Shown: piece by piece, positions 1 to 64,000 of the stretch
Position numbering within the stretch: the stretch's first letter is position 1
Layout of the letters: each line of letters opens with the position of its first letter
Origin: Sporosarcina sp. NCCP-2222
GTDB lineage: Bacteria; Bacillota; Bacilli; Bacillales_A; Planococcaceae
Assembly: GCF_023168145.1 (NCBI RefSeq)
Contig: NZ_BQYK01000002.1
Span: 65,531-129,530 of the forward strand
Reading direction: 5' to 3'
DNA: 64,000 bases
Translations under genes and position numbers: made by a program
The notes under the pieces: model-generated
The model's database searches: none
Told to the model about the DNA's origin: nothing
The model's input: the letters and a program-made list of their open reading frames with translations, nothing else

Positions 1-1
1 A

Positions 2-751
2 AGACAGCCACTTGGACTCGCATGGCGTTTACAACGAACCGCCTTTTGGTCATGGGGAGTAGGGATGCTCGTATTAGGATTAGCCTATGGCTCCATTCTA
101 GGTGATTTGGAAGATTTCTTTGCAACCAATGAAATGCTAACGAGTATGCTAATTAGCGATTCAGGCAGCACTCTGGCAGCTCAATTTCTTCCTATGCTTA
201 TGGTTGTCCTAGCGTTAATCAGCTCCATTCCGGCTCTTTTAGCACTTAACAAGCTCCAATCAGAAGAAAACAAATCCCGTTTGGACCTTGTATTAAGCAG
301 AGCGGTCTCCAAGAGAATGCTGATGGCTTCATATCTTATTGTAGCTCTTTTCAACGGGATAATAATGCTAGGTCTTTCCTCAATCGGCCTATGGATAGCA
401 AGCCAGACCGTGATGGAAGATCCGTTTTCTCTTGGTACTTTGCTCGGTGTAAGTTTTGCACATCTGCCAGCGTTGATGATTCTCATCGCTATAAGCGCAT
501 GTCTTATTGGTTTTTACGGAAAGAAGAACTTTCTTGTCTGGCTCTATGTTCTGTACTCTTTTGTCGTGATTTATTTCGGAGGATTATTCCAGTTGCCCGG
601 CTGGATGGAGAAATTGACGCCATTCGGTTATGTATCTAAATTGCCGATTGAGGAAATGAATTGGCTGAATATAGTTGGAATGCTTGTTATGACGATTGTG
701 TTGCTTGCCGTTAGTTTTGACCGATACATGAAAAGGGATCTACATGGTTAA
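2..751 (+). CDS. ABC-2 type exporter permease, 5' truncated by window edge
   Basis: This is the C-terminal part of a membrane permease that would work with a separate ATP-binding protein to export a substrate. The reading frame is open from base 2 with no start, so the N-terminus lies outside the window; the first internal ATG is at base 65. About six hydrophobic segments are visible, ending in a short basic tail. The layout fits the C-terminal half of the roughly 530-residue permeases annotated as tetronasin-type or polyketide antibiotic exporters. The substrate cannot be inferred. It ends at a bidirectional terminator shared with the convergent gene. Confidence 0.7.
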   Translation, partial: RQPLGLAWRLQRTAFWSWGVGMLVLGLAYGSILGDLEDFFATNEMLTSMLISDSGSTLAAQFLPMLMVVLALISSIPALLALNKLQSEENKSRLDLVLSRAVSKRMLMASYLIVALFNGIIMLGLSSIGLWIASQTVMEDPFSLGTLLGVSFAHLPALMILIAISACLIGFYGKKNFLVWLYVLYSFVVIYFGGLFQLPGWMEKLTPFGYVSKLPIEEMNWLNIVGMLVMTIVLLAVSFDRYMKRDLHG

Positions 752-904
752 GAAAAGATACCTCTCAGAATCATACGCTCTGCAAAGGCAGGAATAGCAG
801 ACCCTTGCCAAGTGGTAATAAACACATCTTTACGTGTTGATTTCATTAGCCAATCATACTCGGCTGCTATCTCATATACCTCTATAGCAACCTAGAAGGC
901 AAAA

Positions 905-936
905 CAAAAAACCCGTTTGCACGGGTTTTTGTTTTA
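905..936. terminator. bidirectional terminator
   Basis: A hairpin with arms AAAACCCGT and ACGGGTTTT and a TTGC loop is flanked by A and T runs. It lies between two convergent genes and reaches the stop codon of the leftward gene, so it can serve both. Confidence 0.75.
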
Positions 937-1449
937 TTTTTCAAGCAGTTTCACAGATTCACGGACGAACGCCGGAATGTCATCAGGTGTCCGGCTTGTC
1001 ACTAGCTGGTTTTGGCAGACGACTACTTCTTTGTCCGCAAATTTGGCGCCGGCGTATTCCATATCGACTTGGATGGATTTATAGCCTGTCGCATCTCGTC
1101 CTTCCAGCGTTTTCGCTGTGATAAGCAATTGTGGGCCATGGCAAATGGCGAATACCGGTTTCTTGTCGTCCATGAAACGCTTCGCAAATTGGACGAAGCG
1201 ATCATCAGCGCGAAGCTGATCCGGCGAAAAGCCGCCCGGGATGAACAAAGCATCAAAGTCATCCGGATTGACTTCATCAATTCCTTTATCAATCTTTACA
1301 GTCGCTTGACCTTGCTTGCCTTTTACTTCCTTGCCCGCTTCTTTTTCAATTGTAACGACGTCATGTCCCGCTTCTTTGTAAGCGGACGCCGGTTCCGTAT
1401 ATTCCGAGTCCTCGAATAGATTCGTCAGTACTGTAGCAATCTTTGCCAT
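934..1449 (-). CDS. yfkM: DJ-1/PfpI family protein (general stress protein, YfkM-like)
   Basis: A cytosolic protein of the DJ-1/PfpI superfamily, whose members act as protective hydrolases, deglycases or chaperones under oxidative or carbonyl stress. The 171 residues match the single-domain length of the family. The nucleophile elbow AICHGPQ puts the conserved cysteine at residue 103 next to His104, and the acidic Glu16 region and the FIPGGFSPDQLR segment (residues 69-80) are also typical. It is monocistronic with its own terminator. The exact reaction of this subfamily is unsettled, so only the family is certain. Confidence 0.85.
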   Translation of the reverse strand: MAKIATVLTNLFEDSEYTEPASAYKEAGHDVVTIEKEAGKEVKGKQGQATVKIDKGIDEVNPDDFDALFIPGGFSPDQLRADDRFVQFAKRFMDDKKPVFAICHGPQLLITAKTLEGRDATGYKSIQVDMEYAGAKFADKEVVVCQNQLVTSRTPDDIPAFVRESVKLLEK

Positions 1450-1521
1450 TTGATTCCACTCTCCTTCAGAATATGCTAATGTCTCACTTTTGTCTATTCC
1501 CTTCAGGATAAGGGAATAAAC

Positions 1522-2115
1522 TCAAGGACGGTACTTCGACACGTACGGATTGTCTTTTTCATAGAAACGCCAAGGATAATGAACCGCTTCTCCCGAGTTT
1601 CCGATGCCGACGCGGGGACCGCTTTCAACCCGCTGCGCTCCCGGCCCTTCGGAAATGAAAAGCGGTTCATCCCCCCAGTGATGACCGTAATATTTCATTG
1701 TCACACCGAGTGCCTTCGACAGCTTTCCCGGTCCGTTTGTCCAATCAATCATCCGCAAGTGTTCCCCCCGGTTCTCCTTCATCCACTCCAGTCCTTCCAC
1801 CGGCTCACCCGCGCGGATCAATACTGCATGCGGTGTTCCGAGAGGACCGCTGACTACGTTCATCAGCGTATGGGTATGCATCTGATATGTGTAGACCATG
1901 CCGGGCTCACCAAACATGACTTCCGTTCGTTTCGTCCGGCGGTTGCCAAAACTATGTGCCGCCCGGTCCTCTGGGCCATGGTACGCTTCGGTTTCTACGA
2001 TTCGCACAACAAGCAAGCCCTCCGGTCGTTCGTGAACGATGTACTGTCCGACCAGCTCGTGCGCAAGCTGTAAAACAGGCAGTTTAAAAAAATCTTTATC
2101 AATTGGCTTGTACAA
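1522..2115 (-). CDS. 3-methyladenine DNA glycosylase (AAG/MPG family)
   Basis: This enzyme removes alkylated purines such as 3-methyladenine from DNA in base-excision repair. The protein has the AAG signatures: VETEAYHGPEDRAAHS with the catalytic Glu, the GMVYTYQMH segment, and NGPGKLSKALGV near residue 150. It equals Bacillus YxlJ in size (about 200 residues). I prefer the TTG at 2115 because GGAGTGGAG lies about 8 bases upstream; an in-frame ATG at 2133 would add six residues but has no clear ribosome binding site. It diverges from the MazG-like gene. Confidence 0.87.
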   Translation of the reverse strand: MYKPIDKDFFKLPVLQLAHELVGQYIVHERPEGLLVVRIVETEAYHGPEDRAAHSFGNRRTKRTEVMFGEPGMVYTYQMHTHTLMNVVSGPLGTPHAVLIRAGEPVEGLEWMKENRGEHLRMIDWTNGPGKLSKALGVTMKYYGHHWGDEPLFISEGPGAQRVESGPRVGIGNSGEAVHYPWRFYEKDNPYVSKYRP

Positions 2116-2221
2116 CTTCTCCACTCCAATCATCCAATGTCATGATCGCGACGAAAATATTCAACTTCATTATGGGAAATATTTCACGTATACTCAAAGA
2201 AAACATAAAGGGGTGTTGAGT

Positions 2222-2521
2222 ATGAAACAACTGCAAAAAGAAATCCGTCAATTCACAGATGAACGGGGCTGGACAGGCAATCACGATGCACGAAACCTTG
2301 CCATTTCTATATCGCTTGAGGCGAGTGAACTGCTGGAGCATTTCCAGTGGCAAGCTCCGGAAGACGCCATTGCGTTGCGGAAAGATGAAATCGCTGATGA
2401 AGCAGCCGATGTGTTCATTTACCTTTTGCAATTTGCGGAGGCACTTGGAATTGACCTGGAGGAAGCTGCCCGCTCCAAAATGAAAAAGAACGCATCCCGT
2501 TTCCCTGTCAATTCAAACTAA
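2222..2521 (+). CDS. MazG-like nucleotide pyrophosphohydrolase
   Basis: A 99-residue all-alpha NTP pyrophosphohydrolase of the MazG/iMazG (RS21-C6 dCTPase-like) group, which removes non-canonical or excess nucleotides. The metal-binding pattern is visible: EASELLEHFQW supplies the first acidic pair and DEIADEAADVFIYLL the second (ExxD). The start is the ATG preceded by AAAGGGGTG; the frame is open further upstream but overlaps the divergent glycosylase gene and has no ribosome binding site. A TATACT box at 2189-2194 could be the -10, though its -35 is weak. The exact nucleotide substrate is unknown. Confidence 0.85.
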   Translation: MKQLQKEIRQFTDERGWTGNHDARNLAISISLEASELLEHFQWQAPEDAIALRKDEIADEAADVFIYLLQFAEALGIDLEEAARSKMKKNASRFPVNSN

Positions 2522-2659
2522 ACAGCCCTTATCTCACGATACCCTAAATGGAAAAGTGTGAACCAGAATGTATTTATACTAGTTAATAGCTAGTGTCATC
2601 CCTTTAAAAGAACCGGAAATGGAGATCAGTTAGCAGTGTTTTGGAAGGGGGAAAACGAT

Positions 2660-3580
2660 TTGAATGAAGCATCCTTTATTGAGTTAGAGAAAAAACTTAA
2701 AAGCATTAAAATTGAAGCTTTTATCATTCATCAAGGGGAAAACCGGATCTTCGAATACTTGAAGAATAAAAAAATTGCAGAAAAACCGGCTAAAGTGTAT
2801 TCGATCACCAAGAGTATAGTCTCTATCTTAATTGGAATTATGGTGGACAAAGGGATGATTAAAGATATTCATGAACCCATCCAAAACTATTTTCCAGACC
2901 TAGATGCGCTTAAGGATCCACAAAAGAGAGAAATTACGATCTTCCATTTGCTCACCATGACTTCCGGGTTACAGGCAGGACAATTTCAAGGATCAAAAAA
3001 TCGGATCAAATTTATAGTTGAACAACCCATAACACATGAACCTGGTTCCACCTTTCAGTATAATTCAGGGGACTCTCATCTGCTAAGCGCAATCATACAG
3101 AAGATCTCTGGATTTACGACCGCGGCATTTGCTGAAAGACACTTATTCTATCCATTAGGAATACATAAATATATTTGGGTAAAGGACCCGCAAGGAATTA
3201 ACGGGGGTGGTTTTAGTCTCTCTTTAAACGTGGAGGATATGGTGAAGATAGGATTATTGTTTTTAAAGGAAGGACGATTTAATTCAAAACAGATCATTTC
3301 TTCCAACTGGCTACATCAAGCGAAAACTCCATATAAACAGTTTGAAACCGAAAGAGAAGGTACAGCCGGCTATGGGTATCAGCTATGGACTTATAAAAGC
3401 ACTATCAACCCAATTGACTACTATTATGCTAATGGCCTATATGGGCAATATATTTTTATAGTGCCCAAGCTAAATATGATAGCCGTCGCCAAAAGCCATC
3501 TGCAGGATGATCAACAACAATCAGCACCAAGACTCTTTTTCGATGAAATAATAGGCAGTTGGCTTAAGAAGAATGATTAA
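2660..3580 (+). CDS. beta-lactamase/class C serine hydrolase family protein
   Basis: A serine hydrolase of the penicillin-binding-protein/class C beta-lactamase fold, probably an esterase or peptidase rather than a true beta-lactamase. The active-site SxxK is in YSITKS, the YxS/N-like motif is in FQYNSGDSH, and the third motif region is NGLYGQYIFIVP. There is no signal peptide, so it appears cytosolic. I chose the TTG start because GGAAGGGGG lies 8 bases upstream; a GTG 24 bases earlier has no such site. The gene is AT-richer than its neighbours by eye, which hints at separate ancestry. It is monocistronic. Confidence 0.8.
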   Translation: MNEASFIELEKKLKSIKIEAFIIHQGENRIFEYLKNKKIAEKPAKVYSITKSIVSILIGIMVDKGMIKDIHEPIQNYFPDLDALKDPQKREITIFHLLTMTSGLQAGQFQGSKNRIKFIVEQPITHEPGSTFQYNSGDSHLLSAIIQKISGFTTAAFAERHLFYPLGIHKYIWVKDPQGINGGGFSLSLNVEDMVKIGLLFLKEGRFNSKQIISSNWLHQAKTPYKQFETEREGTAGYGYQLWTYKSTINPIDYYYANGLYGQYIFIVPKLNMIAVAKSHLQDDQQQSAPRLFFDEIIGSWLKKND

Positions 3581-3600
3581 AAGCAGTCGCCCATTAATGA

Positions 3601-3638
3601 AAAATGTACACGCCTAAAATTAGGGGTGTACATTTTTC
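3601..3638. terminator. bidirectional terminator between convergent genes
   Basis: A long inverted repeat with arms AAAATGTACAC and GTGTACATTTT has an inner CCTAA/TTAGG stem and a single G-G mismatch. It is flanked by A and T runs and sits between the serine hydrolase and the convergent bmrA-like gene. Confidence 0.75.
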
Positions 3639-3688
3639 ATATACCTTAGCTTTTCTATTCAGATGATAAAGTAACAAATCTATATTTT

Positions 3689-5434
3689 TTACGCAAACAG
3701 CCCTTGCCCTTCGGCAAACTCCCTATATAAGGCATGCTTCGCTGCCAATTCCTCGTGCGTTCCAATTCCGGTAATCTGGCCGGCTTCCAGAAAAATGAGC
3801 TGATCCGCATGGATGACTGTCGCCAAACGGTGGGCGATGATCAATGTCGTCCGCCCTTCCATCAAACGCTGGAGTGCTTCCTGTACATGCGTTTCAGAGC
3901 CGCTGTCCAAATTGGAGGTCGCTTCATCGAGTAGCAGGATTTCCGGATTATGAAGCAGTGCACGTGCAATCGCAATACGTTGGCGCTGGCCGCCCGAGAG
4001 TTTCATGCCTCGCTCACCTACAAGTGTATCGAACCCATCTGGCATTTCCTCAATGAATGCAAGCGCATTGGCCGCTTCTGCCGCTTTCCGTACTTCTTCA
4101 AGAGATGGCCGCTGATCCAGTCCATAGGCGATGTTGTCAATGATTGTTCCGCTTAACAACGGACTTTCCTGAGACACATATCCTATTTTCTTTCTCCATT
4201 CAGAGAGTGACATATCATGAATCGGAAGGGCGCCAAGCCGTACTTCCCCTTCTGTCGGAGAATAGAACCGTTCAATTATCGAAAAGATCGTCGTCTTCCC
4301 GCCACCGCTTGGCCCGACAAATGCTGTAACTGTCCCGGGTGCCGCGTTGAACGAGACCCCTTTCAGCACTTCCTTTCCGGATTCATAAGAGAAGCTGACG
4401 CCATCAAATTGTATGGCCCCGTCTACCGCCAATTGCGTTCCATCAGCCGGCTCGCTCTCCATCTGCAAGATTTGCTGAATCCGGTCCGTAGCGCCGACAG
4501 CTTTCTGGAAGATGGTAAAGACTTGCGCCATCTGGGCAAACGGCATGATGATCTGGAACATAAGGAAGATGATCGCTACGAGTGTTCCGGCAGTTAAGTC
4601 TCCCCGCGACACTTGTGCTCCGCCATAGCCAAGAATGACGACGAGGATGCCCATCATGACGAGCGTCATGACAGGCGAAATGATCGCCTGGATTTTCGCT
4701 TCTTTCAAACCGAAAGAAAAGAGCGAACGAATCGCCTTCCGTCCATTCTCCTCCTCAGCCGGTTCCGCACGATACGCCTTCACTAAACGAATTTCCCCTA
4801 GCACACGTCCTAAGTGGCCCGAAAACTTCGCCATTTCTCCTTGCGTCGCCTTTGCAATTTTATGCATAATCCGGCCAAGCGGCAGAATGATTGCAAAGCT
4901 GACAGGCACGCTAATCAACATAATGAGCGTCATTTTCCAATCAAGGAATAGCAAAATGGCGACCGCCCCGATAATCGAGATGATGCCTGTAATAAAACTG
5001 ACCATATGATCAGACACAAGCGTCTTCAACATTGTCGTATCTTGTGTAATCCGGCTCATTGTTTCTCCGGTCTCATTGTCATCATAATAGGAGACTGGTA
5101 GCCTTAGGATCTTCGCCCAAAGCCTGCCCCTGAGGTCAGCGACAATGGTCTCCCCAATATAGGCCAGCAAATAGAATGAGACCCCGCCGAGCACAGCCTG
5201 CAAGATGAAAACGACAAACAGGAAAGCCCCGGTCTGCCAGGTGAAGGACGCTTGTGTCAGTGAATCGACAAGCTCCCTTGTGACAAGTGGGACTGCGAGG
5301 CTCGCAATTGTTGAAAACAATGCGAGGGTGAGTGCCAGCGCTGTTTTTCCCTTCGGCCAATCTAACTGTTTGAGCAAGCTAAAGAATTCTTTCATTGAAC
5401 CTTTGGCATGTACTTCTTTTTCCACTGCATTCAC
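3689..5434 (-). CDS. bmrA: BmrA-type multidrug ABC transporter (fused TMD-NBD half transporter)
   Basis: A homodimeric exporter that pumps hydrophobic drugs or lipids out of the membrane using ATP. The N-terminal half holds six membrane segments; the C-terminal half is the nucleotide-binding domain with Walker A GPSGGGKTT, signature LSGGQRQR and Walker B ILLLDEATS. Length (581 residues) and sequence follow Bacillus subtilis BmrA closely, including SYYDDNETGETMSRI in the coupling region. The preferred start is a GTG overlapping the upstream stop (GTGA) with GAAAGAG as ribosome binding site. An ATG at 5461 and one at 5395 are alternatives. It is the last gene of a five-gene leftward run. Confidence 0.9.
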   Translation of the reverse strand: MNAVEKEVHAKGSMKEFFSLLKQLDWPKGKTALALTLALFSTIASLAVPLVTRELVDSLTQASFTWQTGAFLFVVFILQAVLGGVSFYLLAYIGETIVADLRGRLWAKILRLPVSYYDDNETGETMSRITQDTTMLKTLVSDHMVSFITGIISIIGAVAILLFLDWKMTLIMLISVPVSFAIILPLGRIMHKIAKATQGEMAKFSGHLGRVLGEIRLVKAYRAEPAEEENGRKAIRSLFSFGLKEAKIQAIISPVMTLVMMGILVVILGYGGAQVSRGDLTAGTLVAIIFLMFQIIMPFAQMAQVFTIFQKAVGATDRIQQILQMESEPADGTQLAVDGAIQFDGVSFSYESGKEVLKGVSFNAAPGTVTAFVGPSGGGKTTIFSIIERFYSPTEGEVRLGALPIHDMSLSEWRKKIGYVSQESPLLSGTIIDNIAYGLDQRPSLEEVRKAAEAANALAFIEEMPDGFDTLVGERGMKLSGGQRQRIAIARALLHNPEILLLDEATSNLDSGSETHVQEALQRLMEGRTTLIIAHRLATVIHADQLIFLEAGQITGIGTHEELAAKHALYREFAEGQGLFA

Positions 5435-5949
5435 CCGATCTCTTTCAGATTTTGGAGCCACTTCTTCTGCTCAGCAGGATTCTTCAAAATGAGAATATCC
5501 GCATTGCAACGACCCAGCATCTCGAGGACGCCGGGACGTTTTTTCTTTGGATAGGTCCAGATGAACTTGATGAATTCGCAATCCACTTTTTCAGGACATC
5601 CTTCCCCCATGTCAGGACGCGTCTTTCCCCTGTACATCCATCGTCGTTTCAATATCCGGGCGAGACAGAGCCAATTCGGGAAATCGAGAAAGATTACCAA
5701 ATCTGCATACTGAGCCCGCATTTCGATCGTAGAATTGAAATTGCCATCGATGATCCACTCGGGTTTCTCCAGCTCCTTTTGCAAGGCTGCGCGGAATTCA
5801 GCCTTGGGGGTAGGCGTCCAGCCTTTATTCCAAAATAGAGCATCTAAATGAAGGACCGGCAGATCCATCTTCCCTGCTAGCTCCTTTGACAGCGTCGACT
5901 TCCCCGCCCCACTGCTGCCAATGATTAGGACTCTCTTATATGTCTTCAT
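5431..5949 (-). CDS. P-loop kinase-like protein (FlaR/topology-modulation type)
   Basis: A 172-residue P-loop NTPase resembling adenylate and shikimate kinases. Walker A is GSSGAGKST at residues 11-19, the substrate-binding start LHLDALFW follows, and a lid-like basic stretch RILKRRWMYRGKTR lies near residue 105. Such proteins are often annotated as DNA topology modulation proteins (FlaR), but the phosphate acceptor is not established. It follows the uracil-glycosylase-like gene by 3 bases and overlaps bmrA by 4, so translation is probably coupled. Confidence 0.75.
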   Translation of the reverse strand: MKTYKRVLIIGSSGAGKSTLSKELAGKMDLPVLHLDALFWNKGWTPTPKAEFRAALQKELEKPEWIIDGNFNSTIEMRAQYADLVIFLDFPNWLCLARILKRRWMYRGKTRPDMGEGCPEKVDCEFIKFIWTYPKKKRPGVLEMLGRCNADILILKNPAEQKKWLQNLKEIG

Positions 5950-5952
5950 TGA

Positions 5953-6597
5953 TTAGCGTCCTTCCAAAAGTCGTCCGATTTCCAGCCAGTCCGCCTCCAG
6001 TGCAGGACGGTGCGAAGGCCGGTAAAAGATGGAGGCCGGATGGAATGTCGGGACAATCGAGTATGTTTTCTCCGTCCATCCAAATGTACTGCCATCTAAA
6101 CTTTCTAAATGGCGGATTGGCCCAGTGATCAGCTGTCCGTGCAATTCGGTCACTTTCGCCTCTTTCCCGAGCAGACGCTGCAACCCGACATTACCAAGGG
6201 TTACAATGAGTTTCGGCTGCACATGCGTCAGCTCATAATCCAACACGGGGGCATGGGCGATGATTTCCTTCTGCGTGGGAGGCCGGTTGTACTTCCGTTT
6301 CACAACCGTGCCATCTCGCTCCTTTTTTGTTCCCCACTTATAGGGCCTGCTGCGGACAGCACTCGTTATGTAGACGTCTTCTCGAGTCAAACCGATTGTC
6401 GCAAGTGATTTCATGAGTTCTTTGCCCGCTCGCCCGATAAACGGGATGCCATCCACGATTTCAAACTCCCCCGGCGCTTCGCCAATGAGCATAATTTCGG
6501 GGTTTTGCGGTCCTTCTCCGTAAACGAACCCTTCCACAGGAAAGCCTTCGATTCGCTTCCGCCCAAGCTCCGCAACCGATTCAGGTATCCGGAACAT
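5953..6597 (-). CDS. uracil-DNA glycosylase superfamily protein lacking iron-sulfur cysteines
   Basis: The protein carries the family-4-like uracil glycosylase motifs: GEAPGEFE at residues 39-46, GIPFIGRAG just after, the central LIVTLGNVG and the terminal TFHPAS at 184-189. Family 4 enzymes use four cysteines for a 4Fe-4S cluster, but this protein contains no cysteine. The usual KCRP segment reads VRSRP at 81-85, and a basic insertion (about residues 87-103) follows. It probably removes uracil or another damaged base but activity is unproven. It sits in the five-gene run between the APH-like kinase and the P-loop kinase. Confidence 0.8.
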   Translation of the reverse strand: MFRIPESVAELGRKRIEGFPVEGFVYGEGPQNPEIMLIGEAPGEFEIVDGIPFIGRAGKELMKSLATIGLTREDVYITSAVRSRPYKWGTKKERDGTVVKRKYNRPPTQKEIIAHAPVLDYELTHVQPKLIVTLGNVGLQRLLGKEAKVTELHGQLITGPIRHLESLDGSTFGWTEKTYSIVPTFHPASIFYRPSHRPALEADWLEIGRLLEGR

Positions 6598-6611
6598 CAG
6601 ATCACTCCCTT

Positions 6612-7559
6612 TCAGGATTGTAATAAAGAAATCGTCTCCTCGATAAATTGCTTTCCATCGCCCTGTTTAATCTGTTCAATCCCTTCCTCTACTCGGTCAT
6701 ACCGGAAAGGCCGGATGACCGAGACCAAATCGGGGATGACCTGTAATTCAAGCTCCGTAAAGGGCCGCTCTTTCGTGTAGGCCGCCAAGAAGGCTTCATA
6801 ACGCGCTTCTTCGGATTCATCCCCTTTGAATCCTTCATAATGCCAGGCGAGATAGATAGCGCTCGCTACACTATCGTTAACCAAGCGCTCATCTCCCGCA
6901 ATATTATAATCATACACAGCAGATATCCGATTGCCATCAAAAAGCATATTATAAGGCGCCAGATCACCTTGCGTCGCTCCAATTGGCAGATCGTCCCAAA
7001 CTTGGTGGAGTGCCGCCCGCCTTGATTCATACAGGCTGCGAATCAACTCCTGTTCCTCGGGAAAGGAGCCATTCTCCTCAAGCGCCTTCATCAAGTCCAG
7101 AAAGCATAATTCATTTTCGTCGTAATCGCCAAGCGCATCAGTCGCATTGCCGCCGAACATTCCCCAGGAAGTCCCCCTGCCAAGCCGCAGCTCTTTGGAG
7201 AGGGAAAGCGCATGTTCCTTCCCCGTTAAACAGGCGATCTCTTCTATTTGCCGTAGATTGATTCCTTCCACTTCTGCCCCTTTGCCTTTTCGTTCGAGGA
7301 TGAACAGCAAGCCCTCGCGCTCCACATAATCTGCCCCGTCTAATGTTTTTTCCGGTCCGATATACGGCAAGCCGGACATGCTCGCCTCTCGGATAAAGGC
7401 AATTAGCCTCTCAAGGAATGGTTTCTCGATTTTTTCACCTTTTAAATAAAACGTGTCTCCGTTCACCAGAACTTCCGCAACAAGCCGTTCTTTATCTCGC
7501 AATATTTCAAAGCTCGTGAGCGGCTCCTCTACGAACTTTCCCATCACTTCAGAAATCAA
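6612..7559 (-). CDS. aminoglycoside phosphotransferase-like (APH/choline kinase fold) protein
   Basis: A putative small-molecule kinase. The catalytic-loop motif is GDLAPYNMLF, where a Gln-Gly replaces the usual His-Gly before the Asp, and the metal-binding segment VYDYNIAGDE follows. These match the APH superfamily, used by antibiotic kinases, homoserine and choline kinases and fructosamine kinases. The N-lobe is weakly conserved. The start is uncertain: a TTG with GGAGGGG 9 bases upstream is preferred and overlaps the preceding gene by 11 bases; an ATG at 7544 is the alternative. The substrate is unknown; nothing shows antibiotic resistance. Confidence 0.7.
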   Translation of the reverse strand: MISEVMGKFVEEPLTSFEILRDKERLVAEVLVNGDTFYLKGEKIEKPFLERLIAFIREASMSGLPYIGPEKTLDGADYVEREGLLFILERKGKGAEVEGINLRQIEEIACLTGKEHALSLSKELRLGRGTSWGMFGGNATDALGDYDENELCFLDLMKALEENGSFPEEQELIRSLYESRRAALHQVWDDLPIGATQGDLAPYNMLFDGNRISAVYDYNIAGDERLVNDSVASAIYLAWHYEGFKGDESEEARYEAFLAAYTKERPFTELELQVIPDLVSVIRPFRYDRVEEGIEQIKQGDGKQFIEETISLLQS

Positions 7560-7911
7560 AACGATCTTCCCCTCCGATCCGGTGAGGCGCAAGCGCTCTG
7601 GCGACGCTATTCGCGAAATTACTGCCCGCGCCCCAGTCAAAACGGAAGAACACACCTTCCGAACTTCCAGCCGCCACCACATGAACAGTCGTCACGCCTT
7701 CAAAATTATCAATGGTTGACGTGACAGAAGCCCGATTATTGGACCGCATATAATATTTTTCCATGATCAGCACATGCATTTCATACTCGCCGACCTGGCG
7801 GGAATAACTGTCAACCAGTGTACCGCTAATGTTGCGCTGCAATATTTCATTTTCGATCAAATCTCTCGCCTCTCTAGGCGATATGCTCACTTGAAAAGTT
7901 TCTTTTGCCAT
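7549..7911 (-). CDS. DUF6054-like small protein
   Basis: A 120-residue protein that I place in the uncharacterised DUF6054 family with moderate certainty. It has no signal peptide or membrane segment. The middle holds an alternating hydrophobic pattern (EYEMHVLIMEKYYMRS, then TTVHVVAAGSS) that suggests a compact beta-rich domain, and a glycine-rich WGAGSNF segment precedes the C-terminus. The start is the ATG with AGAAGGGGG 8 bases upstream; the longer frame has no ribosome binding site. It is the first gene of the five-gene leftward run, overlapping the kinase-like gene. Confidence 0.7.
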   Translation of the reverse strand: MAKETFQVSISPREARDLIENEILQRNISGTLVDSYSRQVGEYEMHVLIMEKYYMRSNNRASVTSTIDNFEGVTTVHVVAAGSSEGVFFRFDWGAGSNFANSVARALAPHRIGGEDRFDF

Positions 7912-7965
7912 TGGAATAACCCCCTTCTTTTTATTACGAAAGAAGGCAGGTAGAAGTTTCAAAAT

Positions 7966-7992
7966 GGAAAAAGACCCCTTACACAGGGGTCT
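7966..7992 (-). terminator. terminator after the lipoprotein gene
   Basis: The stem AGACCCCT/AGGGGTCT with an ACAC-centred loop is followed on the minus strand by a T run. It lies just downstream of the leftward lipoprotein gene and upstream of the DUF6054-like gene. Confidence 0.7.
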
Positions 7993-8010
7993 GTCTTAGT
8001 CCTTCGAAAA

Positions 8011-8640
8011 CTACGTATCTTCTCGGTTAGCTACGATAAACTCATACCAATTCGACTGCTCATATCGAAGAATGTAATGGAAGTCTTCCCAATAAGATTC
8101 CCGATTCGTCCGCTCGAACGCTTCGGAAGTCTCTTCCTTGAGAGGATACACTTCATCCATAATGCGCTGTTTCTCCTCATCATTTAATTCCGGTTGGACG
8201 GATTCAATGACGGTCTCTATGAGTACATTCGCATCCTCTCGGGGTGCCTCAATACCCTCAAGCTCCAACTTGATCGCTTTAATTTCCTTGTTTTTAGGCA
8301 TTTCAATGACACTCAGCAGAACATCTTTATCCAATTGGATGGATGCCGTCCGCGTATCGTCACTCTCCTGCCATTCATACTCCTTAATTGTAACGGGGAG
8401 TTTACGCCTTTCTGCATTGGCATTGAACGCCTCCTCAAATTCATCCATCGTCAAACCGATCGTCAAGTCATTCTTCACACCTGTTTCCTTGCTGTCTTCC
8501 TGTTGGCCCGCATCGGACTGTTCGTCTTTTGATGTGTTGCCGCCCTTCGAGGAGTCCGACTCATCAGTTTTATTGCTGCAGGCGGCCAGACTCAAGACCA
8601 ATGCGAAGACGAGCAGGAGAAATGTAATCCGTTTGTTCAA
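8011..8640 (-). CDS. putative lipoprotein of unknown function
   Basis: A 209-residue secreted lipoprotein. A signal peptide with lipobox LAAC puts the lipidated cysteine at residue 21. A low-complexity Ser/Asp/Lys linker of about 35 residues follows, then a soluble domain starting at NDLTIGLTMDEFEEAFN with a charged C-terminal part. I recognise no enzymatic motif. A single-gene unit with its own terminator is likely. The TMDEFEEAFN segment resembles the starts of small Bacillus lipoproteins with ligand-binding domains, but that is only an impression. Confidence 0.75.
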   Translation of the reverse strand: MNKRITFLLLVFALVLSLAACSNKTDESDSSKGGNTSKDEQSDAGQQEDSKETGVKNDLTIGLTMDEFEEAFNANAERRKLPVTIKEYEWQESDDTRTASIQLDKDVLLSVIEMPKNKEIKAIKLELEGIEAPREDANVLIETVIESVQPELNDEEKQRIMDEVYPLKEETSEAFERTNRESYWEDFHYILRYEQSNWYEFIVANREDT

Positions 8641-8725
8641 TCTGCTCCCTCCTATTCTTCAGTCAGAGTAATCTATTATCTTTACCCGTTCCCTCTGAGA
8701 TGAATCATAGAGTCCTGTTCCGCGC

Positions 8726-9805
8726 TTACCGTTTTTTAAGGCGTTTGGCATTTCGGCTGTGCGTCGAGTTTTGTTGACGTTTCTCCGACTTGGTGTTTAA
8801 TTTTGGACGTTCCTTGTGCGACTGTTGTTTCTGATACTTCAGCTTCAGCGGCCGCTCGCCTTTGTAGTAGGAACCCGTCCGCCTTTTTCGTCGCATCATG
8901 ATGAAAGTTAAGCCGACCAGCCATGTCAAGACAATCGTTACGTAATAAATCATCATCCGAGAATTAAAAGCGAGTTGAAATACACTCATGGTATCGATCT
9001 TCGATACAAACACATTGTACGGGTTATCTTTCATATAACGGATTGGGAGTGTGCCGTCCTGCTTGTTGTAAACTGACCCCGTCACTTCTTTACTAACAAT
9101 TATTCGTTCGCCTTCCTTCGTTTCAAATGTTAGCATCAAGTAATAAATTCTATTTTCGTACCGGTTGCTTCTTCTCTCATAATACATATCACCGACTTCA
9201 GCAACTGTCTCCACTTGCTCACCAGTTGCAAACCTCTCTGCGACGTTTTGAATGACCAGAATCGCTGTCCAGTAGGAGTACAAGAGACCGATCGCGATAA
9301 CGCCCAGAAAAATGTATGGAGAAAAAATGTTGAACAGCTTGTCTTGACGATCCAACCACCGATTGAATGCCGGTATTTTGAACAATATATACAAGAGGTA
9401 ACCCAGTGGATAGACCGACCAGACGAGCAAGAAAATCGGAAACTCACTGAAGGAGCCCTTTATATCCAAATCACTGTAGAAACTTTTCCCGATTTGATAA
9501 ACCGGAATAGTTTCGTATACTTCCACTGCATCGAACTGTTCCTTCGTCAACTGGACAAACGTTCCCGGATCCAGCTTAATCGGATTTCTCCATTGATCCA
9601 TCATTTGCAGCGTTGCAATATAATCCAGATCACCGAACAAATCCTTCACGCCTGTCTTGCCGTACACCATCGCCTCCGTCTGCTCACCTTTTGATTCTTG
9701 TCGCACTTCCAGAAACTCTGTCAAATCTTCAATGAACAAACTGACAAACACATAACAGACAAAAAGCAAGATACTCTCTTTCGCGATCTTCTTAATTAAT
9801 TTCAT
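8726..9805 (-). CDS. multi-spanning membrane protein, DUF3592-like
   Basis: A 359-residue membrane protein of unknown function. The first membrane segment is at residues 8-26, followed by an outer domain, two or three segments in the middle (about 120-215), a soluble beta-rich domain around YYLMLTFETKEGERIIV, one more segment near residue 295 and a very basic C-terminal tail (rich in Lys, Arg, Gln). The soluble part resembles DUF3592 in its pattern ending in IRYMKDNPYNVFV. The start is the ATG preceded by AAGGAGAATCAG; an upstream open extension has no ribosome binding site. Confidence 0.7.
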   Translation of the reverse strand: MKLIKKIAKESILLFVCYVFVSLFIEDLTEFLEVRQESKGEQTEAMVYGKTGVKDLFGDLDYIATLQMMDQWRNPIKLDPGTFVQLTKEQFDAVEVYETIPVYQIGKSFYSDLDIKGSFSEFPIFLLVWSVYPLGYLLYILFKIPAFNRWLDRQDKLFNIFSPYIFLGVIAIGLLYSYWTAILVIQNVAERFATGEQVETVAEVGDMYYERRSNRYENRIYYLMLTFETKEGERIIVSKEVTGSVYNKQDGTLPIRYMKDNPYNVFVSKIDTMSVFQLAFNSRMMIYYVTIVLTWLVGLTFIMMRRKRRTGSYYKGERPLKLKYQKQQSHKERPKLNTKSEKRQQNSTHSRNAKRLKKR

Positions 9806-9850
9806 CTGATTCTCCTTATACAGTAAAACTAAGTACCAGTTTGCTAGAAA

Positions 9851-9900
9851 GTTGGGGTGGATACAAGTGATAACAATTTGGATTGATTTGTTGGGGTGGA
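9851..9900. repeat. 11-bp direct repeat upstream of the DUF3592-like gene
   Basis: GTTGGGGTGGA occurs at 9851-9861 and again at 9890-9900, in the same orientation, within the leader and promoter region of the leftward membrane-protein gene. The role is unknown. Confidence 0.4.
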
Positions 9901-9934
9901 GATTTTCCTTACATGGAGTGTTTTGATTTAGGGG

Positions 9935-10020
9935 CACGGTTATGCACGGCGTTAATCTGGCTGCTTTATGCGCAAATATCCTCCTGATATGCGCGGGTGG
10001 CACCGTTTATGCGCGGGCTT
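9935..10020. repeat. short degenerate array of ATGCGC units, about 20-21 bp apart
   Basis: This fills the 323-base gap between the niaP terminator and the DUF3592-like gene. The core ATGCGC begins at 9968, 9989 and 10009 (steps of 21 and 20), and a diverged ATGCAC copy begins at 9942. The wider unit reads GGCACCGTTTATGCGCGG at 9999-10016 and GGCACGGTTATGCACGG at 9933-9949. No gene, ribosome binding site or hairpin explains it. It resembles the longer arrays near 40.9, 55.0 and 56.5 kb in period but not in sequence. Confidence 0.5.
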
Positions 10021-10100
10021 CCCCCCTGCCGAAAGCATAGCGCCACTCCCTTCAGCCGCTGCGCATGGCTGTTTACAACATACTATCAGATCCACTCCAC

Positions 10101-10126
10101 AAAAAAGAGCCGCTCCCAGGCGGCTC
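10101..10126 (-). terminator. terminator after niaP
   Basis: The stem GAGCCGC/GCGGCTC is followed by six T on the minus strand, immediately after the niaP stop codon. Confidence 0.8.
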
Positions 10127-10128
10127 CT

Positions 10129-11331
10129 TTATTCCAGTTCCATTTGTTTCGTTTCCGTTCCTAGCGCCAGTACCGCGATAACACCAATTAGTATGGCACC
10201 GCAGAAAATGGAGAAGATGACTCCAAAATCGTAGCCTGCGGTCAACAGCCAGCCGACAAGCAACGGGCCGAAGATGCCGCCGATCCTTCCTACCGCAGCG
10301 GCCATCCCGGAACCCGTGGCCCGTACTTCTGTCGGATATTGCTCGGGAGAATAGGCATACAATGCGCCCCATGCACCCAAATTGAAAAACGACAGGAATG
10401 CGCCCGAGGTGAGCAGCCAGACAAGATGATCGGCATTGCCGAAGAAGAAAGCACTCGCAGCTGTTCCTAGAAGATAGGTGGCCAGCACAAATTTCCTTCC
10501 TGCCCGTTCAATCAGCCAAGCGGCCGTGAAGTATCCTGGCAGTTGAGCCAGTGTCATCAAGAGAACATAGCCGAAGCTTTTGATCATATCAAATCCTTTT
10601 AGGACCATGACGCTCGGCAGCCATAAGAACATCCCATAATAGGAAAAAACAACGGTGAACCAGACGATCCACAGCATGAGCGTCCGGCGACTATAGGGCT
10701 TCGTCCAAATAGATTTGATTTTAAACCACACAGATTGTTTTGGCTTTCCGTCTAACTCAAACTTCGGGGAGTCCGGCAAGTTTCTACGCAGGTAAATTGC
10801 GTAGAATGCTGGTAGAGCCGTTATTACTAACGCCACCCGCCAGCCAAATTCCGGGATGATAAAGTAAGCAATCAACGCGGCAATTAGCCAACCGACCGCC
10901 CAAAAGCTTTCCAGCAGAACGACCACCCTGCCCCTTTCATGCGCCTTTACACTTTCAGATACTAAAGTTGAGGCGACCGGCAATTCTCCACCAAGCCCTG
11001 CTCCTACCAGAAACCTGAGAACTAAAAAGATAAGCAGCGTGGAAGTGAGGGCCGACAATCCGCTCGCCACGGAAAAGAGGACGAGGGTCATCATGAATAC
11101 TGACTTCCGGCCGATCCGATCAGCCAGCAAACCAAACACAAATGCGCCGACCGCCATCCCGATCGAGTTGACACTGCCGATCCAGCCCATCTCCGCCGGG
11201 GATAAATGCCACTCCACCGCTACTGCTGCAATGACAAAGGACAAGATCCCCACATCCATTGCATCAAACATCCAACCCGTTCCGGCAATGGCTAATAGCC
11301 GGTTACGGGATAATTTCTTTGTTGTTTTCAA
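10129..11331 (-). CDS. niaP: niacin/nicotinate permease NiaP (MFS)
   Basis: A 12-helix major facilitator of the metabolite:H+ symporter family that imports nicotinic acid for NAD salvage. The N-terminal segment WMFDAMDVGILSFVIAA and the loop LADRIGRK are close to what I know of Bacillus NiaP (YceI), with a second RAGRK loop in the C-terminal half. The 400-residue length fits. The preferred start is a TTG with GAGGAG 10 bases upstream; an in-frame ATG at 11367 would fall on the operator and transcription start. A NiaR-like operator over the start site supports the substrate call and suggests repression when niacin is plentiful. Confidence 0.85.
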   Translation of the reverse strand: MKTTKKLSRNRLLAIAGTGWMFDAMDVGILSFVIAAVAVEWHLSPAEMGWIGSVNSIGMAVGAFVFGLLADRIGRKSVFMMTLVLFSVASGLSALTSTLLIFLVLRFLVGAGLGGELPVASTLVSESVKAHERGRVVVLLESFWAVGWLIAALIAYFIIPEFGWRVALVITALPAFYAIYLRRNLPDSPKFELDGKPKQSVWFKIKSIWTKPYSRRTLMLWIVWFTVVFSYYGMFLWLPSVMVLKGFDMIKSFGYVLLMTLAQLPGYFTAAWLIERAGRKFVLATYLLGTAASAFFFGNADHLVWLLTSGAFLSFFNLGAWGALYAYSPEQYPTEVRATGSGMAAAVGRIGGIFGPLLVGWLLTAGYDFGVIFSIFCGAILIGVIAVLALGTETKQMELE

Positions 11332-11350
11332 GTGAAAAAATCTCCTCGCT

Positions 11351-11374
11351 TGTAAGTGTCTTGACACGTGTAAT
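11351..11374 (-). promoter_or_regulatory. NiaR (YrxA)-like operator of niaP
   Basis: The segment TGTAAGTGTCTTGACACGTG continues into TAAT and contains the inverted pair GTGTC-TT-GACAC. This is the general form of NiaR boxes in Firmicutes as I recall them. It overlaps the predicted transcription start and lies between the -10 box and the ribosome binding site of niaP, a repressor position. Confidence 0.65.
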
Positions 11375-11401
11375 TATAGTTCGAGATTCACAACTTCACA
11401 A
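11373..11401 (-). promoter_or_regulatory. SigA-type promoter of niaP
   Basis: On the minus strand TTGTGA (11396-11401) and TATAAT (11373-11378) are separated by 17 bases. Transcription would start near 11366, inside the NiaR-like operator. Confidence 0.65.
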
Positions 11402-11465
11402 GAAGATTTTTTCCAACGAGACTCCTTTTCATTCTAGAAGATGGTCTTCCCCTCCGTATTCATGC

Positions 11466-12605
11466 TTATACAATCAGCTTCCCATCCACCATTCGTGCAA
11501 AAATTCCGATCTGGTCCTTCTCTACCAAATGACATTCGGTACCTACCCAAAGTTCCGTGCCGGTTCTCGCTAATCCAATGGTAATTGTGCCTGACTCACT
11601 CGTTTTTAAAACTGTCTTCCCGCCCGTCGCCGATCCGGATTCTAGAACCGAAATTTTTTGATCGGCATACATCTCACCACCCCTGCAGATGCCTTCCACA
11701 TATACATCTCTCCTAGCGGATACCGAACAGTTGCAAAGACCTCTGTCTGTCACCATAATTGTTCCATTGCAAGTGAGTACACTGTTAAGGGCATAGGGCA
11801 ACTCCAGAAGGGAATCGAGCTTCCCATCCTCTGCATGACGGTCATGCATTTGCCTGGCCTCGATCACAAGCCGCGAAAACTCCTGTGCATTTCGAACGCC
11901 AGACTTCACAGTATCGGATAAAACATTGTACAAGTGGTTTGCTAAAACCTCCCAATCATCCGAAAGCTGCGATGTATGTTTTTTCACCTTTTGAATAAAC
12001 TCTTGTTTCATCCGCTGGAAGGGAATGAACTTCTCCTCCAGAATCCAGTGGAAGAGACGGTTCAGCTCGGCCGCATCAATCTCCTCAGGAGACCTGTCCC
12101 GTACAACAAGAATTTCACTGATCGCCCGGTCAATCCGTTCCAAGTAGTGGACGACCCCTTCCAACCGTAAAGACAATTCATTTTCCAATGCATCCCGGAC
12201 ACCAACATGAATTGCAGAGGACAGTACATTCCCTCTGATTTGGACTTTCCTTTCCCCTTCCACAATCGCCTTTTGGACAGTGCCTCCGATCTCAATGCTT
12301 CCGACTGATTCAATGAACAGCGAGGGTTGGACATTGCCTGTAATGTGAAGATCCCCACTGGAACTGATATTTCCAGTACTGCGATCCACATCGCCATGTA
12401 TCATTAAAGCCACGCCTTCACAGTTCGCCAAATCATCGGTTTGTTGACGTCGGAACGCCTTCAATTCTACCGGCTGGCCAGGCACATACAATTCCGTCAG
12501 CAACTCAATATCCATCTCTTTTCTCTTTTTCAAACTCAGTTCTACAAGCGCCTGCTCAATTGCCTCTTCCAAGGTTGACGCCTTGACTACGACCGACTCC
12601 ACCAT
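11466..12605 (-). CDS. FapA/DUF342 family protein
   Basis: A 379-residue cytosolic protein of the FapA (DUF342) family. The first 50 residues (VVVKASTLEEAIEQAL) look like the Jag-N/KhpB amino-terminal domain. A right-handed beta-helix-like stretch rich in Gly and Val follows (residues about 65-130, such as SGDLHITGNVQPS), then a helical insertion (about 135-250), then a second beta-helix part (NGTIMVTDRGLCNC). The family occurs widely in Firmicutes with no firm function; RNA- or envelope-linked roles have been suggested. It is flanked by niaP downstream and the siderophore operon upstream, with no sign of a shared operon. Confidence 0.75.
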   Translation of the reverse strand: MVESVVVKASTLEEAIEQALVELSLKKRKEMDIELLTELYVPGQPVELKAFRRQQTDDLANCEGVALMIHGDVDRSTGNISSSGDLHITGNVQPSLFIESVGSIEIGGTVQKAIVEGERKVQIRGNVLSSAIHVGVRDALENELSLRLEGVVHYLERIDRAISEILVVRDRSPEEIDAAELNRLFHWILEEKFIPFQRMKQEFIQKVKKHTSQLSDDWEVLANHLYNVLSDTVKSGVRNAQEFSRLVIEARQMHDRHAEDGKLDSLLELPYALNSVLTCNGTIMVTDRGLCNCSVSARRDVYVEGICRGGEMYADQKISVLESGSATGGKTVLKTSESGTITIGLARTGTELWVGTECHLVEKDQIGIFARMVDGKLIV

Positions 12606-12722
12606 ACCCCTCGTCCCTTCTTCCCGGCTCCTTTTTTTCTATCGTAGCATAGACGTCTTCCCAGCGCGCTCGGCTAAAGGTAATGAAAACACAAATAGCT
12701 TTCAAATTACCTTATTTTCCGG

Positions 12723-12759
12723 TAAAAAAAGATCCACCTACCGAGATGGTAGGTGGATC
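12723..12759 (-). terminator. terminator of the yclNOPQ operon
   Basis: The stem GATCCACCTACC/GGTAGGTGGATC with a GAGAT loop is followed by a run of seven T on the minus strand, nine bases past the yclQ stop. Confidence 0.85.
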
Positions 12760-12767
12760 CAGAGATT

Positions 12768-13727
12768 TTAAAGTCCTGCTTCTACTTCCGAAATCATTTC
12801 TTTCATTGAAATCAAACCGCCACCGGATAAGTACCAGTACTCACCGTTCAAGTAGACGATTTTTCCGTTCTTATAAGCATTTGTCTTTTTCACAAGGTCA
12901 TTTTCAATCGAGTCTTTTGCGCTTGCTCCATTGCCGACAGCCGCATCCCGGTCGACCACGTAAAGGATATCTGGATTCTGTTCAAGAATGTATTCAAACG
13001 TAATGTTTTGGCCATGAGTAGAAACTTCAATTTTTTCATCTGACGGTTTTACGCCAAACACGTCATGGATCAGGCCGAAACGTGAGCTTGGTCCGTATGC
13101 GCTCACTTTACCTTCTGTAGCAAGTACGATCAGCCCTTTGGAATCCATGCTAGTTGTCTTTTCCTTAATGGCATCGATACGCTTGTCGATGTCTTCCAAC
13201 TCTGCTTTCACTTCATCTTCTTTATCGAAAATCTGTCCCATCAATTCCGCATTATGTTTGAACGATTCCATATAGTTCGCTGTGTCTAAGCCCACATAGA
13301 CAGTTGGGGCAATTTCAGCAAACTGGTCATACAACTCCGCTTGGCGGCCCGAAATGAAGATAACATCCGGCTTCAACGCATGTAGCGCTTCAAAATCAGG
13401 TTCTTTCAAGCTTCCTAAGTTTGTATACTTGTCATCATCGTACTTAGATAGGTAACCTGGTACGTTTGTACGTGGCAGACCTGCTACCTCAACGCCTAGA
13501 TCATCCAATGTGTCGAGAGTACCGAAGTCGAATACGACAACTTTTTCAGGATTTTTTGGAACTTCCACATCTCCATATTCGTGTTTGACAGAAACTGTTT
13601 CCGATTGTGCAGGCTCTGAAGAACCATTGGAATCTTTTGATGACGATTTGTCGTCTGATTTACTTCCGCAAGCGGCAAGCACAAGCATAAGTGCTGCAAG
13701 TAGCAGCGTGATTGAAAACTTTTTCAT
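12768..13727 (-). CDS. yclQ: siderophore-binding lipoprotein (YclQ/petrobactin type)
   Basis: The extracellular substrate-binding protein of the importer encoded upstream. The signal peptide ends in lipobox LAAC (Cys20), followed by a Ser/Lys/Asp linker and a helical-backbone type III binding domain with the typical PEKVVVFDFGTLDTLDDLGV and KPDVIFISGRQ segments. It matches Bacillus YclQ, which binds petrobactin and its precursors, in sequence style, length (319) and gene order. It is fourth in the yclN-O-P-Q operon, 22 bases after the ATPase gene, and would be induced on iron limitation through the Fur boxes. Confidence 0.88.
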   Translation of the reverse strand: MKKFSITLLLAALMLVLAACGSKSDDKSSSKDSNGSSEPAQSETVSVKHEYGDVEVPKNPEKVVVFDFGTLDTLDDLGVEVAGLPRTNVPGYLSKYDDDKYTNLGSLKEPDFEALHALKPDVIFISGRQAELYDQFAEIAPTVYVGLDTANYMESFKHNAELMGQIFDKEDEVKAELEDIDKRIDAIKEKTTSMDSKGLIVLATEGKVSAYGPSSRFGLIHDVFGVKPSDEKIEVSTHGQNITFEYILEQNPDILYVVDRDAAVGNGASAKDSIENDLVKKTNAYKNGKIVYLNGEYWYLSGGGLISMKEMISEVEAGL

Positions 13728-13749
13728 CCTAAACCATCCTTTTTTGATT

Positions 13750-14511
13750 TTATGAGTTAAAATAAACGCAAATATTGCAGTTGTTCATCTTTTGAATTGG
13801 AATATCCATGTCGTAGATTTCCTTCAATGCATCCGAATTAATGATTTCATCCGTTGGACCATCCTTGACGACACGTCCATCCTTTAATGCGACGATACGG
13901 TCGGAATAGACAGACGCAAAATTGATATCATGTAATACGATGACGACCGTTTTTCCAAGGTCTTCAACGAGACGGCGCAATATCTTCATTATTTGAACCG
14001 AGTGCTTCATGTCGAGATTGTTGAGTGGTTCGTCAAGCAAGATATAATCCGTATCCTGTGCAATAACCATGGCAATAAATGCCCTTTGGCGTTGCCCGCC
14101 TGATAATTCATCCAAATAGGCATACTGCATATCCATTAATTCCATATACTCCATCGCTTGCTCGACGATTCGGATATCCTCGGCATTCAAATGCCCTTTG
14201 GAGTGAGGGAAACGGCCGAAGGAGACAAGCTCACGTATCGTCAACCGGACATTCATGTAGTTGGATTGCCGCAGGATTGACACCCGCTTTGAAAAATCAT
14301 TGGACTTCATTTTCTTCACGTTGTCATTGTCGACTAGCACTTCACCTGTATCTGCATCAAGCAGACGGCTTACCATCGAAAGAAGTGTCGATTTTCCCGC
14401 ACCGTTCGGACCGATGAAAGAAGTGATTTTACCTCGATGAATGTTGACATTCACCTTTTCCACAACCGCTTTCTTCCCATAAAACTTCGACAGCTCTCGA
14501 ACTTGAATCAT
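13750..14511 (-). CDS. yclP: iron-siderophore ABC transporter ATP-binding protein (YclP)
   Basis: The cytosolic ATPase of the siderophore importer. Walker A GPNGAGKST (residues 34-42), signature LSGGQRQR, Walker B YILLDEPLNNLD and switch HDINFAS are all present. The 253-residue length is normal for FecE-type ATPases. The C-terminus ends in an unusual cysteine-bearing stretch (NCNICVYFNS). Its ATG overlaps the yclO stop by four bases (ATGA), which implies translational coupling within the operon. Confidence 0.9.
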   Translation of the reverse strand: MIQVRELSKFYGKKAVVEKVNVNIHRGKITSFIGPNGAGKSTLLSMVSRLLDADTGEVLVDNDNVKKMKSNDFSKRVSILRQSNYMNVRLTIRELVSFGRFPHSKGHLNAEDIRIVEQAMEYMELMDMQYAYLDELSGGQRQRAFIAMVIAQDTDYILLDEPLNNLDMKHSVQIMKILRRLVEDLGKTVVIVLHDINFASVYSDRIVALKDGRVVKDGPTDEIINSDALKEIYDMDIPIQKMNNCNICVYFNS

Positions 14512-15458
14512 GAAGATCGACTCTCCTTTAACAGTAGATAGATAAAGTACACGCCACCGACAAAATTGATAATGACACTAAGTGTAGTAGAGAAAGTGAA
14601 GACACGCTCCACAACCCATTGACCGCCGACCAGTGCAATTATACTCATGATCGAAGCGCCTGCAATCAAGACCGAATGCTTGTAAGTCTTGAAAAACTGA
14701 TAGGACAAATTGGCAACGATGAGACCGAAAAATGTAATAGGGCCAACAAGCGCTGTTGAGACTGAAATCAGTACAGCCGCAATGACAAGCATCAGTTTGA
14801 CGACTTTGTCATAGGAAACCCCTAAATTAATCGCCGTATCCCTTCCTAGCGAAAGGACATCGAGTTCATTGAACGACCGCATGCCGATTAGAAACATGAG
14901 AATGACGATTGCCAAAGCCCACCAAACGAGCTCTCCGCTAACATTATTAAAGCTGGCGAACATTTTATCCTGCACCCGAAGGAACTCATTCGGATCGATT
15001 AGCACTTGAAGGAATGTCGAGATGCTCTGGAAGAATGTCCCGATAATAATCCCGACAAGCAACAAGAAGTAAATCGGCTGCTTTCCTCTTTTAAATAAAA
15101 ACCGATAGAGTATCAAAGCGAAAACAACCATGGTCGCAACAGATAAAATAAAATTCACATGCCGGTTCACAATCGTAATATGGCTGGAACCGAGGAAGAA
15201 AATAACGACCGTTTGAAGCAATATATAGAGTGAATCCAATCCCATAATACTTGGAGTGAGGATCCGGTTATGTGTAATCGTCTGGAATATGACGGTCGAA
15301 TAAGCGATCGCCACTCCAGTGAGCGCCATAGCCAGTACCTTGATGCCTCGGCGCGGCAATGCATAATCATAGCTTCCATTCAATTCATGGAATAAATACA
15401 GTCCGCAGAACAGAGCAGCGAGCGATGCTAAAATGATCATTTTATTTGAGTTACGCAT
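14508..15458 (-). CDS. yclO: iron-siderophore ABC transporter permease (YclO)
   Basis: One of two BtuC/FecCD-type membrane subunits, forming the channel with YclN. The 316 residues contain about nine or ten hydrophobic helices, and the cytoplasmic coupling region is GRDTAINLGVSYDKVVK. The GPITFFGLIVANLSYQFF segment is the family signature near the C-terminus. It overlaps yclN by eight bases and yclP by four. The family exchanges substrates as heterodimers, so both permeases are needed. Confidence 0.9.
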   Translation of the reverse strand: MRNSNKMIILASLAALFCGLYLFHELNGSYDYALPRRGIKVLAMALTGVAIAYSTVIFQTITHNRILTPSIMGLDSLYILLQTVVIFFLGSSHITIVNRHVNFILSVATMVVFALILYRFLFKRGKQPIYFLLLVGIIIGTFFQSISTFLQVLIDPNEFLRVQDKMFASFNNVSGELVWWALAIVILMFLIGMRSFNELDVLSLGRDTAINLGVSYDKVVKLMLVIAAVLISVSTALVGPITFFGLIVANLSYQFFKTYKHSVLIAGASIMSIIALVGGQWVVERVFTFSTTLSVIINFVGGVYFIYLLLKESRSS

Positions 15459-16401
15459 AGGCTTTCCTCCTAAATAGCAGATAGAGGAAGATTCCGCTGC
15501 CGATTACTCCGACCATTAAACTGATGGATATTTCATAAGGGTAAATGAGAACCCTGCCAAGAATATCACAAACTAGCAGGAAAATAGCTCCTAACAACGC
15601 TGTGTGCGGTAATGTTTTTTGCAAGTGATCCCCTTTGAAGATCGAAACGATATTTGGAATGATCAATCCTAGAAACGGAATCATCCCGACTGTCAAAACG
15701 ACCGTCGTTGTAATTAATGCAACGAGGATCAAACCGATGTTGACAATCCGTTTGTAAGCAAGGCCCAGATTTTTTGAGAAATCTTCGCCCATTCCGGCAA
15801 CCGTAAACCGGTTGGCATACAGATAAGTAATGATAAGCACCGGAATGCTTATGTATAAAAGCTCATAACGACCCTTCATGATCATCGAAAAGTCCCCTTG
15901 CAGCCAAGCCGACATATTCTGGATGACATTCGATTTATACGCAAAGAACGTTGTGATCGAAGATAGAATATTCCCGAACATTAGACCGACCAGCGGAATG
16001 AAAATCGCATCCTTGAACTTGATTCGGTCAAGGATTTGCATAAACAGCAAAGTGCCGGCAAGTGCAAATGCAAAGGCGACAGCCATTTTTTCCAGCATGG
16101 AAGCGTTCGTGAATAATAGCATCGAAACGAGTATGCCCAAACGAGTGGCATCGAGAGTACCTGCTGTCGTTGGCGAAACAAACTTATTCCGGCTCAGTTG
16201 CTGCATGATGAGACCAGCGATGCTCATACCGGCGCCGGCGAGTAAAATGGCGACTAGCCTCGGCAAACGGCTGATCAGGAATATTTCAGTTTCCTCCGAC
16301 TTAAAATCTAGCAGATCCATCGGTGTTATATGGCTCACCCCTACAAAGAGCGATAGGAATGAGAGCAGAATGAGTGCGATGATCAAATAGCGTTTCTTCA
16401 T
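15451..16401 (-). CDS. yclN: iron-siderophore ABC transporter permease (YclN)
   Basis: The first gene of the siderophore importer operon and the partner permease of YclO. It has about nine hydrophobic helices, an N-terminal signal-anchor helix, the GMGEDFSKNLGLAYKR coupling region and the terminal GMIPFLGLIIPNIVS signature of FecCD permeases. The start is the first ATG after the operon promoter. Two Fur boxes bracket that promoter, so the operon should be repressed when iron is plentiful. Confidence 0.9.
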   Translation of the reverse strand: MKKRYLIIALILLSFLSLFVGVSHITPMDLLDFKSEETEIFLISRLPRLVAILLAGAGMSIAGLIMQQLSRNKFVSPTTAGTLDATRLGILVSMLLFTNASMLEKMAVAFAFALAGTLLFMQILDRIKFKDAIFIPLVGLMFGNILSSITTFFAYKSNVIQNMSAWLQGDFSMIMKGRYELLYISIPVLIITYLYANRFTVAGMGEDFSKNLGLAYKRIVNIGLILVALITTTVVLTVGMIPFLGLIIPNIVSIFKGDHLQKTLPHTALLGAIFLLVCDILGRVLIYPYEISISLMVGVIGSGIFLYLLFRRKAYA

Positions 16402-16453
16402 GAAGATAAAATCCCCGATATCGAATATTTGCTTCTAATTGAGAAACATCAGA

Positions 16454-16468
16454 TGAAAACGATTATCA
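16454..16468 (-). promoter_or_regulatory. Fur box 1 of yclNOPQ
   Basis: TGAAAACGATTATCA matches the 7-1-7 Fur pattern TGATAATnATTATCA with two mismatches. It lies just downstream of the predicted transcription start and could block elongation or initiation. Confidence 0.75.
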
Positions 16469-16484
16469 ATTAGCTGCAAATTCA

Positions 16485-16512
16485 ATTATAGCAGGAATGA
16501 ATGGAGTGTCAA
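16485..16512 (-). promoter_or_regulatory. promoter of yclNOPQ
   Basis: Minus-strand boxes TTGACA (16507-16512) and TATAAT (16485-16490) match the SigA consensus exactly, with a 16-base spacer. It is bracketed by two Fur boxes. Confidence 0.8.
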
Positions 16513-16520
16513 CCTCTAAC

Positions 16521-16535
16521 TGAAAATGATTATCA
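16521..16535 (-). promoter_or_regulatory. Fur box 2 of yclNOPQ
   Basis: TGAAAATGATTATCA matches the 7-1-7 Fur consensus with one mismatch and lies directly upstream of the -35 box. Confidence 0.8.
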
Positions 16536-16865
16536 CTGAAGAAGAATGTGCCCCCTTTCCAACATGAATAGGGTTGGGAAAATCGCTTGGTTATGAAGTT
16601 TGAAGCATTTGTGACGGGATTTTAACATCTGACTGCTGAGGTTTGATTAGAGGAGAAATAGGTTGCGGCAATGAGAAAGAAGTAAGAACGCGAACTGTAG
16701 ATTACACACCACTGAACTGAAAACGCATTGTTCTTGCATTCGGCTATCCCATCTATATGTCCCCCTTCCACCTCCCATTCTTCACAAAAGATAAGAATTC
16801 AAAACTAATAGGTTTACATGAGCGCCACCTTGGGAATACTATTACCATCCCACCCCTTTCTTTTA
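16536..16865. other. gene-free stretch, nothing recognised
   Basis: About 330 bases between Fur box 2 and the next terminator. I see no reading frame with a ribosome binding site, no repeat array and no clear RNA structure. It may hold decayed sequence. Confidence 0.5.
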
Positions 16866-16916
16866 TAAAAAAAAGCACTGCCGACGACATTATTGTCGGG
16901 CAGTGCTGTTTTTTTA
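16866..16916 (-). terminator. strong terminator after the DUF6612 lipoprotein
   Basis: The stem AGCACTGCC/GGCAGTGCT is extended by an inner GAC/GTC pairing and flanked by A8 and T8 runs, so it can also work in the other direction. Confidence 0.8.
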
Positions 16917-17765
16917 TTCACCCATTAATTCGCTCATATCAACTGCATTGTCAATAACATCTTGTGGAACTGTCACTTCAACTTCGTTGATTTTCGTGAT
17001 GACAGCCTTCACTTTTTGGTCTGTGTTAACTGTTTCCCCATCGATAACCATATCGAGGCTCATGTCCATGTTGAAAGCAGTTGTGTAGAACGTTTCTTTG
17101 TCGATGAAGATTTCAAAGTAGACATCGTGCAATGTCATTTCTTCTGCTTCCGCTTCCGCTCCGCTTGCTTGATCTTCTTCCATTTGTTTCAAGAGCTTTT
17201 CAAACTTTTCGCCAGACGCTTTTAATTTTAGAATATAAGAGTCGTCTGTCTGTTCAAATTTGAACTCATCTACGTAGTCTTTGAATAATTTCATGTCTAA
17301 TGTAGGATCTTCACCGGCCATCTCTTCAAACATTTCAGCAGCAAATTCTTCAGGGAACTTGATCCACTGACCAGTTTCCGGATCGTTCATGTATACTTCT
17401 TTTTCAGAGATATACATTTCCATTTCATTCTGGCCGTATTCACCCATATCCATTTTCATTGTTTGGTGAATCGTCATCGGCTCAACTACCGCATCCATAT
17501 TCAACGTAATTTTACTATTGACTGTCTCGCCGCCAGATTTCATGACTTGCTCAATATCCATGTCCGTATGCATGCTCTTTTGCTCTTGGCTGACTGCCAT
17601 TGCCTTCTCGTATACTTCTTGAGCTGTCATTTTGCTAATATCTGTAGTTTCCTTTTCCTTGCCTGTCTCGGCATCGACCGTTGTTTTCGGCTCTGCTTGA
17701 TTACCGCAAGCGGCAAGCGAGAATGCCAATACTCCGGCTCCAATTACTTTTAACCATTTCTTCAA
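16914..17765 (-). CDS. DUF6612-like lipoprotein
   Basis: A secreted lipoprotein whose signal peptide ends in lipobox LAAC, followed by a Lys/Glu/Thr linker and a beta-strand-rich domain of about 220 residues. Repeated patterns such as MHTDMDIEQVMKSGG and MTIHQTMKMDMG fit the LolA/LppX-like fold reported for DUF6612 proteins, which may carry lipids or hydrophobic ligands. I prefer a TTG start with AAAGGAAGC upstream; an ATG at 17837 would put about 24 unlikely residues before the signal peptide. It appears to be monocistronic. Confidence 0.75.
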   Translation of the reverse strand: MKKWLKVIGAGVLAFSLAACGNQAEPKTTVDAETGKEKETTDISKMTAQEVYEKAMAVSQEQKSMHTDMDIEQVMKSGGETVNSKITLNMDAVVEPMTIHQTMKMDMGEYGQNEMEMYISEKEVYMNDPETGQWIKFPEEFAAEMFEEMAGEDPTLDMKLFKDYVDEFKFEQTDDSYILKLKASGEKFEKLLKQMEEDQASGAEAEAEEMTLHDVYFEIFIDKETFYTTAFNMDMSLDMVIDGETVNTDQKVKAVITKINEVEVTVPQDVIDNAVDMSELMGE

Positions 17766-17985
17766 ATGTAACGCTTCCTTTCGGATGATAATTTTTGTTG
17801 CTGTGTTACATACGACAGGTTTCAACATTAGTTTCATAATCTATTAAAATTACTACATTTGACTTATAATCTATCCACTTTTCGGGATTTTTTACCCAAA
17901 TTTTTAAAAGAGTCCTTACTCACGTATATTCTCTACACAAAAGGGTATACTCTTTATATCCCACCCCCCTTTCTCTTATATCATA

Positions 17986-18031
17986 AAAGCGGCACCGCCA
18001 CTGGTTGATCCAGTGCGGTGCCTTTTTTTTA
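17986..18031. terminator. terminator of hflX
   Basis: The stem GGCACCGC/GCGGTGCC, with an inner CACTGG/CCAGTG stem, is followed by eight T on the plus strand and a shorter T run on the minus strand. Confidence 0.75.
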
Positions 18032-19303
18032 TTAATGACTAATTATATAGGGGTCGAAACGAGACTTCAGCGCTTCCGGCATTTCAACCGTCAGAACCGT
18101 CCCGTCTTCCTCATACTCTGTCCGTTTGACAGTCGCTTTTTCATTTAGGAACGAAACAAGATCGCCCCGATCAAAAGGAAGCCTCAATTTACATGTTATA
18201 TACTGATCAAAAATATATTTTTTGATCAATGCAATCAATTCATCCAGACCTTCGCCTTCTTTAGCCGAAATCCATACATTATCTCCATGAACCCGAGGAT
18301 ATTCGATCATCGCCATATCTGATTTGTTATAGATATGAAGGGTCTGTATATTCTCCACTCCGACATCTTCCAATGTTTGCTCCGTCACTTTCATCATATA
18401 ATCATGTTCCGGATTGGAGACATCCACGACATGCAAGAGAAGATCTGCCTCTCGCGCCTCTTCCAGCGTCGAGCGGAATGCCTTGACGAGGTGATGTGGC
18501 AGTTTGGAAACAAAGCCAACTGTATCTGTCAGAAGGAATTCTTTATGATCTTGGAGACGGACCTTGCGCACGGATGTATCGAGCGTGGCAAACAGCATAT
18601 CCTTTTCAAAAACTTGCTTGGCATTGGACTCATCCATCCGGAGCAATAACTGATTCAGCAAAGTCGATTTGCCAGCATTTGTATAACCGACAATGGAAAC
18701 GACCGGGATGCCGCGCTTCTTCCGTTGCTTCCGCTGGGTTTCCCGTTGATCTTTTGCGTGTTCCAAGTCTCTTCGAAGCTTGGCAATTTGGTCCTCAATC
18801 TTCCGGCGATCGAGCTCCAATTTCGTCTCTCCGGCCCCTTTGTTCTGGAAACCGCCGCCTGTACCGCCGCCTTGCCTGCTGAGAGAAGCACGTAAACCGA
18901 CAAGCCGCGGCAGCGTATATTGCAATTGTGCCAGTTCCACTTGCATTCGTGCCTCGTGCGTACGGGCACGCCGTGCAAAAATATCAAGGATGAGCATAGT
19001 ACGGTCAATCACCTTCACTTCCAACTCGGCTTCCAAGTTTCGGATTTGAGAAGGTGCCAGTTCATCATTAAAGATAACAAGGTTTGCCTCTGTCGCTTCA
19101 TACATATGGCGGATTTCATCGACTTTACCCTTTCCGACGTAATGTGTCGGGTTGCGTCGCTCCAAGTTTTGTGTCACGCTTCCGACGACTGTTACGTCAA
19201 TTGCTTCCGCCAAGTTTTTCAGTTCTTCCATTTCATATTCGAAATGCTCGTCATCCGCTTCTTTTACTCCGACGAGCACTGCATGTTCCACTAAGATATC
19301 CAT
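18032..19303 (-). CDS. hflX: ribosome-associated GTPase HflX
   Basis: HflX binds the 50S subunit and splits stalled or heat-damaged ribosomes using GTP. The N-terminal HflX domain carries NPTHYVGKGKVDEI and the GGGTGGGFQNKGAGETKLE linker (residues 146-164), a helical hairpin follows, and the GTPase domain begins at G206 with GYTNAGKST (G1), then DTVGF (G3) and NKSD (G4). The 423-residue length is usual. The start has AAAGGGG upstream. It follows the glyoxalase-like gene by 29 bases on the same strand and may be co-transcribed with it. Confidence 0.95.
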   Translation of the reverse strand: MDILVEHAVLVGVKEADDEHFEYEMEELKNLAEAIDVTVVGSVTQNLERRNPTHYVGKGKVDEIRHMYEATEANLVIFNDELAPSQIRNLEAELEVKVIDRTMLILDIFARRARTHEARMQVELAQLQYTLPRLVGLRASLSRQGGGTGGGFQNKGAGETKLELDRRKIEDQIAKLRRDLEHAKDQRETQRKQRKKRGIPVVSIVGYTNAGKSTLLNQLLLRMDESNAKQVFEKDMLFATLDTSVRKVRLQDHKEFLLTDTVGFVSKLPHHLVKAFRSTLEEAREADLLLHVVDVSNPEHDYMMKVTEQTLEDVGVENIQTLHIYNKSDMAMIEYPRVHGDNVWISAKEGEGLDELIALIKKYIFDQYITCKLRLPFDRGDLVSFLNEKATVKRTEYEEDGTVLTVEMPEALKSRFDPYIISH

Positions 19304-19332
19304 AGAAGGCCCCTTTCAATTGTTATCTGCTT

Positions 19333-20031
19333 TTATGCTTCAGTTTTGCCAATGATGACGTCTGCCAATCTTTCTTTCCCCTCATCCCGTTGATGAAATG
19401 ATAACCTTACGTTTTCCAAACGGATGGAATGATCGTCTCCTACTTTTTGCGAAAGGAGTACCGCCCACTCACCTGTTTCTTTTAATGGATCTTGCACATG
19501 AAAGATGCATTCACGGATGGCCAGTTTTTCATTTTCAGAGGGCAGCGTGCCTTCTTTTTTTAATTTCTCCATGCGGACATCTTCCGGCTCGTCCCATTTA
19601 ATGAAAAACGGATAAGGCAGCTCATCAGTGACCGGCTGTTTAATAAAAAGCATCTTCCACTTTTTCAATTCTCCGCGAGCCGTTCGACGCTGGGCTTCCA
19701 ATACTCCCGACGTTTGAAATCCTTTATTTTCAACTTCTGCCTGAAACGATTCGATACCTTCCACCGAAAGACAGAGCGTCCCCCAACCTTCGCCATCGGG
19801 AAGATCATGCAACAGCAGACGCGTCAGCGGGTGGTCAACTTGACTGGCAAGCTCTGGTTTCTCGACTGCCAGCCATTCCACATACGCATTTCCCGCATAT
19901 AATAAAGCATTGTGCGTTCCCCATTTCTCATGGCGGCCCCCTTCAACAGCATGCCGTCCTTCTTCCGCTTGCTGCCGGACTGCTTCAGCCGGACTTTTTT
20001 GTGTGAAATATACGACATGATCCAATTTCAT
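19333..20031 (-). CDS. glyoxalase-like (VOC superfamily) protein
   Basis: A 232-residue protein with the Glyoxalase_3-type fold. It opens with LDHVVYFTQKSP, the usual first strand of VOC proteins, and has the paired motif NALLYAGNAYVEWLAVE in the middle. Metal ligands cannot be assigned with confidence. The ATG with GGAGGAG eight bases upstream is preferred over a TTG two codons earlier. No substrate can be named. It lies just upstream of hflX. Confidence 0.7.
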   Translation of the reverse strand: MKLDHVVYFTQKSPAEAVRQQAEEGRHAVEGGRHEKWGTHNALLYAGNAYVEWLAVEKPELASQVDHPLTRLLLHDLPDGEGWGTLCLSVEGIESFQAEVENKGFQTSGVLEAQRRTARGELKKWKMLFIKQPVTDELPYPFFIKWDEPEDVRMEKLKKEGTLPSENEKLAIRECIFHVQDPLKETGEWAVLLSQKVGDDHSIRLENVRLSFHQRDEGKERLADVIIGKTEA

Positions 20032-20171
20032 ACCCAAAACTCCTCCTCTTTATAGTAGCTTTTCTATTACTCTACATGATAGCATCAAGTTGTTGAATTG
20101 CATTGCATGTGTTAATTAAATAAGGGTACTCATACAATATATTTAATTTTTATTGAAAGGAAGGTGTTTGC

Positions 20172-21014
20172 ATGGATACTCCCTTTGTTCTTCATATCAG
20201 TGGTTCGTTATCGGAAACCGAGTGGTTATCAGAATTTATGGACTCGGAGCAGCTCCCTGGCGCAACGGTAAAGTCAATCAAAGATGGCCTGGACCGCCTC
20301 GATGTCCTGCATCCATCCGTCATTTTACTTTCTCTTCCATCTACAGCTGCTATGACATTGCTTTCAGAAATTAACGAGCTGGCTGACCAAGCATTGAAAC
20401 GCCTGATCCCATTGCTCATTATCGGAGATCCGCCGTCGGACTTTGGCAAGGAGAAATTATTCGAACAAGGAGCTTTCGATTTCGTAGTCCGTCCTTTGGA
20501 TCAGCAAGCATTTCACCATCTTTTGCAAACAAGAATCGCTTTTAAACGAAAAGTGGACCAACTCTTATCTTCACGCAAACATTCTGATGATAACCTAGCG
20601 CAACCTCTATCTTCCCGGACAGTAGAAATTATTCTAATCGACGATGATCCGATTGCATTAGAAATAATGAAGCAACAATTTTCCACCTTACAAATAGAAG
20701 ATAGCGAGGTAAAGATTATCACATTTAAGAATGGCGCAGACTTCGTTGCCGCCGATTGGTATGATCCAAAACATTATTACGCCATCATCTTGGATGGCAT
20801 CATGCCAAAGATGACCGGGTTTGAAGTACTATCCCATATCCGATCTGCCTATTCAAATAAAAACATTCTTATTTTCATGTTGACGTCCCGATCGGGTTCA
20901 TTGGACATGGAGCATGCATTAGAAGCCGGTGCAGATGACTACATCACCAAGCCGTTCCGGCCCAAAGAAGTGGCGCTCCGCGTCCGGCGGCTTATGACGA
21001 GGTTATTCAAATGA
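20172..21014 (+). CDS. response regulator with pseudo-receiver and receiver domain, no output domain
   Basis: A 280-residue protein with two receiver-like domains. The first (about 1-120) has lost the catalytic residues: the acidic pair is HISGS, the phospho-Asp position is ILLSLPS and the Lys is Arg107. The second (about 150-278) is intact, with Asp157/158, phospho-acceptor Asp208 in LDGIMPKMTG, Thr238 and Lys260. No DNA-binding or enzymatic domain follows, so it should act by protein contact. It overlaps the HEAT-protein gene by four bases and is the first gene of the exopolysaccharide-like operon. AAAGGAAGGTG is the ribosome binding site. Confidence 0.82.
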   Translation: MDTPFVLHISGSLSETEWLSEFMDSEQLPGATVKSIKDGLDRLDVLHPSVILLSLPSTAAMTLLSEINELADQALKRLIPLLIIGDPPSDFGKEKLFEQGAFDFVVRPLDQQAFHHLLQTRIAFKRKVDQLLSSRKHSDDNLAQPLSSRTVEIILIDDDPIALEIMKQQFSTLQIEDSEVKIITFKNGADFVAADWYDPKHYYAIILDGIMPKMTGFEVLSHIRSAYSNKNILIFMLTSRSGSLDMEHALEAGADDYITKPFRPKEVALRVRRLMTRLFK

Positions 21015-22054
21015 ATGTAGACTTTTCGATTATTGGTTGGACCATCAGCATTTTAGCAGCCCTGCAAGTCATCCTTCTCGCCATACTGATTTGGCGCAAA
21101 GTGCTACGAAATCGAAAGGAACGGAAGGAACAGCAACGCTATGCCGAATTGCTTCCAGAATTCGTCTCGTATTTATATGGTGAGTCAGCATTGGACGTCG
21201 CTAAACTGAAAACTGATTATCGGGTTGCACAACGATTGGCTAGCGATATTATGTCTTCCACGCGTGACGAAGCCATTCAAGAGAAAGTACGTTCAACCGC
21301 TTTCGCTGCTTTGCAAAAACCTTATGAACGTGCATTGGAAGACCCCTCATGGCCTGTCCGCATGAATGTGCTGTATTATGTCCAATCGTTCCAAATGAAA
21401 GGGCTTGCCCCTCTCTTGCAAACCAAGTTTCAGAAGATGCCCTTGTGGAATGAAGAGAAAAAACAGATGGCCCGCACACTTGCTTCTCTTGGCGATACCT
21501 CCATACTGCCCGCTGTCTATTCAGGAAGTCAGCATTCGCAGAAATTTTACCGGGATGTCTTATTGCGCTTTCCCGCAGAAGCCGACTTACAGTTGCTCGC
21601 CTTTTATGAGGAGACCGACAATCCATCCTATCAATGCGCCTATTTGCAACGGATCGGTGACCGAGAAGCACAGGAGCAGATCGCTCAGGTGGAATCGGCA
21701 TTGGCAAGTGATCTCACTGAAGTTCGTATTCAAGCGTTAAAAACAATTGGCAACCTGTACTATATGCAAGCACCGGAGCTGTTACGCCCGTTTTTCTTTT
21801 CGACCCATTGGCAAGAGCGGATGTTGGTCGCTCAAACTGTCCGGAAACTTGACATACACGAGTTTTCGGAAGAGCTCGGCCGAATACTCGGCGATTCCGA
21901 ATGGTGGGTCAGGTATGCTGCCGCAGAAACAATTCTGGAAGTAGAGGGGGCTGAGAAATTGGCGTACTACGTGAAGAACCATCCGGATTCCTTCGCCCGT
22001 GACATGGCAAGTCAATGGCTCAGTACGGAAAGCAGGTCGAATGCGTATGCATAA
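21011..22054 (+). CDS. membrane-anchored HEAT-repeat protein
   Basis: An N-terminal membrane helix (residues about 8-30) is followed by basic residues and then helical repeats to the end, for example ALEDPSWPVRMNVLYYVQ and ILGDSEWWVRYAAAETIL, which have the HEAT pattern. The repeat surface is probably a cytoplasmic docking site linking the response regulator to the glycosyltransferase, but this is inferred from gene order only. ATG overlap with the upstream gene and a 14-base overlap with the downstream gene indicate a coupled operon. Confidence 0.75.
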   Translation: MNVDFSIIGWTISILAALQVILLAILIWRKVLRNRKERKEQQRYAELLPEFVSYLYGESALDVAKLKTDYRVAQRLASDIMSSTRDEAIQEKVRSTAFAALQKPYERALEDPSWPVRMNVLYYVQSFQMKGLAPLLQTKFQKMPLWNEEKKQMARTLASLGDTSILPAVYSGSQHSQKFYRDVLLRFPAEADLQLLAFYEETDNPSYQCAYLQRIGDREAQEQIAQVESALASDLTEVRIQALKTIGNLYYMQAPELLRPFFFSTHWQERMLVAQTVRKLDIHEFSEELGRILGDSEWWVRYAAAETILEVEGAEKLAYYVKNHPDSFARDMASQWLSTESRSNAYA

Positions 22055-23465
22055 TGCACTCTTTATCGCACTCAGCAGTTTATCGGCTTTTGTCATTATT
22101 TTCATGGCAGGGACAGCACTCAGCTATCTATTTCTTTTCCTGTCCTCCATGCGGAAAGTAATGCGGGAAGGCAAACTGGAGAAACGGTCCATTTTAGATG
22201 ATCTTTCGTTGAAGGATCGGACCTACCCGGTGTCCATCCTCGTGCCTGCCTACAATGAGGAAGTAGGCGTCATTTCTACTGTTCGATCACTATTGACTTT
22301 GGATTACCCGGAATATGAAATTGTCGTCATTGACGACGGCTCCAAAGACCAGACATTGACCAAGCTAATCAGCGTTTTCCAGATGAGACAAGTGAATCAT
22401 GCAACAAGGCTCACACTTCCCTCAAAACCCATCAAAGGCGTTTACCAATCGGCGGCTTATCCTACAGTGAAAGTGATTTCAAAAGAAAATGGCGGGAAAG
22501 CAGATGCCCTTAATTGCGGAATCAACGCCTCCGTCTATCCGTATTTTTGCGCGATCGACGGCGATTCCATTTTAGAGCAGGACGCGCTAATGAAAACAAT
22601 GAAACCGATTATCGATTCGGAAGAGGAAGTCATTGCAGTAGGCGGTTCCGTCCGTATCGCGAACGGCATTACCATTTCGCGCAGCCAAGTTGAAAAGATA
22701 GATTTGCCACATAAGCCAATCGTCATTATGCAAATCATAGAATATTTGCGTGCATTTTTGATTGGACGCCTCGGTTTCAGCCGATTCAATCAGCTGCTGA
22801 TCGTCTCAGGAGCATTCGGATTGTTCAATAAAGGCGCTGTCATCCAGGCCGGCGGCTATACAGAAGGCCTAATCGGGGAAGACATGGAACTGATCGTCCG
22901 GCTTCATCGGGTGAATATCGAAAACAAACTGAAGAAACGGATTGAGTATATCCCGGATCCCGTCTGCTGGACAGAAGCGCCGGACACATTCAGCGTATTG
23001 CGAAAACAACGTGTGCGCTGGCAGCGAGGGCTTGCCGAAACATTGCTGGCTCACAAGAAAATGTTGTTCAATCCAGCCTATGGTGCTGTGGGGTTGGTGA
23101 CCTTCCCTTATTTCCTATTTGTCGAATTGCTCGGCTCTGTTGTGGAACTGATTGGATTCCTGATTATTATTATCGGTGTCTTTTTTGATATTCTGAATCC
23201 CGTAATTGTAGGGACAATCTTTGCCGTTTCCCTCCTTTATGGCTCGTTCATATCCTCTCTCGCAGTTCTGCTGGAGGAACTGACTTTGCATAAATACCCG
23301 AAAGTCCGGCACCTGATTGTTTTGTTCGTCTGGGCTCTGACCGAATCACTTTGGTATCGCCCGCTGCTCGTTCTATGGCGAATCGAAGGGCTGCTGAATA
23401 CGTTCAAGAAAAAGGCAGAGTGGGGGAACATGGAACGTAAAGGCATTTCATCAAATGAAGGCTAA
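22041..23465 (+). CDS. membrane glycosyltransferase family 2 (PgaC/hyaluronan-synthase-like)
   Basis: A processive beta-glycosyltransferase that probably polymerises and exports a polysaccharide from a nucleotide sugar. One helix precedes the GT-A domain; the domain shows VPAYNEE, DDG at 98-100, DGD at 173-175, the acceptor-base GED at 279-281 and QRVRW at 323-327, and three or four helices follow. These are the hallmarks of PgaC, BcsA and HasA enzymes. The sugar cannot be read from sequence. The ATG with AGCAGG upstream overlaps the HEAT gene; longer frames have no ribosome binding site. Confidence 0.88.
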   Translation: MRMHNALFIALSSLSAFVIIFMAGTALSYLFLFLSSMRKVMREGKLEKRSILDDLSLKDRTYPVSILVPAYNEEVGVISTVRSLLTLDYPEYEIVVIDDGSKDQTLTKLISVFQMRQVNHATRLTLPSKPIKGVYQSAAYPTVKVISKENGGKADALNCGINASVYPYFCAIDGDSILEQDALMKTMKPIIDSEEEVIAVGGSVRIANGITISRSQVEKIDLPHKPIVIMQIIEYLRAFLIGRLGFSRFNQLLIVSGAFGLFNKGAVIQAGGYTEGLIGEDMELIVRLHRVNIENKLKKRIEYIPDPVCWTEAPDTFSVLRKQRVRWQRGLAETLLAHKKMLFNPAYGAVGLVTFPYFLFVELLGSVVELIGFLIIIIGVFFDILNPVIVGTIFAVSLLYGSFISSLAVLLEELTLHKYPKVRHLIVLFVWALTESLWYRPLLVLWRIEGLLNTFKKKAEWGNMERKGISSNEG

Positions 23466-23489
23466 TTGGTTATCATGAAAAAATAGCAC

Positions 23490-23527
23490 AAAGGAAACCC
23501 CGTCACACAACGACGGGGTTTCCTTTT
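23490..23527. terminator. bidirectional terminator
   Basis: The stem AAAGGAAACCCCGTC/GACGGGGTTTCCTTT separates the convergent glycosyltransferase and giant glycosidase-like genes, with T-rich ends in both directions. Confidence 0.85.
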
Positions 23528-26500
23528 ATTCGATCGATTTAAAAAGCTGTTGCAAGATCGTGTAGGATTGCTTCAGGCGTTCTGTATGTGGTGGTTCTTC
23601 CCAAGTGTCCCACGTATACCGGTAGCCATCTTTTGCGTCAGGCGCTAGTTGAAGCAGTTTCTCCTTTTCATTCACGGCAGCCAAATATACACCGATATCG
23701 TCAATGCTCCGGCTACTGGCTAGGCCGTCCCCGCCGTATAAATTCCCCATTACTTCCCGCTGGCTCGGATCTTTAAAGTTCAGTAGAAGCCATGGCAACC
23801 GGACTTCCAATACTCTACCGTCCTCTGAAACCGCAAAGTCAGTCAGGGAATTGTACGATGCGGAATCCGAATTTCCATTGCCAAACTGCAGCTTCCCTGT
23901 CTCGTAATAAGAAAACGGCATGACTTCTCCCGTGTCCGGACGTGTCGTTTCTTTATTCAAGGCGAAGCGGATCGGATGAAACATCCCATCTCCTTGTTTC
24001 GGTAATGGACCATCCTTTTTCAACATATTCAGCTCGACGCCATACATGTAATAGAAAGGATCATACGCTGCTTGCACAAATGCCTTGCTGTCATATTTGG
24101 ACGTCAAGCTGATATGGAAATCAGCTGTCGGTTCCGCCAGCTCCACACCGGGCAACTGATTGGATGAACGGCTTCCCTGTTCCGGAGCAGTATCCAATAG
24201 AAAATGAGCCTCGGTATCCTCCAGCCAGCGGCCCGCACCTTTTTTCAAATCCGCTCGTAAATAAAGATAGGCTTCATCATGATGGACATACATTTTCTCG
24301 ATTTTGTCTTCAGATGATTCAAAGGCAGGAGCAATCCCCTTCCAATCGTCTGTCTCCCCATCCACACGGATCGATAGCGTATTAAAGCTAAGCAAGCCGA
24401 AGTTCTGTTCATTCGTTTGGACATTCGACCAGAACGGACGCCTGTCTGGATCATCCAGATCCATCGTGTTCCATGTACGTTTAAACCATTCATCCTGCCA
24501 TGTAAAAACGAGACCGCCCATCAATCCCTCCTGAACGATATCTTCATAGAGCCTGCTTAAAATTTGTCCCTGCTCCTTTTCGGAATGAAAGCCTTGGTTC
24601 CAGCCATTCACATTCTCATGTGTCATCCCACGGGAAGCCGGCATCCCAAATTCAGCAATTAAAATCGGCGTTTTAGTTGATTGATGTAAATCGTTCAAAT
24701 AGCCTGCATAGTTGTTCTTTTCACCACGATGATCAATAAACTCAGTATACTTTTTCTCCAAATTCAAGAAATCCGGATAATAGGGATATACGTGATAGGA
24801 AGCGAACATCCCTGCCTCCTGTTCCTCCCGGATAAATTCGATATGGTCAGGATGAATGCTGGCCATATCTTCCTGTTCGCTCGGCTCGGCCGGCTGTTCC
24901 AGGTGATCCGTTGTCACCCAATTCGTATAGCTGATCGGCCGGGTCCAGCCGTACGTATCTGCCTCGTAGGATAACAAATCGTCCATTCGTTCCGCGAGCC
25001 AAAGCTCAAACCCTTCTCCCGCATTCGTGCGAATATGCTTTCCTTCGTACTGAGGACGTTCGGCGTACACCTCTTTCATATTGGCGACCATATGGGGATA
25101 CCACTCAATCCCGATGACCCATCCAGAGACATATTCTGATACATCGGATCCGTAGACACCGGATGCATGACCTGGAAGGGGCTTCACAGTTGCATTCCCA
25201 TGAATGACATCGGCAATCCGTTTCATCTCTTCCTCAAACGTTTGGACAATCTCAGGCGTGTATGCATCCAGCGTCTCCTCCAGAGGTGCTTCGTCCGCCC
25301 AAACCCCATGCAGGACATAGAGCTTTTGTTCATGAGATTCGTTGTACTCCAGCAACGCATCATAGAAGGCAGGCGGATGCAAAGTGTACACCCGGATCGT
25401 ATTGGCATTCATTTCTCCGATTTGCTTGAACCATCTGCTATATTCCTCTTTCGTGATAGCTGCCTCTCCTGGAAATGAACCCGGCCGTCCCATGCCGATG
25501 TTGACTCCTTTCACCGTCATTGGCTTCCAAATTCCATTTTGAAACACTTCAAACTTGCCTTCTTCAATCCGGGAAGAATAGGTTAAGCCAGATGCAGTCT
25601 TCTCAAGCGCTTTATTCTCTTTCTTTTTTGGAGCCTCCTTATCCAAGTGGCCTTTCAGGATCGCTTGCATGACCGGCACATATGTCCGCCAGAAAAATGA
25701 ACGATCTGACGAAGAATCAAAGCTGGAAATCCATTGGTGCATTTTTGCATATCCAGCATATTGATAAATGGACGGAACCTCTTCCACTGTACTGAACTCA
25801 CCTGACAAATAATAATTTCCTCTTCTTTGCACAATTGCCGGGAAGCTTGCAGGAAGCCCGGCTGCTATTGCCTGTTCTTTTCCTTTCGGAGTAAGACCTA
25901 GCGAAAACTCCGCCATGGTCTCCCCCTCATCCCCGATTGTTTCCACCACGTCGAACCACCCTTCGTAGATAGGGCTTTCCGTAATACCAAAAACCGTTTT
26001 CCCTTTTTCGGTAAAACGCAGGATGTTTCCTGCACTTTCTATATCCCCTTTGTCCTCTGAAAACACAACGACTTCTTCTGTGTTTTCATTCACAAACAAG
26101 TAGCCTGGCCCCGTAAATGACCATAATTGGCCGGATGTCTTTTCGTAACCGCCGACGGACCAATCAGGCAAATCCTCATTGCTTTTGGATAAATCCTTCA
26201 TATAGCGGCCATTCCAACCCGTCTGGCGAATGCCGACCAACTCGGAGGCAGCCGATTGACTATTAGAATCTATACCAGACGACAGCGAATCGAATTCAAA
26301 GACGACTGTAGCATTTCGTTTACTCATTGCTGTCCTGATTCCATTTAACATATCCACGTCAAGCGGCATAGCTTGGTCAGTTGTAGAAGGCACATAAATA
26401 ACGTCCGCCTCCTCAAAATCCGCTGCATCCTTTACCCGTTCCTGTCCGGAAATCTTCATATAACGCAAGAGCCACGATATCCCTTGAACAGATGCTTCTT

Positions 26501-26615
26501 CCCCGGATGGTTCCCAAACTGCAAACTTTATTTTTTTATCAGATTGGACTTGCCAAATGAACCAGGGCAACAGAACAATCACCAGTACCACGGCACCAAT
26601 TTTCAAGTATTTCAC
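23526..26615 (-). CDS. giant secreted glycoside-hydrolase-like protein with C-terminal CBM9-like domain
   Basis: A 1029-residue protein with an N-terminal membrane helix (residues 5-22). An alpha/beta N-terminal region of about 330 residues is followed by a (beta/alpha)8-like glycosidase segment starting at KGVNIGMGRPGSFPGE with IRVYTLHPPAFYDALL, GIEW as possible acid/base and LIAEFGMP as possible nucleophile strand. The last 300 residues begin IRVDGETDDWKGI and resemble family-9 carbohydrate-binding domains. It would process or bind the polymer made by the convergent GT2 operon. Start: GTG with AGAAGGTG upstream. It is sometimes misannotated as a family 2 glycosyltransferase. Confidence 0.75.
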   Translation of the reverse strand: MKYLKIGAVVLVIVLLPWFIWQVQSDKKIKFAVWEPSGEEASVQGISWLLRYMKISGQERVKDAADFEEADVIYVPSTTDQAMPLDVDMLNGIRTAMSKRNATVVFEFDSLSSGIDSNSQSAASELVGIRQTGWNGRYMKDLSKSNEDLPDWSVGGYEKTSGQLWSFTGPGYLFVNENTEEVVVFSEDKGDIESAGNILRFTEKGKTVFGITESPIYEGWFDVVETIGDEGETMAEFSLGLTPKGKEQAIAAGLPASFPAIVQRRGNYYLSGEFSTVEEVPSIYQYAGYAKMHQWISSFDSSSDRSFFWRTYVPVMQAILKGHLDKEAPKKKENKALEKTASGLTYSSRIEEGKFEVFQNGIWKPMTVKGVNIGMGRPGSFPGEAAITKEEYSRWFKQIGEMNANTIRVYTLHPPAFYDALLEYNESHEQKLYVLHGVWADEAPLEETLDAYTPEIVQTFEEEMKRIADVIHGNATVKPLPGHASGVYGSDVSEYVSGWVIGIEWYPHMVANMKEVYAERPQYEGKHIRTNAGEGFELWLAERMDDLLSYEADTYGWTRPISYTNWVTTDHLEQPAEPSEQEDMASIHPDHIEFIREEQEAGMFASYHVYPYYPDFLNLEKKYTEFIDHRGEKNNYAGYLNDLHQSTKTPILIAEFGMPASRGMTHENVNGWNQGFHSEKEQGQILSRLYEDIVQEGLMGGLVFTWQDEWFKRTWNTMDLDDPDRRPFWSNVQTNEQNFGLLSFNTLSIRVDGETDDWKGIAPAFESSEDKIEKMYVHHDEAYLYLRADLKKGAGRWLEDTEAHFLLDTAPEQGSRSSNQLPGVELAEPTADFHISLTSKYDSKAFVQAAYDPFYYMYGVELNMLKKDGPLPKQGDGMFHPIRFALNKETTRPDTGEVMPFSYYETGKLQFGNGNSDSASYNSLTDFAVSEDGRVLEVRLPWLLLNFKDPSQREVMGNLYGGDGLASSRSIDDIGVYLAAVNEKEKLLQLAPDAKDGYRYTWDTWEEPPHTERLKQSYTILQQLFKSIE

Positions 26616-26690
26616 GCATGCACCTTCTCTCATAAACTTCCATACTCGTATCATACCAAGTAGTCATACTCCATGAAAGAAATTGCACAA

Positions 26691-26722
26691 AAAAAGACCG
26701 TCACTTTGGACGGTCTTTTTAC
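26691..26722 (-). terminator. terminator of putP
   Basis: The stem GACCGTC/GACGGTC is flanked by an A run on one side and five T on the other; it lies directly beyond the putP stop and is symmetrical. Confidence 0.8.
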
Positions 26723-28207
26723 TTATCTTTCCTTCTCAAGCAAATCCAATGCCTCTGAGAATTCCTTATTGATTTCCTTGTTAGGACGATACGTGAGCAA
26801 ACTGACGACCACTGTAACGATCAGACAGATTGCAAAGCCTGGAACAATTTCATATAGCATATCTGACAATGCTTTAATGTTGCCCCACACGCCCACCGTA
26901 ATCGCTCCTGCAACCATACCCCATAATGCGCCGGCTGCAGTAATTTTACGCCAGTACAACGATAGGATAATGATCGGACCGAACGCCCCACCAAAACCAG
27001 CCCATGCAAATGAAACGAGCTTCAAGATGGATTCTTTATTCGGCCAAGCAAGCGCCATCGCGATAAGTGATACGACTAGGACTGCCATTCGACCAAGGAA
27101 GACATACTGTTTGTCTGAAGCGTCCGTTTTAATAACTGCCTTGTATAAGTCTTCAATCAAAGCGGAAGAGGTTACGATCAATTGAGATGATATCGTACTC
27201 ATAACAGCTGCAAGAACCGCAGCTAACATGATTCCTGCAATGAAAGGATGGAAAATGATTTGACCGAGGGAAATGAAAACTGTTTCTGCATCGACCAATT
27301 CCACATTCGCATTTTGATGATAGTAGGCAATTCCAACTAAAGCAGTTGCAATCGCTCCGAACAAGCTAAGAATCATCCAGCCAATACCGATACGTCGGGC
27401 GCTCTTCGTTTCCTTAACGGATTTGATGGCCATGAAACGCACGATTATATGCGGCTGTCCGAAATAGCCGAGACCCCATGCAACGGAAGAAATAACTCCG
27501 ACGACCGTGACCCCTTTGACAAGGCTCAGCAAGTCAGGATTCACTTCCCGGATTGTTGCCGTTGTCTCCGGTATGCCTCCTGTAATGAAAACGCCTACAA
27601 TCGGTACAAGCAGTAACGCTAAGAACATGATAAGACCTTGTACAAAATCAGTATAACTTACTGCTAAAAATCCTCCAAACAGGGTATAAGCGATAACAAC
27701 AGCGGAAACAATCAACAGTCCGGCATGGTAATTAAGTCCGAAAGAACTCAAGAAAAATTTACCGCCAGCAACCATTCCGGATGAAACATAAAATGTGAAG
27801 AAAACTAAAATGATAATACCGGATGCAATCCGCAATAATCTGGATTTGTCCTTTAGGCGATTCTCCAAGTAACTGGGGATTGTAATGGAATCATTGGAAA
27901 CTTGTGTATACGCACGAAGTCGAGGTGCAACCAATAGCCAGTTCAAGTAGGCACCGATTGTCAACCCTACCGCGATCCAAGCTTCACCAAGTCCGTGCAG
28001 ATAAATAGCACCAGGCAATCCCATGAGCAACCAGCCGGACATATCGGCAGCTCCCGCACTCAATGCTGTAACAGCTGGACCTAGAGAGCGGCCGCCTAGC
28101 ATGTAATCCGTCAAATTTGCTGTCCGTCTGAATGAATACCAGCCGATAAACAGCATCGCCGCCATGTACAAAATAATGGCGATGAGTTGATATACATCAT
28201 TTGACAT
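26723..28207 (-). CDS. putP: sodium/proline symporter
   Basis: A 494-residue sodium:solute symporter (SSS family) that imports proline as nutrient or osmoprotectant. The N-terminal RRTANLTDYMLGGRSLGPAV segment, the SAGAADMSGWLLMGLPGA signature in helix 2 and SYTDFVQGLIMF are those of PutP/OpuE. About 13 helices are visible. Nothing upstream separates a PutP role (catabolism) from an OpuE role (osmoprotection). No proline catabolic genes are adjacent. Confidence 0.88.
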   Translation of the reverse strand: MSNDVYQLIAIILYMAAMLFIGWYSFRRTANLTDYMLGGRSLGPAVTALSAGAADMSGWLLMGLPGAIYLHGLGEAWIAVGLTIGAYLNWLLVAPRLRAYTQVSNDSITIPSYLENRLKDKSRLLRIASGIIILVFFTFYVSSGMVAGGKFFLSSFGLNYHAGLLIVSAVVIAYTLFGGFLAVSYTDFVQGLIMFLALLLVPIVGVFITGGIPETTATIREVNPDLLSLVKGVTVVGVISSVAWGLGYFGQPHIIVRFMAIKSVKETKSARRIGIGWMILSLFGAIATALVGIAYYHQNANVELVDAETVFISLGQIIFHPFIAGIMLAAVLAAVMSTISSQLIVTSSALIEDLYKAVIKTDASDKQYVFLGRMAVLVVSLIAMALAWPNKESILKLVSFAWAGFGGAFGPIIILSLYWRKITAAGALWGMVAGAITVGVWGNIKALSDMLYEIVPGFAICLIVTVVVSLLTYRPNKEINKEFSEALDLLEKER

Positions 28208-28364
28208 AGAATCTCCCCTTTCTTATTTAATTTATCATATCATTGTCAACACAAAAAGAAAGCAGGAATTTTCTGCTCTGTCCCGAATAGTATGGATGAC
28301 AAAATATTTATTATTCCGTAGTATTTCCCGGGAAATGCTGACTATTCGACAGGAGGTTTTTATA

Positions 28365-28835
28365 TTGACACACGAGGATTGGTTATCCAAGACTATTGAA
28401 ATGGCAGTGGAAAATGTAAAGAAGGGAGGCGGCCCTTTTGCCGCTATCGTAGTGCGGAACGGCAAGATCATCGGCAAAGGGACTAATCAGGTACATGTCC
28501 TGCATGACCCATCCGCTCACGCAGAAATGTCGGCAATTCGCGAAGCATGCGAAGCACAGCAATCGATTGATTTGTCGGATTGCGTCCTGTATACGAGCGG
28601 CGAGCCCTGCCCTATGTGCTTAGGAGCAGCGTATTGGTCGACTGTCGGTCGCATCTATTATGCATGCGACAAACAAGAAGCGTCTGAGGAAGCCGGTTTT
28701 CCAAACCCGCTGGAACGCTATTTTACCGACCAACAATTACCTGGTGAACAACGGCTTGTCCCCTTTATCCAAGTAGCATGCGAAAATGCACTTGAACCAT
28801 TTTCCGAATGGCAAAAGGCTACGGAGCGCAAATAG
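28365..28835 (+). CDS. guaD: guanine deaminase-type nucleoside deaminase
   Basis: A 156-residue zinc enzyme of the cytidine-deaminase-like fold that converts guanine to xanthine in purine salvage. The zinc site is HAEMSAI, with the catalytic Glu, and PCPMCLGA. Length and the C-terminal FSEW region equal Bacillus GuaD. The start is a TTG with AGGAGG exactly eight bases upstream, which fits far better than an ATG 69 bases earlier. It diverges from putP and is followed 50 bases later by the DUF2188 gene. Confidence 0.85.
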   Translation: MTHEDWLSKTIEMAVENVKKGGGPFAAIVVRNGKIIGKGTNQVHVLHDPSAHAEMSAIREACEAQQSIDLSDCVLYTSGEPCPMCLGAAYWSTVGRIYYACDKQEASEEAGFPNPLERYFTDQQLPGEQRLVPFIQVACENALEPFSEWQKATERK

Positions 28836-28885
28836 GTTTACAGAAAGAGTGTATCGGGAATTGGCTCGTAAAGGAGGCGATGTAT

Positions 28886-29251
28886 ATGCCATGGGACGAG
28901 CAAGATTACCCCGCATCATTTAAGAATTTGGATAAAGAGGTACGCCATAAAGCAATTGAAATCGCAAATGCCTTGCTAGAAGAGAAGTACGACGAAGGCC
29001 GTGCCATTGCGATCGCTATTTCAAAGGCACGGGATTATGTGCATGGAGATGACAACAGCCGGACCACATATGAGGTGAAGCCAGAAAAAGAAGACTGGAT
29101 TCTGGTGGAAAAGGGCGGAGACCGTGCAATTTATAAGGAAGCTGTGAAAGAGGATCTGCTTGAGAAGGCAAAGCCCTATGTGAATGACAAAGATGGCATC
29201 TTAGCGGTTTACCATGCAGATGGCTCTCTTCAAGATACGCTTTACAAATAA
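28886..29251 (+). CDS. DUF2188 domain protein
   Basis: A 121-residue soluble protein. The N-terminal half (KEVRHKAIEIANALL, EGRAIAIAISKARDYV) is a helical domain seen in small proteins of Bacillales; the C-terminal 50 residues carry the DUF2188 pattern (VEKGGDRAIYKEAVKEDLLEKAK ... ILAVYHADGSLQDT in separate parts). DUF2188 has no known activity. Start is the ATG with AAAGGAGG eight bases upstream, chosen over an ATG two codons earlier that would leave a spacing of only two. Confidence 0.8.
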   Translation: MPWDEQDYPASFKNLDKEVRHKAIEIANALLEEKYDEGRAIAIAISKARDYVHGDDNSRTTYEVKPEKEDWILVEKGGDRAIYKEAVKEDLLEKAKPYVNDKDGILAVYHADGSLQDTLYK

Positions 29252-29288
29252 AGAAGAGGCAGTCGAATGACTTTGCCTCTTCTTTATT
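29250..29288. terminator. bidirectional terminator
   Basis: The stem AAAGAAGAGGCA/TGCCTCTTCTTT encloses a GTCGAATGACTT loop between the convergent DUF2188 and yngI genes. Confidence 0.8.
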
Positions 29289-29315
29289 TTGCTGTCCTTC
29301 ATCATTCTCGGCTGT

Positions 29316-30956
29316 TTATTGGCGCATAAGCGCCTCTTCCACTGCCATCTCCCGCAACTTGAACTTTTGGATTTTACCCGAAGCCGTCATCGGATATTCC
29401 TTCGTAAACATGATGTATTTGGGTATTTTATGATATGAGATATTGCCTTTACAAAATTCCCGAACGGACGCTTCATCCAGTTTGGCCCCTTCTTTCGGAA
29501 TAATCCAGGCCATCAGCTCTTCCCCGTATTTCGGATCGGGCACACCAACGATTTGCACATCTGAGATGGCAGGGTGCTGATACAAGAATTCCTCCACCTC
29601 ACGCGGATAAATATTCTCCCCTCCGCGGATGATAACGTCTTTAATCCTTCCGGTAATATCGATATAACCTTCTTGATCCATGACTGCAATATCTCCTGTG
29701 TGCAGCCAGCCTTCCGAATCGATGGCGTCATGCGTTGCTTCCTCGTTGTTATAGTAGCCTTTCATCACATGATAACCCCGTGTGCACAGTTCTCCAGGAG
29801 TCCCAATCGGCACTTCTTCCCCTGTGAGCGGGTCGATGATTTTCACCTCGACATGAGGATGCGGTTTACCAACTGTTGACACACGCTTTTCAATCGGATC
29901 ATCCGTCTTCGTTTGTGTGATGACCGGCGACGATTCCGTCTGGCCATAACAGATTGTAATTTCACTCGCGCCCATATCATGGATTACTTGCTTCATGACT
30001 TCAATTGGACAAGTCGAGCCAGCCATGATTCCTGTACGGAGTGAAGAGGTATCGTACTTTTTGAAGTCCGGATGGTTGAGCTCCGCGATGAACATCGTAG
30101 GAACTCCATGCAGAGCGGTACATCTTTCATCCTGAACTGCCTCCAGCACAGCCAACGGATCAAATTGCTCCACAATAACCATAGTTGTGCCATGAGTAAC
30201 AGCAGCCATGGTGCCGAGCACACAGCCGAAACAGTGGAAGAACGGTACAGGAATGCACATCCGGTCTGCCTCGGACAAGTTCATATAGTCACCGATTAGT
30301 TTGCCGTTATTCACCACATTATAATGAGTCAGCATGACGCCCTTCGGGAACCCGGTTGTCCCGGAGGTATACTGAATATTAATCACATCCTGCGGATCCA
30401 ACGTGTTGAATCTCGATTCTAATTCATCGTCTGATATACCGGCTGCATGTGCTAAAAACTCAGACCATTTGTAAATGCCCGGCTCTGCCCGATCTGTCAT
30501 CAGAATGACCCGTTTCAGCTTCGGAAGCTTGGCACTGTGGATCCTGCCATTCCGGCTATCGAGCAGCTCAGGGCAGATCGTTCGAATAATGTCGATATAA
30601 CTCGTTCCCTTAAAGCCCTCATCTAAAATTAATGTCGTTGCATCCGACTGTTTTAATAAATACTCCAGTTCTGCAGCTTGATAGTTCGTATTCACTGTGA
30701 CTAACACCGCGCCCATTTTGCCAGTTGCAAACTGGCTCAGCAGCCATTCTCTCTTATTATCCGACCAAATGGCGACATGCTCTCCTTTTTGGATGCCCAT
30801 GCCGATAAACGCCTTTGCCAATTCGTCTGTCTCTGTGTCGAATTGAGCGTAATTCCGCCGGATATTCAGTTCGGGATAGACATAGGCTTCCTGTTCAGGA
30901 TGCATCTTAGCGCGTTCTCTTATGATTTGCCCAACAGTTTGTTTCACTAAAGACAT
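29316..30956 (-). CDS. yngI: fatty-acid/medium-chain acyl-CoA synthetase (YngI-like)
   Basis: An adenylate-forming enzyme that activates a carboxylic acid as acyl-AMP and then acyl-CoA. The 546 residues show the AMP-binding motif YTSGTTGFPKG, the ATP-pocket segment ICYGQTESSP, GWLHTGD and the C-terminal catalytic Lys in SGKIQKFKLRE. Similarity to Bacillus YngI runs through the whole length (for example VPFFHCFGCVLG). Start: ATG with GAAGGGAG seven bases upstream, preferred over an ATG two codons earlier. Unlike in Bacillus, no beta-oxidation genes are adjacent. Confidence 0.9.
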   Translation of the reverse strand: MSLVKQTVGQIIRERAKMHPEQEAYVYPELNIRRNYAQFDTETDELAKAFIGMGIQKGEHVAIWSDNKREWLLSQFATGKMGAVLVTVNTNYQAAELEYLLKQSDATTLILDEGFKGTSYIDIIRTICPELLDSRNGRIHSAKLPKLKRVILMTDRAEPGIYKWSEFLAHAAGISDDELESRFNTLDPQDVINIQYTSGTTGFPKGVMLTHYNVVNNGKLIGDYMNLSEADRMCIPVPFFHCFGCVLGTMAAVTHGTTMVIVEQFDPLAVLEAVQDERCTALHGVPTMFIAELNHPDFKKYDTSSLRTGIMAGSTCPIEVMKQVIHDMGASEITICYGQTESSPVITQTKTDDPIEKRVSTVGKPHPHVEVKIIDPLTGEEVPIGTPGELCTRGYHVMKGYYNNEEATHDAIDSEGWLHTGDIAVMDQEGYIDITGRIKDVIIRGGENIYPREVEEFLYQHPAISDVQIVGVPDPKYGEELMAWIIPKEGAKLDEASVREFCKGNISYHKIPKYIMFTKEYPMTASGKIQKFKLREMAVEEALMRQ

Positions 30957-31053
30957 CGTCATGCTCCCTTCCCTAAATATTTCTCCCCTTCTTTTAATAT
31001 TATCATAAAGTTTAGACAAACGAAACAAAAGATTCTGAGTCTTCATAATCAAA

Positions 31054-31084
31054 AAGCCATTCCGCCAAATAGGCGGAATGGCTT
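31054..31084 (-). terminator. terminator of yerD
   Basis: The stem AAGCCATTCCGCC/GGCGGAATGGCTT with an AAATA loop ends in a T run on the minus strand, four bases beyond the yerD stop. Confidence 0.85.
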
Positions 31085-31087
31085 ACA

Positions 31088-32623
31088 TTATTCAACCGGG
31101 TACACTCGGCCCCGTTCATCTTTGTATACGATATGATGGCGCTCGAGTTTTGTCGGAGAATCAAGACCGGCTGCTGCCGCAATTCGAAATAAACCTTCAC
31201 GCATCGTCAAAATATAATTGGTCACACGGAATTTTTTCTCTTCGACAACCAAGCCCTTCTGCAATTTCGCATCTGTCGTCGCAACGCCGGCCGGGCAATC
31301 ATTCGTATGGCAGCGCTGGGCCATAATGCAGCCGACTGAAATCATGAATCCGCGGGCTACCTGTACTAAATCCGCACCCATAGCCAGGGCAATTGCTGCT
31401 TTGTCAGGCGTCGTGATTTTGCCGGAGGCGATCACTTTCACCCGATCCCGAACTTCATATTTCCGAAGGGCATCATCCAGCAAGATGAGTGACGAACGAA
31501 GTGGCAAACCGACACTGTCTGCCAGATCCTGATAAGTGGCCCCTGAACCACCTTCCGCTCCGTCCAGTGAAATGAAGTCGGGACCTTTCCCCGTTTCCTC
31601 CATGAAAGAGGCGAGGTCTTCTGCATCCTGCTTGCCGCCAATCACAATTTTTATGCCAACCGGCTTGCCCGTGTGGTCTCGGACCTTTTCAATGAAATCA
31701 AACAACGTCGGATAATCCGAGAATTGTTTGAAACGGTTTGGACTGTTGATAGTCGTATAAGGAGTGACATTGCGGATTTTCGCAATCTCATCTGTTACCT
31801 TCTCCCCTTCCACATGGCCGCCTCGCATCTTGGCGCCTTGTGCCATTTTAATTTCAAAAGCTTTCACTTGCGGGAGTTCTGCCTTTTCAGTCAGCCGTTC
31901 CCAACTAAATTCTCCATCTTCTGTCCGGAAGCCGAATAAACCGGAACCAATTTGGGCAATAATATGAGCATCCCCCGCAAGATGATACGGTGAGAGCCCC
32001 CCCTCTCCCGTATTCATCCATGCTTCTTTCGCCATCCCAATCCCTTTTGACAGGGCGGTGATGGCATTTTGTCCGAGGGCGCCATAACTCATCGCCGACT
32101 GGCCGAGCAGACTGCGGACATGAAAAGGATGCCGGCAATCCGGCCCGATGACAATCGCATCCTCTTCCGGCAATAACCATGGCAAAGCAGGCACCTCTTC
32201 CCGATGTTCATGTCTGGAGAGAAGCCCTTCCTCGTCAATATGGTATCGCATCGTTGTAACCAGATCTTCATTGTCCACCCGCATCTCTTCATTCTGCTTC
32301 GTAAACATTGCATTGCGGATATAAAAGCCCGCCCCTTCAAAATCACGCTTGGATCCAAAACCGATGATGCCGCTTAAGTATTTCCCCGGCAGCACCATAT
32401 GCAAGTACTCCGTACGGCTGAACGGCTTTCCTTCATTATCACCTTCAAATAAATATTGCCGTAGTTCAGGGCCCGCTTTTTCCGTCGTGTAACGGAGCCT
32501 CCCCAAAATCGGGTAATTCCGTAAAATCGCATGCTGCTTCTGACGCTTGTCATAGAAAAAAATAAAAATAGCTATGGAGATTGGTACGACGACAAGCACC
32601 AATACAAGTATCGTTGTTGTCAT
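31088..32623 (-). CDS. yerD: FMN-binding glutamate synthase-like protein (YerD)
   Basis: An FMN- and FeS-binding barrel protein related to the synthase domain of glutamate synthase but lacking the amidotransferase half. An N-terminal membrane helix (about residues 3-22) anchors it. The domain contains NTGEGGLSPYH, DGAEGGSGATYQD and the cysteine motif VGCIMAQRCHTNDCPAGV, as in GltB/GltS for a 3Fe-4S cluster. Donor and acceptor are unknown. The ATG with GGAAGGAA upstream is preferred; a GTG 33 bases earlier is an alternative. Confidence 0.87.
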   Translation of the reverse strand: MTTTILVLVLVVVPISIAIFIFFYDKRQKQHAILRNYPILGRLRYTTEKAGPELRQYLFEGDNEGKPFSRTEYLHMVLPGKYLSGIIGFGSKRDFEGAGFYIRNAMFTKQNEEMRVDNEDLVTTMRYHIDEEGLLSRHEHREEVPALPWLLPEEDAIVIGPDCRHPFHVRSLLGQSAMSYGALGQNAITALSKGIGMAKEAWMNTGEGGLSPYHLAGDAHIIAQIGSGLFGFRTEDGEFSWERLTEKAELPQVKAFEIKMAQGAKMRGGHVEGEKVTDEIAKIRNVTPYTTINSPNRFKQFSDYPTLFDFIEKVRDHTGKPVGIKIVIGGKQDAEDLASFMEETGKGPDFISLDGAEGGSGATYQDLADSVGLPLRSSLILLDDALRKYEVRDRVKVIASGKITTPDKAAIALAMGADLVQVARGFMISVGCIMAQRCHTNDCPAGVATTDAKLQKGLVVEEKKFRVTNYILTMREGLFRIAAAAGLDSPTKLERHHIVYKDERGRVYPVE

Positions 32624-32731
32624 CGAAATTCCTTCCAACCAGTTCACAAGACACACCCCTTTTCAAAACATATGGTAATGTCATATACATACCCTGATTT
32701 CACAAAAATAAATGTATTTGGAGGGATAAAT

Positions 32732-33463
32732 ATGGTTATGGAACTACTCACATCACATGCATCTGTAAGAAAATACAAAGACGTACAACTGTCTGCCGAA
32801 GAAGTTCGTGATTTGATCCACGCAGGACAGCATGCTGCAAGCTCCCATTTTGTTCAAGCCTACTCTGTTATCCATGTGACAGACACGGCCAAGCGCGAGA
32901 AACTGGCGGAGCTTTCAAAGAACAAACGGCAATTTTTATCAGCCGGCGCCATCCTCATCTTTTGTGCCGACTATGCACGCTTAGAAAAAGCCGCAGCAAT
33001 TCACGGCAAGACAATTAATTACTCGTTTGCTGAAAATCTGCTTGTTGGTTCTATCGATGTCGCCCTCTTCGCCCAAAACGTCGCCATTGCCGCTGAATCA
33101 AAAGGATATGGCATCTGCTACATTGGCGGTGTTCGGAATGCACCCGAAGAAATCAGCGAGCTGCTCGGCCTGCCAAAAGGTGTCGCTCCCATGTTCGCCA
33201 TGTCTATCGGCGTACCCGACGAAGCGAATGAAGTAAAACCAAGACTGCCGGTGGAAGCCATCATCCATGAAAACAGCTACGATGCTTCCAAATATGATGA
33301 TCTCCTGCCAGCTTATGACCAAACGATGCACGACTATTACTTGCACCGGGGTTCCAACCAAAAGGACACGGCTTGGAGCCAGCAGATGGCAGAGTTCCTC
33401 CACGAACCGAAACGGACATATATGAGGGAGTTTTTGAAGAAGCGCGGATTTGAGATGAAATGA
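32732..33463 (+). CDS. nfrA: NADPH-dependent FMN nitro/oxidoreductase (NfrA-like)
   Basis: A flavin enzyme of the nitroreductase family that reduces nitro compounds, quinones or free flavin with NAD(P)H. The N-terminal SHASVRKYKD and the AQNVAIAAESKGYGICYIGGVRN segment bind FMN, and the 243 residues match NfsA/NfrA. Start: ATG with GGAGGG six bases upstream. Its stop overlaps the ATG of the downstream lipoprotein gene by four bases, so the two are co-translated. Confidence 0.87.
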   Translation: MVMELLTSHASVRKYKDVQLSAEEVRDLIHAGQHAASSHFVQAYSVIHVTDTAKREKLAELSKNKRQFLSAGAILIFCADYARLEKAAAIHGKTINYSFAENLLVGSIDVALFAQNVAIAAESKGYGICYIGGVRNAPEEISELLGLPKGVAPMFAMSIGVPDEANEVKPRLPVEAIIHENSYDASKYDDLLPAYDQTMHDYYLHRGSNQKDTAWSQQMAEFLHEPKRTYMREFLKKRGFEMK

Positions 33464-33843
33464 GGAAAGCTTTGGCGATGCTGTTTGGCATTATGCTACT
33501 TGTATCCGCATGCACCAAAGAATTATCGATACAAGAAGTACAACCTGAAAAGGCTGACCCCAAAGTGCTGGAATCAATTCAACCAGCCACCTCTGAAAGC
33601 GTTCAAATGCTTACCGATCAACAGAAAGGGCACTATGTTGTCGTTTATGCGTATAGTCCGGTCACCCTGTCGGTTAATGAAGAGGGGACTACCCTCAAAA
33701 TTCACATAAAGAGCAGTGAAGAAGATGAGACAGAAATGGTGAAACGCTATATTTTCAAATTAACTACAAATCGTGACTATGACACCATCCAGCTCTACCG
33801 TAATGCGAAGGAAATTCCTTTTGACCACATTACATCTTATTAA
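33460..33843 (+). CDS. small lipoprotein of unknown function
   Basis: A 127-residue protein with signal peptide and lipobox LVSAC (Cys18), then a short acidic region and a mixed alpha/beta tail. I recognise no family. It is translationally coupled to nfrA (ATGA), an unusual partner for a secreted lipoprotein, and ends at a terminator. Confidence 0.65.
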   Translation: MRKALAMLFGIMLLVSACTKELSIQEVQPEKADPKVLESIQPATSESVQMLTDQQKGHYVVVYAYSPVTLSVNEEGTTLKIHIKSSEEDETEMVKRYIFKLTTNRDYDTIQLYRNAKEIPFDHITSY

Positions 33844-33850
33844 TAAGCAT

Positions 33851-33882
33851 GCAAGGGGTTAGCAATTGCTGGCCCCTTTTGC
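33851..33882 (+). terminator. terminator of the nfrA-lipoprotein unit
   Basis: The stem GCAAGGGG/CCCCTTTTGC holds an inner self-complementary AGCAATTGCT and is T-rich downstream. Confidence 0.65.
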
Positions 33883-33925
33883 TATTCTGTGGATACAGAA
33901 TTTGACCATAAAGGAGTCAACCTCA

Positions 33926-35095
33926 ATGGAATTTGAACAATTGATCAACGAACTGGCGGAACGGCTGTCAAACGGCCAACTGATTCGGGCAACCGCCAGC
34001 CAGCCTCGCCATAAATCGGAAGGCTTGGCTAAAGTAAAGCTCAAGCCAGTTGAAATAAAAAACGAACTGCATATCCAATTCGAATATCACTATGAACGGA
34101 TCCTCAAGCATGAAAACGTAAAAATTGCCGATATTCGTACTGCACTTCAACAGCTGATGGAGCAATTCAAGCAAATGCAAGCCGAATTTACTGAGGAGAA
34201 TGTACATATTCAGCTATCCAAAAAATTCAAGGTCTCTTGGAAATCAGAAAAAACAACGGAACGCAAGGTGGCGGATCTGTCCCATAACCGAAAGAAAAAT
34301 TACTTATTGGATGAATTCACTCCTTATCCGTTCCTGATCCGGTTAGGCGTACAGACAGCAGAAGGCAAAGTGAAAAAGCAGAAGTATGATAAATTCCGCC
34401 AAATCAATCGCTTTATTGAATTTATTGACGATGCGCTCGAGCACTTGCCAAAGGACCGAACGGTACGGATTCTAGATTTCGGCTCCGGGAAGTCCTATCT
34501 CACTTTCGCCCTGTATCATTATTTGCATATCGAAAAAGGGCTCGACATCCGCGTCACGGGACTCGATCTAAAAAAGGAAGTCATTGAAGAATGCAACCGT
34601 ATCGCCCAGGACCTCGATTACAAACAGCTGGAGTTCCTCGTCGGGGATATTAATGATTACAACGAAGAAACAGCGGTTGACATGGTCGTCACGTTGCATG
34701 CGTGCGATGTCGCAACGGATATGGCCCTTGCCCGTGCAGTGAAATGGGGAGCCGAAGTCATTTTAAGCGTTCCGTGCTGCCAGCATGAACTCTTTTCACA
34801 AGTGGCCGCTCCTGAACTGGACGTCATGCTCCAGCATGGATTGATTAAAGAACGTTTTTCCGCACTTGCAACCGATTCGATTCGGGCTGAACTACTCAAC
34901 CTAGTCGGTTACGATGCCCAGTTGCTCGAATTCATTGATTTGGCACATACGCCTAAGAATATCCTGATCCGTGCCTATCGGACCCGCAAGACACCGACAA
35001 GCGCAGACGTTGGCCGGTATGAAGCTTTCCGCGACATGCTTCACGCCAAACCGTTTCTTGAAAAGGAATTAAAGGAGTATGGGTTCCTGTCTTGA
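33926..35095 (+). CDS. class I SAM-dependent methyltransferase (Methyltransf_32-like)
   Basis: A 389-residue methyltransferase, probably acting on RNA or protein. The N-terminal half is a helical and beta domain rich in Lys; the SAM-binding motif I is RILDFGSGKSYLTF (about residues 189-202), with motif II TGLDLKKEV and the catalytic-site-like VPCCQHELF. This arrangement fits the Methyltransf_32 family, which is widespread and uncharacterised. Start: ATG with AAGGAG nine bases upstream. It is monocistronic. Confidence 0.8.
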   Translation: MEFEQLINELAERLSNGQLIRATASQPRHKSEGLAKVKLKPVEIKNELHIQFEYHYERILKHENVKIADIRTALQQLMEQFKQMQAEFTEENVHIQLSKKFKVSWKSEKTTERKVADLSHNRKKNYLLDEFTPYPFLIRLGVQTAEGKVKKQKYDKFRQINRFIEFIDDALEHLPKDRTVRILDFGSGKSYLTFALYHYLHIEKGLDIRVTGLDLKKEVIEECNRIAQDLDYKQLEFLVGDINDYNEETAVDMVVTLHACDVATDMALARAVKWGAEVILSVPCCQHELFSQVAAPELDVMLQHGLIKERFSALATDSIRAELLNLVGYDAQLLEFIDLAHTPKNILIRAYRTRKTPTSADVGRYEAFRDMLHAKPFLEKELKEYGFLS

Positions 35096-35251
35096 GGTCT
35101 TCTGATGATAACTTGCCGGCACAAGTTGACCTGCTACAGTACTGTTAAGTATTCAATTAAATAGAGTTCCCTAATACATTGCGATTGGTGAAGGAGCATA
35201 CATTCCCTTTGTCGAATGTAGGCAATAGCCTAATGGAATAGGAGTGGTATT

Positions 35252-35578
35252 ATGCCGACATACAATAAACTTGTTCGAGATTTCATTCCAAAAATCATTC
35301 AGGATGCCGGCCAAGCATGTCATACCCGCATCCTCGGTGAAGAGGAGTACATAACGGAACTGAACAAGAAAATGCACGAAGAACTGGCCGAATACGAAGC
35401 TGCCGAAAATGCCGAGGATGCCATCGAGGAATTGGCAGATTTACTCGAGCTTATTCACGCAGCGGCTTCTTTTCATGAAATTACATTTGAGGAGCTGGAA
35501 AAGATCCGTGCGCAAAAAGCAGAGAAGCGTGGCGGTTTCGAAGAACGGATTTTCTTGACGAATGTAGAGGAATTGTAA
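35252..35578 (+). CDS. MazG-like/phosphoribosyl-ATP pyrophosphohydrolase-like protein
   Basis: A 108-residue all-alpha pyrophosphohydrolase. YNKLVRDFIPKI at the N-terminus and the metal-binding pairs EELAEYE and EELADLLELI are the signature of the small house-cleaning branch of the MazG/PRA-PH superfamily. No histidine biosynthesis genes are adjacent, so a nucleotide clean-up role is more likely than HisE. It is the second such enzyme in the window; the other, near 2.3 kb, belongs to a different subgroup. Confidence 0.85.
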   Translation: MPTYNKLVRDFIPKIIQDAGQACHTRILGEEEYITELNKKMHEELAEYEAAENAEDAIEELADLLELIHAAASFHEITFEELEKIRAQKAEKRGGFEERIFLTNVEEL

Positions 35579-35600
35579 ACAGAAATAGTTCAGATAAGGA

Positions 35601-35804
35601 ATGAAGCAGTTGGAGAGACGATTATTTTACGCCATGCTAGGGATGTTGCTCTTTTTCATTATCGGTACAGTTTTAGCGGTAATTGAGCAATATTCATTTC
35701 TTATTAAAATGCATTCGGCAGGCATCATCATCACCGTACTCTCTTCTTGGATTCATTTTAAAAGAATGAAAAAGGATGAGGCTTCCCGCCCTAGTTCTAC
35801 CTGA
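35601..35804 (+). CDS. small two-helix membrane protein
   Basis: A 67-residue protein with membrane helices at about residues 8-30 and 36-50 and a basic-acidic tail ending in ASRPSST. The family is unknown. The start is uncertain: the ATG has AAGGA only one base upstream, and a TTG at 35610 has the same AAGGA nine bases away and is equally possible. It lies just after the MazG-like gene and may share its transcript. Confidence 0.5.
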   Translation: MKQLERRLFYAMLGMLLFFIIGTVLAVIEQYSFLIKMHSAGIIITVLSSWIHFKRMKKDEASRPSST

Positions 35805-35806
35805 CC

Positions 35807-35848
35807 CAAAAGACCGTCGCCGGTTAGCCGGCAGACGGTCTTTTGGGA
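35807..35848. terminator. bidirectional terminator
   Basis: A long stem CCAAAAGACCGTC/GACGGTCTTTTGG with inner GCCGG/CCGGC separates the small membrane protein gene from the convergent HELGH gene. Confidence 0.85.
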
Positions 35849-35855
35849 ATAATAA

Positions 35856-36410
35856 TTAAATAATAGCCAATGAATCCTGCGTAACTTTCCTTTCTTGATA
35901 GACGGCCAAATCCTTTTCGTAGGACGTCTGGTAGGATGCCATACTATGCTCCTTCACCTTCAAGAAATCCTGCCAATCAATAATTTCATAGTAACGGTTC
36001 AACAGTTCTGCATTCGCCCAAGCCGTCTCTTCAAAGACGATATCCCGCTCATGCTCTTCAATCAGCATCTCCATGAACGGCAAATCTCGATCTCGTTTTT
36101 CGGCACAAGCCTGTTTCTTCGCTTTAATAATTTCCACAGCGCGGTCCAACGAGGCAAGCAAGGCATCCCGGTCCATTCCATGGCCGAGTTCATGGATCGT
36201 CAATGTGCGGATATACGTTTCGAAAGGCATCGATTCAAGAATCTCCCCATACGCCTTTCGTATGCGTTCCATATCGATCAGGATTTCATGTTTGATAAAA
36301 TCATACATCATATTGACCCCTGTCGCTTCCTGCTTTACCGCGACCTCCATTTCCACATCTCGAATCGTTTGTTCCACTAAATCTTGAATCTGCCGAGCTG
36401 GTCTTCTCAT
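35856..36410 (-). CDS. putative zinc metallopeptidase with HELGH motif
   Basis: A 184-residue soluble protein with a perfect HExxH zincin motif, HELGHGMD at residues 73-80. A downstream Glu in FEETAWANAE (about residues 126-135) is a possible third ligand, in the manner of gluzincins. No signal peptide or membrane helix is seen, so it would act in the cytosol. The rest has no family I recognise. It is monocistronic. Activity is inferred only from the motif. Confidence 0.65.
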   Translation of the reverse strand: MRRPARQIQDLVEQTIRDVEMEVAVKQEATGVNMMYDFIKHEILIDMERIRKAYGEILESMPFETYIRTLTIHELGHGMDRDALLASLDRAVEIIKAKKQACAEKRDRDLPFMEMLIEEHERDIVFEETAWANAELLNRYYEIIDWQDFLKVKEHSMASYQTSYEKDLAVYQERKVTQDSLAII

Positions 36411-36504
36411 TCTCTCCCCTGACTTCCTTTTTAATGTTTCACAGTCTCTTGCAGTGGGTATATAAACTAGTTAATAAAAACCAAGAAGTTCATTATATGA
36501 AAAT

Positions 36505-36560
36505 AAAAAAAGGCTTTCAAGCAGACGGGCGCTTGGTCGCTCGCCACGCTAGTCAGCCTT
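36505..36560 (-). terminator. probable terminator of the Dph6-like/TPR/lipoprotein operon
   Basis: The stem AAGGCT/AGCCTT, with an inner GGCG/CGCC pairing, overlaps the final stop codon and is followed by seven T on the minus strand. Confidence 0.5.
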
Positions 36561-37112
36561 CTTCTTCCGTTCAACTTTCAACAGAAAGAGTCGACCGTTC
36601 TCCTTTAGTGGCTCTACGCCAGGAGCCCGCTTCGGCACAACGAAGATCCGGCCATCTTGTGAGCCGGCCCAGAAAGCTAGATAGATCGGCTTATCCAGGT
36701 GAAGCTGTTTTTTTCCATTATGGAGTGTATCCCCTCCATAACTGTTATACAGCCCATCTAGGATCACCAATTCCATTTCATCTGCTGGTCCCAGTACAAT
36801 CGTTTGCTGTTCCTCAAAGATGTCATTCTCCACGATAAAGCTCATCTTTCGGTAGTCCCTCAGATTCCCTGCCAACGGAAGGATTATCGGATCATTCATC
36901 TCGTTTCCTTCGTCATATTGCTCGACTGTGAATACCAGCTCTTCCTTCTCCTCTAAGTTCCCGTAAAGTGAGAGCTGTACATTATTCTTTTTCATCGCAT
37001 TGTCCGTTTCATCATCCAACATGCTCGCCTTAATGTACATCTTTCCACCCACAGCGCAGCCACTTAGCATCAGCGTCAAACTCATTAAGACAGATAACTG
37101 TAGTTTTTTCAC
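36549..37112 (-). CDS. lipoprotein, paralogue of the upstream lipoprotein
   Basis: A 187-residue lipoprotein with lipobox LSGC (Cys19). The C-terminal part reads YLAFWAGSQDG ... RLFLLKVERKKK and matches the layout of the neighbouring gene product, YIAYWLGSDDG ... QCYLVKVERQKW, so the two come from a duplication. Overall they have diverged strongly. Function unknown; a beta-rich extracellular domain is likely. Start: GTG, four bases after the previous stop with GGGAGTGAGG upstream. It is the last gene of a four-gene operon. Confidence 0.7.
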   Translation of the reverse strand: MKKLQLSVLMSLTLMLSGCAVGGKMYIKASMLDDETDNAMKKNNVQLSLYGNLEEKEELVFTVEQYDEGNEMNDPIILPLAGNLRDYRKMSFIVENDIFEEQQTIVLGPADEMELVILDGLYNSYGGDTLHNGKKQLHLDKPIYLAFWAGSQDGRIFVVPKRAPGVEPLKENGRLFLLKVERKKKAD

Positions 37113-37116
37113 TGCC

Positions 37117-37686
37117 TCACTCCCGGTTCATATTGGACCACTTTTGGCGTTCCACCTTCACGAGATAACATTGCTTGTTTTTTAGTAATGAAGCATATCC
37201 TTCTTCATTTGGAGAGGAATAATGAAATGTCCCATCGTCTGATCCGAGCCAATATGCGATATAAACAGATTCCTCAAGCGGAATATCGAACTTGCCCTTG
37301 AGCATCGTTCCGATAGCACCGTATTTGGTAGTCCCGTCAATTGTTATAGAGGTGGCTTCATTCTGTTTCTGGAAGGAAAACGTCAAACGATCTTGCTCGC
37401 TGTCACTTGTTAAACCGAACCATATATCTGTTTTCGCTTTCAAATCCCCAAATGTCAATAATGAGTCCCCTAGGCTTTGCCCATCTCTGTAATATTCTAT
37501 CGTGAAAACATACGTTTCGCCTTCCGGTAGCTTTCCTTCTATTCGAAAAGGAATGACGTCAGTGGCTTCCATTGTTTCGTCTGCCTGCACGGTTTCCAGT
37601 TGAATTGTGGAATATCCCGATCCTTGACATGCGCCAACTGTGTGCAGTATAAGCACCAATAAACAAAGGAACAGGACCCGCTTCAC
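37117..37686 (-). CDS. lipoprotein, paralogue of the downstream lipoprotein
   Basis: A 189-residue lipoprotein with lipobox VGAC (Cys20). The ligand-free beta-rich body shares a C-terminal YIAYWLGSDDG and LVKVERQ motif with the next gene. The FTIEYYRDGQ and TFSFQKQ patterns suggest an immunoglobulin-like or jelly-roll fold, but this is inference. Its ATG overlaps the TPR gene by four bases. No known substrate. Confidence 0.7.
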   Translation of the reverse strand: MKRVLFLCLLVLILHTVGACQGSGYSTIQLETVQADETMEATDVIPFRIEGKLPEGETYVFTIEYYRDGQSLGDSLLTFGDLKAKTDIWFGLTSDSEQDRLTFSFQKQNEATSITIDGTTKYGAIGTMLKGKFDIPLEESVYIAYWLGSDDGTFHYSSPNEEGYASLLKNKQCYLVKVERQKWSNMNRE

Positions 37687-38312
37687 TCTGCCATACTCCT
37701 TGCCTCGGCGGTGGCCTGTGCATCTCCACCCTTTTCAAACGCTTCAGCGCTCCGGATGAAATGACTGCGCGATTGCTCCAATTCCCCTGTTTCGTTATAA
37801 GTTTGGCCAAGCCCTCGATGAGCACAGCCGATACAAATGCTACAACCGGCAAGCTCGCCTTCCTGCAAGGCTTCCTCAAAATAGCGGAACGCTTCCTGGA
37901 TCCGTTTTTCAGTCAGTGCGAGGAGACCCAGCTCATAAGCGACAGCGGAAAAGCCAACGTGATTCTCAGCCAATTTTGCGTTGCGCTGCGCAAGCTCTTG
38001 AGTAAATGCCTCTTTGGCAAGATCATATGCGCCTCGCATTCGATGCACCATGCCGATTTGATGAAGTGCAATTGCTTCATCTGAAATATTGCCTTCTTCC
38101 ACTGCCCAACTATGCAGTTTCTCATAGCATGCCAGTGCCTCAGCCCACTCTTCCTTCATCGCAAGGGCAAAGCCAAGTCCATGCAACGCACTCTGTTCGT
38201 CCTCTCTGTTTTCCGCCTGCTCCAGACATTGCCGGTAAATCGATTCACTCTCCTCTAGTTTGCCTTCGTCAAAAAGCCGAAACGCTTCCCCCAGCGCTTG
38301 TTTGACGTCCAT
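37683..38312 (-). CDS. tetratricopeptide (TPR) repeat protein
   Basis: A 209-residue helical protein made of about five TPR units, for example ALHGLGFALAMKEEWAEALACYEK, ALHQIGMVHRMRGAYDLAKEAF and AYELGLLALTEKRIQEAFRYFEEAL, each shown here only in part. A short cysteine pair (GCSICIGCAHRG) lies between the last repeats. The role is probably protein-protein contact. It follows the Dph6-like gene by 21 bases and overlaps the next gene by four. Confidence 0.82.
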   Translation of the reverse strand: MDVKQALGEAFRLFDEGKLEESESIYRQCLEQAENREDEQSALHGLGFALAMKEEWAEALACYEKLHSWAVEEGNISDEAIALHQIGMVHRMRGAYDLAKEAFTQELAQRNAKLAENHVGFSAVAYELGLLALTEKRIQEAFRYFEEALQEGELAGCSICIGCAHRGLGQTYNETGELEQSRSHFIRSAEAFEKGGDAQATAEARSMAE

Positions 38313-38333
38313 TCCCCCTCCACCTTCCTATCG

Positions 38334-39008
38334 TTATGCTTCCAGCTGCACTTCCAGAAATACATAGCCGTCCCGTTCATGTTGCTGTTTAAACATAATT
38401 GGCACCCGCTTGCTAAAGATCGGCCCATCGACGACAACGGTATGAAATTCACCTGACTCCCCACAAGCATCAATGCCGAGTGCCTCCAGTTCATCCATCA
38501 GTTCAAGTGTAAATTCTCGGCCTATGAATTCTGCAGGCATCATTTTTGTATTCACTACCACAATATATGCTTCAAATCCGGCTTGAACGAATTCTTCGAG
38601 CAATGCCCTGCGCGGCTCCATCCATAACGGATGTACAGCCTCCATTCCGACCTTGGCGCACGTCTGCTGCACCCACTTCAGATGGTCCTCCAGATCAATG
38701 TCACCGAAGACACCTGTCGAAACGCCATCGTCGACACATTCTTTCATCGCATCGAGAAATTGTGCTTCGTAGCCATTCCAGTCAGCGCCCCGTGTCATGA
38801 ATGGCACCCCAATGCTCTCCGCTTGCGCCCGCACGACCGCAAATGGCAACGCATGTGATTTGGAACGCTCCTCATCCGTTTCAAACATCGTCCACATCCG
38901 TTTCGGTTCGCCCCCTGCCTCGACTGCTCGATAAAAAGCAAGTGCCGAATCCTTTCCGCCGCTCCACGAGGCGACAAATGGCTGATTGTCCAACTTTAAA
39001 TCCTTCAT
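38334..39008 (-). CDS. Dph6/MJ0570-related ATP pyrophosphatase (adenine nucleotide alpha hydrolase)
   Basis: A 224-residue enzyme of the PP-loop superfamily with the ATP-binding motif SWSGGKDSALA near the N-terminus. The conserved GDIDLEDHLKW and ACGESGEFHTVV segments define the Dph6-like family (DUF71). Eukaryotic relatives amidate diphthine, but bacteria have no diphthamide, so the bacterial substrate is unknown. It is the first gene of a four-gene operon with a TPR protein and two lipoproteins. Confidence 0.82.
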   Translation of the reverse strand: MKDLKLDNQPFVASWSGGKDSALAFYRAVEAGGEPKRMWTMFETDEERSKSHALPFAVVRAQAESIGVPFMTRGADWNGYEAQFLDAMKECVDDGVSTGVFGDIDLEDHLKWVQQTCAKVGMEAVHPLWMEPRRALLEEFVQAGFEAYIVVVNTKMMPAEFIGREFTLELMDELEALGIDACGESGEFHTVVVDGPIFSKRVPIMFKQQHERDGYVFLEVQLEA

Positions 39009-39337
39009 CTTTTGCTCATCTCCTATTTCATAAGTTCATTTGCTCTTTCTCTAGTATCAGATGGAAGGGCAATCGTGTTCACTTCGCCATATCCCATTTC
39101 TGCATTTGCATGCTAAACGTCTATAATAAAGTCAGTTACACATGGCAAGAAATAGAGCGAATCTCACGTTTCCATTCTTCCCCGAGCTAATTGTAAGAAA
39201 ATTATACCATGAGCCATACATTAATGATTTACTAATTACGATTTACTAACTCCAAACTATTTCCCTTCCCACTCCGTCCAACTTATTGAGACGCAAGCGC
39301 GCTGGCGTTATTTCTATAGAAGGTGATTTGATTTGTC
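39009..39337. other. intergenic region upstream of sigV
   Basis: A 329-base gap between the divergent Dph6-like gene and sigV. It holds a candidate ECF promoter next to sigV; otherwise I see no gene, array or stable RNA structure. Confidence 0.5.
39255..39279 (+). promoter_or_regulatory. candidate ECF-sigma (autoregulatory) promoter of sigV
   Basis: AAAC at 39255-39258 and CGTC at 39276-39279 are 17 bases apart, the layout of ECF promoters (AAC ... CGT). It lies about 55 bases upstream of the sigV start. The -35 lacks the full TGAAAC, so this is tentative. Confidence 0.35.
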
Positions 39338-39835
39338 ATGACAAAAGATGAAAAGTTCAAATTGGTAGAGGATTTTATTGTGGAACACCAGCAAGCACAC
39401 TACCGACTTGCTTATAGTTATGTAAAAAACAAGGACAATGCACTGGATATCGTGCAGGAATCGATCTTGAAAGCTCTCCGCTCAGTGGACCGGCTAGAGG
39501 AAGTGAAATTTCTGAAGACCTGGTTTTATCGAATTGTCGTGAATACAGCCATTGATTTCCTCCGTAAAAACGGGCGAATTTCTGTCATGGATGACGAAAT
39601 CCTGGGGACACACCTTCCTGCCTCCACAGATGGCAAGGCCGATCTCGATTTGCGGGATGCAATTGATGAATTGCCAGCCGTGCATAAGACCATCATCATC
39701 TTACGCTTTTTTGAGGACCTGAAAATCGATGAAATCGCCGCTATCACGGGAGACAATGTAAACACAGTGAAAACCCGGTTATATGCGGCTTTGCGGAAGT
39801 TACGAGTGGAAATGGGAGAGGAGTACAACATATGA
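39338..39835 (+). CDS. sigV: ECF sigma factor SigV
   Basis: A 165-residue extracytoplasmic-function sigma factor. Region 2 is YRLAYSYVKNKDNALDIVQES with WFYRIVVNTAIDFLRK, and region 4 is DELPAVHKTIIILRFFEDLKIDEIAAITG and NTVKTRLYAALRKLR, each given in part. These segments follow Bacillus SigV, which responds to lysozyme. GAAGGTGATT precedes the ATG. Its stop overlaps the anti-sigma gene by four bases. Confidence 0.9.
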   Translation: MTKDEKFKLVEDFIVEHQQAHYRLAYSYVKNKDNALDIVQESILKALRSVDRLEEVKFLKTWFYRIVVNTAIDFLRKNGRISVMDDEILGTHLPASTDGKADLDLRDAIDELPAVHKTIIILRFFEDLKIDEIAAITGDNVNTVKTRLYAALRKLRVEMGEEYNI

Positions 39836-40707
39836 GTAAATTTGATGAATTAAAAAAGGAATACGAGTCTGTGGACATTCCAGAAGAGCTGGCGGGTGTA
39901 GTCAAGCGATCCATCCGTGAAGCAAAACAGGAAAAAGCAAAACGGCCAGTCATGCGGAACTGGTTGATTGGTACAGCTGCGGCGGCCGCCCTTTTCGTCG
40001 GAAGCATCAATGTCAGCCCTGATTTGGCTAAGGCCATGGCGAAAGTGCCTGTTCTCGGATCACTTGTTGAAGTGTTAACCGTCCAGCAAATTTCATTCAA
40101 CGAAAAAACTTATGATGCAGACGTATCCACACCGGGCATTACAGGACTCGGTGACAAGGACTTGGAAGCGGCCTTGAATGAAAAATATTTGAAAGAAAAC
40201 AAAGCATTATACGAGCAGTTCCAAAAAGACATCGCCGAACTGGAGAAAGCGGGAGGCGGCCATATGGGAATGGATGTCGGCTATGAAGTCAAAACGGACA
40301 ATGACCGCATTCTATCCATCGCTCGCTATGAAGTCAACACCGTCGGTTCTTCCTCCACCGTCATGCAATATGACACAGTGGATAAGGTGGACAATATCTT
40401 GATCACCTTGCCGAGCCTCTTCAAAAACGATCAATATATCGAAGCAATTAACAACTATATTGCAGGTGAAATGAAACGGCAGATGGCAGTAGATGACAAC
40501 ATCTCCTACTTTACGGCAGACGATGAATACGCAGACGGCTTCACAACAATTAAACCCGATCAATCCTTCTATATTAGCGACGGAGGGAAGCTCATTATCT
40601 CCTTCGATAAATACGAAGTGGCCCCCGGCTATATGGGAATTGTAACATTCGAAATACCAACCAACGTAATTCAGGACTACCTGGTGAGCGACGTATATAT
40701 TCATTGA
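39832..40707 (+). CDS. rsiV: anti-sigma factor RsiV
   Basis: A 291-residue single-pass membrane anti-sigma factor. A cytoplasmic N-terminal segment binds SigV, one helix (residues about 42-60) spans the membrane, and the extracellular part carries the DUF4163/DUF3298 domains that bind lysozyme in Bacillus (for example YEVKTDNDRILSIARYEVN and GGKLIISFDKYEVAPGYMG). Lysozyme binding leads to cleavage by signal peptidase and RasP. The operon ends here, at a terminator; no oatA follows. Confidence 0.87.
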   Translation: MSKFDELKKEYESVDIPEELAGVVKRSIREAKQEKAKRPVMRNWLIGTAAAAALFVGSINVSPDLAKAMAKVPVLGSLVEVLTVQQISFNEKTYDADVSTPGITGLGDKDLEAALNEKYLKENKALYEQFQKDIAELEKAGGGHMGMDVGYEVKTDNDRILSIARYEVNTVGSSSTVMQYDTVDKVDNILITLPSLFKNDQYIEAINNYIAGEMKRQMAVDDNISYFTADDEYADGFTTIKPDQSFYISDGGKLIISFDKYEVAPGYMGIVTFEIPTNVIQDYLVSDVYIH

Positions 40708-40712
40708 TAGCC

Positions 40713-40743
40713 ATCCCCATGCATCACGCATGGGGATTTTTTA
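40713..40743 (+). terminator. terminator of sigV-rsiV
   Basis: The stem TCCCCATGC/GCATGGGGA with an ATCAC loop is followed by six T. Confidence 0.9.
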
Positions 40744-40802
40744 TTGGAAGGGAGCTGGTGTTCATTGAGTAAAGGCAGGATAAGGCTCCGCCGTGTGAAC
40801 TC

Positions 40803-40990
40803 GTTCTATCACCGGGTAAAACCCTCCAATCACCGCCTAAATCATTTCTACCACCGGGTAATCCCCGTTCTATCACCGCCTAAATCATTTCTACCACCGG
40901 GTAATCCCCGTCTATCACCGCCTAAATCATTTCTATCACCGGGTAATCCCCTTCTATCACCGCCTAAATTGAATTGATCACCGCTTCGCT
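40803..40990. repeat. intergenic array of CACCG units every 21 bp, two alternating spacers
   Basis: Nine copies of a core YTAYCACCG occur between the sigV-rsiV terminator and the next gene. CACCG begins at 40810, 40831, 40852, 40874, 40895, 40916, 40937, 40958 and 40979, that is at steps of 21 (once 22). Two spacers alternate strictly: GGTAATCCCCGTT and CCTAAATCATTT, giving a 42-43 bp dimer. All reading frames are shadows of the repeat. This 377-base gap contains nothing else. It resembles the arrays at 55 and 56.5 kb in design only. Confidence 0.8.
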
Positions 40991-41084
40991 ACAATTCAAA
41001 AAAGAACAATCTAATCAACTCTTCTGGGAACATCCTAATTCATGTTACGTTCTAGTAAAATAGAAAAGCATAGGAGGTTCTTAC

Positions 41085-41369
41085 ATGAAATTCACCTTAT
41101 GGATTGCCTTACTATTTGCCATGATTGGCGCACTCTTCGGTTATTTCTTCCAAGACATGTTTTATTGGACCGGTCATTCTTTCTTATGGTTTAACGCCGG
41201 AGCTGCGCTCGCTGTTCTCTTTTCACTAACAGCGATTATTTTAGTCATCGTCAAGCACTTAAAAAAGGGCTCTACTTCTCAAGATGCGCTTTTGCTAGTA
41301 ATCATTCTTCCGGTTGCGATTGCGACTTTCTTCTGGACGATTTTTGTTTTTGCCATGTGGCACAGTTAA
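41085..41369 (+). CDS. small membrane protein of unknown function
   Basis: A 94-residue protein with three hydrophobic helices (about 3-25, 32-56, 69-91) and a short basic loop (KHLKKGSTSQD). No family recognised. Start: ATG with AGGAGG seven bases upstream. It is monocistronic between the CACCG array and a terminator. Confidence 0.65.
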   Translation: MKFTLWIALLFAMIGALFGYFFQDMFYWTGHSFLWFNAGAALAVLFSLTAIILVIVKHLKKGSTSQDALLLVIILPVAIATFFWTIFVFAMWHS

Positions 41370-41376
41370 TTCCCAT

Positions 41377-41410
41377 AAAAAAAATCCCAATGCCTCATTC
41401 GCATTGGGAT
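41377..41410 (-). terminator. terminator of the DinB-like gene
   Basis: The stem ATCCCAATGC/GCATTGGGAT with a CTCATTC loop is followed by a T8 run on the minus strand; it touches the stop codon of the leftward gene and can also stop rightward transcription. Confidence 0.8.
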
Positions 41411-41943
41411 CAGTCGTTCCGTCCGCCGACTGGCTCGAAAGGACGGTTCTCCATTTTCAATTCGTCAATTGTCTTCCGGAGACGCTTCAAATGGCATTTT
41501 TCGTAAAGTCCGATGAACGGAAACCATTGGATGAGCGGGATATGCCCGTAGTTTGGATGGGCAAAAGATTTGTCGCGCAACGCATCTTTGCAACTGGCGT
41601 CATATACGTCTAGCAGATAGATTCTAGAATTATGAAGCTCTTCCTTCAAATCTGCAATTGTTTTATATTGCTCCGTCGGTTGTGTTTGCTCCGGCAGGTT
41701 CACGTTTACGACCCGGTCGCTCGCCAAAAGGATGATCTTTTTAGAAGTACGGAGGCTATCCGGGTTTTTCATTTCCTTCATTATCTTTGTTGCTATATAA
41801 GTTTCCATCAACGTCAGATGCTCCAGAATCTGTTTAGGGGACCAGCCGCCGCCAGATGGTTTGCCGTTAAATTCTTCATCTGTTAATCCTTCGAGTGCCT
41901 GATAGATTCTTCTCCGGATTTTATTATTGCCTTCGAAAACCAT
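41410..41943 (-). CDS. DinB/YfiT family putative metal-dependent hydrolase
   Basis: A 177-residue four-helix-bundle protein of the DinB superfamily, which includes bacillithiol transferases and metal-dependent hydrolases. WSPKQILEHLTLMETYI (His42) is the first metal-binding helix; further His residues in AHPNYGH and EKCHLKR are candidates for the remaining ligands. Such proteins often act with bacillithiol as thiol cofactor. The substrate is unknown. Monocistronic. Confidence 0.78.
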   Translation of the reverse strand: MVFEGNNKIRRRIYQALEGLTDEEFNGKPSGGGWSPKQILEHLTLMETYIATKIMKEMKNPDSLRTSKKIILLASDRVVNVNLPEQTQPTEQYKTIADLKEELHNSRIYLLDVYDASCKDALRDKSFAHPNYGHIPLIQWFPFIGLYEKCHLKRLRKTIDELKMENRPFEPVGGRND

Positions 41944-42146
41944 TTCATCTCTCCCTCATTTGCTAATGAAATAGAGTGTCATCCGGTACAACTATGCACC
42001 GGTTGTCCAAATTCATTCCCACATCATAAACCCTTTTGCAGGAAATTTAAAGTCCTACGCACAAATTCAGAAAAGTGAATGTAAGTTTGTCAATCAAAGC
42101 GACTTAGCGACTTTTTGGCTTTCCCTAAAAATGAATCAAACCGAGC

Positions 42147-42758
42147 CTATTTGACGATATTTAAAGTGAACTCCAAATCTGCTTCCAAATGCTTCTCCAT
42201 TAACCGCCCGGCTTCTTCGATTTCCCGATTGCGGATGGCCTCACAAATTTGTTCATGCTCCTCGAGCAGAAAAGGGCGTTTGTGGAAAACGACGGCTCTA
42301 CTGAATAAGTAGATGATGGATTGCATCTTATCAACGGTTTCAATCATGATCGGGTTGCGGCTTTCTTTGACAATCAAGTCATGGAATCGTTTATTCGCTT
42401 TCACAATTTCATCATGTGTTCCGGTTTTCGCCTGTTCGATGGAGTCTTTCAGCTTCTCAATGTCTTCTACAAGCATGTACGTCGCAGCCATTTTGGCGGC
42501 ATGGCTTTCAATAAGCATCCTCATTTGGAAAATGTGGCGCATGTCCTGCTCTGTCGGTTTGATCACCTTTTTTCGCTTGATCAACCCTTCCTGCTCCAGG
42601 CGGCGGATGGCTTCACGAATCGGAGTTCGGCTTACTCCAATCTCCTCGGCTAATCGTTCCTCCACCAGCTTCATGCCGCCGGGATACGAACCCGTGACAA
42701 TTTGCTCCCGAATCGTTTCGTACGCCAGCAACTGTGCGGTTCCCGCATGCTGTTCCAT
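42147..42758 (-). CDS. GntR/FadR-family regulator with FCD domain
   Basis: A 203-residue transcription factor. The N-terminal winged helix contains EERLAEEIGVSRTPIREAIRRLEQEGL, the GntR recognition helix, and the C-terminal FCD domain binds the effector and a metal (MLIESHAAKMAA, HDLIVKES, HLEADLEFTL). It diverges from the sugar-acid operon and probably represses it; three TTGTATACAA-like boxes lie in the shared promoter region. The likely effector is a pathway intermediate. Start: ATG with GGGGGTG upstream; two earlier in-frame ATGs are worse. Confidence 0.87.
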   Translation of the reverse strand: MEQHAGTAQLLAYETIREQIVTGSYPGGMKLVEERLAEEIGVSRTPIREAIRRLEQEGLIKRKKVIKPTEQDMRHIFQMRMLIESHAAKMAATYMLVEDIEKLKDSIEQAKTGTHDEIVKANKRFHDLIVKESRNPIMIETVDKMQSIIYLFSRAVVFHKRPFLLEEHEQICEAIRNREIEEAGRLMEKHLEADLEFTLNIVK

Positions 42759-42813
42759 GTCGCACCCCCTGTTCTTACCCATAGTATACAGGATGATGGA
42801 CAAGAATAGGTTA

Positions 42814-42869
42814 TTGTATGCAAGTATAATCATATTGTATACAAGTCAGAATTATTGTTGTATACTCAA
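42814..42869. promoter_or_regulatory. three GntR operators and promoter of the sugar-acid operon
   Basis: TTGTATGCAA (42814-42823), TTGTATACAA (42835-42844, a perfect palindrome) and TTGTATACTC (42858-42867) are spaced 21 and 23 bases, about two helical turns. The third box contains a -10 (TATACT, 42861-42866), and the second overlaps a weak -35 (TATACA) 17 bases upstream, so binding would block the operon promoter. A fainter AGTATACAG lies at 42784-42792 near the regulator start. Confidence 0.65.
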
Positions 42870-42903
42870 ATTGCAATTCGATAGATACGAAGGAGGCTTT
42901 CCC

Positions 42904-43797
42904 ATGAAAGTTGGTTTTATTGGTTTAGGAATCATGGGCCGTCCGATGGTCCTCAATTTGCTGAAGGCCGGCTTCGAAGTTCGCGCATTTGACGTGAATG
43001 AAGAAGCACGAAAGGCCGTTGTTATAGAGGGTGCACATGAGGCAAAAACGCCAAGAGAGGCAGCAAATGGAAGCGATTTCATTATTACGATGCTGCCGAA
43101 TGCAAAAATTGTAGAACACGTATTATTTGGTCCTGAAGGGGTCTCGGAAGGCTTGCAGGCAGGCTCTATTGTTATTGATATGAGCTCGGTATCCCCTGTC
43201 GACTCGGTTGCCTGCGCAGATAAATTGAAAGCATATGGCGCTTCCTTCCTCGATGCGCCTGTAAGTGGAGGCCAACCGAAAGCAGAGGACGGCACTCTAT
43301 CCATTATGGTGGGCGGTGACGAAGAGGCACTTGCAAAAAGTCGGCCAGTGTTAGAAGCGATGGGAACCGATGTAACGAATGTCGGCGGAAGCGGAAGCGG
43401 GTCTACGACGAAGCTGGCGAATCAAATCCTAGTGAACGTCACGATGGCCGCCATGTCCGAAGCGGTTGTGCTTGCTGCCAAAGCTGGTGTTGATATTGAA
43501 AAAATGTACCAAGCGATCCGTGGCGGACTTGCTGGCAGCGCGGTACTCGATGCCAAAATTCCACTGATCTTGGAACGCAATTTTGCACCGGGCGGACGGA
43601 TTGATATTAATATGAAAGATTTAACGAATGTCGTGAACGCAGGCCATGACATTGGCGTGCCGATGCCGCTCACGTCAAGTGTTCTCGAAATGTTCCATGC
43701 GCTTAAAGTGGATGGCAAAGCGACAGATGACCATTCGGGCGTCATTCAGTATTACGAGAAGCTGGCGAACTTCGAAGTGCCGAAAGGCGGGAAGTAA
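42904..43797 (+). CDS. 3-hydroxyisobutyrate dehydrogenase-family reductase (GarR/LtnD-like)
   Basis: A 297-residue NAD(P)-dependent beta-hydroxyacid dehydrogenase. The N-terminal GFIGLGIMGRPM is the Rossmann motif, APVSGGQPKAEDGTLS contains the substrate-binding signature, and the catalytic Lys is in GSTTKLANQ. Family members include tartronate semialdehyde reductase (GarR) and L-threonate dehydrogenase (LtnD); sequence alone does not separate them here. Start: ATG after GAAGGAGG. First gene of a three-gene operon with a DUF1537 kinase and a GntP permease. Confidence 0.88.
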   Translation: MKVGFIGLGIMGRPMVLNLLKAGFEVRAFDVNEEARKAVVIEGAHEAKTPREAANGSDFIITMLPNAKIVEHVLFGPEGVSEGLQAGSIVIDMSSVSPVDSVACADKLKAYGASFLDAPVSGGQPKAEDGTLSIMVGGDEEALAKSRPVLEAMGTDVTNVGGSGSGSTTKLANQILVNVTMAAMSEAVVLAAKAGVDIEKMYQAIRGGLAGSAVLDAKIPLILERNFAPGGRIDINMKDLTNVVNAGHDIGVPMPLTSSVLEMFHALKVDGKATDDHSGVIQYYEKLANFEVPKGGK

Positions 43798-43799
43798 TC

Positions 43800-45218
43800 G
43801 TGGGGAATATAACGGAACAGGTCCAGCAGCTCCCATCACATGGCGAGGAACTTGAAAAGTTATGGAAGGAGGAACGTTCTTCTTTCACCCACAAAATCAT
43901 TGTGCTCGACGATGATCCAACGGGTGTCCAGACCGTGCATGGTATTCCAGTCTTTACGGACTGGTCGCTAGAAACGATCCGCGCCGTCTTTCAAGATGAA
44001 CGCCAAATGGTGTTTCTATTAACTAACTCGAGATCCTTTTCGGCTGATGAGACAAGAAAAGTGCATACGGATATAGCTGAACGGATCGCGAAGGTTTCTA
44101 CAGAAATGGAGATGCCCTTCCTGTTGATCAGCCGCGGAGATTCCACGTTGCGCGGCCACTACCCACTTGAAACGGAAGTATTGCGAAACACGTTGGAAAG
44201 CAATATGGGACAAGCGATCGACGGAGAGATTATTTTGCCATTCTTTCAAGAAGGCGGCCGGGAGACAATCGGTGATATCCATTACGTTAAGCAAGGCGGC
44301 GACTACGTGCCTGCCGGAGAGACAGAGTTCGCGAAAGACCGGATGTTCGGTTTCCAAAGCAGCGATTTGAAACAATGGATAGCCGAAAAAACTGAAGGCA
44401 CTTATCCGGCTGATAATGTTGTATCCATTTCCTTGGAGGAATTGCGCTCGCTCTCCATTGATTTGATTGCTGATAAATTACTCAGTCTGAGCAGCTTTCA
44501 AAAGGTAGTCATCAACGCCGTCTCTGAAGATGATGTTAAAGCCTTTTCCATTGCTCTCCTGCAGGCCATTGCCAAAGGCAAACGGTTTTTATTCCGTACG
44601 GCCGCTTCCTTTACGAAAGTCATTGGCGACGTTTCAAGCAAACCTTATTTGACAAAAAGGGAATTGCTTAAAGAAGCCTCGAGCAACGGCGGTTTGATCA
44701 TCGTCGGCTCCCATGTGCAGAAGACGACCGATCAGCTGAATGAACTTCGCAATGTTGCCGGCATTCATTTCATCGAATTTGATTGCCATCTCGTCCAAAA
44801 CGGCATTAAGTTTGAAGTGGAACAAGCGCGGATTCAGCAACTCATCAATCAGAAAATCAGTGAAGGCCAGACGGTTTGTGTTTACACAACGAGGCAGCGG
44901 CTCGATTTGGGAGAAGGCCGGAAAGAGGAGGAGCTCGCTTTATCCGTCTCTATTTCCGATGCGATGACGCAGTTCGTCCACAATTGTAATCCGAGCCCAT
45001 CCTATGTAATCGCGAAAGGCGGCATCACGTCAAGCGATGTGGGGACAAAAGGATTAGGTGTGAAGAAAGCGGAAGTAATGGGACAAGTCGCTCCCGGCGT
45101 TCCTGTTTGGCAAACTGGCCAGGAAAGCCGTTTCCCGGGCATCCCTTATATAATCTTCCCGGGTAACGTCGGCGAAGTGGATACATTAAAGAAAGTCGTT
45201 CAAGAATTGGAGTCTTAA
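43800..45218 (+). CDS. DUF1537 four-carbon acid sugar kinase
   Basis: A 472-residue kinase of the family that phosphorylates D-threonate, D-erythronate, 2-oxotetronate or related acids. The N-terminal substrate domain has LDDDPTGVQTVHGI and ISRGDSTLRGHYPLE, and the C-terminal ATP domain has YVIAKGGITSSDVGTKGLGV. Coupled here with an LtnD/GarR-like dehydrogenase, it suggests L-threonate-type breakdown through a 2-oxotetronate kinase, but no aldolase or isomerase is adjacent. Start: GTG two bases after the preceding stop. Confidence 0.88.
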   Translation: MGNITEQVQQLPSHGEELEKLWKEERSSFTHKIIVLDDDPTGVQTVHGIPVFTDWSLETIRAVFQDERQMVFLLTNSRSFSADETRKVHTDIAERIAKVSTEMEMPFLLISRGDSTLRGHYPLETEVLRNTLESNMGQAIDGEIILPFFQEGGRETIGDIHYVKQGGDYVPAGETEFAKDRMFGFQSSDLKQWIAEKTEGTYPADNVVSISLEELRSLSIDLIADKLLSLSSFQKVVINAVSEDDVKAFSIALLQAIAKGKRFLFRTAASFTKVIGDVSSKPYLTKRELLKEASSNGGLIIVGSHVQKTTDQLNELRNVAGIHFIEFDCHLVQNGIKFEVEQARIQQLINQKISEGQTVCVYTTRQRLDLGEGRKEEELALSVSISDAMTQFVHNCNPSPSYVIAKGGITSSDVGTKGLGVKKAEVMGQVAPGVPVWQTGQESRFPGIPYIIFPGNVGEVDTLKKVVQELES

Positions 45219-45237
45219 AGAGAAAAGGGGTTATGAA

Positions 45238-46587
45238 ATGGTTGAAGGCAATATGCTTATTGTGATTTTTCTCCTGGCTTTGGCCGCATTGTTTTTCTTA
45301 ATTCTCAAATTAAAAGTGGAGCCGTTCATTTCACTAATCAGCGTGGCTCTCGTAGCAGCCCTGGCACTCGGCTTCCCGCTTGCTGATATTCCGAAAACTG
45401 TCGCAACAGGCTTTGGGAATACGTTAACTGGCGTTGGAATCCTGATCGGTCTCGGCGTCATCTTCGGACAATTTTTAGGTGTTTCAAGTGCAATTGAGAA
45501 GATTGCCCAAGCCGTGTTGCGTGTGTTCGGCATTAAACGGTCGGCGGCAGGACTCTCCTTGACGGGGGTCGCCGTTTCCATTCCCGTTTTCTTTGACGCC
45601 GCTTTTGTTATTCTGAGCGGATTAGTTAGAAGCTTGTCCAGAAGAACCGGCATCTCCATCGTCACGTTCGTTACAGCGCTCGGTATCGGTTTGATCGTCT
45701 CTCACAGTATGATCGCACCGACGCCTGGACCGCTCGTCGTTGCGGAAAACACTGGGGCAGATCTCGGCCTCTTCATTCTGTATGGAATCATTTGTGCAAT
45801 TCCTGCCGCTATGGTGGGCGGGTACTTGTACGGTACATTTATCGGCAAGCGAATCAAAACGGACGCAGATGCTCCCGAAGAAGAAATGATTGCCGATCCC
45901 GTCGCTGCACCGCGGAAAGAAATTTCCACTGGCTTGTCATTTTTCATGCTCGGCTTGCCGATCATTTTGATCCTATTGAATACCGTTACTCAATTATGGC
46001 TGGAGGAAGGTACATTATCCAATATCCTCGGGTTCATTGGAGATAAAAACGTCGCCTTGCTTATTAGTGTGATCGTCGCGCTTATTGTATTGCGTCCTTA
46101 CATTTCGGTTCCCTACAAAGATCTCTACGATGATGCCATCAACTCGGCCGGGATGATTATTCTAGTTACCGGTGCAGGTGGAGCATTCGGCGCCGTCATT
46201 AACCAAAGCGGCATCGGCGATTACTTGATTGGCACGATGCAAGGCTGGAGCATCCCAGTACTCGTTCTGGCATTTATTTTTTCTCAAATTCTACGGGCTT
46301 CCCTTGGTTCTGCGACAGTCGCGCTCGTCACGACTTCCTCTATTTTGGGACCGATGGCCGTCGAACTTGGCGCCTCCCCGATTTTGCTCGGCCTCGCCAT
46401 CTGCGCAGGGGCAATCGGATTGTCCTTGCCGAACGATTCGGGCTTCTGGGTTGTTAATAAATTCGGGCGTCTCACGATTCCCCAAACGATTCAAGCCTGG
46501 TCTGTCGGCGGCTTCATCGCCGGCCTGACTGCGCTTGCCATGGTATATCTCCTCAGTTTGCTAAGCGGCATCTTGCCAGGCATCTGA
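45238..46587 (+). CDS. GntP-family gluconate/sugar-acid:H+ symporter
   Basis: A 449-residue membrane protein of the gluconate permease family with about 12 helices. GVSSAIEKIAQAVL, SIPVFFDAAFVIL, SHSMIAPTPGPL and LPNDSGFWVVNKF are characteristic of GntP and DsdX. The last gene of the operon; it most likely imports the four-carbon sugar acid used by the kinase and dehydrogenase. AAAAGGGG precedes the ATG. A terminator follows. Confidence 0.88.
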   Translation: MVEGNMLIVIFLLALAALFFLILKLKVEPFISLISVALVAALALGFPLADIPKTVATGFGNTLTGVGILIGLGVIFGQFLGVSSAIEKIAQAVLRVFGIKRSAAGLSLTGVAVSIPVFFDAAFVILSGLVRSLSRRTGISIVTFVTALGIGLIVSHSMIAPTPGPLVVAENTGADLGLFILYGIICAIPAAMVGGYLYGTFIGKRIKTDADAPEEEMIADPVAAPRKEISTGLSFFMLGLPIILILLNTVTQLWLEEGTLSNILGFIGDKNVALLISVIVALIVLRPYISVPYKDLYDDAINSAGMIILVTGAGGAFGAVINQSGIGDYLIGTMQGWSIPVLVLAFIFSQILRASLGSATVALVTTSSILGPMAVELGASPILLGLAICAGAIGLSLPNDSGFWVVNKFGRLTIPQTIQAWSVGGFIAGLTALAMVYLLSLLSGILPGI

Positions 46588-46593
46588 TGTTGC

Positions 46594-46637
46594 AAAAGCC
46601 GGTAAGAGAAGGTACTCCTTCCCTTACCGGCTTTTTT
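46594..46637. terminator. bidirectional terminator
   Basis: The stem AAAAGCCGGTAAG/CTTACCGGCTTTT with a T run lies between the convergent GntP-family and SDR genes. Confidence 0.85.
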
Positions 46638-47568
46638 AGTTTGCTTCGTCTGCTTGAAAAGCCAGTGTCTGCCTGAGCCCTTCCTCATAAGGCGTTCTCG
46701 GGAGAGCCCCGATCTCCCTTTCATATTTGCTGCCATCCAGTTGGAATGGGTTCTCGTATAAATAGGACAGCTCGAGAAATTCTCGCATAAATGGATTGAA
46801 AAGGCCAGCTAACCGGATCATCGGCTTCGTAACTGAACTGACTTTTTTATCATAGCCAGTCAGACTACGAATCATATCGACGAGTTCATTTCCCGTCACC
46901 AAACGTTCACCGGGAATATTCCAGTTTTGGCCGTATGCGCTTTCGTTCATCGCCAGTTCTACAAGCGCCTTGGCGCCGTCCGGAGTAAAAATGAATTCCC
47001 GGGGGATATCCAACCTGCCGACATACCCCGCTTTTTTATTTAATAGAACACTTTTTAATGTATGATGGAGAATCGTACTCTCCGCTCCGGGTCCGTAGAA
47101 GTCTGGAAAATGCGCTATGATACAAGGAATTTCGGATTCTTTTAGCTCCTGCTCCAACGCCAAGCGAAGCTTTCCCTTTTTGGTGTGCGGGTTTTTCTTT
47201 GTCTCCTCCGAAACCCTTTTGCCCTCTTGCCTGCCGTATGCATAGACATTGTCCACTACGACAAGCTTACGGCCAGTCGACGCATTCATCACATTCTTCA
47301 TAATGCGCGGCAGTTTTTCATTCCACTGCTCATAGGAAATGCTCACGGAATGGAAAACTGTATCAACACCTGCTGCCGCCTTGTACACTGCTTCCCTGTC
47401 AAGTACATCTCCAGGATGGATTGTGACGAGTGGATTTGAAGCAAACAGTGACTTCAGCTTCGCTTCGTTTCTTGCAAATGCAACTACCGCTATACCTCTT
47501 CCAGTCAATTCATTGACTAGAGAATATCCCATTCCTCCTGAAGCTCCCAGGACAATCGCTTTTTTCAT
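46636..47568 (-). CDS. NAD(P)-dependent epimerase/short-chain dehydrogenase-like protein
   Basis: A 310-residue extended SDR with the Rossmann motif GASGGMGYSLV at residues 8-18 and a substrate/cofactor segment VVDNVYAYG, where the usual YxxxK is replaced by another arrangement, so it is an atypical SDR like NmrA/isoflavone-reductase types. It has a TetR operator upstream (47587-47601) identical in core to that of the TetR gene, so it is probably controlled by that repressor. Substrate unknown. Confidence 0.8.
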   Translation of the reverse strand: MKKAIVLGASGGMGYSLVNELTGRGIAVVAFARNEAKLKSLFASNPLVTIHPGDVLDREAVYKAAAGVDTVFHSVSISYEQWNEKLPRIMKNVMNASTGRKLVVVDNVYAYGRQEGKRVSEETKKNPHTKKGKLRLALEQELKESEIPCIIAHFPDFYGPGAESTILHHTLKSVLLNKKAGYVGRLDIPREFIFTPDGAKALVELAMNESAYGQNWNIPGERLVTGNELVDMIRSLTGYDKKVSSVTKPMIRLAGLFNPFMREFLELSYLYENPFQLDGSKYEREIGALPRTPYEEGLRQTLAFQADEAN

Positions 47569-47586
47569 TGTTATTCCTCCTTTTAA

Positions 47587-47601
47587 TTAACCACTGTTCA
47601 A
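47587..47601. promoter_or_regulatory. TetR operator copy 1 (upstream of the SDR gene)
   Basis: TTAACCACTGTTCAA matches the two other copies of TTGACCACTGTTCAA at one mismatch. The box is nearly palindromic (TTGA...TCAA). Confidence 0.75.
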
Positions 47602-47621
47602 TTAAATTCAAAAAGGGACCA

Positions 47622-48188
47622 TTACATCCCCTTCATCAAAAATGCCACGTGCGCCTCCGCTAATACCCGTACATCTTCAAAAGTTTGGGAGGTGTAGCAA
47701 TAATACGATACGAATCCATGCAAAGATAAAAACAAACACCACATATCTTTAATGGTCATCTTCCCATTCGTAAGTGTTTGTAAGGCGTCCGCAAACTTCT
47801 CATAACTTTGATTCGGATGATCCTGCAAATAGCCTTGCACTTCTTGATCCTTCAGCATGAACATCATTTCATAATGGCTTTTGTTTTGAAGGCCGAACTC
47901 GATATACTTTAATAAAATTGCACGGCATTTTTCCAGAGGCTGCGAGTCAGTTGCCATAATCTCATCAATGAGAAAATCCAACTTCGAAAAATCATGTGAG
48001 ACGACCGCTTGGAATAAATCCGCCTTGTTCTTGAAATGATAATAAATGGCGCCATGACTGCATTTTAATTCGGTTGCCACTTGCCTCATCGATGTTTTGT
48101 CATACCCATTTTCAATAAACAGCTGCCGGGCCGTGTCCAGTATGGCTTCCCTCGACAGTTCTTCATTTGCCGTTCTTCTTGCAGACAT
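47622..48188 (-). CDS. TetR-family transcriptional repressor
   Basis: A 188-residue regulator. The helix-turn-helix spans ILDTARQLFIENGYDKTSMRQVATEL and CSHGAIYYHFKNKADLF, shown in parts. The C-terminal ligand domain is diverse and the inducer unknown. Start: ATG with AGGAGGAG upstream. The box TTGACCACTGTTCAA lies directly upstream, implying autoregulation, and the same box precedes the two flanking genes (SDR and YrdB-like), so a three-gene regulon is evident. Confidence 0.88.
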   Translation of the reverse strand: MSARRTANEELSREAILDTARQLFIENGYDKTSMRQVATELKCSHGAIYYHFKNKADLFQAVVSHDFSKLDFLIDEIMATDSQPLEKCRAILLKYIEFGLQNKSHYEMMFMLKDQEVQGYLQDHPNQSYEKFADALQTLTNGKMTIKDMWCLFLSLHGFVSYYCYTSQTFEDVRVLAEAHVAFLMKGM

Positions 48189-48204
48189 TTGAGCTCCTCC
48201 TTGA

Positions 48205-48219
48205 TTGACCACTGTTCAA
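48205..48219. promoter_or_regulatory. TetR operator copy 2 (upstream of tetR)
   Basis: TTGACCACTGTTCAA lies 17 bases upstream of the repressor start; a near-perfect palindrome with one mismatch in the inner half. Confidence 0.8.
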
Positions 48220-48258
48220 TAAAGAGTAAAACAAACGCACGATTTTCGCAAGAAGCGC

Positions 48259-48579
48259 CTACTGCTCCCAAACTGATATGAAGATTCGGTTCACTACAAC
48301 CAAGACCCCATACCCCCATCCAAGTGCTCCTTTCCCAATAAATAGAAGCAACACTGCTGGGGTTAGAAAAACAACGCCCTCCAGAACTGCATGAAGGCTC
48401 GCCGGTAACTGTACTGCTGCTTGCGGAGAACCGAATAATCCCCAGATGACTGCAATGCTGAAAGGCAGCCCTATGGATAATCCGAATTTTATCATTGGCG
48501 TTGTGCCCAGTTTATATCCTGCATATCCATAGATGGCCAGCCCAAGCAGCTCTAACAGAAAGCGCAGCATAATGTTCAT
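48259..48579 (-). CDS. YrdB/DUF2568 family membrane protein
   Basis: A 106-residue membrane protein with three or four helices; LRFLLELLGLAIYGYAGYKLG and LPASLHAVLEGVVFLTPA fit the uncharacterised YrdB (DUF2568) family. Start: ATG nine bases after TAGGG; the frame is open further upstream but without a ribosome binding site. A third copy of the TetR operator lies 45 bases upstream, so it belongs to the same regulon as the SDR and the repressor. Confidence 0.78.
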   Translation of the reverse strand: MNIMLRFLLELLGLAIYGYAGYKLGTTPMIKFGLSIGLPFSIAVIWGLFGSPQAAVQLPASLHAVLEGVVFLTPAVLLLFIGKGALGWGYGVLVVVNRIFISVWEQ

Positions 48580-48623
48580 TGTTTGCAACCCTACTAGAAT
48601 GTAAATCACCTCCCGGCATTTAT

Positions 48624-48638
48624 TTGACCACTGTTCAA
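48624..48638. promoter_or_regulatory. TetR operator copy 3 (upstream of the YrdB-like gene)
   Basis: TTGACCACTGTTCAA is identical to copy 2 at all 15 positions and lies upstream of the YrdB-like start. Confidence 0.8.
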
Positions 48639-48688
48639 TTAAGTATATTCGCTTGTTTTCTCTCGTGCAACCGAAATGGTACAATAAA

Positions 48689-48723
48689 CAAAAAAATCGG
48701 CAAGTCTTTGTTTAGACTTGCCG
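48689..48723 (-). terminator. terminator of the PCYCGC lipoprotein gene
   Basis: The stem CGGCAAGTCT/AGACTTGCCG with a TTGTTT loop is followed by a T run on the minus strand. Confidence 0.85.
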
Positions 48724-48738
48724 AGAACACCAATCATC

Positions 48739-49242
48739 TTACGCTGGCATCGGTGTGTCGGTTGGTTCAGCATAACCGTCACTATATGTGCTATCAATGT
48801 ATTCGCGAATTTCCTTCATTGACTTGCCTTCTTGCTTCATTTGCACAGATTTCGCCGCAATTTCCAGGCAGACGAGGCAACGAGTGCCGTGATCGTCCCA
48901 GACGACAGATCCATCTTCGCGAATTTCATCAACGAAGCAATTTAGATTGCTCCCGTGACCCGCGCTTTCACCACAACCGCAATAGCAAGGCATGTAAGCT
49001 AAGACATCTTCAGCATTAGCTGCCACTTGATACACAAGCCGCATATCTTCCGGTTTGTCATCCAAGAACTTCGGCAGAACCGCTGCAGATTCCGTCACTT
49101 CCTGTAAATCGCCGTTCGGCAAATGCTTTTCATGACCCACTTCCATCTCCCCATGGGCAGAACCGTTATCTTTCGACTTGTCTCCGCATGCGGAAAGGAC
49201 AAGCACAAGTATCACTATGATAGGCATGAGCTTTTTCATCAT
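48739..49242 (-). CDS. PCYCGC-motif lipoprotein
   Basis: A 167-residue lipoprotein with lipobox LSAC (Cys19), a His-rich linker (HGEMEVGHEKH) and the PCYCGC motif at residues 85-90, which defines a family of cysteine-rich proteins in Bacillales. Further cysteines follow at LNCF and RCLVCLE, so six or more cysteines could bind a metal or form disulfides. The function is unsettled; metal handling or redox is plausible. Start: ATG with AAGGAG nine bases upstream. Monocistronic. Confidence 0.85.
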   Translation of the reverse strand: MMKKLMPIIVILVLVLSACGDKSKDNGSAHGEMEVGHEKHLPNGDLQEVTESAAVLPKFLDDKPEDMRLVYQVAANAEDVLAYMPCYCGCGESAGHGSNLNCFVDEIREDGSVVWDDHGTRCLVCLEIAAKSVQMKQEGKSMKEIREYIDSTYSDGYAEPTDTPMPA

Positions 49243-49305
49243 TCATGTCTACTCCTTTATATTGTAATGTCCTTCCATCATAACGGAGTTGCGGGTGCAA
49301 GAGGG

Positions 49306-49725
49306 TTACAACTTTGTGGACATTCCATGCATTTTCCGTGCATTTTTGTCTTGTTTGATCCAATACCGGATTCCCTTTCCCGCAAACGGCTCATCCGCAA
49401 AACGCGGAATCACATGTAAGTGCGCATGCATAATGGACTGTCCCCCGACTTCGCCTGTGTTCCAGCCAACCGAATAACCTTCATGGTTATACCGCTCTTC
49501 CAAATAAGCCTTCGCCTTTAAAAGCAGCTCCTGTGTATCCCGCCATTCGTTTTCCGTCAGCCCGAACACATCCGACACATGACTCTTTGGGATAATTAAC
49601 CCGCTGCCTTCTAAAATGGTCTGCTCAGAAGCCTTCTGGATATAAGCGCACGTCTCGTTTTCAAATAGTATCTGCTGCTCGGGATCCTCGGTCAGATGGC
49701 AATAGGGACAACCTGTCTTCTCCAT
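49306..49725 (-). CDS. HIT-family hydrolase/transferase
   Basis: A 139-residue histidine-triad protein that hydrolyses nucleotidyl conjugates such as aminoacyl-AMP or dinucleoside polyphosphates. The triad HAHLH is at residues 100-104. The N-terminal CPYCH is a second metal-site motif found in some HIT proteins. It follows fumC with a three-base gap, so both are co-transcribed. Substrate unknown. Confidence 0.88.
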   Translation of the reverse strand: MEKTGCPYCHLTEDPEQQILFENETCAYIQKASEQTILEGSGLIIPKSHVSDVFGLTENEWRDTQELLLKAKAYLEERYNHEGYSVGWNTGEVGGQSIMHAHLHVIPRFADEPFAGKGIRYWIKQDKNARKMHGMSTKL

Positions 49726-49728
49726 CGC

Positions 49729-51111
49729 TTACCGGCCGATCATTTTGGACGGATCGACGTATTCATCGAACTGCTCTTCGGTCAATAAACCCGTTTTGAG
49801 CGCCGCCTCTTTCAATGTTGTGCCTTCCTTATGAGCCGTCTTCGCAATTTTAGCCGCATTTTCGTAACCGATATGCGGATTCAATGCTGTTACGAGCATA
49901 AGCGAGTTCTTCACTTTGCGATCAATTTCCTCGCGGTTTGGCTCGATGCCGACTGCACAGTTGTCATTGAAGCTATGCATGCCGTCAGCGAGCAGCTTCG
50001 CGGATTGCAGGAAGTTGTAAATGATGACCGGCTTGAACACGTTCAATTCAAAATTCCCTTGGCTTGCCGCGAAGCCGATTGTCGCGTCATTCCCCATGAC
50101 TTGCGCGACGACCATCGTCAACGCTTCACTTTGTGTCGGGTTCACTTTCCCCGGCATGATGGAGCTGCCCGGTTCATTCTCTGGAATCGTGATTTCCCCG
50201 ATGCCCGAACGCGGACCGCTTGCAAGCCAGCGCACATCGTTTGCGATTTTCATTAAATCTGCCGCAAGTGCTTTGAGAGCGCCATGTGTGTAGACGACTT
50301 CATCATAGCTGGTGAGGGCATGGAATTTATTCGAAGCGGATGTGAACTCAATACCGACCGATTTTGAAATTTCCTCCGCTACTTTGTCTCCAAAGCCTTT
50401 CGGTGCGTTTAAGCCTGTGCCGACTGCAGTTCCGCCAATGGCAAGCTCTTTCATCGATTGAACGCTGTCCTTCAGCATGCGCTCGGTCTTTTCCAGCATC
50501 CGGTGCCACCCGCTAATTTCCTGTCCAAGCGTAAGAGGCGTCGCATCTTGCAAATGAGTACGGCCGATTTTTATAACATCCATGAATGCCTCGGATTTTT
50601 TACCGAGTGTTTCTTTTAACACGGCAATCGCCGGTAAAACGTCACGTTCCACCGCGATAACACCTGCCACATGCAGAGCTGTCGGGAACGTATCGTTGGA
50701 ACTTTGGGATTTATTAACATCATCATTCGGATGGAGGCGTTCTTCCTCTCCCCATTCCTCAAGCAGCTGGTTACCTCGGTTCGCTAACACTTCATTCATA
50801 TTCATATTCGATTGCGTTCCGCTTCCGGTCTGCCAGACGACAAGCGGGAAATGGTCGTCCCATTTGCCTTCCAACACTTCTTCCGCTGCCGCGGCAATCG
50901 CCTTCATTTTCGCTTCGGACAAATTTCCGAACGAATGGCTTGCGATAGCAGCCGACTTCTTCAGATGCGCAAACGCACGAATGACTCCGAGTGGAATCCG
51001 TTCGCCGCCGATTTTGAAGTTTTGTTTACTCCGCTGGGTTTGGGCGCCCCATAGCTTTTCTGCCGGAACTTTAATTTCTCCAAATGTGTCATGCTCGATA
51101 CGATATTCCAT
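49729..51111 (-). CDS. fumC: fumarate hydratase class II
   Basis: The TCA-cycle enzyme that interconverts fumarate and malate. The 460-residue protein has the superfamily signature [11 protein letters not shown], the [14 protein letters not shown] segment and [13 protein letters not shown]. Start: ATG with GGCGGAGGAAG upstream; an ATG 51 bases earlier is not supported. It is followed after three bases by the HIT gene. Confidence 0.95.
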
Positions 51112-51184
51112 ACTTCCTCCGCCTTTCGAAAATAGAATGAAACTCCTCTTTCTATCATGCACCTTTTTGTCTGGGAAATAAAAT

Positions 51185-51208
51185 GAAAAGACCCGGTCTC
51201 CCAGGTCT
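51185..51208 (-). terminator. terminator of the Nudix/HD-GYP operon
   Basis: The stem AGACCCGG/CCAGGTCT, with one mismatch, is followed by a T-rich stretch on the minus strand, seven bases past the Nudix stop. Confidence 0.65.
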
Positions 51209-51214
51209 CAGTCG

Positions 51215-51673
51215 TTATTTTATACAATTTTTCCCTGTCGCCCATTCCTCAATAAATTGGCGTTGACGCGGGTTCAGATTCACAGGCAGCTCTTCTTTTG
51301 CAAAAAAATGATGGGCTATGCTTTCCGCCCCACTCTGTTGGAGGCTGCCGCTGAAATCTGATGTAATGAAGATCACCTGGACGCTATACGTTTCATCTCC
51401 ATTCGGATAGGTTACAAAACAGGCATCACCTGAATACAGGCCGAACAACTGCAATTGATTCACATGAAGGCCCGTCTCTTCAAACGTCTCCCGCCTCGCT
51501 GTTTCCTCAAACGTTTCCCCGATTTCCATCACGCCGCCCGGGATACACCAATTATCCTCATCCACACGGTGCTGAAGCAAAATACGGTCATCTTTTGTTA
51601 GAATGACACCACAACCGACCGTCAACAAAGGACGCTGGCCAATTAGCTTTCGCATTGCTCGAACATAGTCCAT
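51215..51673 (-). CDS. Nudix hydrolase
   Basis: A 152-residue pyrophosphohydrolase with a complete Nudix box, GGVMEIGETFEETARRETFEE as the core of GX5EX7REUXEEXGU (given only in part here), at residues about 46-68. It removes a nucleoside diphosphate from a substrate that is not identifiable. The ATG at 51673 overlaps the preceding HD-GYP gene by 31 bases; an ATG 18 bases later is possible. The two genes form an operon. Confidence 0.85.
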   Translation of the reverse strand: MDYVRAMRKLIGQRPLLTVGCGVILTKDDRILLQHRVDEDNWCIPGGVMEIGETFEETARRETFEETGLHVNQLQLFGLYSGDACFVTYPNGDETYSVQVIFITSDFSGSLQQSGAESIAHHFFAKEELPVNLNPRQRQFIEEWATGKNCIK

Positions 51674-52599
51674 CCAATCTCGCCCTTCTTCTCTGCTATG
51701 ACTTCCACAAAAGCGTCCACCACAGCCGGGTTGAATTGCTTCCCTTTTTCTTTCAACAACTCTTCCAATGCTACCTCTACGGGCGTGGCTTTCTTGTATA
51801 CGCGATCCGTCGTCATAGCATCAAAAGCATCCACAACAGAGACAATGGCCGCTTCCAAGGAGATTTCCTCTCCTTTTAACCCATAAGGATACCCTTTGCC
51901 ATCAAACCGTTCATGATGCTGCTCTACGATATAGGCCGCCTCTCGCAACCACTCTACCGGATGATTCCGAAGCATGTCCGCCCCTCTCTGCGAATGGGAT
52001 TTCATAATATCCCATTCCGCTGGTGTCAGCTTTCCTGGTTTATTCAAGATGGCGGGCGGAATTGCCAATTTCCCAAGGTCATGGAAATAGGCTCCCCATC
52101 TCATCAGCTTTAAGCTGGCGGCAGGCCGATCGAACTTCTTCCAAACCTCAATTGCGTATTGCCTAATGCGATCACAGTGCTGATACGTATAGCCGTCGAC
52201 CTGGGCCACAGCATCCATTTCACTCTGAAGCAATTGCATCTCAAAGAAATTTTTCTCGTAAAATGGTGCATCCATATGGATTACCACTTCCGCTTCCGTC
52301 AACGCGTAGAACGTAATCACTTTGGTATGCTGGGAGGCATCGATTGTCTCTCCTATTGCCATTCTCCGCCTGCTGCCTTCATGCTCGTAATCCATTGTTC
52401 CGCTAATTAACGTATACTGCTCCACCTTGGTATGTTCTGGATTATATTGCGCGCAAAACGAGCCGCCCGGCGGCAAAGCAAAAATCGCTTCCGCGATAGT
52501 TTGACGCTTCTCCATCAACGTTACCGTTCCAGAAGACAGATACAGCACGGGGCGACCGCTTTTTTTCTTTGGCGCAACCTTTCTCTTTTTCTCCTTCAT
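51643..52599 (-). CDS. HD-GYP domain protein with cupin-like N-terminal domain
   Basis: A 318-residue protein. The N-terminal 125 residues form a beta-rich cupin-like domain (KVEQYTLISGTMDYEHEG); the HD-GYP domain follows with YFHDLGKLAIP, SHSQRGADML and HHERFDGKGYPYGLKG, so the metal His/Asp residues and the GYP signature are intact. Such domains usually cleave cyclic-di-GMP, though some cleave other cyclic dinucleotides. The cupin part may sense a ligand. Start: ATG with GGAGGG upstream. First gene of the operon with the Nudix gene. Confidence 0.85.
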   Translation of the reverse strand: MKEKKRKVAPKKKSGRPVLYLSSGTVTLMEKRQTIAEAIFALPPGGSFCAQYNPEHTKVEQYTLISGTMDYEHEGSRRRMAIGETIDASQHTKVITFYALTEAEVVIHMDAPFYEKNFFEMQLLQSEMDAVAQVDGYTYQHCDRIRQYAIEVWKKFDRPAASLKLMRWGAYFHDLGKLAIPPAILNKPGKLTPAEWDIMKSHSQRGADMLRNHPVEWLREAAYIVEQHHERFDGKGYPYGLKGEEISLEAAIVSVVDAFDAMTTDRVYKKATPVEVALEELLKEKGKQFNPAVVDAFVEVIAEKKGEIGWTMFEQCES

Positions 52600-52706
52600 C
52601 GGCACCCTCCGCCCGTCATAAATCGACTGTATGTCCCATTTTTCTTCATTATACAGGAGGAGGGCAAAGCTGGCTATCATATTTTTAGAATTAATAGATT
52701 ATTTTA

Positions 52707-53972
52707 TTATAGTTCTTGACGCAAGGCTTGAATCACATCAATCTTGGTCGCTTTTCTAGCTGGACGCCACCCTGAAACCATTGCAACTGTAATACTGATC
52801 GCAGAGGCAATGAGTACGAGCTGCCATGGAATAATGGAAAATGTTACATCCAATCCACCAAGATCCTCTTCGCTAAGAGCTGCCGAAACAATCATTGGCA
52901 AGACCATATTTGCTATATAACTGATGCCGTACGAAAGGATGACGGCAATCACTGTCCCTAAAATACCGATCCAAGCACTCTCCATTAAGAAAAGCCGCTG
53001 AATTAATTTAGGACTTGCGCCGATCGCTTTCATGACGCCTATTTCACGGGTCCGTTCTGTCACAGCCATCGTCATAGTGTTAAAAATACCAATCGAAGCA
53101 ATCAATATGGCAATGGTTCCGACAAACACCAAGCCTGCTTTGAACGCGAGGAAAAACACATCAATCTGTTCCAGCTGGTCAGCAATGGAGTAGACAGAAT
53201 ATCCCTCTTCCTTCAATGCGTTGCTCACAGTCTTCACATTTTCCAGCTTATCTGCGTACATTTTTACGTTGCCATAAAACAATTCGCCATCCGGTTCTTC
53301 GACATTCGCCTGGTAGATTTGATTCAAGGTAGGGATAATGCTTTCATCCGCATATATATTGGCATCCTGAATCCAATCTTTCGCAGGTTCTTTTGCAATA
53401 CCAACAATCGTAAACGCCGTCTCTTCCGGGAATGATTCTTTTTCATCATATAACCCCATCTGATACGTAAACTGTTTTCCCATCAGTTCCCCATCATAAG
53501 TCACAGGCAATTCCGGATCCTCACCCGGCTCTATCAGATTCTGGGCAAAATGACTGCCGACCACAACCTCATTTGAAGTTTTCGGTAGACGCCCTTCCTT
53601 CAGGGCAAAGCCTACTTTCCCCTCCTCTTTAAAGTCCGTGATAATAAGCTGCTGACTTCCTTCGAAACCATCTAGGGATATCGTAGACTGCAGGTCCATG
53701 GATTGCCGGTACACAACCGCTTTGATATGGTCACGCTTCTTCAGTTTCTCAACCGTCGACTCGTTCATCTGATCCGAATACACTTCAATTTCATTTACCG
53801 CGCGATTATCCAAAATCTCTTTTCGCATCGTATCATGGATACCGAAGCCGACCGATGCCAGAACGATTAGAAAAGCCGTTCCCATTGTTGCAGCAAGAAT
53901 GGTCATGAACACGCGTAACTTATTCTTCTTAATATGCTGACGGACAAAATCCAATTGATCCTTAAACTGCAT
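52707..53972 (-). CDS. MacB-like ABC transporter permease
   Basis: A 421-residue permease with four helices: one at residues 20-45 and three in the C-terminal third, with a large extracytoplasmic domain (about residues 50-270) between them. RTREIGVMKAIGASPKLIQRLFL and the final GWRPARKATKIDVIQALR are hallmarks of the MacB/FtsX family. It works with the ATPase encoded just upstream, with which it overlaps by 11 bases. Function may be peptide or antibiotic export or envelope stress. Confidence 0.88.
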   Translation of the reverse strand: MQFKDQLDFVRQHIKKNKLRVFMTILAATMGTAFLIVLASVGFGIHDTMRKEILDNRAVNEIEVYSDQMNESTVEKLKKRDHIKAVVYRQSMDLQSTISLDGFEGSQQLIITDFKEEGKVGFALKEGRLPKTSNEVVVGSHFAQNLIEPGEDPELPVTYDGELMGKQFTYQMGLYDEKESFPEETAFTIVGIAKEPAKDWIQDANIYADESIIPTLNQIYQANVEEPDGELFYGNVKMYADKLENVKTVSNALKEEGYSVYSIADQLEQIDVFFLAFKAGLVFVGTIAILIASIGIFNTMTMAVTERTREIGVMKAIGASPKLIQRLFLMESAWIGILGTVIAVILSYGISYIANMVLPMIVSAALSEEDLGGLDVTFSIIPWQLVLIASAISITVAMVSGWRPARKATKIDVIQALRQEL

Positions 53973-54660
53973 GCGTCACGCCTCCTTCCTTCAATTCTCC
54001 ATCGTGCATCCGATAAATCCGGTCGGCCGTCTCCGCCACCGTATCGTCATGCGTAATGATAATGAACGTAATCCCGCGGGTACGGTTCAACGACTGAATC
54101 AACAGCAAAATATCCTGCTCCGTCTCGGAATCCAAACTCCCCGTCGGCTCGTCCGCGAAAATAATAGGCGGATCCGTAATAAGCGCACGCGCGATACTCA
54201 CCCGCTGTTGCTGCCCACCGGACAACTCGTTTGGATAGTGATGCTGTACGTCCGTCAATCCAACGATCGTAAGAAGCTCCTTCACTTTCTGCTTCCGGAT
54301 GGCCCGGTCCACCCCGCTCAACTTAAGCGGCAACTCCACATTCTCAAACGCCGTTAACCCCGGCATCAGCTGGAAGTTCTGAAAAATGAACCCGTACGTC
54401 GAAAGCCGAAACGCCGCTCGCTCCGCCTCCGAGTAAGAAGTCGTCATCGTGCCATCCACCCGAATCGTCCCCCGATCCGGCGTCAAAAACCCCGCCAATA
54501 TATGCAGCAACGTCGACTTCCCCGACCCGCTCCGTCCTACAATCGAAACGATCTCGCCTTTCTGTATCGAAAAATTCAACCCCTTCAGCACCGGCACTTC
54601 CTTCTCCTTGCCCTTCTTGCCAATCTTAAACGAATGATACAACTCCCGAACCTCAATCAT
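53962..54660 (-). CDS. MacB/LolD-type ABC transporter ATP-binding protein
   Basis: A 232-residue ATPase with Walker [12 protein letters not shown], the signature LSGGQQQRV, Walker [13 protein letters not shown] and a switch His in THDDTVAE. The family (MacB, LolD, FtsE) pairs with FtsX-type permeases such as the next gene. Start: ATG with GGAGGTTGCAGG upstream. The 20-bp repeat array lies upstream of this gene, but the intervening 130 bases contain no clear promoter. Confidence 0.9.
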
Positions 54661-54792
54661 CCTGCAACCTCCATTTGTTTCATTTGTAGGTCCAGTATAG
54701 ACGGCGAATCTTAAGAGGGAGTGAGGGGGAAAATGAAGAATTTCTTAAGAATGGAGTGGGTTGGGGGTGGGTGTTTGCTGGGAGGATTGATT

Positions 54793-55162
54793 AATTGGCG
54801 TTTGGGCTGCGGTTCTGGCGTTCAGATGTGTTTTCTGGCGTTCGTTTCGTTTTTCTGGCGTTCAACTGCTTTTTCTGGCGTTCGGTTCGACTTTCTGGCG
54901 TTCAGCCGCTGTTTCTGGCGTTCGATTCGACTTTCTGGCGTTCATTTCGATTTTCTGGCGTTCAGCCGCTTTTTCTGGCATTCGCTTCGACTTTCTGGCG
55001 TTCAGCCGTGTTTTCTGGTGTTCGTTTCGTTTTTCTGGCGTTCAGCCGCTTTTTCTGGCGTTCGTTTCGACTTTCTGGCGTTCAGCCGCTTTTTCTGGCG
55101 TTCGTTTTGACTTTCTGGCGTTCAGCTGCTGTTTCTGGCGTTCGGTTCGTTTTTCTGGCTTC
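54793..55162. repeat. array 1: 20-bp units TTTCTGGCGTTC plus 8-bp spacers
   Basis: Eighteen units start at 54813 and then every 20 bases without a single indel to 55153 (the last one is partial); a degenerate copy lies at 54793. The fixed core is TTCTGGCGTTC with rare single-base changes. Spacers fall into two kinds, AGCCGCTT and GTTTCGAC, that alternate, giving a 40-bp dimer; the order breaks once, at 54913/54933. It occupies the 532-base gap between the ABC ATPase and the NERD gene. No gene or promoter is seen in the rest of the gap. Confidence 0.9.
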
Positions 55163-55192
55163 AGTTAAATATTAAACCTTTCTTGTTGATCA

Positions 55193-56137
55193 CTAGTTCC
55201 TGTAATAGTAAGCATCTTTAGATACTCCGTACATAGTGAGTCCCGAGTTTTGAAGAAGCCTTTTAGCAACATGAATGTCTTGAATACATGCAAACTCTCT
55301 AAATTGTTGATTTGTTAGCTTCCTTTCCACCAAAACCAACCAATCCTCAATCAGTTCCAGATGAGCATCTGTAGATGTGCATCCACAATTACTGCAACTC
55401 CATCTTCTTAGCAGTCTTTTCATACCGAAATGAAAGCAATTCGGACAGATAACACCAGGCAAAATATCGATCAATGGGATCCCAAACATTTGTAATAGAG
55501 GTTCCGGTACATACTCTTGATGTTCAACAATCATTACACTTGCTATCTCTCGAATCTGCTGAGAGGTAATAATCTCTTGCTCGAGCCTTTGACTGTACAA
55601 AAGGATTGGCACATCCTGTGTACTTACAACTTGCTTGGCAGGTTGTTCATTCATGATAATTTCGTTTGTATAAGCCAAGACAACAATACCGATGATCGGC
55701 AAATCAATTCCCCTTTCTAATAGCCACTGCTTAAGGAATATCTCCTTGCGCTCCAGTTCCAAAATGGGATTCTGAAGTACTTTTCTTTCATTCAAGTTTT
55801 CTTGAATAAACTGAGTAGGATCAGATTTTACAATTATTTTTCCTGCTAAGTTTTTCACTTCAAAAATGAAGATTCCAGTGGGAGTAATTAACAATGAGTC
55901 CATTTGAAAGTAAATGCCATTCTGCTTTAAGCAAACATCATGAAGTATAACATAGGGATAGGATGGTCGAAACTCATTAATATGCTTATCAAAATAGGAC
56001 TCCCCCGAAAAGCCCGCTGCCCTCCTCCTAAAATCCTCAGATACATAACCGTATTTCTCATGTGTCTCCGGTAATCTTCTTAATAACTTTCTCAAAGCCT
56101 GCAACGTAGCTGGTTCTTTCCTCTTCTTGTATATCAT
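55193..56137 (-). CDS. NERD-domain (nuclease-related) protein with zinc ribbon
   Basis: A 314-residue protein. The NERD domain contains GESYFD (residues 45-50), FQMDSLLITPTGIFIFEVKN with Asp80, Glu93 and Lys95 in the restriction-endonuclease-like pattern, and a following helical region. A four-cysteine zinc ribbon lies at 231-253 (CPNC and CSNC), then a C-terminal alpha/beta segment. NERD proteins are nuclease-like, with unclear roles. Start: ATG with GAGG eight bases upstream. It lies between two arrays of the same 20-bp unit. Confidence 0.82.
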   Translation of the reverse strand: MIYKKRKEPATLQALRKLLRRLPETHEKYGYVSEDFRRRAAGFSGESYFDKHINEFRPSYPYVILHDVCLKQNGIYFQMDSLLITPTGIFIFEVKNLAGKIIVKSDPTQFIQENLNERKVLQNPILELERKEIFLKQWLLERGIDLPIIGIVVLAYTNEIIMNEQPAKQVVSTQDVPILLYSQRLEQEIITSQQIREIASVMIVEHQEYVPEPLLQMFGIPLIDILPGVICPNCFHFGMKRLLRRWSCSNCGCTSTDAHLELIEDWLVLVERKLTNQQFREFACIQDIHVAKRLLQNSGLTMYGVSKDAYYYRN

Positions 56138-56313
56138 TTTCCTCACCTCGATTGCACCATATCAAAGTTTCTCTATTACTCAAAATCCGTAAATCGAGGA
56201 TTTGATGTTGTTTTGATTATCAAAATGAGGATTTCAAGAGTTTACAAATTGGACAAAGCCTATACTCTCAACATTTGAAGAAATACAAAGTACATATTTG
56301 GGATATTCCTATT

Positions 56314-56633
56314 TTCTGGCGTTCAATCCGATTTTCTGGCGTTCAGCTGCTGTTTCTGACGTTCATTTCGATTTTCTGGCGTTCGCCTGCTGTTTCTGGC
56401 GTTCATTCCTATTATCTGGCGTTCACCTACTTTTTCTGGCGTTCATTCCGATTATCTGGCGTTCAGCTGCTGTTTCTGGCGCTCATTTCGATTTTCTGGC
56501 GTTCACCTGCTGTTTCTGGCGCTCATTTCGATTTTCTGGCGTTCACCTGCTGTTTCTGGCGTTCATTTCGATTATCTGGCGTTCAGTTGCCTTTTCTGGC
56601 GTTCAGCCCGATTTTCTGGCGTTCACCCGAAAT
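56314..56633. repeat. array 2: 20-bp units of the same consensus as array 1
   Basis: Sixteen units start at 56314 and then every 20 bases to 56614, with the same core TTCTGGCGTTC (variants CTGAC, TATCTGGC, GCTC) and the same orientation as array 1. Spacers alternate ATTTCGAT with ACCTGCTG or AGCTGCTG; the two kinds differ slightly from array 1. A decayed 17th unit runs to about 56645. It lies in the 566-base gap between the NERD gene and the floT terminator; the rest of the gap has no gene. Confidence 0.9.
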
Positions 56634-56663
56634 TCCCTAGCGATCACCATCCACCAAACAAAA

Positions 56664-56692
56664 AACCCCCGATCCGCCAGGCGGGTCGGGGG
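56664..56692 (-). terminator. terminator of the floT operon
   Basis: The stem CCCCCGATCCGCC/GGCGGGTCGGGGG is followed by six T on the minus strand. Confidence 0.85.
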
Positions 56693-56703
56693 CACTTCAT
56701 TAA

Positions 56704-58257
56704 TTATTCTTCGGTCGATGCATTTTCTTCTTTTGTAGCGACACCGGCACTCGACTTAGTAGCGGATAGTTCTTCGGTCAGTCGGTCGATGCTGGGACGC
56801 AGTGTGTTTTTGCCTACGTAGCTTTCCATCATTTCTTTGACGTCGATGCCGGAAGAAGCCTTTAAGGATTCTTGGAGCGTGGACATCAGGTTCGTTGCGT
56901 AGGAGGTTACTTTGTTGGCGCCGCCGCCTTCGCCGCCGCCCGTGTCAACGACAGTGATCTTGTCGATGTTGGATAGTGGGCTTGCAACTTGTTTCGCATA
57001 TTCAGGGATCATGCGGACAATCATATCAAGGACAGCTGCCTGGCCGTACTGTTCGAAGGCTTCCGCAATTTTGCGTTTTGCTTCGGCTTCGGCCAGACCT
57101 TTAAGACGAATGACATCGGCTTCGGATTCCCCTTGTGCCCGTTGCGAGTCGGCTTTTGCCAAACCATCAAGCCGGATTTTTTCCGCTTCGGCAGCGGCTC
57201 TAGCCTCGATGCGGTATTTTTCCGCGTCGGCTTCTGCCAACTGACGGGATTTTTCAGCGGCTGCATTTTGTTCAATCGCATACCGGTCGGCGTCTGCCTT
57301 TTTCTTAACTTCGGAGTCGTACTGTCTTTCCCGACGCAAGATCTCTTTCTCTTCCAATTCGATTTGCTTTTGACGTTCGATGATGCGGACTTGCATCTCC
57401 TGCTCGGTTACTTCTTGCTTGGCACGAGCGGATTCCAGCTCATACGCCTGGTCGGCACGCGCTTTCGCCACGTCTTGCTCTCGGCGGTACTCAGCCACTT
57501 TCAACTGGTTTTCTTTTTCTGCTTCAGCAATTTCAGTAGCACGCTCAATTTCAGCCTTTTGTGCTTCCTTCGATGCTTCAGCATTTTTGATGCGCGTTTC
57601 TTTTTCCGCTTCTGCAGTTGCAATATCAGCGTCGCGTTTTACTTGTGCGATCCTCGGCTTCCCTAATGAATCAAGATATCCGTTCTTATCGCGCACATCT
57701 TTAATTGTAAAGGAGACAATGACAAGCCCCATTTTCGCAAGGTCTTGCGAAGCAACCCGCTGTACTTCCTGTGAGAACTTATCACGGTTCTTATAGATTT
57801 CTTCAACAGTCATCGAGCCTAAGATGGAGCGTAAATGACCTTCTAGAACTTCTTTCGCTTCATTTTCACGGTCATCTTTTGATTTTCCTAAAAATTGTTC
57901 GGCCGCCGTTGCGATTTCAGAGATGGAACCGCCGATCTTGATGATGGCTGTACCGTCGGCCATCACTGGAACACCTTGTTCCGTGTATACTTCCGGTGTT
58001 GTTACTTCCAATTTGCTTGATAGCAAGCTGAGCGGTTCCGATTGTTGGAACACCGGGAAGACGAATGTACCGCCTCCACGAATGATTTTAATCCGGTTTC
58101 CGGAATCATCCGTATGTACATTTTTCGAGCCGAGATAGCTCCCTGTAACGATTAGCGCTTCGTCCGGTCCGACCGTCTTATACTTAGAGACGTAGACTAG
58201 GACGATGGCTAGCAGAATAAATGCCACAATCCCAATGATAATAAAAATACTTGGCAT
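56704..58257 (-). CDS. floT: flotillin-like protein FloT (YuaG)
   Basis: A 517-residue SPFH protein that organises membrane microdomains. A single N-terminal helix (residues 3-22) is followed by the SPFH/band-7 domain (ALIVTGSYLG, VLEGHLRSILGSMTVEEIYKNR), then long coiled-coil repeats rich in Ala and Glu (residues about 190-390) and a flexible C-terminal tail with GGGEGGG. Length and neighbours match Bacillus YuaG. It follows the NfeD gene by 37 bases. AAGGGGGA precedes the ATG. Confidence 0.92.
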   Translation of the reverse strand: MPSIFIIIGIVAFILLAIVLVYVSKYKTVGPDEALIVTGSYLGSKNVHTDDSGNRIKIIRGGGTFVFPVFQQSEPLSLLSSKLEVTTPEVYTEQGVPVMADGTAIIKIGGSISEIATAAEQFLGKSKDDRENEAKEVLEGHLRSILGSMTVEEIYKNRDKFSQEVQRVASQDLAKMGLVIVSFTIKDVRDKNGYLDSLGKPRIAQVKRDADIATAEAEKETRIKNAEASKEAQKAEIERATEIAEAEKENQLKVAEYRREQDVAKARADQAYELESARAKQEVTEQEMQVRIIERQKQIELEEKEILRRERQYDSEVKKKADADRYAIEQNAAAEKSRQLAEADAEKYRIEARAAAEAEKIRLDGLAKADSQRAQGESEADVIRLKGLAEAEAKRKIAEAFEQYGQAAVLDMIVRMIPEYAKQVASPLSNIDKITVVDTGGGEGGGANKVTSYATNLMSTLQESLKASSGIDVKEMMESYVGKNTLRPSIDRLTEELSATKSSAGVATKEENASTEE

Positions 58258-58294
58258 CGCAATTCCCCCTTATAAGAATTTATTAGTTTTGATC

Positions 58295-58828
58295 TTACGA
58301 AAAACGGAACGGTTCATACTCCTTGACGATGAATGTGCCTTCCTTCACTTCAATAACAAGCACTTCCTTGCCATACTCGATCGGTTCGTTCTCATAGCCG
58401 GCCGCCCGCTTGTTAATGATACCGTTCACTGTTTCAATGATGATTTCCCCGAAGCCGTCCACCGGAATCGGCACAATGACTTTGCCGACCTGGCCAGTTA
58501 ACGATTCATCGGTATACGTCATCGAAACCTCCGCAGATTTCAATGGTAGGAGCACGAAAAAATAGAGGAGTACGTCCAGCAGGATAGCGCCGACAAGCGA
58601 CACAACCAAGGTAAGGCTATGATTCCAACCCGTTAGTAATTCGAGAATATACCCGATTGCCGCGGTGAATGTAATAAATGCCAAAATGACAGCTGGATCT
58701 AGAAATGGACTGCCTTCACCGATCCCCTCCGTGATATCACTAAAGAAGATGTATAAGATTGTGGCTAGACCAGCAATAATAAGGACAGTCAGATAGACTT
58801 GCACAATCGGCATGCCAAACAGTTCCAA
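58295..58828 (-). CDS. yuaF: NfeD-family membrane protein (YuaF-like)
   Basis: A 177-residue protein with three helices (about 10-32, 45-62, 66-90) followed by a C-terminal OB-fold NfeD domain (GQVGKVIVPIPVDGFGEIII). NfeD proteins are genetically linked to flotillins, as here, and help form membrane microdomains. The start is a TTG with GGAGG eight bases upstream; an ATG 15 bases later is possible, and longer frames have no ribosome binding site. Confidence 0.87.
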   Translation of the reverse strand: MELFGMPIVQVYLTVLIIAGLATILYIFFSDITEGIGEGSPFLDPAVILAFITFTAAIGYILELLTGWNHSLTLVVSLVGAILLDVLLYFFVLLPLKSAEVSMTYTDESLTGQVGKVIVPIPVDGFGEIIIETVNGIINKRAAGYENEPIEYGKEVLVIEVKEGTFIVKEYEPFRFS

Positions 58829-59062
58829 AGCCAACACCTCCGTTTCCTTCTTTCCTACTCGGTTATATATACGGCCCATTCCCCTATAAGTTTCAATTAT
58901 CGAAAACTTTTTCAATAAAACTGGCAACCGAACATTTCATCATTCATTCACATATAAAGTAAATTCTTTTAAAGTCCGCAAATAAAATTTGTATGGTTTT
59001 TTGTCGAAATTTGCTATGATAGGAATACTGAAATTGATTCCGGAAACGGATGGAGGCTTGAC

Positions 59063-59683
59063 ATGTTTAGTCCACGTAAAACCGATCCATTTTTCTCAGC
59101 ATTGCTCACGATTGCAGAACATGTAAAAGAAGCGATGCACTATGCCAACGACTTTAAAGTGACATCAGTCGCTGATTTGAAAGAAGTAAGTGTTCAATTG
59201 AAGAAGTACGAAACCGAAGGTGATGATCTGATTCATGATTTGATCTCGAAATTGAATACCTCTTTCATGACACCGATTGAACGGGAAGATATATTGCAGC
59301 TGGCTATCAAAATGGACGATATCCTTGATGGCATCGAACATTTTGTAGCGAATTTGGAAATGTTCTCGCTTACAGAAATTGATGAATATATTCAAAAGTT
59401 CATGGAGAACATCGTTAAAAGCTCAGACGAAATTGTAAAAGCCATGGAATTGCTGGCGCGCAAGAAACTTGTCGCCATGCGTGATCACGCTGTGCAGATT
59501 AAAGAATATGAGCGGATTTGCGACGAAGTGCTGCGCACCTCGATTAAACAACTCTTCCTTCGGGAAAAAGATCCGATCCGCATCATCCAGTTCAAGGACA
59601 TGTACGAGCTGTTGGAAGACATTGCTGACCACTGCCAAGACGTAGCGAACACAATCGAAACGATCATCATGCGTAATGCGTAA
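59063..59683 (+). CDS. ykaA: DUF47/PhoU-like phosphate transport regulator (YkaA)
   Basis: A 206-residue all-helical PhoU-like protein (DUF47) that partners Pit phosphate transporters. DDLIHDLISKLNTSFMTPIEREDI and the DILDGIE segment provide metal-binding acidic residues. It is 11 bases upstream of pit, in the order known in Bacillus. Start: ATG after TGGAGG. Confidence 0.9.
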   Translation: MFSPRKTDPFFSALLTIAEHVKEAMHYANDFKVTSVADLKEVSVQLKKYETEGDDLIHDLISKLNTSFMTPIEREDILQLAIKMDDILDGIEHFVANLEMFSLTEIDEYIQKFMENIVKSSDEIVKAMELLARKKLVAMRDHAVQIKEYERICDEVLRTSIKQLFLREKDPIRIIQFKDMYELLEDIADHCQDVANTIETIIMRNA

Positions 59684-59694
59684 GGGGTAAGCAG

Positions 59695-60696
59695 ATGGAT
59701 ACATTTGTAATACTCACCATTCTCATTGTAATTTTTGCTTTGGCATTTGATTTCATCAATGGTTTCCATGACACTGCGAATGCCATTGCAACTTCTGTAT
59801 CGACTCGGGCTCTCAAACCGCGCACAGCCATTTATATGGCAGCTGCGATGAATTTTCTTGGCGCGTTGACTTTTACTGGCGTTGCCAAAACGATTTCAAA
59901 GGATATCGTTGATCCATTTATGTTGGAAAACGGTTCTCTCGTCATTTTAGCTGCCCTCATTTCAGCAATTATCTGGAATTTGGTCACTTGGTATTTTGGG
60001 ATTCCTTCAAGTTCATCCCATGCGTTGATCGGTTCCATCGCAGGGGCCGCCATCTCTGCTGCCGGGTTTGCCGTTTTGAACTATAGCGGCTTCATTAAAA
60101 TCTTGGAAGCATTGCTCATTTCGCCATTTATCGCGATAGCGGCAGGTTTTCTTGTGATGTCGATCTTCAAAGTCGTCTTAAAGAACCGCAATTTGTTTAA
60201 GGCAAATAAACGAATCCGTTACTTGCAAATTGGAACAGCGGCCTTGCAGTCATTCACTCATGGTACAAACGATGCCCAGAAAGCTATGGGGATCATTACC
60301 ATGGCGTTGATTGCAGCCAATATGCAAACCGGCGATGATATCCAATTATGGGTTCGAATCGCCGCTGCCACAGCAATGGGACTCGGAACATCTATCGGCG
60401 GCTATAAAATCATAAAAACGGTCGGCGGCAAAATTATGAAGATCCGTCCGGTGAACGGCGCTGCAGCCGATCTCAGTTCGGCGATGATTATTTTTGGCGC
60501 AACGCTGATCCATTTGCCGGTCAGTACGACGCATGTCATTTCTTCTGCCATTATGGGCGTGGGCTCTGCACAACGGGTCAAAGGCGTTAAATGGGGAGTG
60601 GCTAAAAAGATCGTCATCACATGGGTAATCACTATGCCGATTTCGGCTACGATTGCCGCAATTCTTTATCAATTGCTAAACTTATTTTCTAAATAA
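59695..60696 (+). CDS. pit: inorganic phosphate transporter, Pit family
   Basis: A 333-residue low-affinity phosphate (probably metal-phosphate:H+) symporter. The two PiT signatures are GFHDTANAIATSVSTRAL in helix 1 and QSFTHGTNDAQKAMGI in the C-terminal half, with about eight to ten helices. It is co-transcribed with the DUF47 regulator. No Pho box was seen. Confidence 0.93.
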   Translation: MDTFVILTILIVIFALAFDFINGFHDTANAIATSVSTRALKPRTAIYMAAAMNFLGALTFTGVAKTISKDIVDPFMLENGSLVILAALISAIIWNLVTWYFGIPSSSSHALIGSIAGAAISAAGFAVLNYSGFIKILEALLISPFIAIAAGFLVMSIFKVVLKNRNLFKANKRIRYLQIGTAALQSFTHGTNDAQKAMGIITMALIAANMQTGDDIQLWVRIAAATAMGLGTSIGGYKIIKTVGGKIMKIRPVNGAAADLSSAMIIFGATLIHLPVSTTHVISSAIMGVGSAQRVKGVKWGVAKKIVITWVITMPISATIAAILYQLLNLFSK

Positions 60697-60707
60697 ATTC
60701 TTTTCAC

Positions 60708-60736
60708 TTGCATTGTCAAAATAGCTCTGTTATGAT
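60708..60736 (+). promoter_or_regulatory. promoter of the cold-shock gene
   Basis: TTGCAT (60708-60713) and TATGAT (60731-60736) are 17 bases apart. The predicted transcript has a leader of about 95 bases before the start codon. Confidence 0.5.
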
Positions 60737-60742
60737 AAAGGA

Positions 60743-60837
60743 GAATTATTTTTGTTCGGCGTGACGGTTTGACCGCTTCAAGACTTGAGCAAGGATAGTA
60801 ACACAATGTGTGCATAGCACACGAGGAGGAAACAAAC
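60743..60837 (+). promoter_or_regulatory. long 5' leader of the cold-shock mRNA
   Basis: The leader contains a perfect hairpin GTGTGC-ATA-GCACAC at 60808-60822 that ends one base before the GAGGAGG ribosome binding site (60823-60829). Such a leader could respond to temperature, as in cspA mRNAs of other bacteria; this is inferred. Confidence 0.45.
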
Positions 60838-61038
60838 ATGGAACAAGGTAAAGTAAAATGGTTTAACGCAGAAAAAGGTTATGGCTTCATCGAACGTGAA
60901 GATGGCGACGATGTATTCGTACACTTCTCCGCTATCCAAGGCGACGGCTTCAAAACTCTTGAAGAAGGCCAAGACGTTAGTTTCGAAATCGAACAAGGTC
61001 AACGTGGACTTCAAGCTACAAACGTTACAAAAAACTAA
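60838..61038 (+). CDS. cspD: cold-shock protein (CspD/CspB type)
   Basis: A 66-residue single-stranded nucleic-acid-binding protein. The RNP motifs [16 protein letters not shown] and DVFVHFSAI are complete. It works as an RNA chaperone in the cold and during growth. Start: ATG after GAGGAGG; an in-frame ATG 30 bases upstream lies within the leader hairpin and is not used. The CspB/CspC/CspD assignment is uncertain. Confidence 0.95.
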
Positions 61039-61050
61039 TTTGACTTTCCA

Positions 61051-61081
61051 AAACCACTCTCTTCGGAGAGTGGTTTTTTTA
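61051..61081 (+). terminator. terminator of the cold-shock gene
   Basis: The stem AACCACTCTC/GAGAGTGGTT with a TTCG tetraloop is followed by seven T. Confidence 0.92.
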
Positions 61082-61155
61082 TTTCAAAAGAGACATTGGT
61101 GGCAGAATCCGGTAAGATAGGAACAGCAACTATACATACAAAGGAGGACGGTACC

Positions 61156-63288
61156 ATGCGGCTGCTTGCCCGTTTAGTTACCTCCGCACATAAGTACATC
61201 ATGGCGTTCTGGATTCTTTTCGTGATTGTCATGGCAATTTTTGCCGTTCGGCTGCCCAGCTTGCTTGCAGGCGATGGATTCCGGATGGATGCGGAACATG
61301 AACAAGTGATGAAAATGGCTTCCGATACATTCGAACTGCCCGCCGAAACGATGTTTGTCGTATTCGATCACGTGCCGGACGAAGCGATCGAATCCACTTT
61401 GTCCCGAATCAATAAATTAAATGTCGTTTCTGAAATCGATTCGCCACTGGATCATGAAACGCAATATTCCAAAGAGGTATCCTACGCACTGCTTCATTTT
61501 AACGAACCAGAAAAGGACCGGGCGGATGTCGTTACGTTGATCCGGGAAGCAATTGGGGATAAAAAAGGCGTCACCTTGACCGGACAATCCGCTATTACAA
61601 AGGACATCAATACAGCCAGCCAGCGAGACCTCATGAAAGCAGAGGCGATTGGTCTCCCGATCGCAATTATCGTGCTGTTATTCGCTTTCGGTTCTGTCGC
61701 TGCCTCTCTCGTTCCGCTATTCGTCGGTATTGCAACGGTCGTTTCAGCATTCGGGATTTTATCGCTGCTAGGTGGACAGATGGACTTGTCCATTTTCGTC
61801 CTAAATATTGTTCCCATGCTCGGACTCGCGCTAAGCATCGATTTCTCCCTTCTTTTCATTAGCCGGTACCGAGAGGAGCGAAAAAAGAGCGAAATCATGG
61901 AAGCTGTCGCAACAACCATCCGCACAGCCGGACGCTCTGTTATCTTTTCGGCGTTTTGCGTTTTCATCGGGCTCGGTGCATTGTTGCTCATTCGAGTTGA
62001 AATCTTCCAGAACATCGCGCTCGGCGGCATGATCATTGTCGGCATGGCAGTACTCAGCTCGATCACATTACTGCCCTCGATCCTCATCCTGCTTGGCGAC
62101 CGGATAAACAAAGGGCAGATATTGAAAGTGAAAGAAAACGGGGCAAATCGTTGGCGTCAATTTGCCAAAGGGGTGATCAAGCGCCCGATCCTTATTACGA
62201 TTATTGCGCTTGTATTGCTCGGCACCGCCTTAATTCCTGCGAAGAATATGGAATTGACGATTCCACAGATTGACTCTCTGCCAACCTCCTACGATACAAG
62301 ATCTTCCTATGAACTCATGGATGAGACGTTCGGTTTAGGTGATCAATCTTCTGTTTATGTCATAGCGGAACGAAAAGAGGGCTGGTCGGATACGAATGGA
62401 TTGGAGTCGATGAAACAGTTAGAGGATGAATTAACATCAGATCCTTTGGTTGATTCGGCAACGACGATCTATTCTGCGAGCGGCATTGCGTCACCAGCCG
62501 AATGGGAGCAGGCACTCCAAGTTCCTGAAATGAAAGCACAGCTTGCCCCATTGCTCGACTCGTTTGTCCAAGGAAAGCAATTACTCATCCCAGTCACCTT
62601 GACTGCTGGCGGCACATCGGATGAGGCACAGGATTGGGTCCGGGATTGGTCGACTCGCAATACCGAATGGAATTTGCTGATCGGGGGTCAACCGAAATTT
62701 AATCAGGAAATCTTTGATGAGATTTTTGATAATCTTTTGTCCGTCCTCTTGCTCATCGTCATTTCTACCATGATTATCTTAATGATCGCGTTCCGCTCGA
62801 TTTTAATACCGATTAAGGCTATTCTGATGAATATTATCGGCTTGTCCGCGACTTTCGGAATTTTGGTGTACATTTTCCAATACGGACACTTCGGGTTGCA
62901 TCCCGGCACGATTGCCTTGATTATCCCGGTTATCATCTTCAGCCTCGTCTTCGGTTTAAGCATGGACTATGAAGTGTTCCTCATTTCACGGATGCAGGAA
63001 GAGTACGCCAACACATTGGACAATGATCACTCCACCGTAGAAGGGCTTGCGGCCACGAGCAAAATTATTACGTCCGCCGCCCTGATCATGATTGTTCTGA
63101 CAGGCGCATTCGCTTTTACAGATGTCATGCCCGTCAAGCAAATTGGCGTCGGCATCGCGATAGCTGTTGCCATCGATGCGACCATTATTCGCCTGTTGCT
63201 CGTTCCAAGTCTGATGAAGCTGTTCGGCAAATGGAACTGGTGGCTGCCATTTCGGAAAGGCCCATATAAAGCCGGTAATTGGCATTGA
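61156..63288 (+). CDS. MMPL/RND-type membrane transporter
   Basis: A 710-residue membrane protein with two six-helix halves and a large external loop after helix 1 and after helix 7. ALSIDFSLLFISRYREE and the second-half GLSMDYEVFLISRMQEE are the paired MMPL signatures with charged residues in the membrane. Relatives export lipids or drugs (mycobacterial MmpL, Bacillus YdfJ). Start: ATG with AAGGAGG upstream. It is not in an operon with the cold-shock gene because a strong terminator separates them. Confidence 0.87.
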   Translation: MRLLARLVTSAHKYIMAFWILFVIVMAIFAVRLPSLLAGDGFRMDAEHEQVMKMASDTFELPAETMFVVFDHVPDEAIESTLSRINKLNVVSEIDSPLDHETQYSKEVSYALLHFNEPEKDRADVVTLIREAIGDKKGVTLTGQSAITKDINTASQRDLMKAEAIGLPIAIIVLLFAFGSVAASLVPLFVGIATVVSAFGILSLLGGQMDLSIFVLNIVPMLGLALSIDFSLLFISRYREERKKSEIMEAVATTIRTAGRSVIFSAFCVFIGLGALLLIRVEIFQNIALGGMIIVGMAVLSSITLLPSILILLGDRINKGQILKVKENGANRWRQFAKGVIKRPILITIIALVLLGTALIPAKNMELTIPQIDSLPTSYDTRSSYELMDETFGLGDQSSVYVIAERKEGWSDTNGLESMKQLEDELTSDPLVDSATTIYSASGIASPAEWEQALQVPEMKAQLAPLLDSFVQGKQLLIPVTLTAGGTSDEAQDWVRDWSTRNTEWNLLIGGQPKFNQEIFDEIFDNLLSVLLLIVISTMIILMIAFRSILIPIKAILMNIIGLSATFGILVYIFQYGHFGLHPGTIALIIPVIIFSLVFGLSMDYEVFLISRMQEEYANTLDNDHSTVEGLAATSKIITSAALIMIVLTGAFAFTDVMPVKQIGVGIAIAVAIDATIIRLLLVPSLMKLFGKWNWWLPFRKGPYKAGNWH

Positions 63289-63295
63289 TTGATTC

Positions 63296-63327
63296 CATCT
63301 GCACATACTGTGTGCAGATGGTTTTTT
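63296..63327 (+). terminator. terminator of the MMPL gene
   Basis: The stem CATCTGCACA/TGTGCAGATG with a TAC loop is followed by a T-rich run. Confidence 0.9.
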
Positions 63328-63379
63328 AGTGAAAACAAAAAGAAACACACCCGGATTCTCATCCAAGTGTGCGTTCCTC

Positions 63380-63538
63380 TCAATATATCCCGTTCTCCGT
63401 TATCATATGCAACTCCGAGTCGATTGGCTCCCATCCGTTCTCATCTTTCTTGAACTGGGCCATCATAGCAAAATAGATGACTGCTACAACGATGATAACA
63501 AAAAGAATCAACCCGATAACGAGCGTCTTGCCTTTCAT
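63380..63538 (-). CDS. 52-residue single-helix membrane protein
   Basis: A short protein, below usual size cut-offs. One membrane helix spans residues about 5-26, followed by the cytoplasmic or external tail KKDENGWEPIDSELHMITENG. The ATG overlaps the upstream stop codon (ATGA) and has GGGGGAG seven bases before it, so it is translated with the preceding gene. Family unknown. Confidence 0.7.
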   Translation of the reverse strand: MKGKTLVIGLILFVIIVVAVIYFAMMAQFKKDENGWEPIDSELHMITENGIY

Positions 63539-64000
63539 TTCAAATCTCCCCCGCTGCGTTTGAATCGCTCTTCTTTCAAATAATCCACTGCTTCTCCATA
63601 ATCCCCGAAGCTTTCTTCTAAGTTATAGCCATGGTAAATGTTGAAAAACCCTTCCTCCTCCAGAAGTGTCAGCTTCTGGCCTTGGTCATTCACCCAAGCT
63701 TCCTCGATCGACTCCGCTTCGTCCCATTGCTCTTCTGTCGCTAATCCACGGATTGCATCTTCAATTGTCCGCCGCAATTCTTCTTCCGACGCCTCGCGGA
63801 TATTAACGAGCCCCCGGTCATCAGGTGTGTAGCCAGAAATACCCTCGACATACACATAGCCATTCCCGTTTGGATGCAGATGCTGCACGACAATGGTTTT
63901 CTCGTACAAGCTGTCTTCATAATGATAATTCAGGCGTTTTAAGGAAACCTCTTTCCGCGTCAATTCTGGAAAGGATTCAATTATTTTTTGCTTCTGTTCA
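63535..64000 (-). CDS. uncharacterised protein, 5' truncated by window edge
   Basis: The frame is open to base 64000 and no start is needed inside the window; the first possible initiator, a TTG at 63963, lacks a ribosome binding site. The 154 visible residues are acidic and soluble, with YVYVEGISGYTPDDRG and a helical stretch EEELRRTIEDAIRGL. No family recognised. It is coupled to the 52-residue membrane protein (ATGA overlap). Confidence 0.6.
   Translation of the reverse strand, partial: EQKQKIIESFPELTRKEVSLKRLNYHYEDSLYEKTIVVQHLHPNGNGYVYVEGISGYTPDDRGLVNIREASEEELRRTIEDAIRGLATEEQWDEAESIEEAWVNDQGQKLTLLEEEGFFNIYHGYNLEESFGDYGEAVDYLKEERFKRSGGDLK

Follow-up and report, generated by a model that had tools for sequence, protein, structure and literature searches.

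A tandem array of 20-bp units in the window, the whole 64,000-nucleotide stretch of Sporosarcina sp. NCCP-2222 DNA analysed here, belongs to a genome-wide set of arrays which have a common core and a fixed pitch. In relatives, arrays built on different cores occupy these gene gaps and point the same way. Taking these features together, we put at about even the chance that the arrays are cis-acting rows of binding sites for a putative double-stranded DNA-binding protein, perhaps a chromosome-organising one, with which the core would co-evolve. The arrays of the window and the genes next to arrays 1 and 2 are the following:

9941..10016, + strand: family 3 array, short and decayed, with about four units around TATGCGCGG, read by eye (9941, 9967, 9988 and 10008; first distance 26 bp)
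40804..40993, + strand: family 2 array, 8-9 units of about 21 bp with the core TTCTATCACCG, forming a 42-bp dimer
53962..54660, - strand: ABC transporter ATPase, whose 5' side adjoins array 1
54793..55172, + strand: array 1 (family 1), a decayed edge unit at 54793 and then 18 units of 20 bp with the core TTCTGGCGTTC
55193..56146, - strand: NERD-domain protein (PF08378), between arrays 1 and 2
56314..56633, + strand: array 2 (family 1), 16 units of 20 bp in the same direction as array 1
56704..58257, - strand: flotillin (Band_7/Flot), whose 3' side adjoins array 2 and which served as anchor gene for the comparison of relatives

The units of array 1 start at 54813, 54833 and so on up to 55153 (n = 18), and all 17 intervals are of exactly 20 bp, which confirms the 18 equally spaced copies (54813-55172) of the earlier note. 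The decayed nineteenth unit at 54793 reads AATTGGCGTTT. The core is exactly TTCTGGCGTTC in 15 of the 18 units, and the variants are TTCTGGCATTC (54973), TTCTGGTGTTC (55013) and TTCTGGCTTCA (55153). The last of these fits the loss of one base within the core, so the description of the array as free of indels holds for the spacing of the unit starts and fails in the last unit only. Tandem Repeats Finder gave periods of 20, 40 and 80. The spacers alternate between agccgcttt and gtttcgact types with a single break at 54913/54933, as had been claimed, and the spacer at the break, ATTTCGATT, is indeed present in array 2, which lies between the NERD-protein gene and the flotillin gene end and whose spacers are of atttcgatt and acctgctgt types. 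Two spacers are common to these neighbours, and the exchange between them that the note had suggested is plausible on sequence grounds. With respect to the gene that separates them, a NERD-domain gene was present at the flotillin interval in four of 20 relatives (G043, G016, G004 and G031), with an identity of 54-77% compared with 80-95% for the neighbouring ABC ATPase, and S. cyprini carried different genes at this place. The interval that separates the two arrays may be a hotspot of insertion.

When the rest of the genome was searched with the core, as the earlier note had proposed, array 1 proved to be one of about 38 places. The 11-mer core occurred 142 + 50 times in the 4.02-Mb genome and 4 + 0 times in the reversed control, a frequency far beyond chance. 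The number of places comes from 55 BLAST matches to array 1, which were merged by eye and of which the weakest are short. Printed unit by unit, each family 1 array has its own spacers, usually one alternating pair. The filter used for calling these arrays yielded none at L073, L079, L082, L083, L084, L094, L101, L103, L108 and L111, some of which were recovered with looser filters. Three spacers are common to two arrays on separate contigs, L085 (C15) and L111 (C6). In G043 the sequences flanking them lie about 2 kb from each other, so that the two may be adjacent arrays or a single array that was split. Families 2 and 3 show the same build: the former (TTCTATCACCG, 21 bp, 42-bp dimer) is found at nine places, at 40804 in the window and at eight others, and the latter (TATGCGCGG, 21 bp) gave 59 pair matches at about 17 places. 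A core which is shared among loci with private spacers needs something that reads it in trans, and the simplest such reader would be a protein with one binding site for every two helical turns. As the genome holds three core families, a single factor would not do.

The constraint on family 1 was evaluated in 75 arrays of three species (31 of the own genome, 24 of Sporosarcina cyprini and 20 of S. luteola). Between units two apart, which have the same parity, core positions 4-11 differed in 0.6-7% of the comparisons, core positions 1-3 in 8-13% and spacer positions in 19-32%, values in which core conservation is slightly inflated because the arrays were located via the core. The pitch was exactly 20 bp in 1450 of 1535 intervals, and 12 intervals of 40 bp possibly reflect missed units. 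In family 3, the divergence at lag 2 was 0-24% in the core and 35-59% in the spacer (34 pairs, 12 of about 17 places), while neighbouring units (53 pairs, 12 places) differed by 49-89% in their spacers and by 0-26% in the core; one nearly fixed T of the spacer (8% divergence) is an exception to spacer drift. Given that these units have kept their core and yet diverged in their spacers, recent amplification alone, one of the two causes offered for the regularity of array 1, is hard to accept. The other one, selection for phase, is plausible in view of the family 1 intervals and of the 20-21 bp pitch of the relatives.

These data bear directly on the main rival explanation, a functionless satellite in which slippage and unequal exchange would amplify intergenic units of 20/40 bp, occasional conversion between loci would spread the core, and any polarity would result from orientation-dependent repeat stability at the fork. 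The edges do decay: imperfect TGGCGTTC accounted for 48% of the units at array edges versus 9% in the middle in the own genome, with a decrease from 39 to 3% in S. cyprini and from 58 to 26% in S. luteola. Close species differ freely in copy number and spacers, for example with 5 vs. 33 units at orthologous loci. It must be noted that the earlier note had named free variation of phase and spacer order among strains, with many indels, as an outcome that would refute it; copy number and spacers do vary in this way, and phase does not. Arrays 1 and 2 have two spacers in common, and 21 spacer instances were shared between loci against 9.0 expected (the largest of 300 shuffles gave 20), which suggests a degree of exchange among loci. 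All this would suit a satellite; the decay at array edges also counts in favour of rows of binding sites. Nevertheless, we consider it possible but doubtful, since the usual lengths of bacterial conversion tracts make it unlikely that an 11-bp core is converted without the adjoining 9-bp spacers, core and spacer of the same units differ several-fold in divergence, and the family 3 core is kept while its neighbouring spacers are nearly unrelated.

The search of related genomes, also suggested in the earlier note, revealed that corresponding gaps carry arrays of a different core. A flotillin match was present in 50 of 61 genomes, and 20 relatives were selected from these for a comparison of about 20 kb around the flotillin gene. 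A 20-21 bp array was present at the flotillin 3' gap in nine of these relatives and absent from it in 11, and the csp gap, which lies upstream of flotillin at a distance of about 3 kb, carried a long array in seven of the 20 and short repeats in two more. The direction of the arrays relative to flotillin was constant at both gaps (9/9 and 7/7, respectively), the core direction in G054 having been set by its likeness (TTGGAC) to the G032 core. As the csp and flotillin genes are in opposite orientation, and G004 and G032 carry arrays in both gaps, the arrays are oriented with respect to the chromosome and independently of the gene beside them.

The cores found in the relatives included TTTGGCGC in G043, TTCTGGCGTTC in G016, CTTGAGCGCGG in G004 and G051, TTCAGGCGGTT in G031, TTTGGACGCGG in G032, TTTGGGCGCGG in G040, ATTGCGCGC in G013, CTTTGCGCGG in G050, TTCGGGCGCGG in G036 and TTCGTTGGACA in G054. 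The pitch was 20-21 bp, with additional 19-bp units in G054. Neighbours on the flotillin tree tend towards similar cores, although the agreement is partial: the genomes with CTTGAGCGCGG (G038, G051 and G004) do not form one clade, the sisters G031 and G032 have different cores, and G016 has the core of the window yet groups with G043. Among 20 regions of G043 matched to array loci of the own genome, 10 held a Tandem Repeats Finder repeat with a core of this kind, including four with fewer than four copies and one (3427212) which is separated from the matched gene by about 4 kb. Several G043 arrays consist of TATTGGCGTTC or TTTGGCGC, the forms which survive at some array edges of the own genome. 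In three complete relatives, G050 (21 arrays fetched), G038 (16) and G054 (10), arrays with a core particular to that genome occur genome-wide, and each locus has its own spacers; these arrays were obtained as matches to one array query each, by which any other families there would be missed. The G054 arrays (L193, L323-L330) show a 103-bp higher-order period of five units, mostly of 21 bp plus one of 18-19, unlike the two-unit period seen elsewhere.

A two-copy pattern of family 1 with up to two mismatches was found in three of 61 genomes of the genus (the own genome, G016 and G043) and in none of 40 other genomes of the class. A scan of genome contigs for the exact four-copy pattern, from which records very near to the genome of the window may be left out, gave 67 stretches, 61 of them in S. 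luteola and S. cyprini; the remaining six, in six other genomes, are short repeats that look unrelated to family 1 and were discarded. In 369 kb from 20 other members of the class, a single array reached the threshold of at least 5 copies of 18-23 bp or at least 3 of 38-44 bp, and it was located inside an open reading frame. Among 200 genomes of the order, 33 contained an exact three-copy pattern of a related core, and these belonged to 5 of 17 genera, a search in which the reversed control also matches in some array-bearing genomes because the control motif fits those arrays as well. Outside the genus, only genus g39 had several matches per genome.

With regard to replication, the array strand inferred from GC skew was the lagging strand in 16/16 arrays of G038 and in 18/20 of G050, counted without one array that lacked core matches (34/36 together), and in only 6/10 of G054. 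Family 1 of the own genome had no overall polarity: among 32 mapped arrays (30 of 33 pieces placed by search and the two window arrays by hand), 14 point to the origin and 18 away from it, and replication polarity was therefore rejected for this family as a whole. Within 0.5 Mb of the origin 8/11 arrays point to it and farther out 6/21 (Fisher 0.027), a comparison in which the 0.5-Mb cut was chosen post hoc and the origin of G043 was set between rRNA operons, partly from the direction switch of the arrays themselves. For the proposed rows of binding sites, the G038 and G050 counts speak in favour, and those of the own genome and of G054 against. By skew, the polarity of family 2 was mixed. In the own genome, arrays occur as far as 1.9 Mb away from the origin. 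The 27 joined-query matches of G050 all lay outside the region of 1.78-3.63 Mb, where 20 sampled stretches of 20 kb contained no 18-23 bp repeat above about 3 copies. The first two core bases also go with the strand: ATC/TAC forms reached at least 35% of the units in 18/19 leading-strand arrays of the own genome vs. 3/12 lagging ones, with two ambiguous arrays left out. The p values of this association were 1e-4 in the own genome, 0.005 in S. cyprini and 0.003 in S. luteola, and they are not independent because the loci are orthologous. The leading strands of Firmicutes are A-rich, which could explain part of this sorting.

The strand polarity of G038 and G050 would suit action on single-stranded DNA at the fork, as expected from a selfish or mobile enzyme of nickase or transposase type which recognises the core and drives array growth without benefit to the cell. 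Recognition in trans by such an enzyme would also account for one core at many loci. We regard it as unlikely, given that position and direction are stable at two gaps while the cores change, unlike fresh insertions, and that the family 1 pattern had no match in viral contigs, plasmids or phages. On the latter result, a mobile-element or phage origin of family 1 was rejected.

Genes were called by an in-house script based on ORFs and hexamers. None of 61 arrays overlapped a called gene, a figure partly built in because ORFs overlapped by an array over more than 30% of their length had been masked; three arrays that overlapped a called gene in G038, G050 and G054 were left out of the context count. 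Convergent gaps made up 28 of the 73 gaps with an array and 81 of the 697 without one (chi-square for gap type 1e-9, and 1.5e-6 against the 276 gaps of at least 100 bp), and none of the 32 classified arrays of G038 and G050 lay between divergent genes. Such a distribution would suit a boundary of transcription units, with a row of bound protein acting as roadblock or insulator between operons. This explanation seems quite unlikely to us, because 13 of the 73 gaps with an array are divergent in the clade of the window, the direction of the arrays tracks the chromosome at the flotillin and csp gaps, and intrinsic terminators were not clearly enriched at the 3' ends that face an array, as judged by a simple hairpin-plus-T finder that looks too strict. 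The proportions at array-facing vs. other 3' ends were 12/36 vs. 35/124 in the own genome, 10/24 vs. 7/23 in G050, 11/18 vs. 7/13 in G038 and 5/13 vs. 2/16 in G054, and an association with terminators was rejected accordingly.

The statement that no coding, hairpin or CRISPR explanation fits is borne out by stop codons, folding z-scores and spacers alike. In arrays of at least 10 units, 0/63 had an open frame on the complement strand; on the array strand 41/63 had none and 22/63 had one to three. This result is independent of the gene calls, and a coding repeat or minisatellite was rejected. The folding z-scores of arrays 1 and 2 ranged from -0.5 to +2.4, no better than shuffles, and RNA structure was discarded for both, as it was for the window's family 2 array, with 140 bases folded in each case. 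REP/BIME or MITE elements were also dismissed, as the 20-bp consensus has no dyad on inspection and arrays 1 and 2 fold like shuffles. An RNA-guide array, CRISPR-like or TIGR-like, appears very improbable indeed. Its repeats of about 11 nt, spacers of 9 nt and alternation of two spacers do resemble TIGR arrays (PMC12045711), in which repeats of 8-12 nt alternate with variable 9-nt spacers, a tas gene is adjacent and the RNA is processed. These last three features belong to TIGR; family 1 spacers mostly recur within an array as one alternating pair with variants and are not diverse, on which ground a CRISPR array was rejected, and only family 3 has diverse spacers. The Nop-domain model PF01798, on which the rejection of TIGR-Tas is based, had no match in seven of eight genomes (the own genome and six relatives). 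In the eighth, G054, it gave three borderline or weak matches in frames of 310-330 aa (C1 301939, 1281768 and 1383363), which are presumably IS110-type transposases. Finally, no Rfam match was obtained at E up to 1 in 53000-58500.

What the sequence does offer is direct repeats, a helical pitch and a conserved core, as in iteron or centromere-type arrays, and this makes a candidate binding array. RepA iterons and the plasmid centromeres parC/ParR and tubC/TubR are likewise direct repeats, spaced regularly in relation to the helix, and every repeat is regarded as the site of one protein; they are single arrays beside their own rep or par gene, unlike the Sporosarcina core, which occupies about 38 chromosomal places with no linked gene known. 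The species-specific terminator boxes downstream of eukaryotic rRNA genes are also tandem polar sites which co-evolve with their factor, TTF-I, but they are eukaryotic, occupy one type of locus and have a known factor. The sites of the RacA binding motif (ram) are not known to form tandem rows but are single, and differ in this from the Sporosarcina arrays, with which they were compared by description. In Bacillus subtilis, ram sites are centromere-like, chromosomal, dense near the origin and bound by a dedicated protein (PMC6593407). The intergenic heptamer repeats of Xanthomonas and Nostoc are similar in being dispersed, intergenic and tandem, and different in having 7-bp G-rich units without spacers; in Xanthomonas, their locations are reported to be more conserved than control gaps and to favour neither the origin nor the terminus, and neither the leading nor the lagging strand (PMC4692102). 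Titles and abstract openings, which made up most of the literature covered, contained no description of the arrays reported here. Dispersed intergenic tandem repeats are a known kind, and fixed gap and direction with species-specific cores are apparently new.

We infer the following mechanism for a binding protein. Each 20-bp unit would contain a core of 8-11 bp, with TGGCGTTC as its strictest part, that serves as the putative site of one protomer, and the pitch of 20-21 bp, two helical turns, would line the protomers up along almost one face of the double helix in a common orientation. Spacers would not be read by the protein and would drift, and units would be renewed locally by unequal exchange, mostly as 40-bp pairs; drift together with renewal in pairs would leave each locus with its own spacer pair and all loci with a common core. 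If the preference of the protein, one common factor for each core, shifted in a lineage, the better-bound units would be re-amplified in every array, so that the core would change across loci while gaps and direction stayed. The role would likely be in chromosome organisation or segregation, as landmark, anchor or polar barrier. Extending this proposal, we tentatively suggest, at well below an even chance, that Sporosarcina and some relatives possess a chromosome-wide system of dozens of arrays of fixed pitch and direction, with a putative fast-evolving binder and a core that is exchanged between species at dozens of loci whose positions are kept.

Bacterial genomes contain little satellite-like DNA, and most of the centromere-like sites known from them are single motifs whose sequence is conserved. 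The presence of one core per genome, and of another core in the matching gaps elsewhere, makes the joint change of binder and site testable in bacteria species by species. In this regard, some array edges seem to keep older cores, so the order in which cores changed would be readable from them. If the chromosome-wide system is true, satellite-like arrays of a bacterium would be co-evolving in concert with a protein that organises the chromosome, as in centromere satellites, and the decayed array edges would preserve the earlier specificities of that protein.
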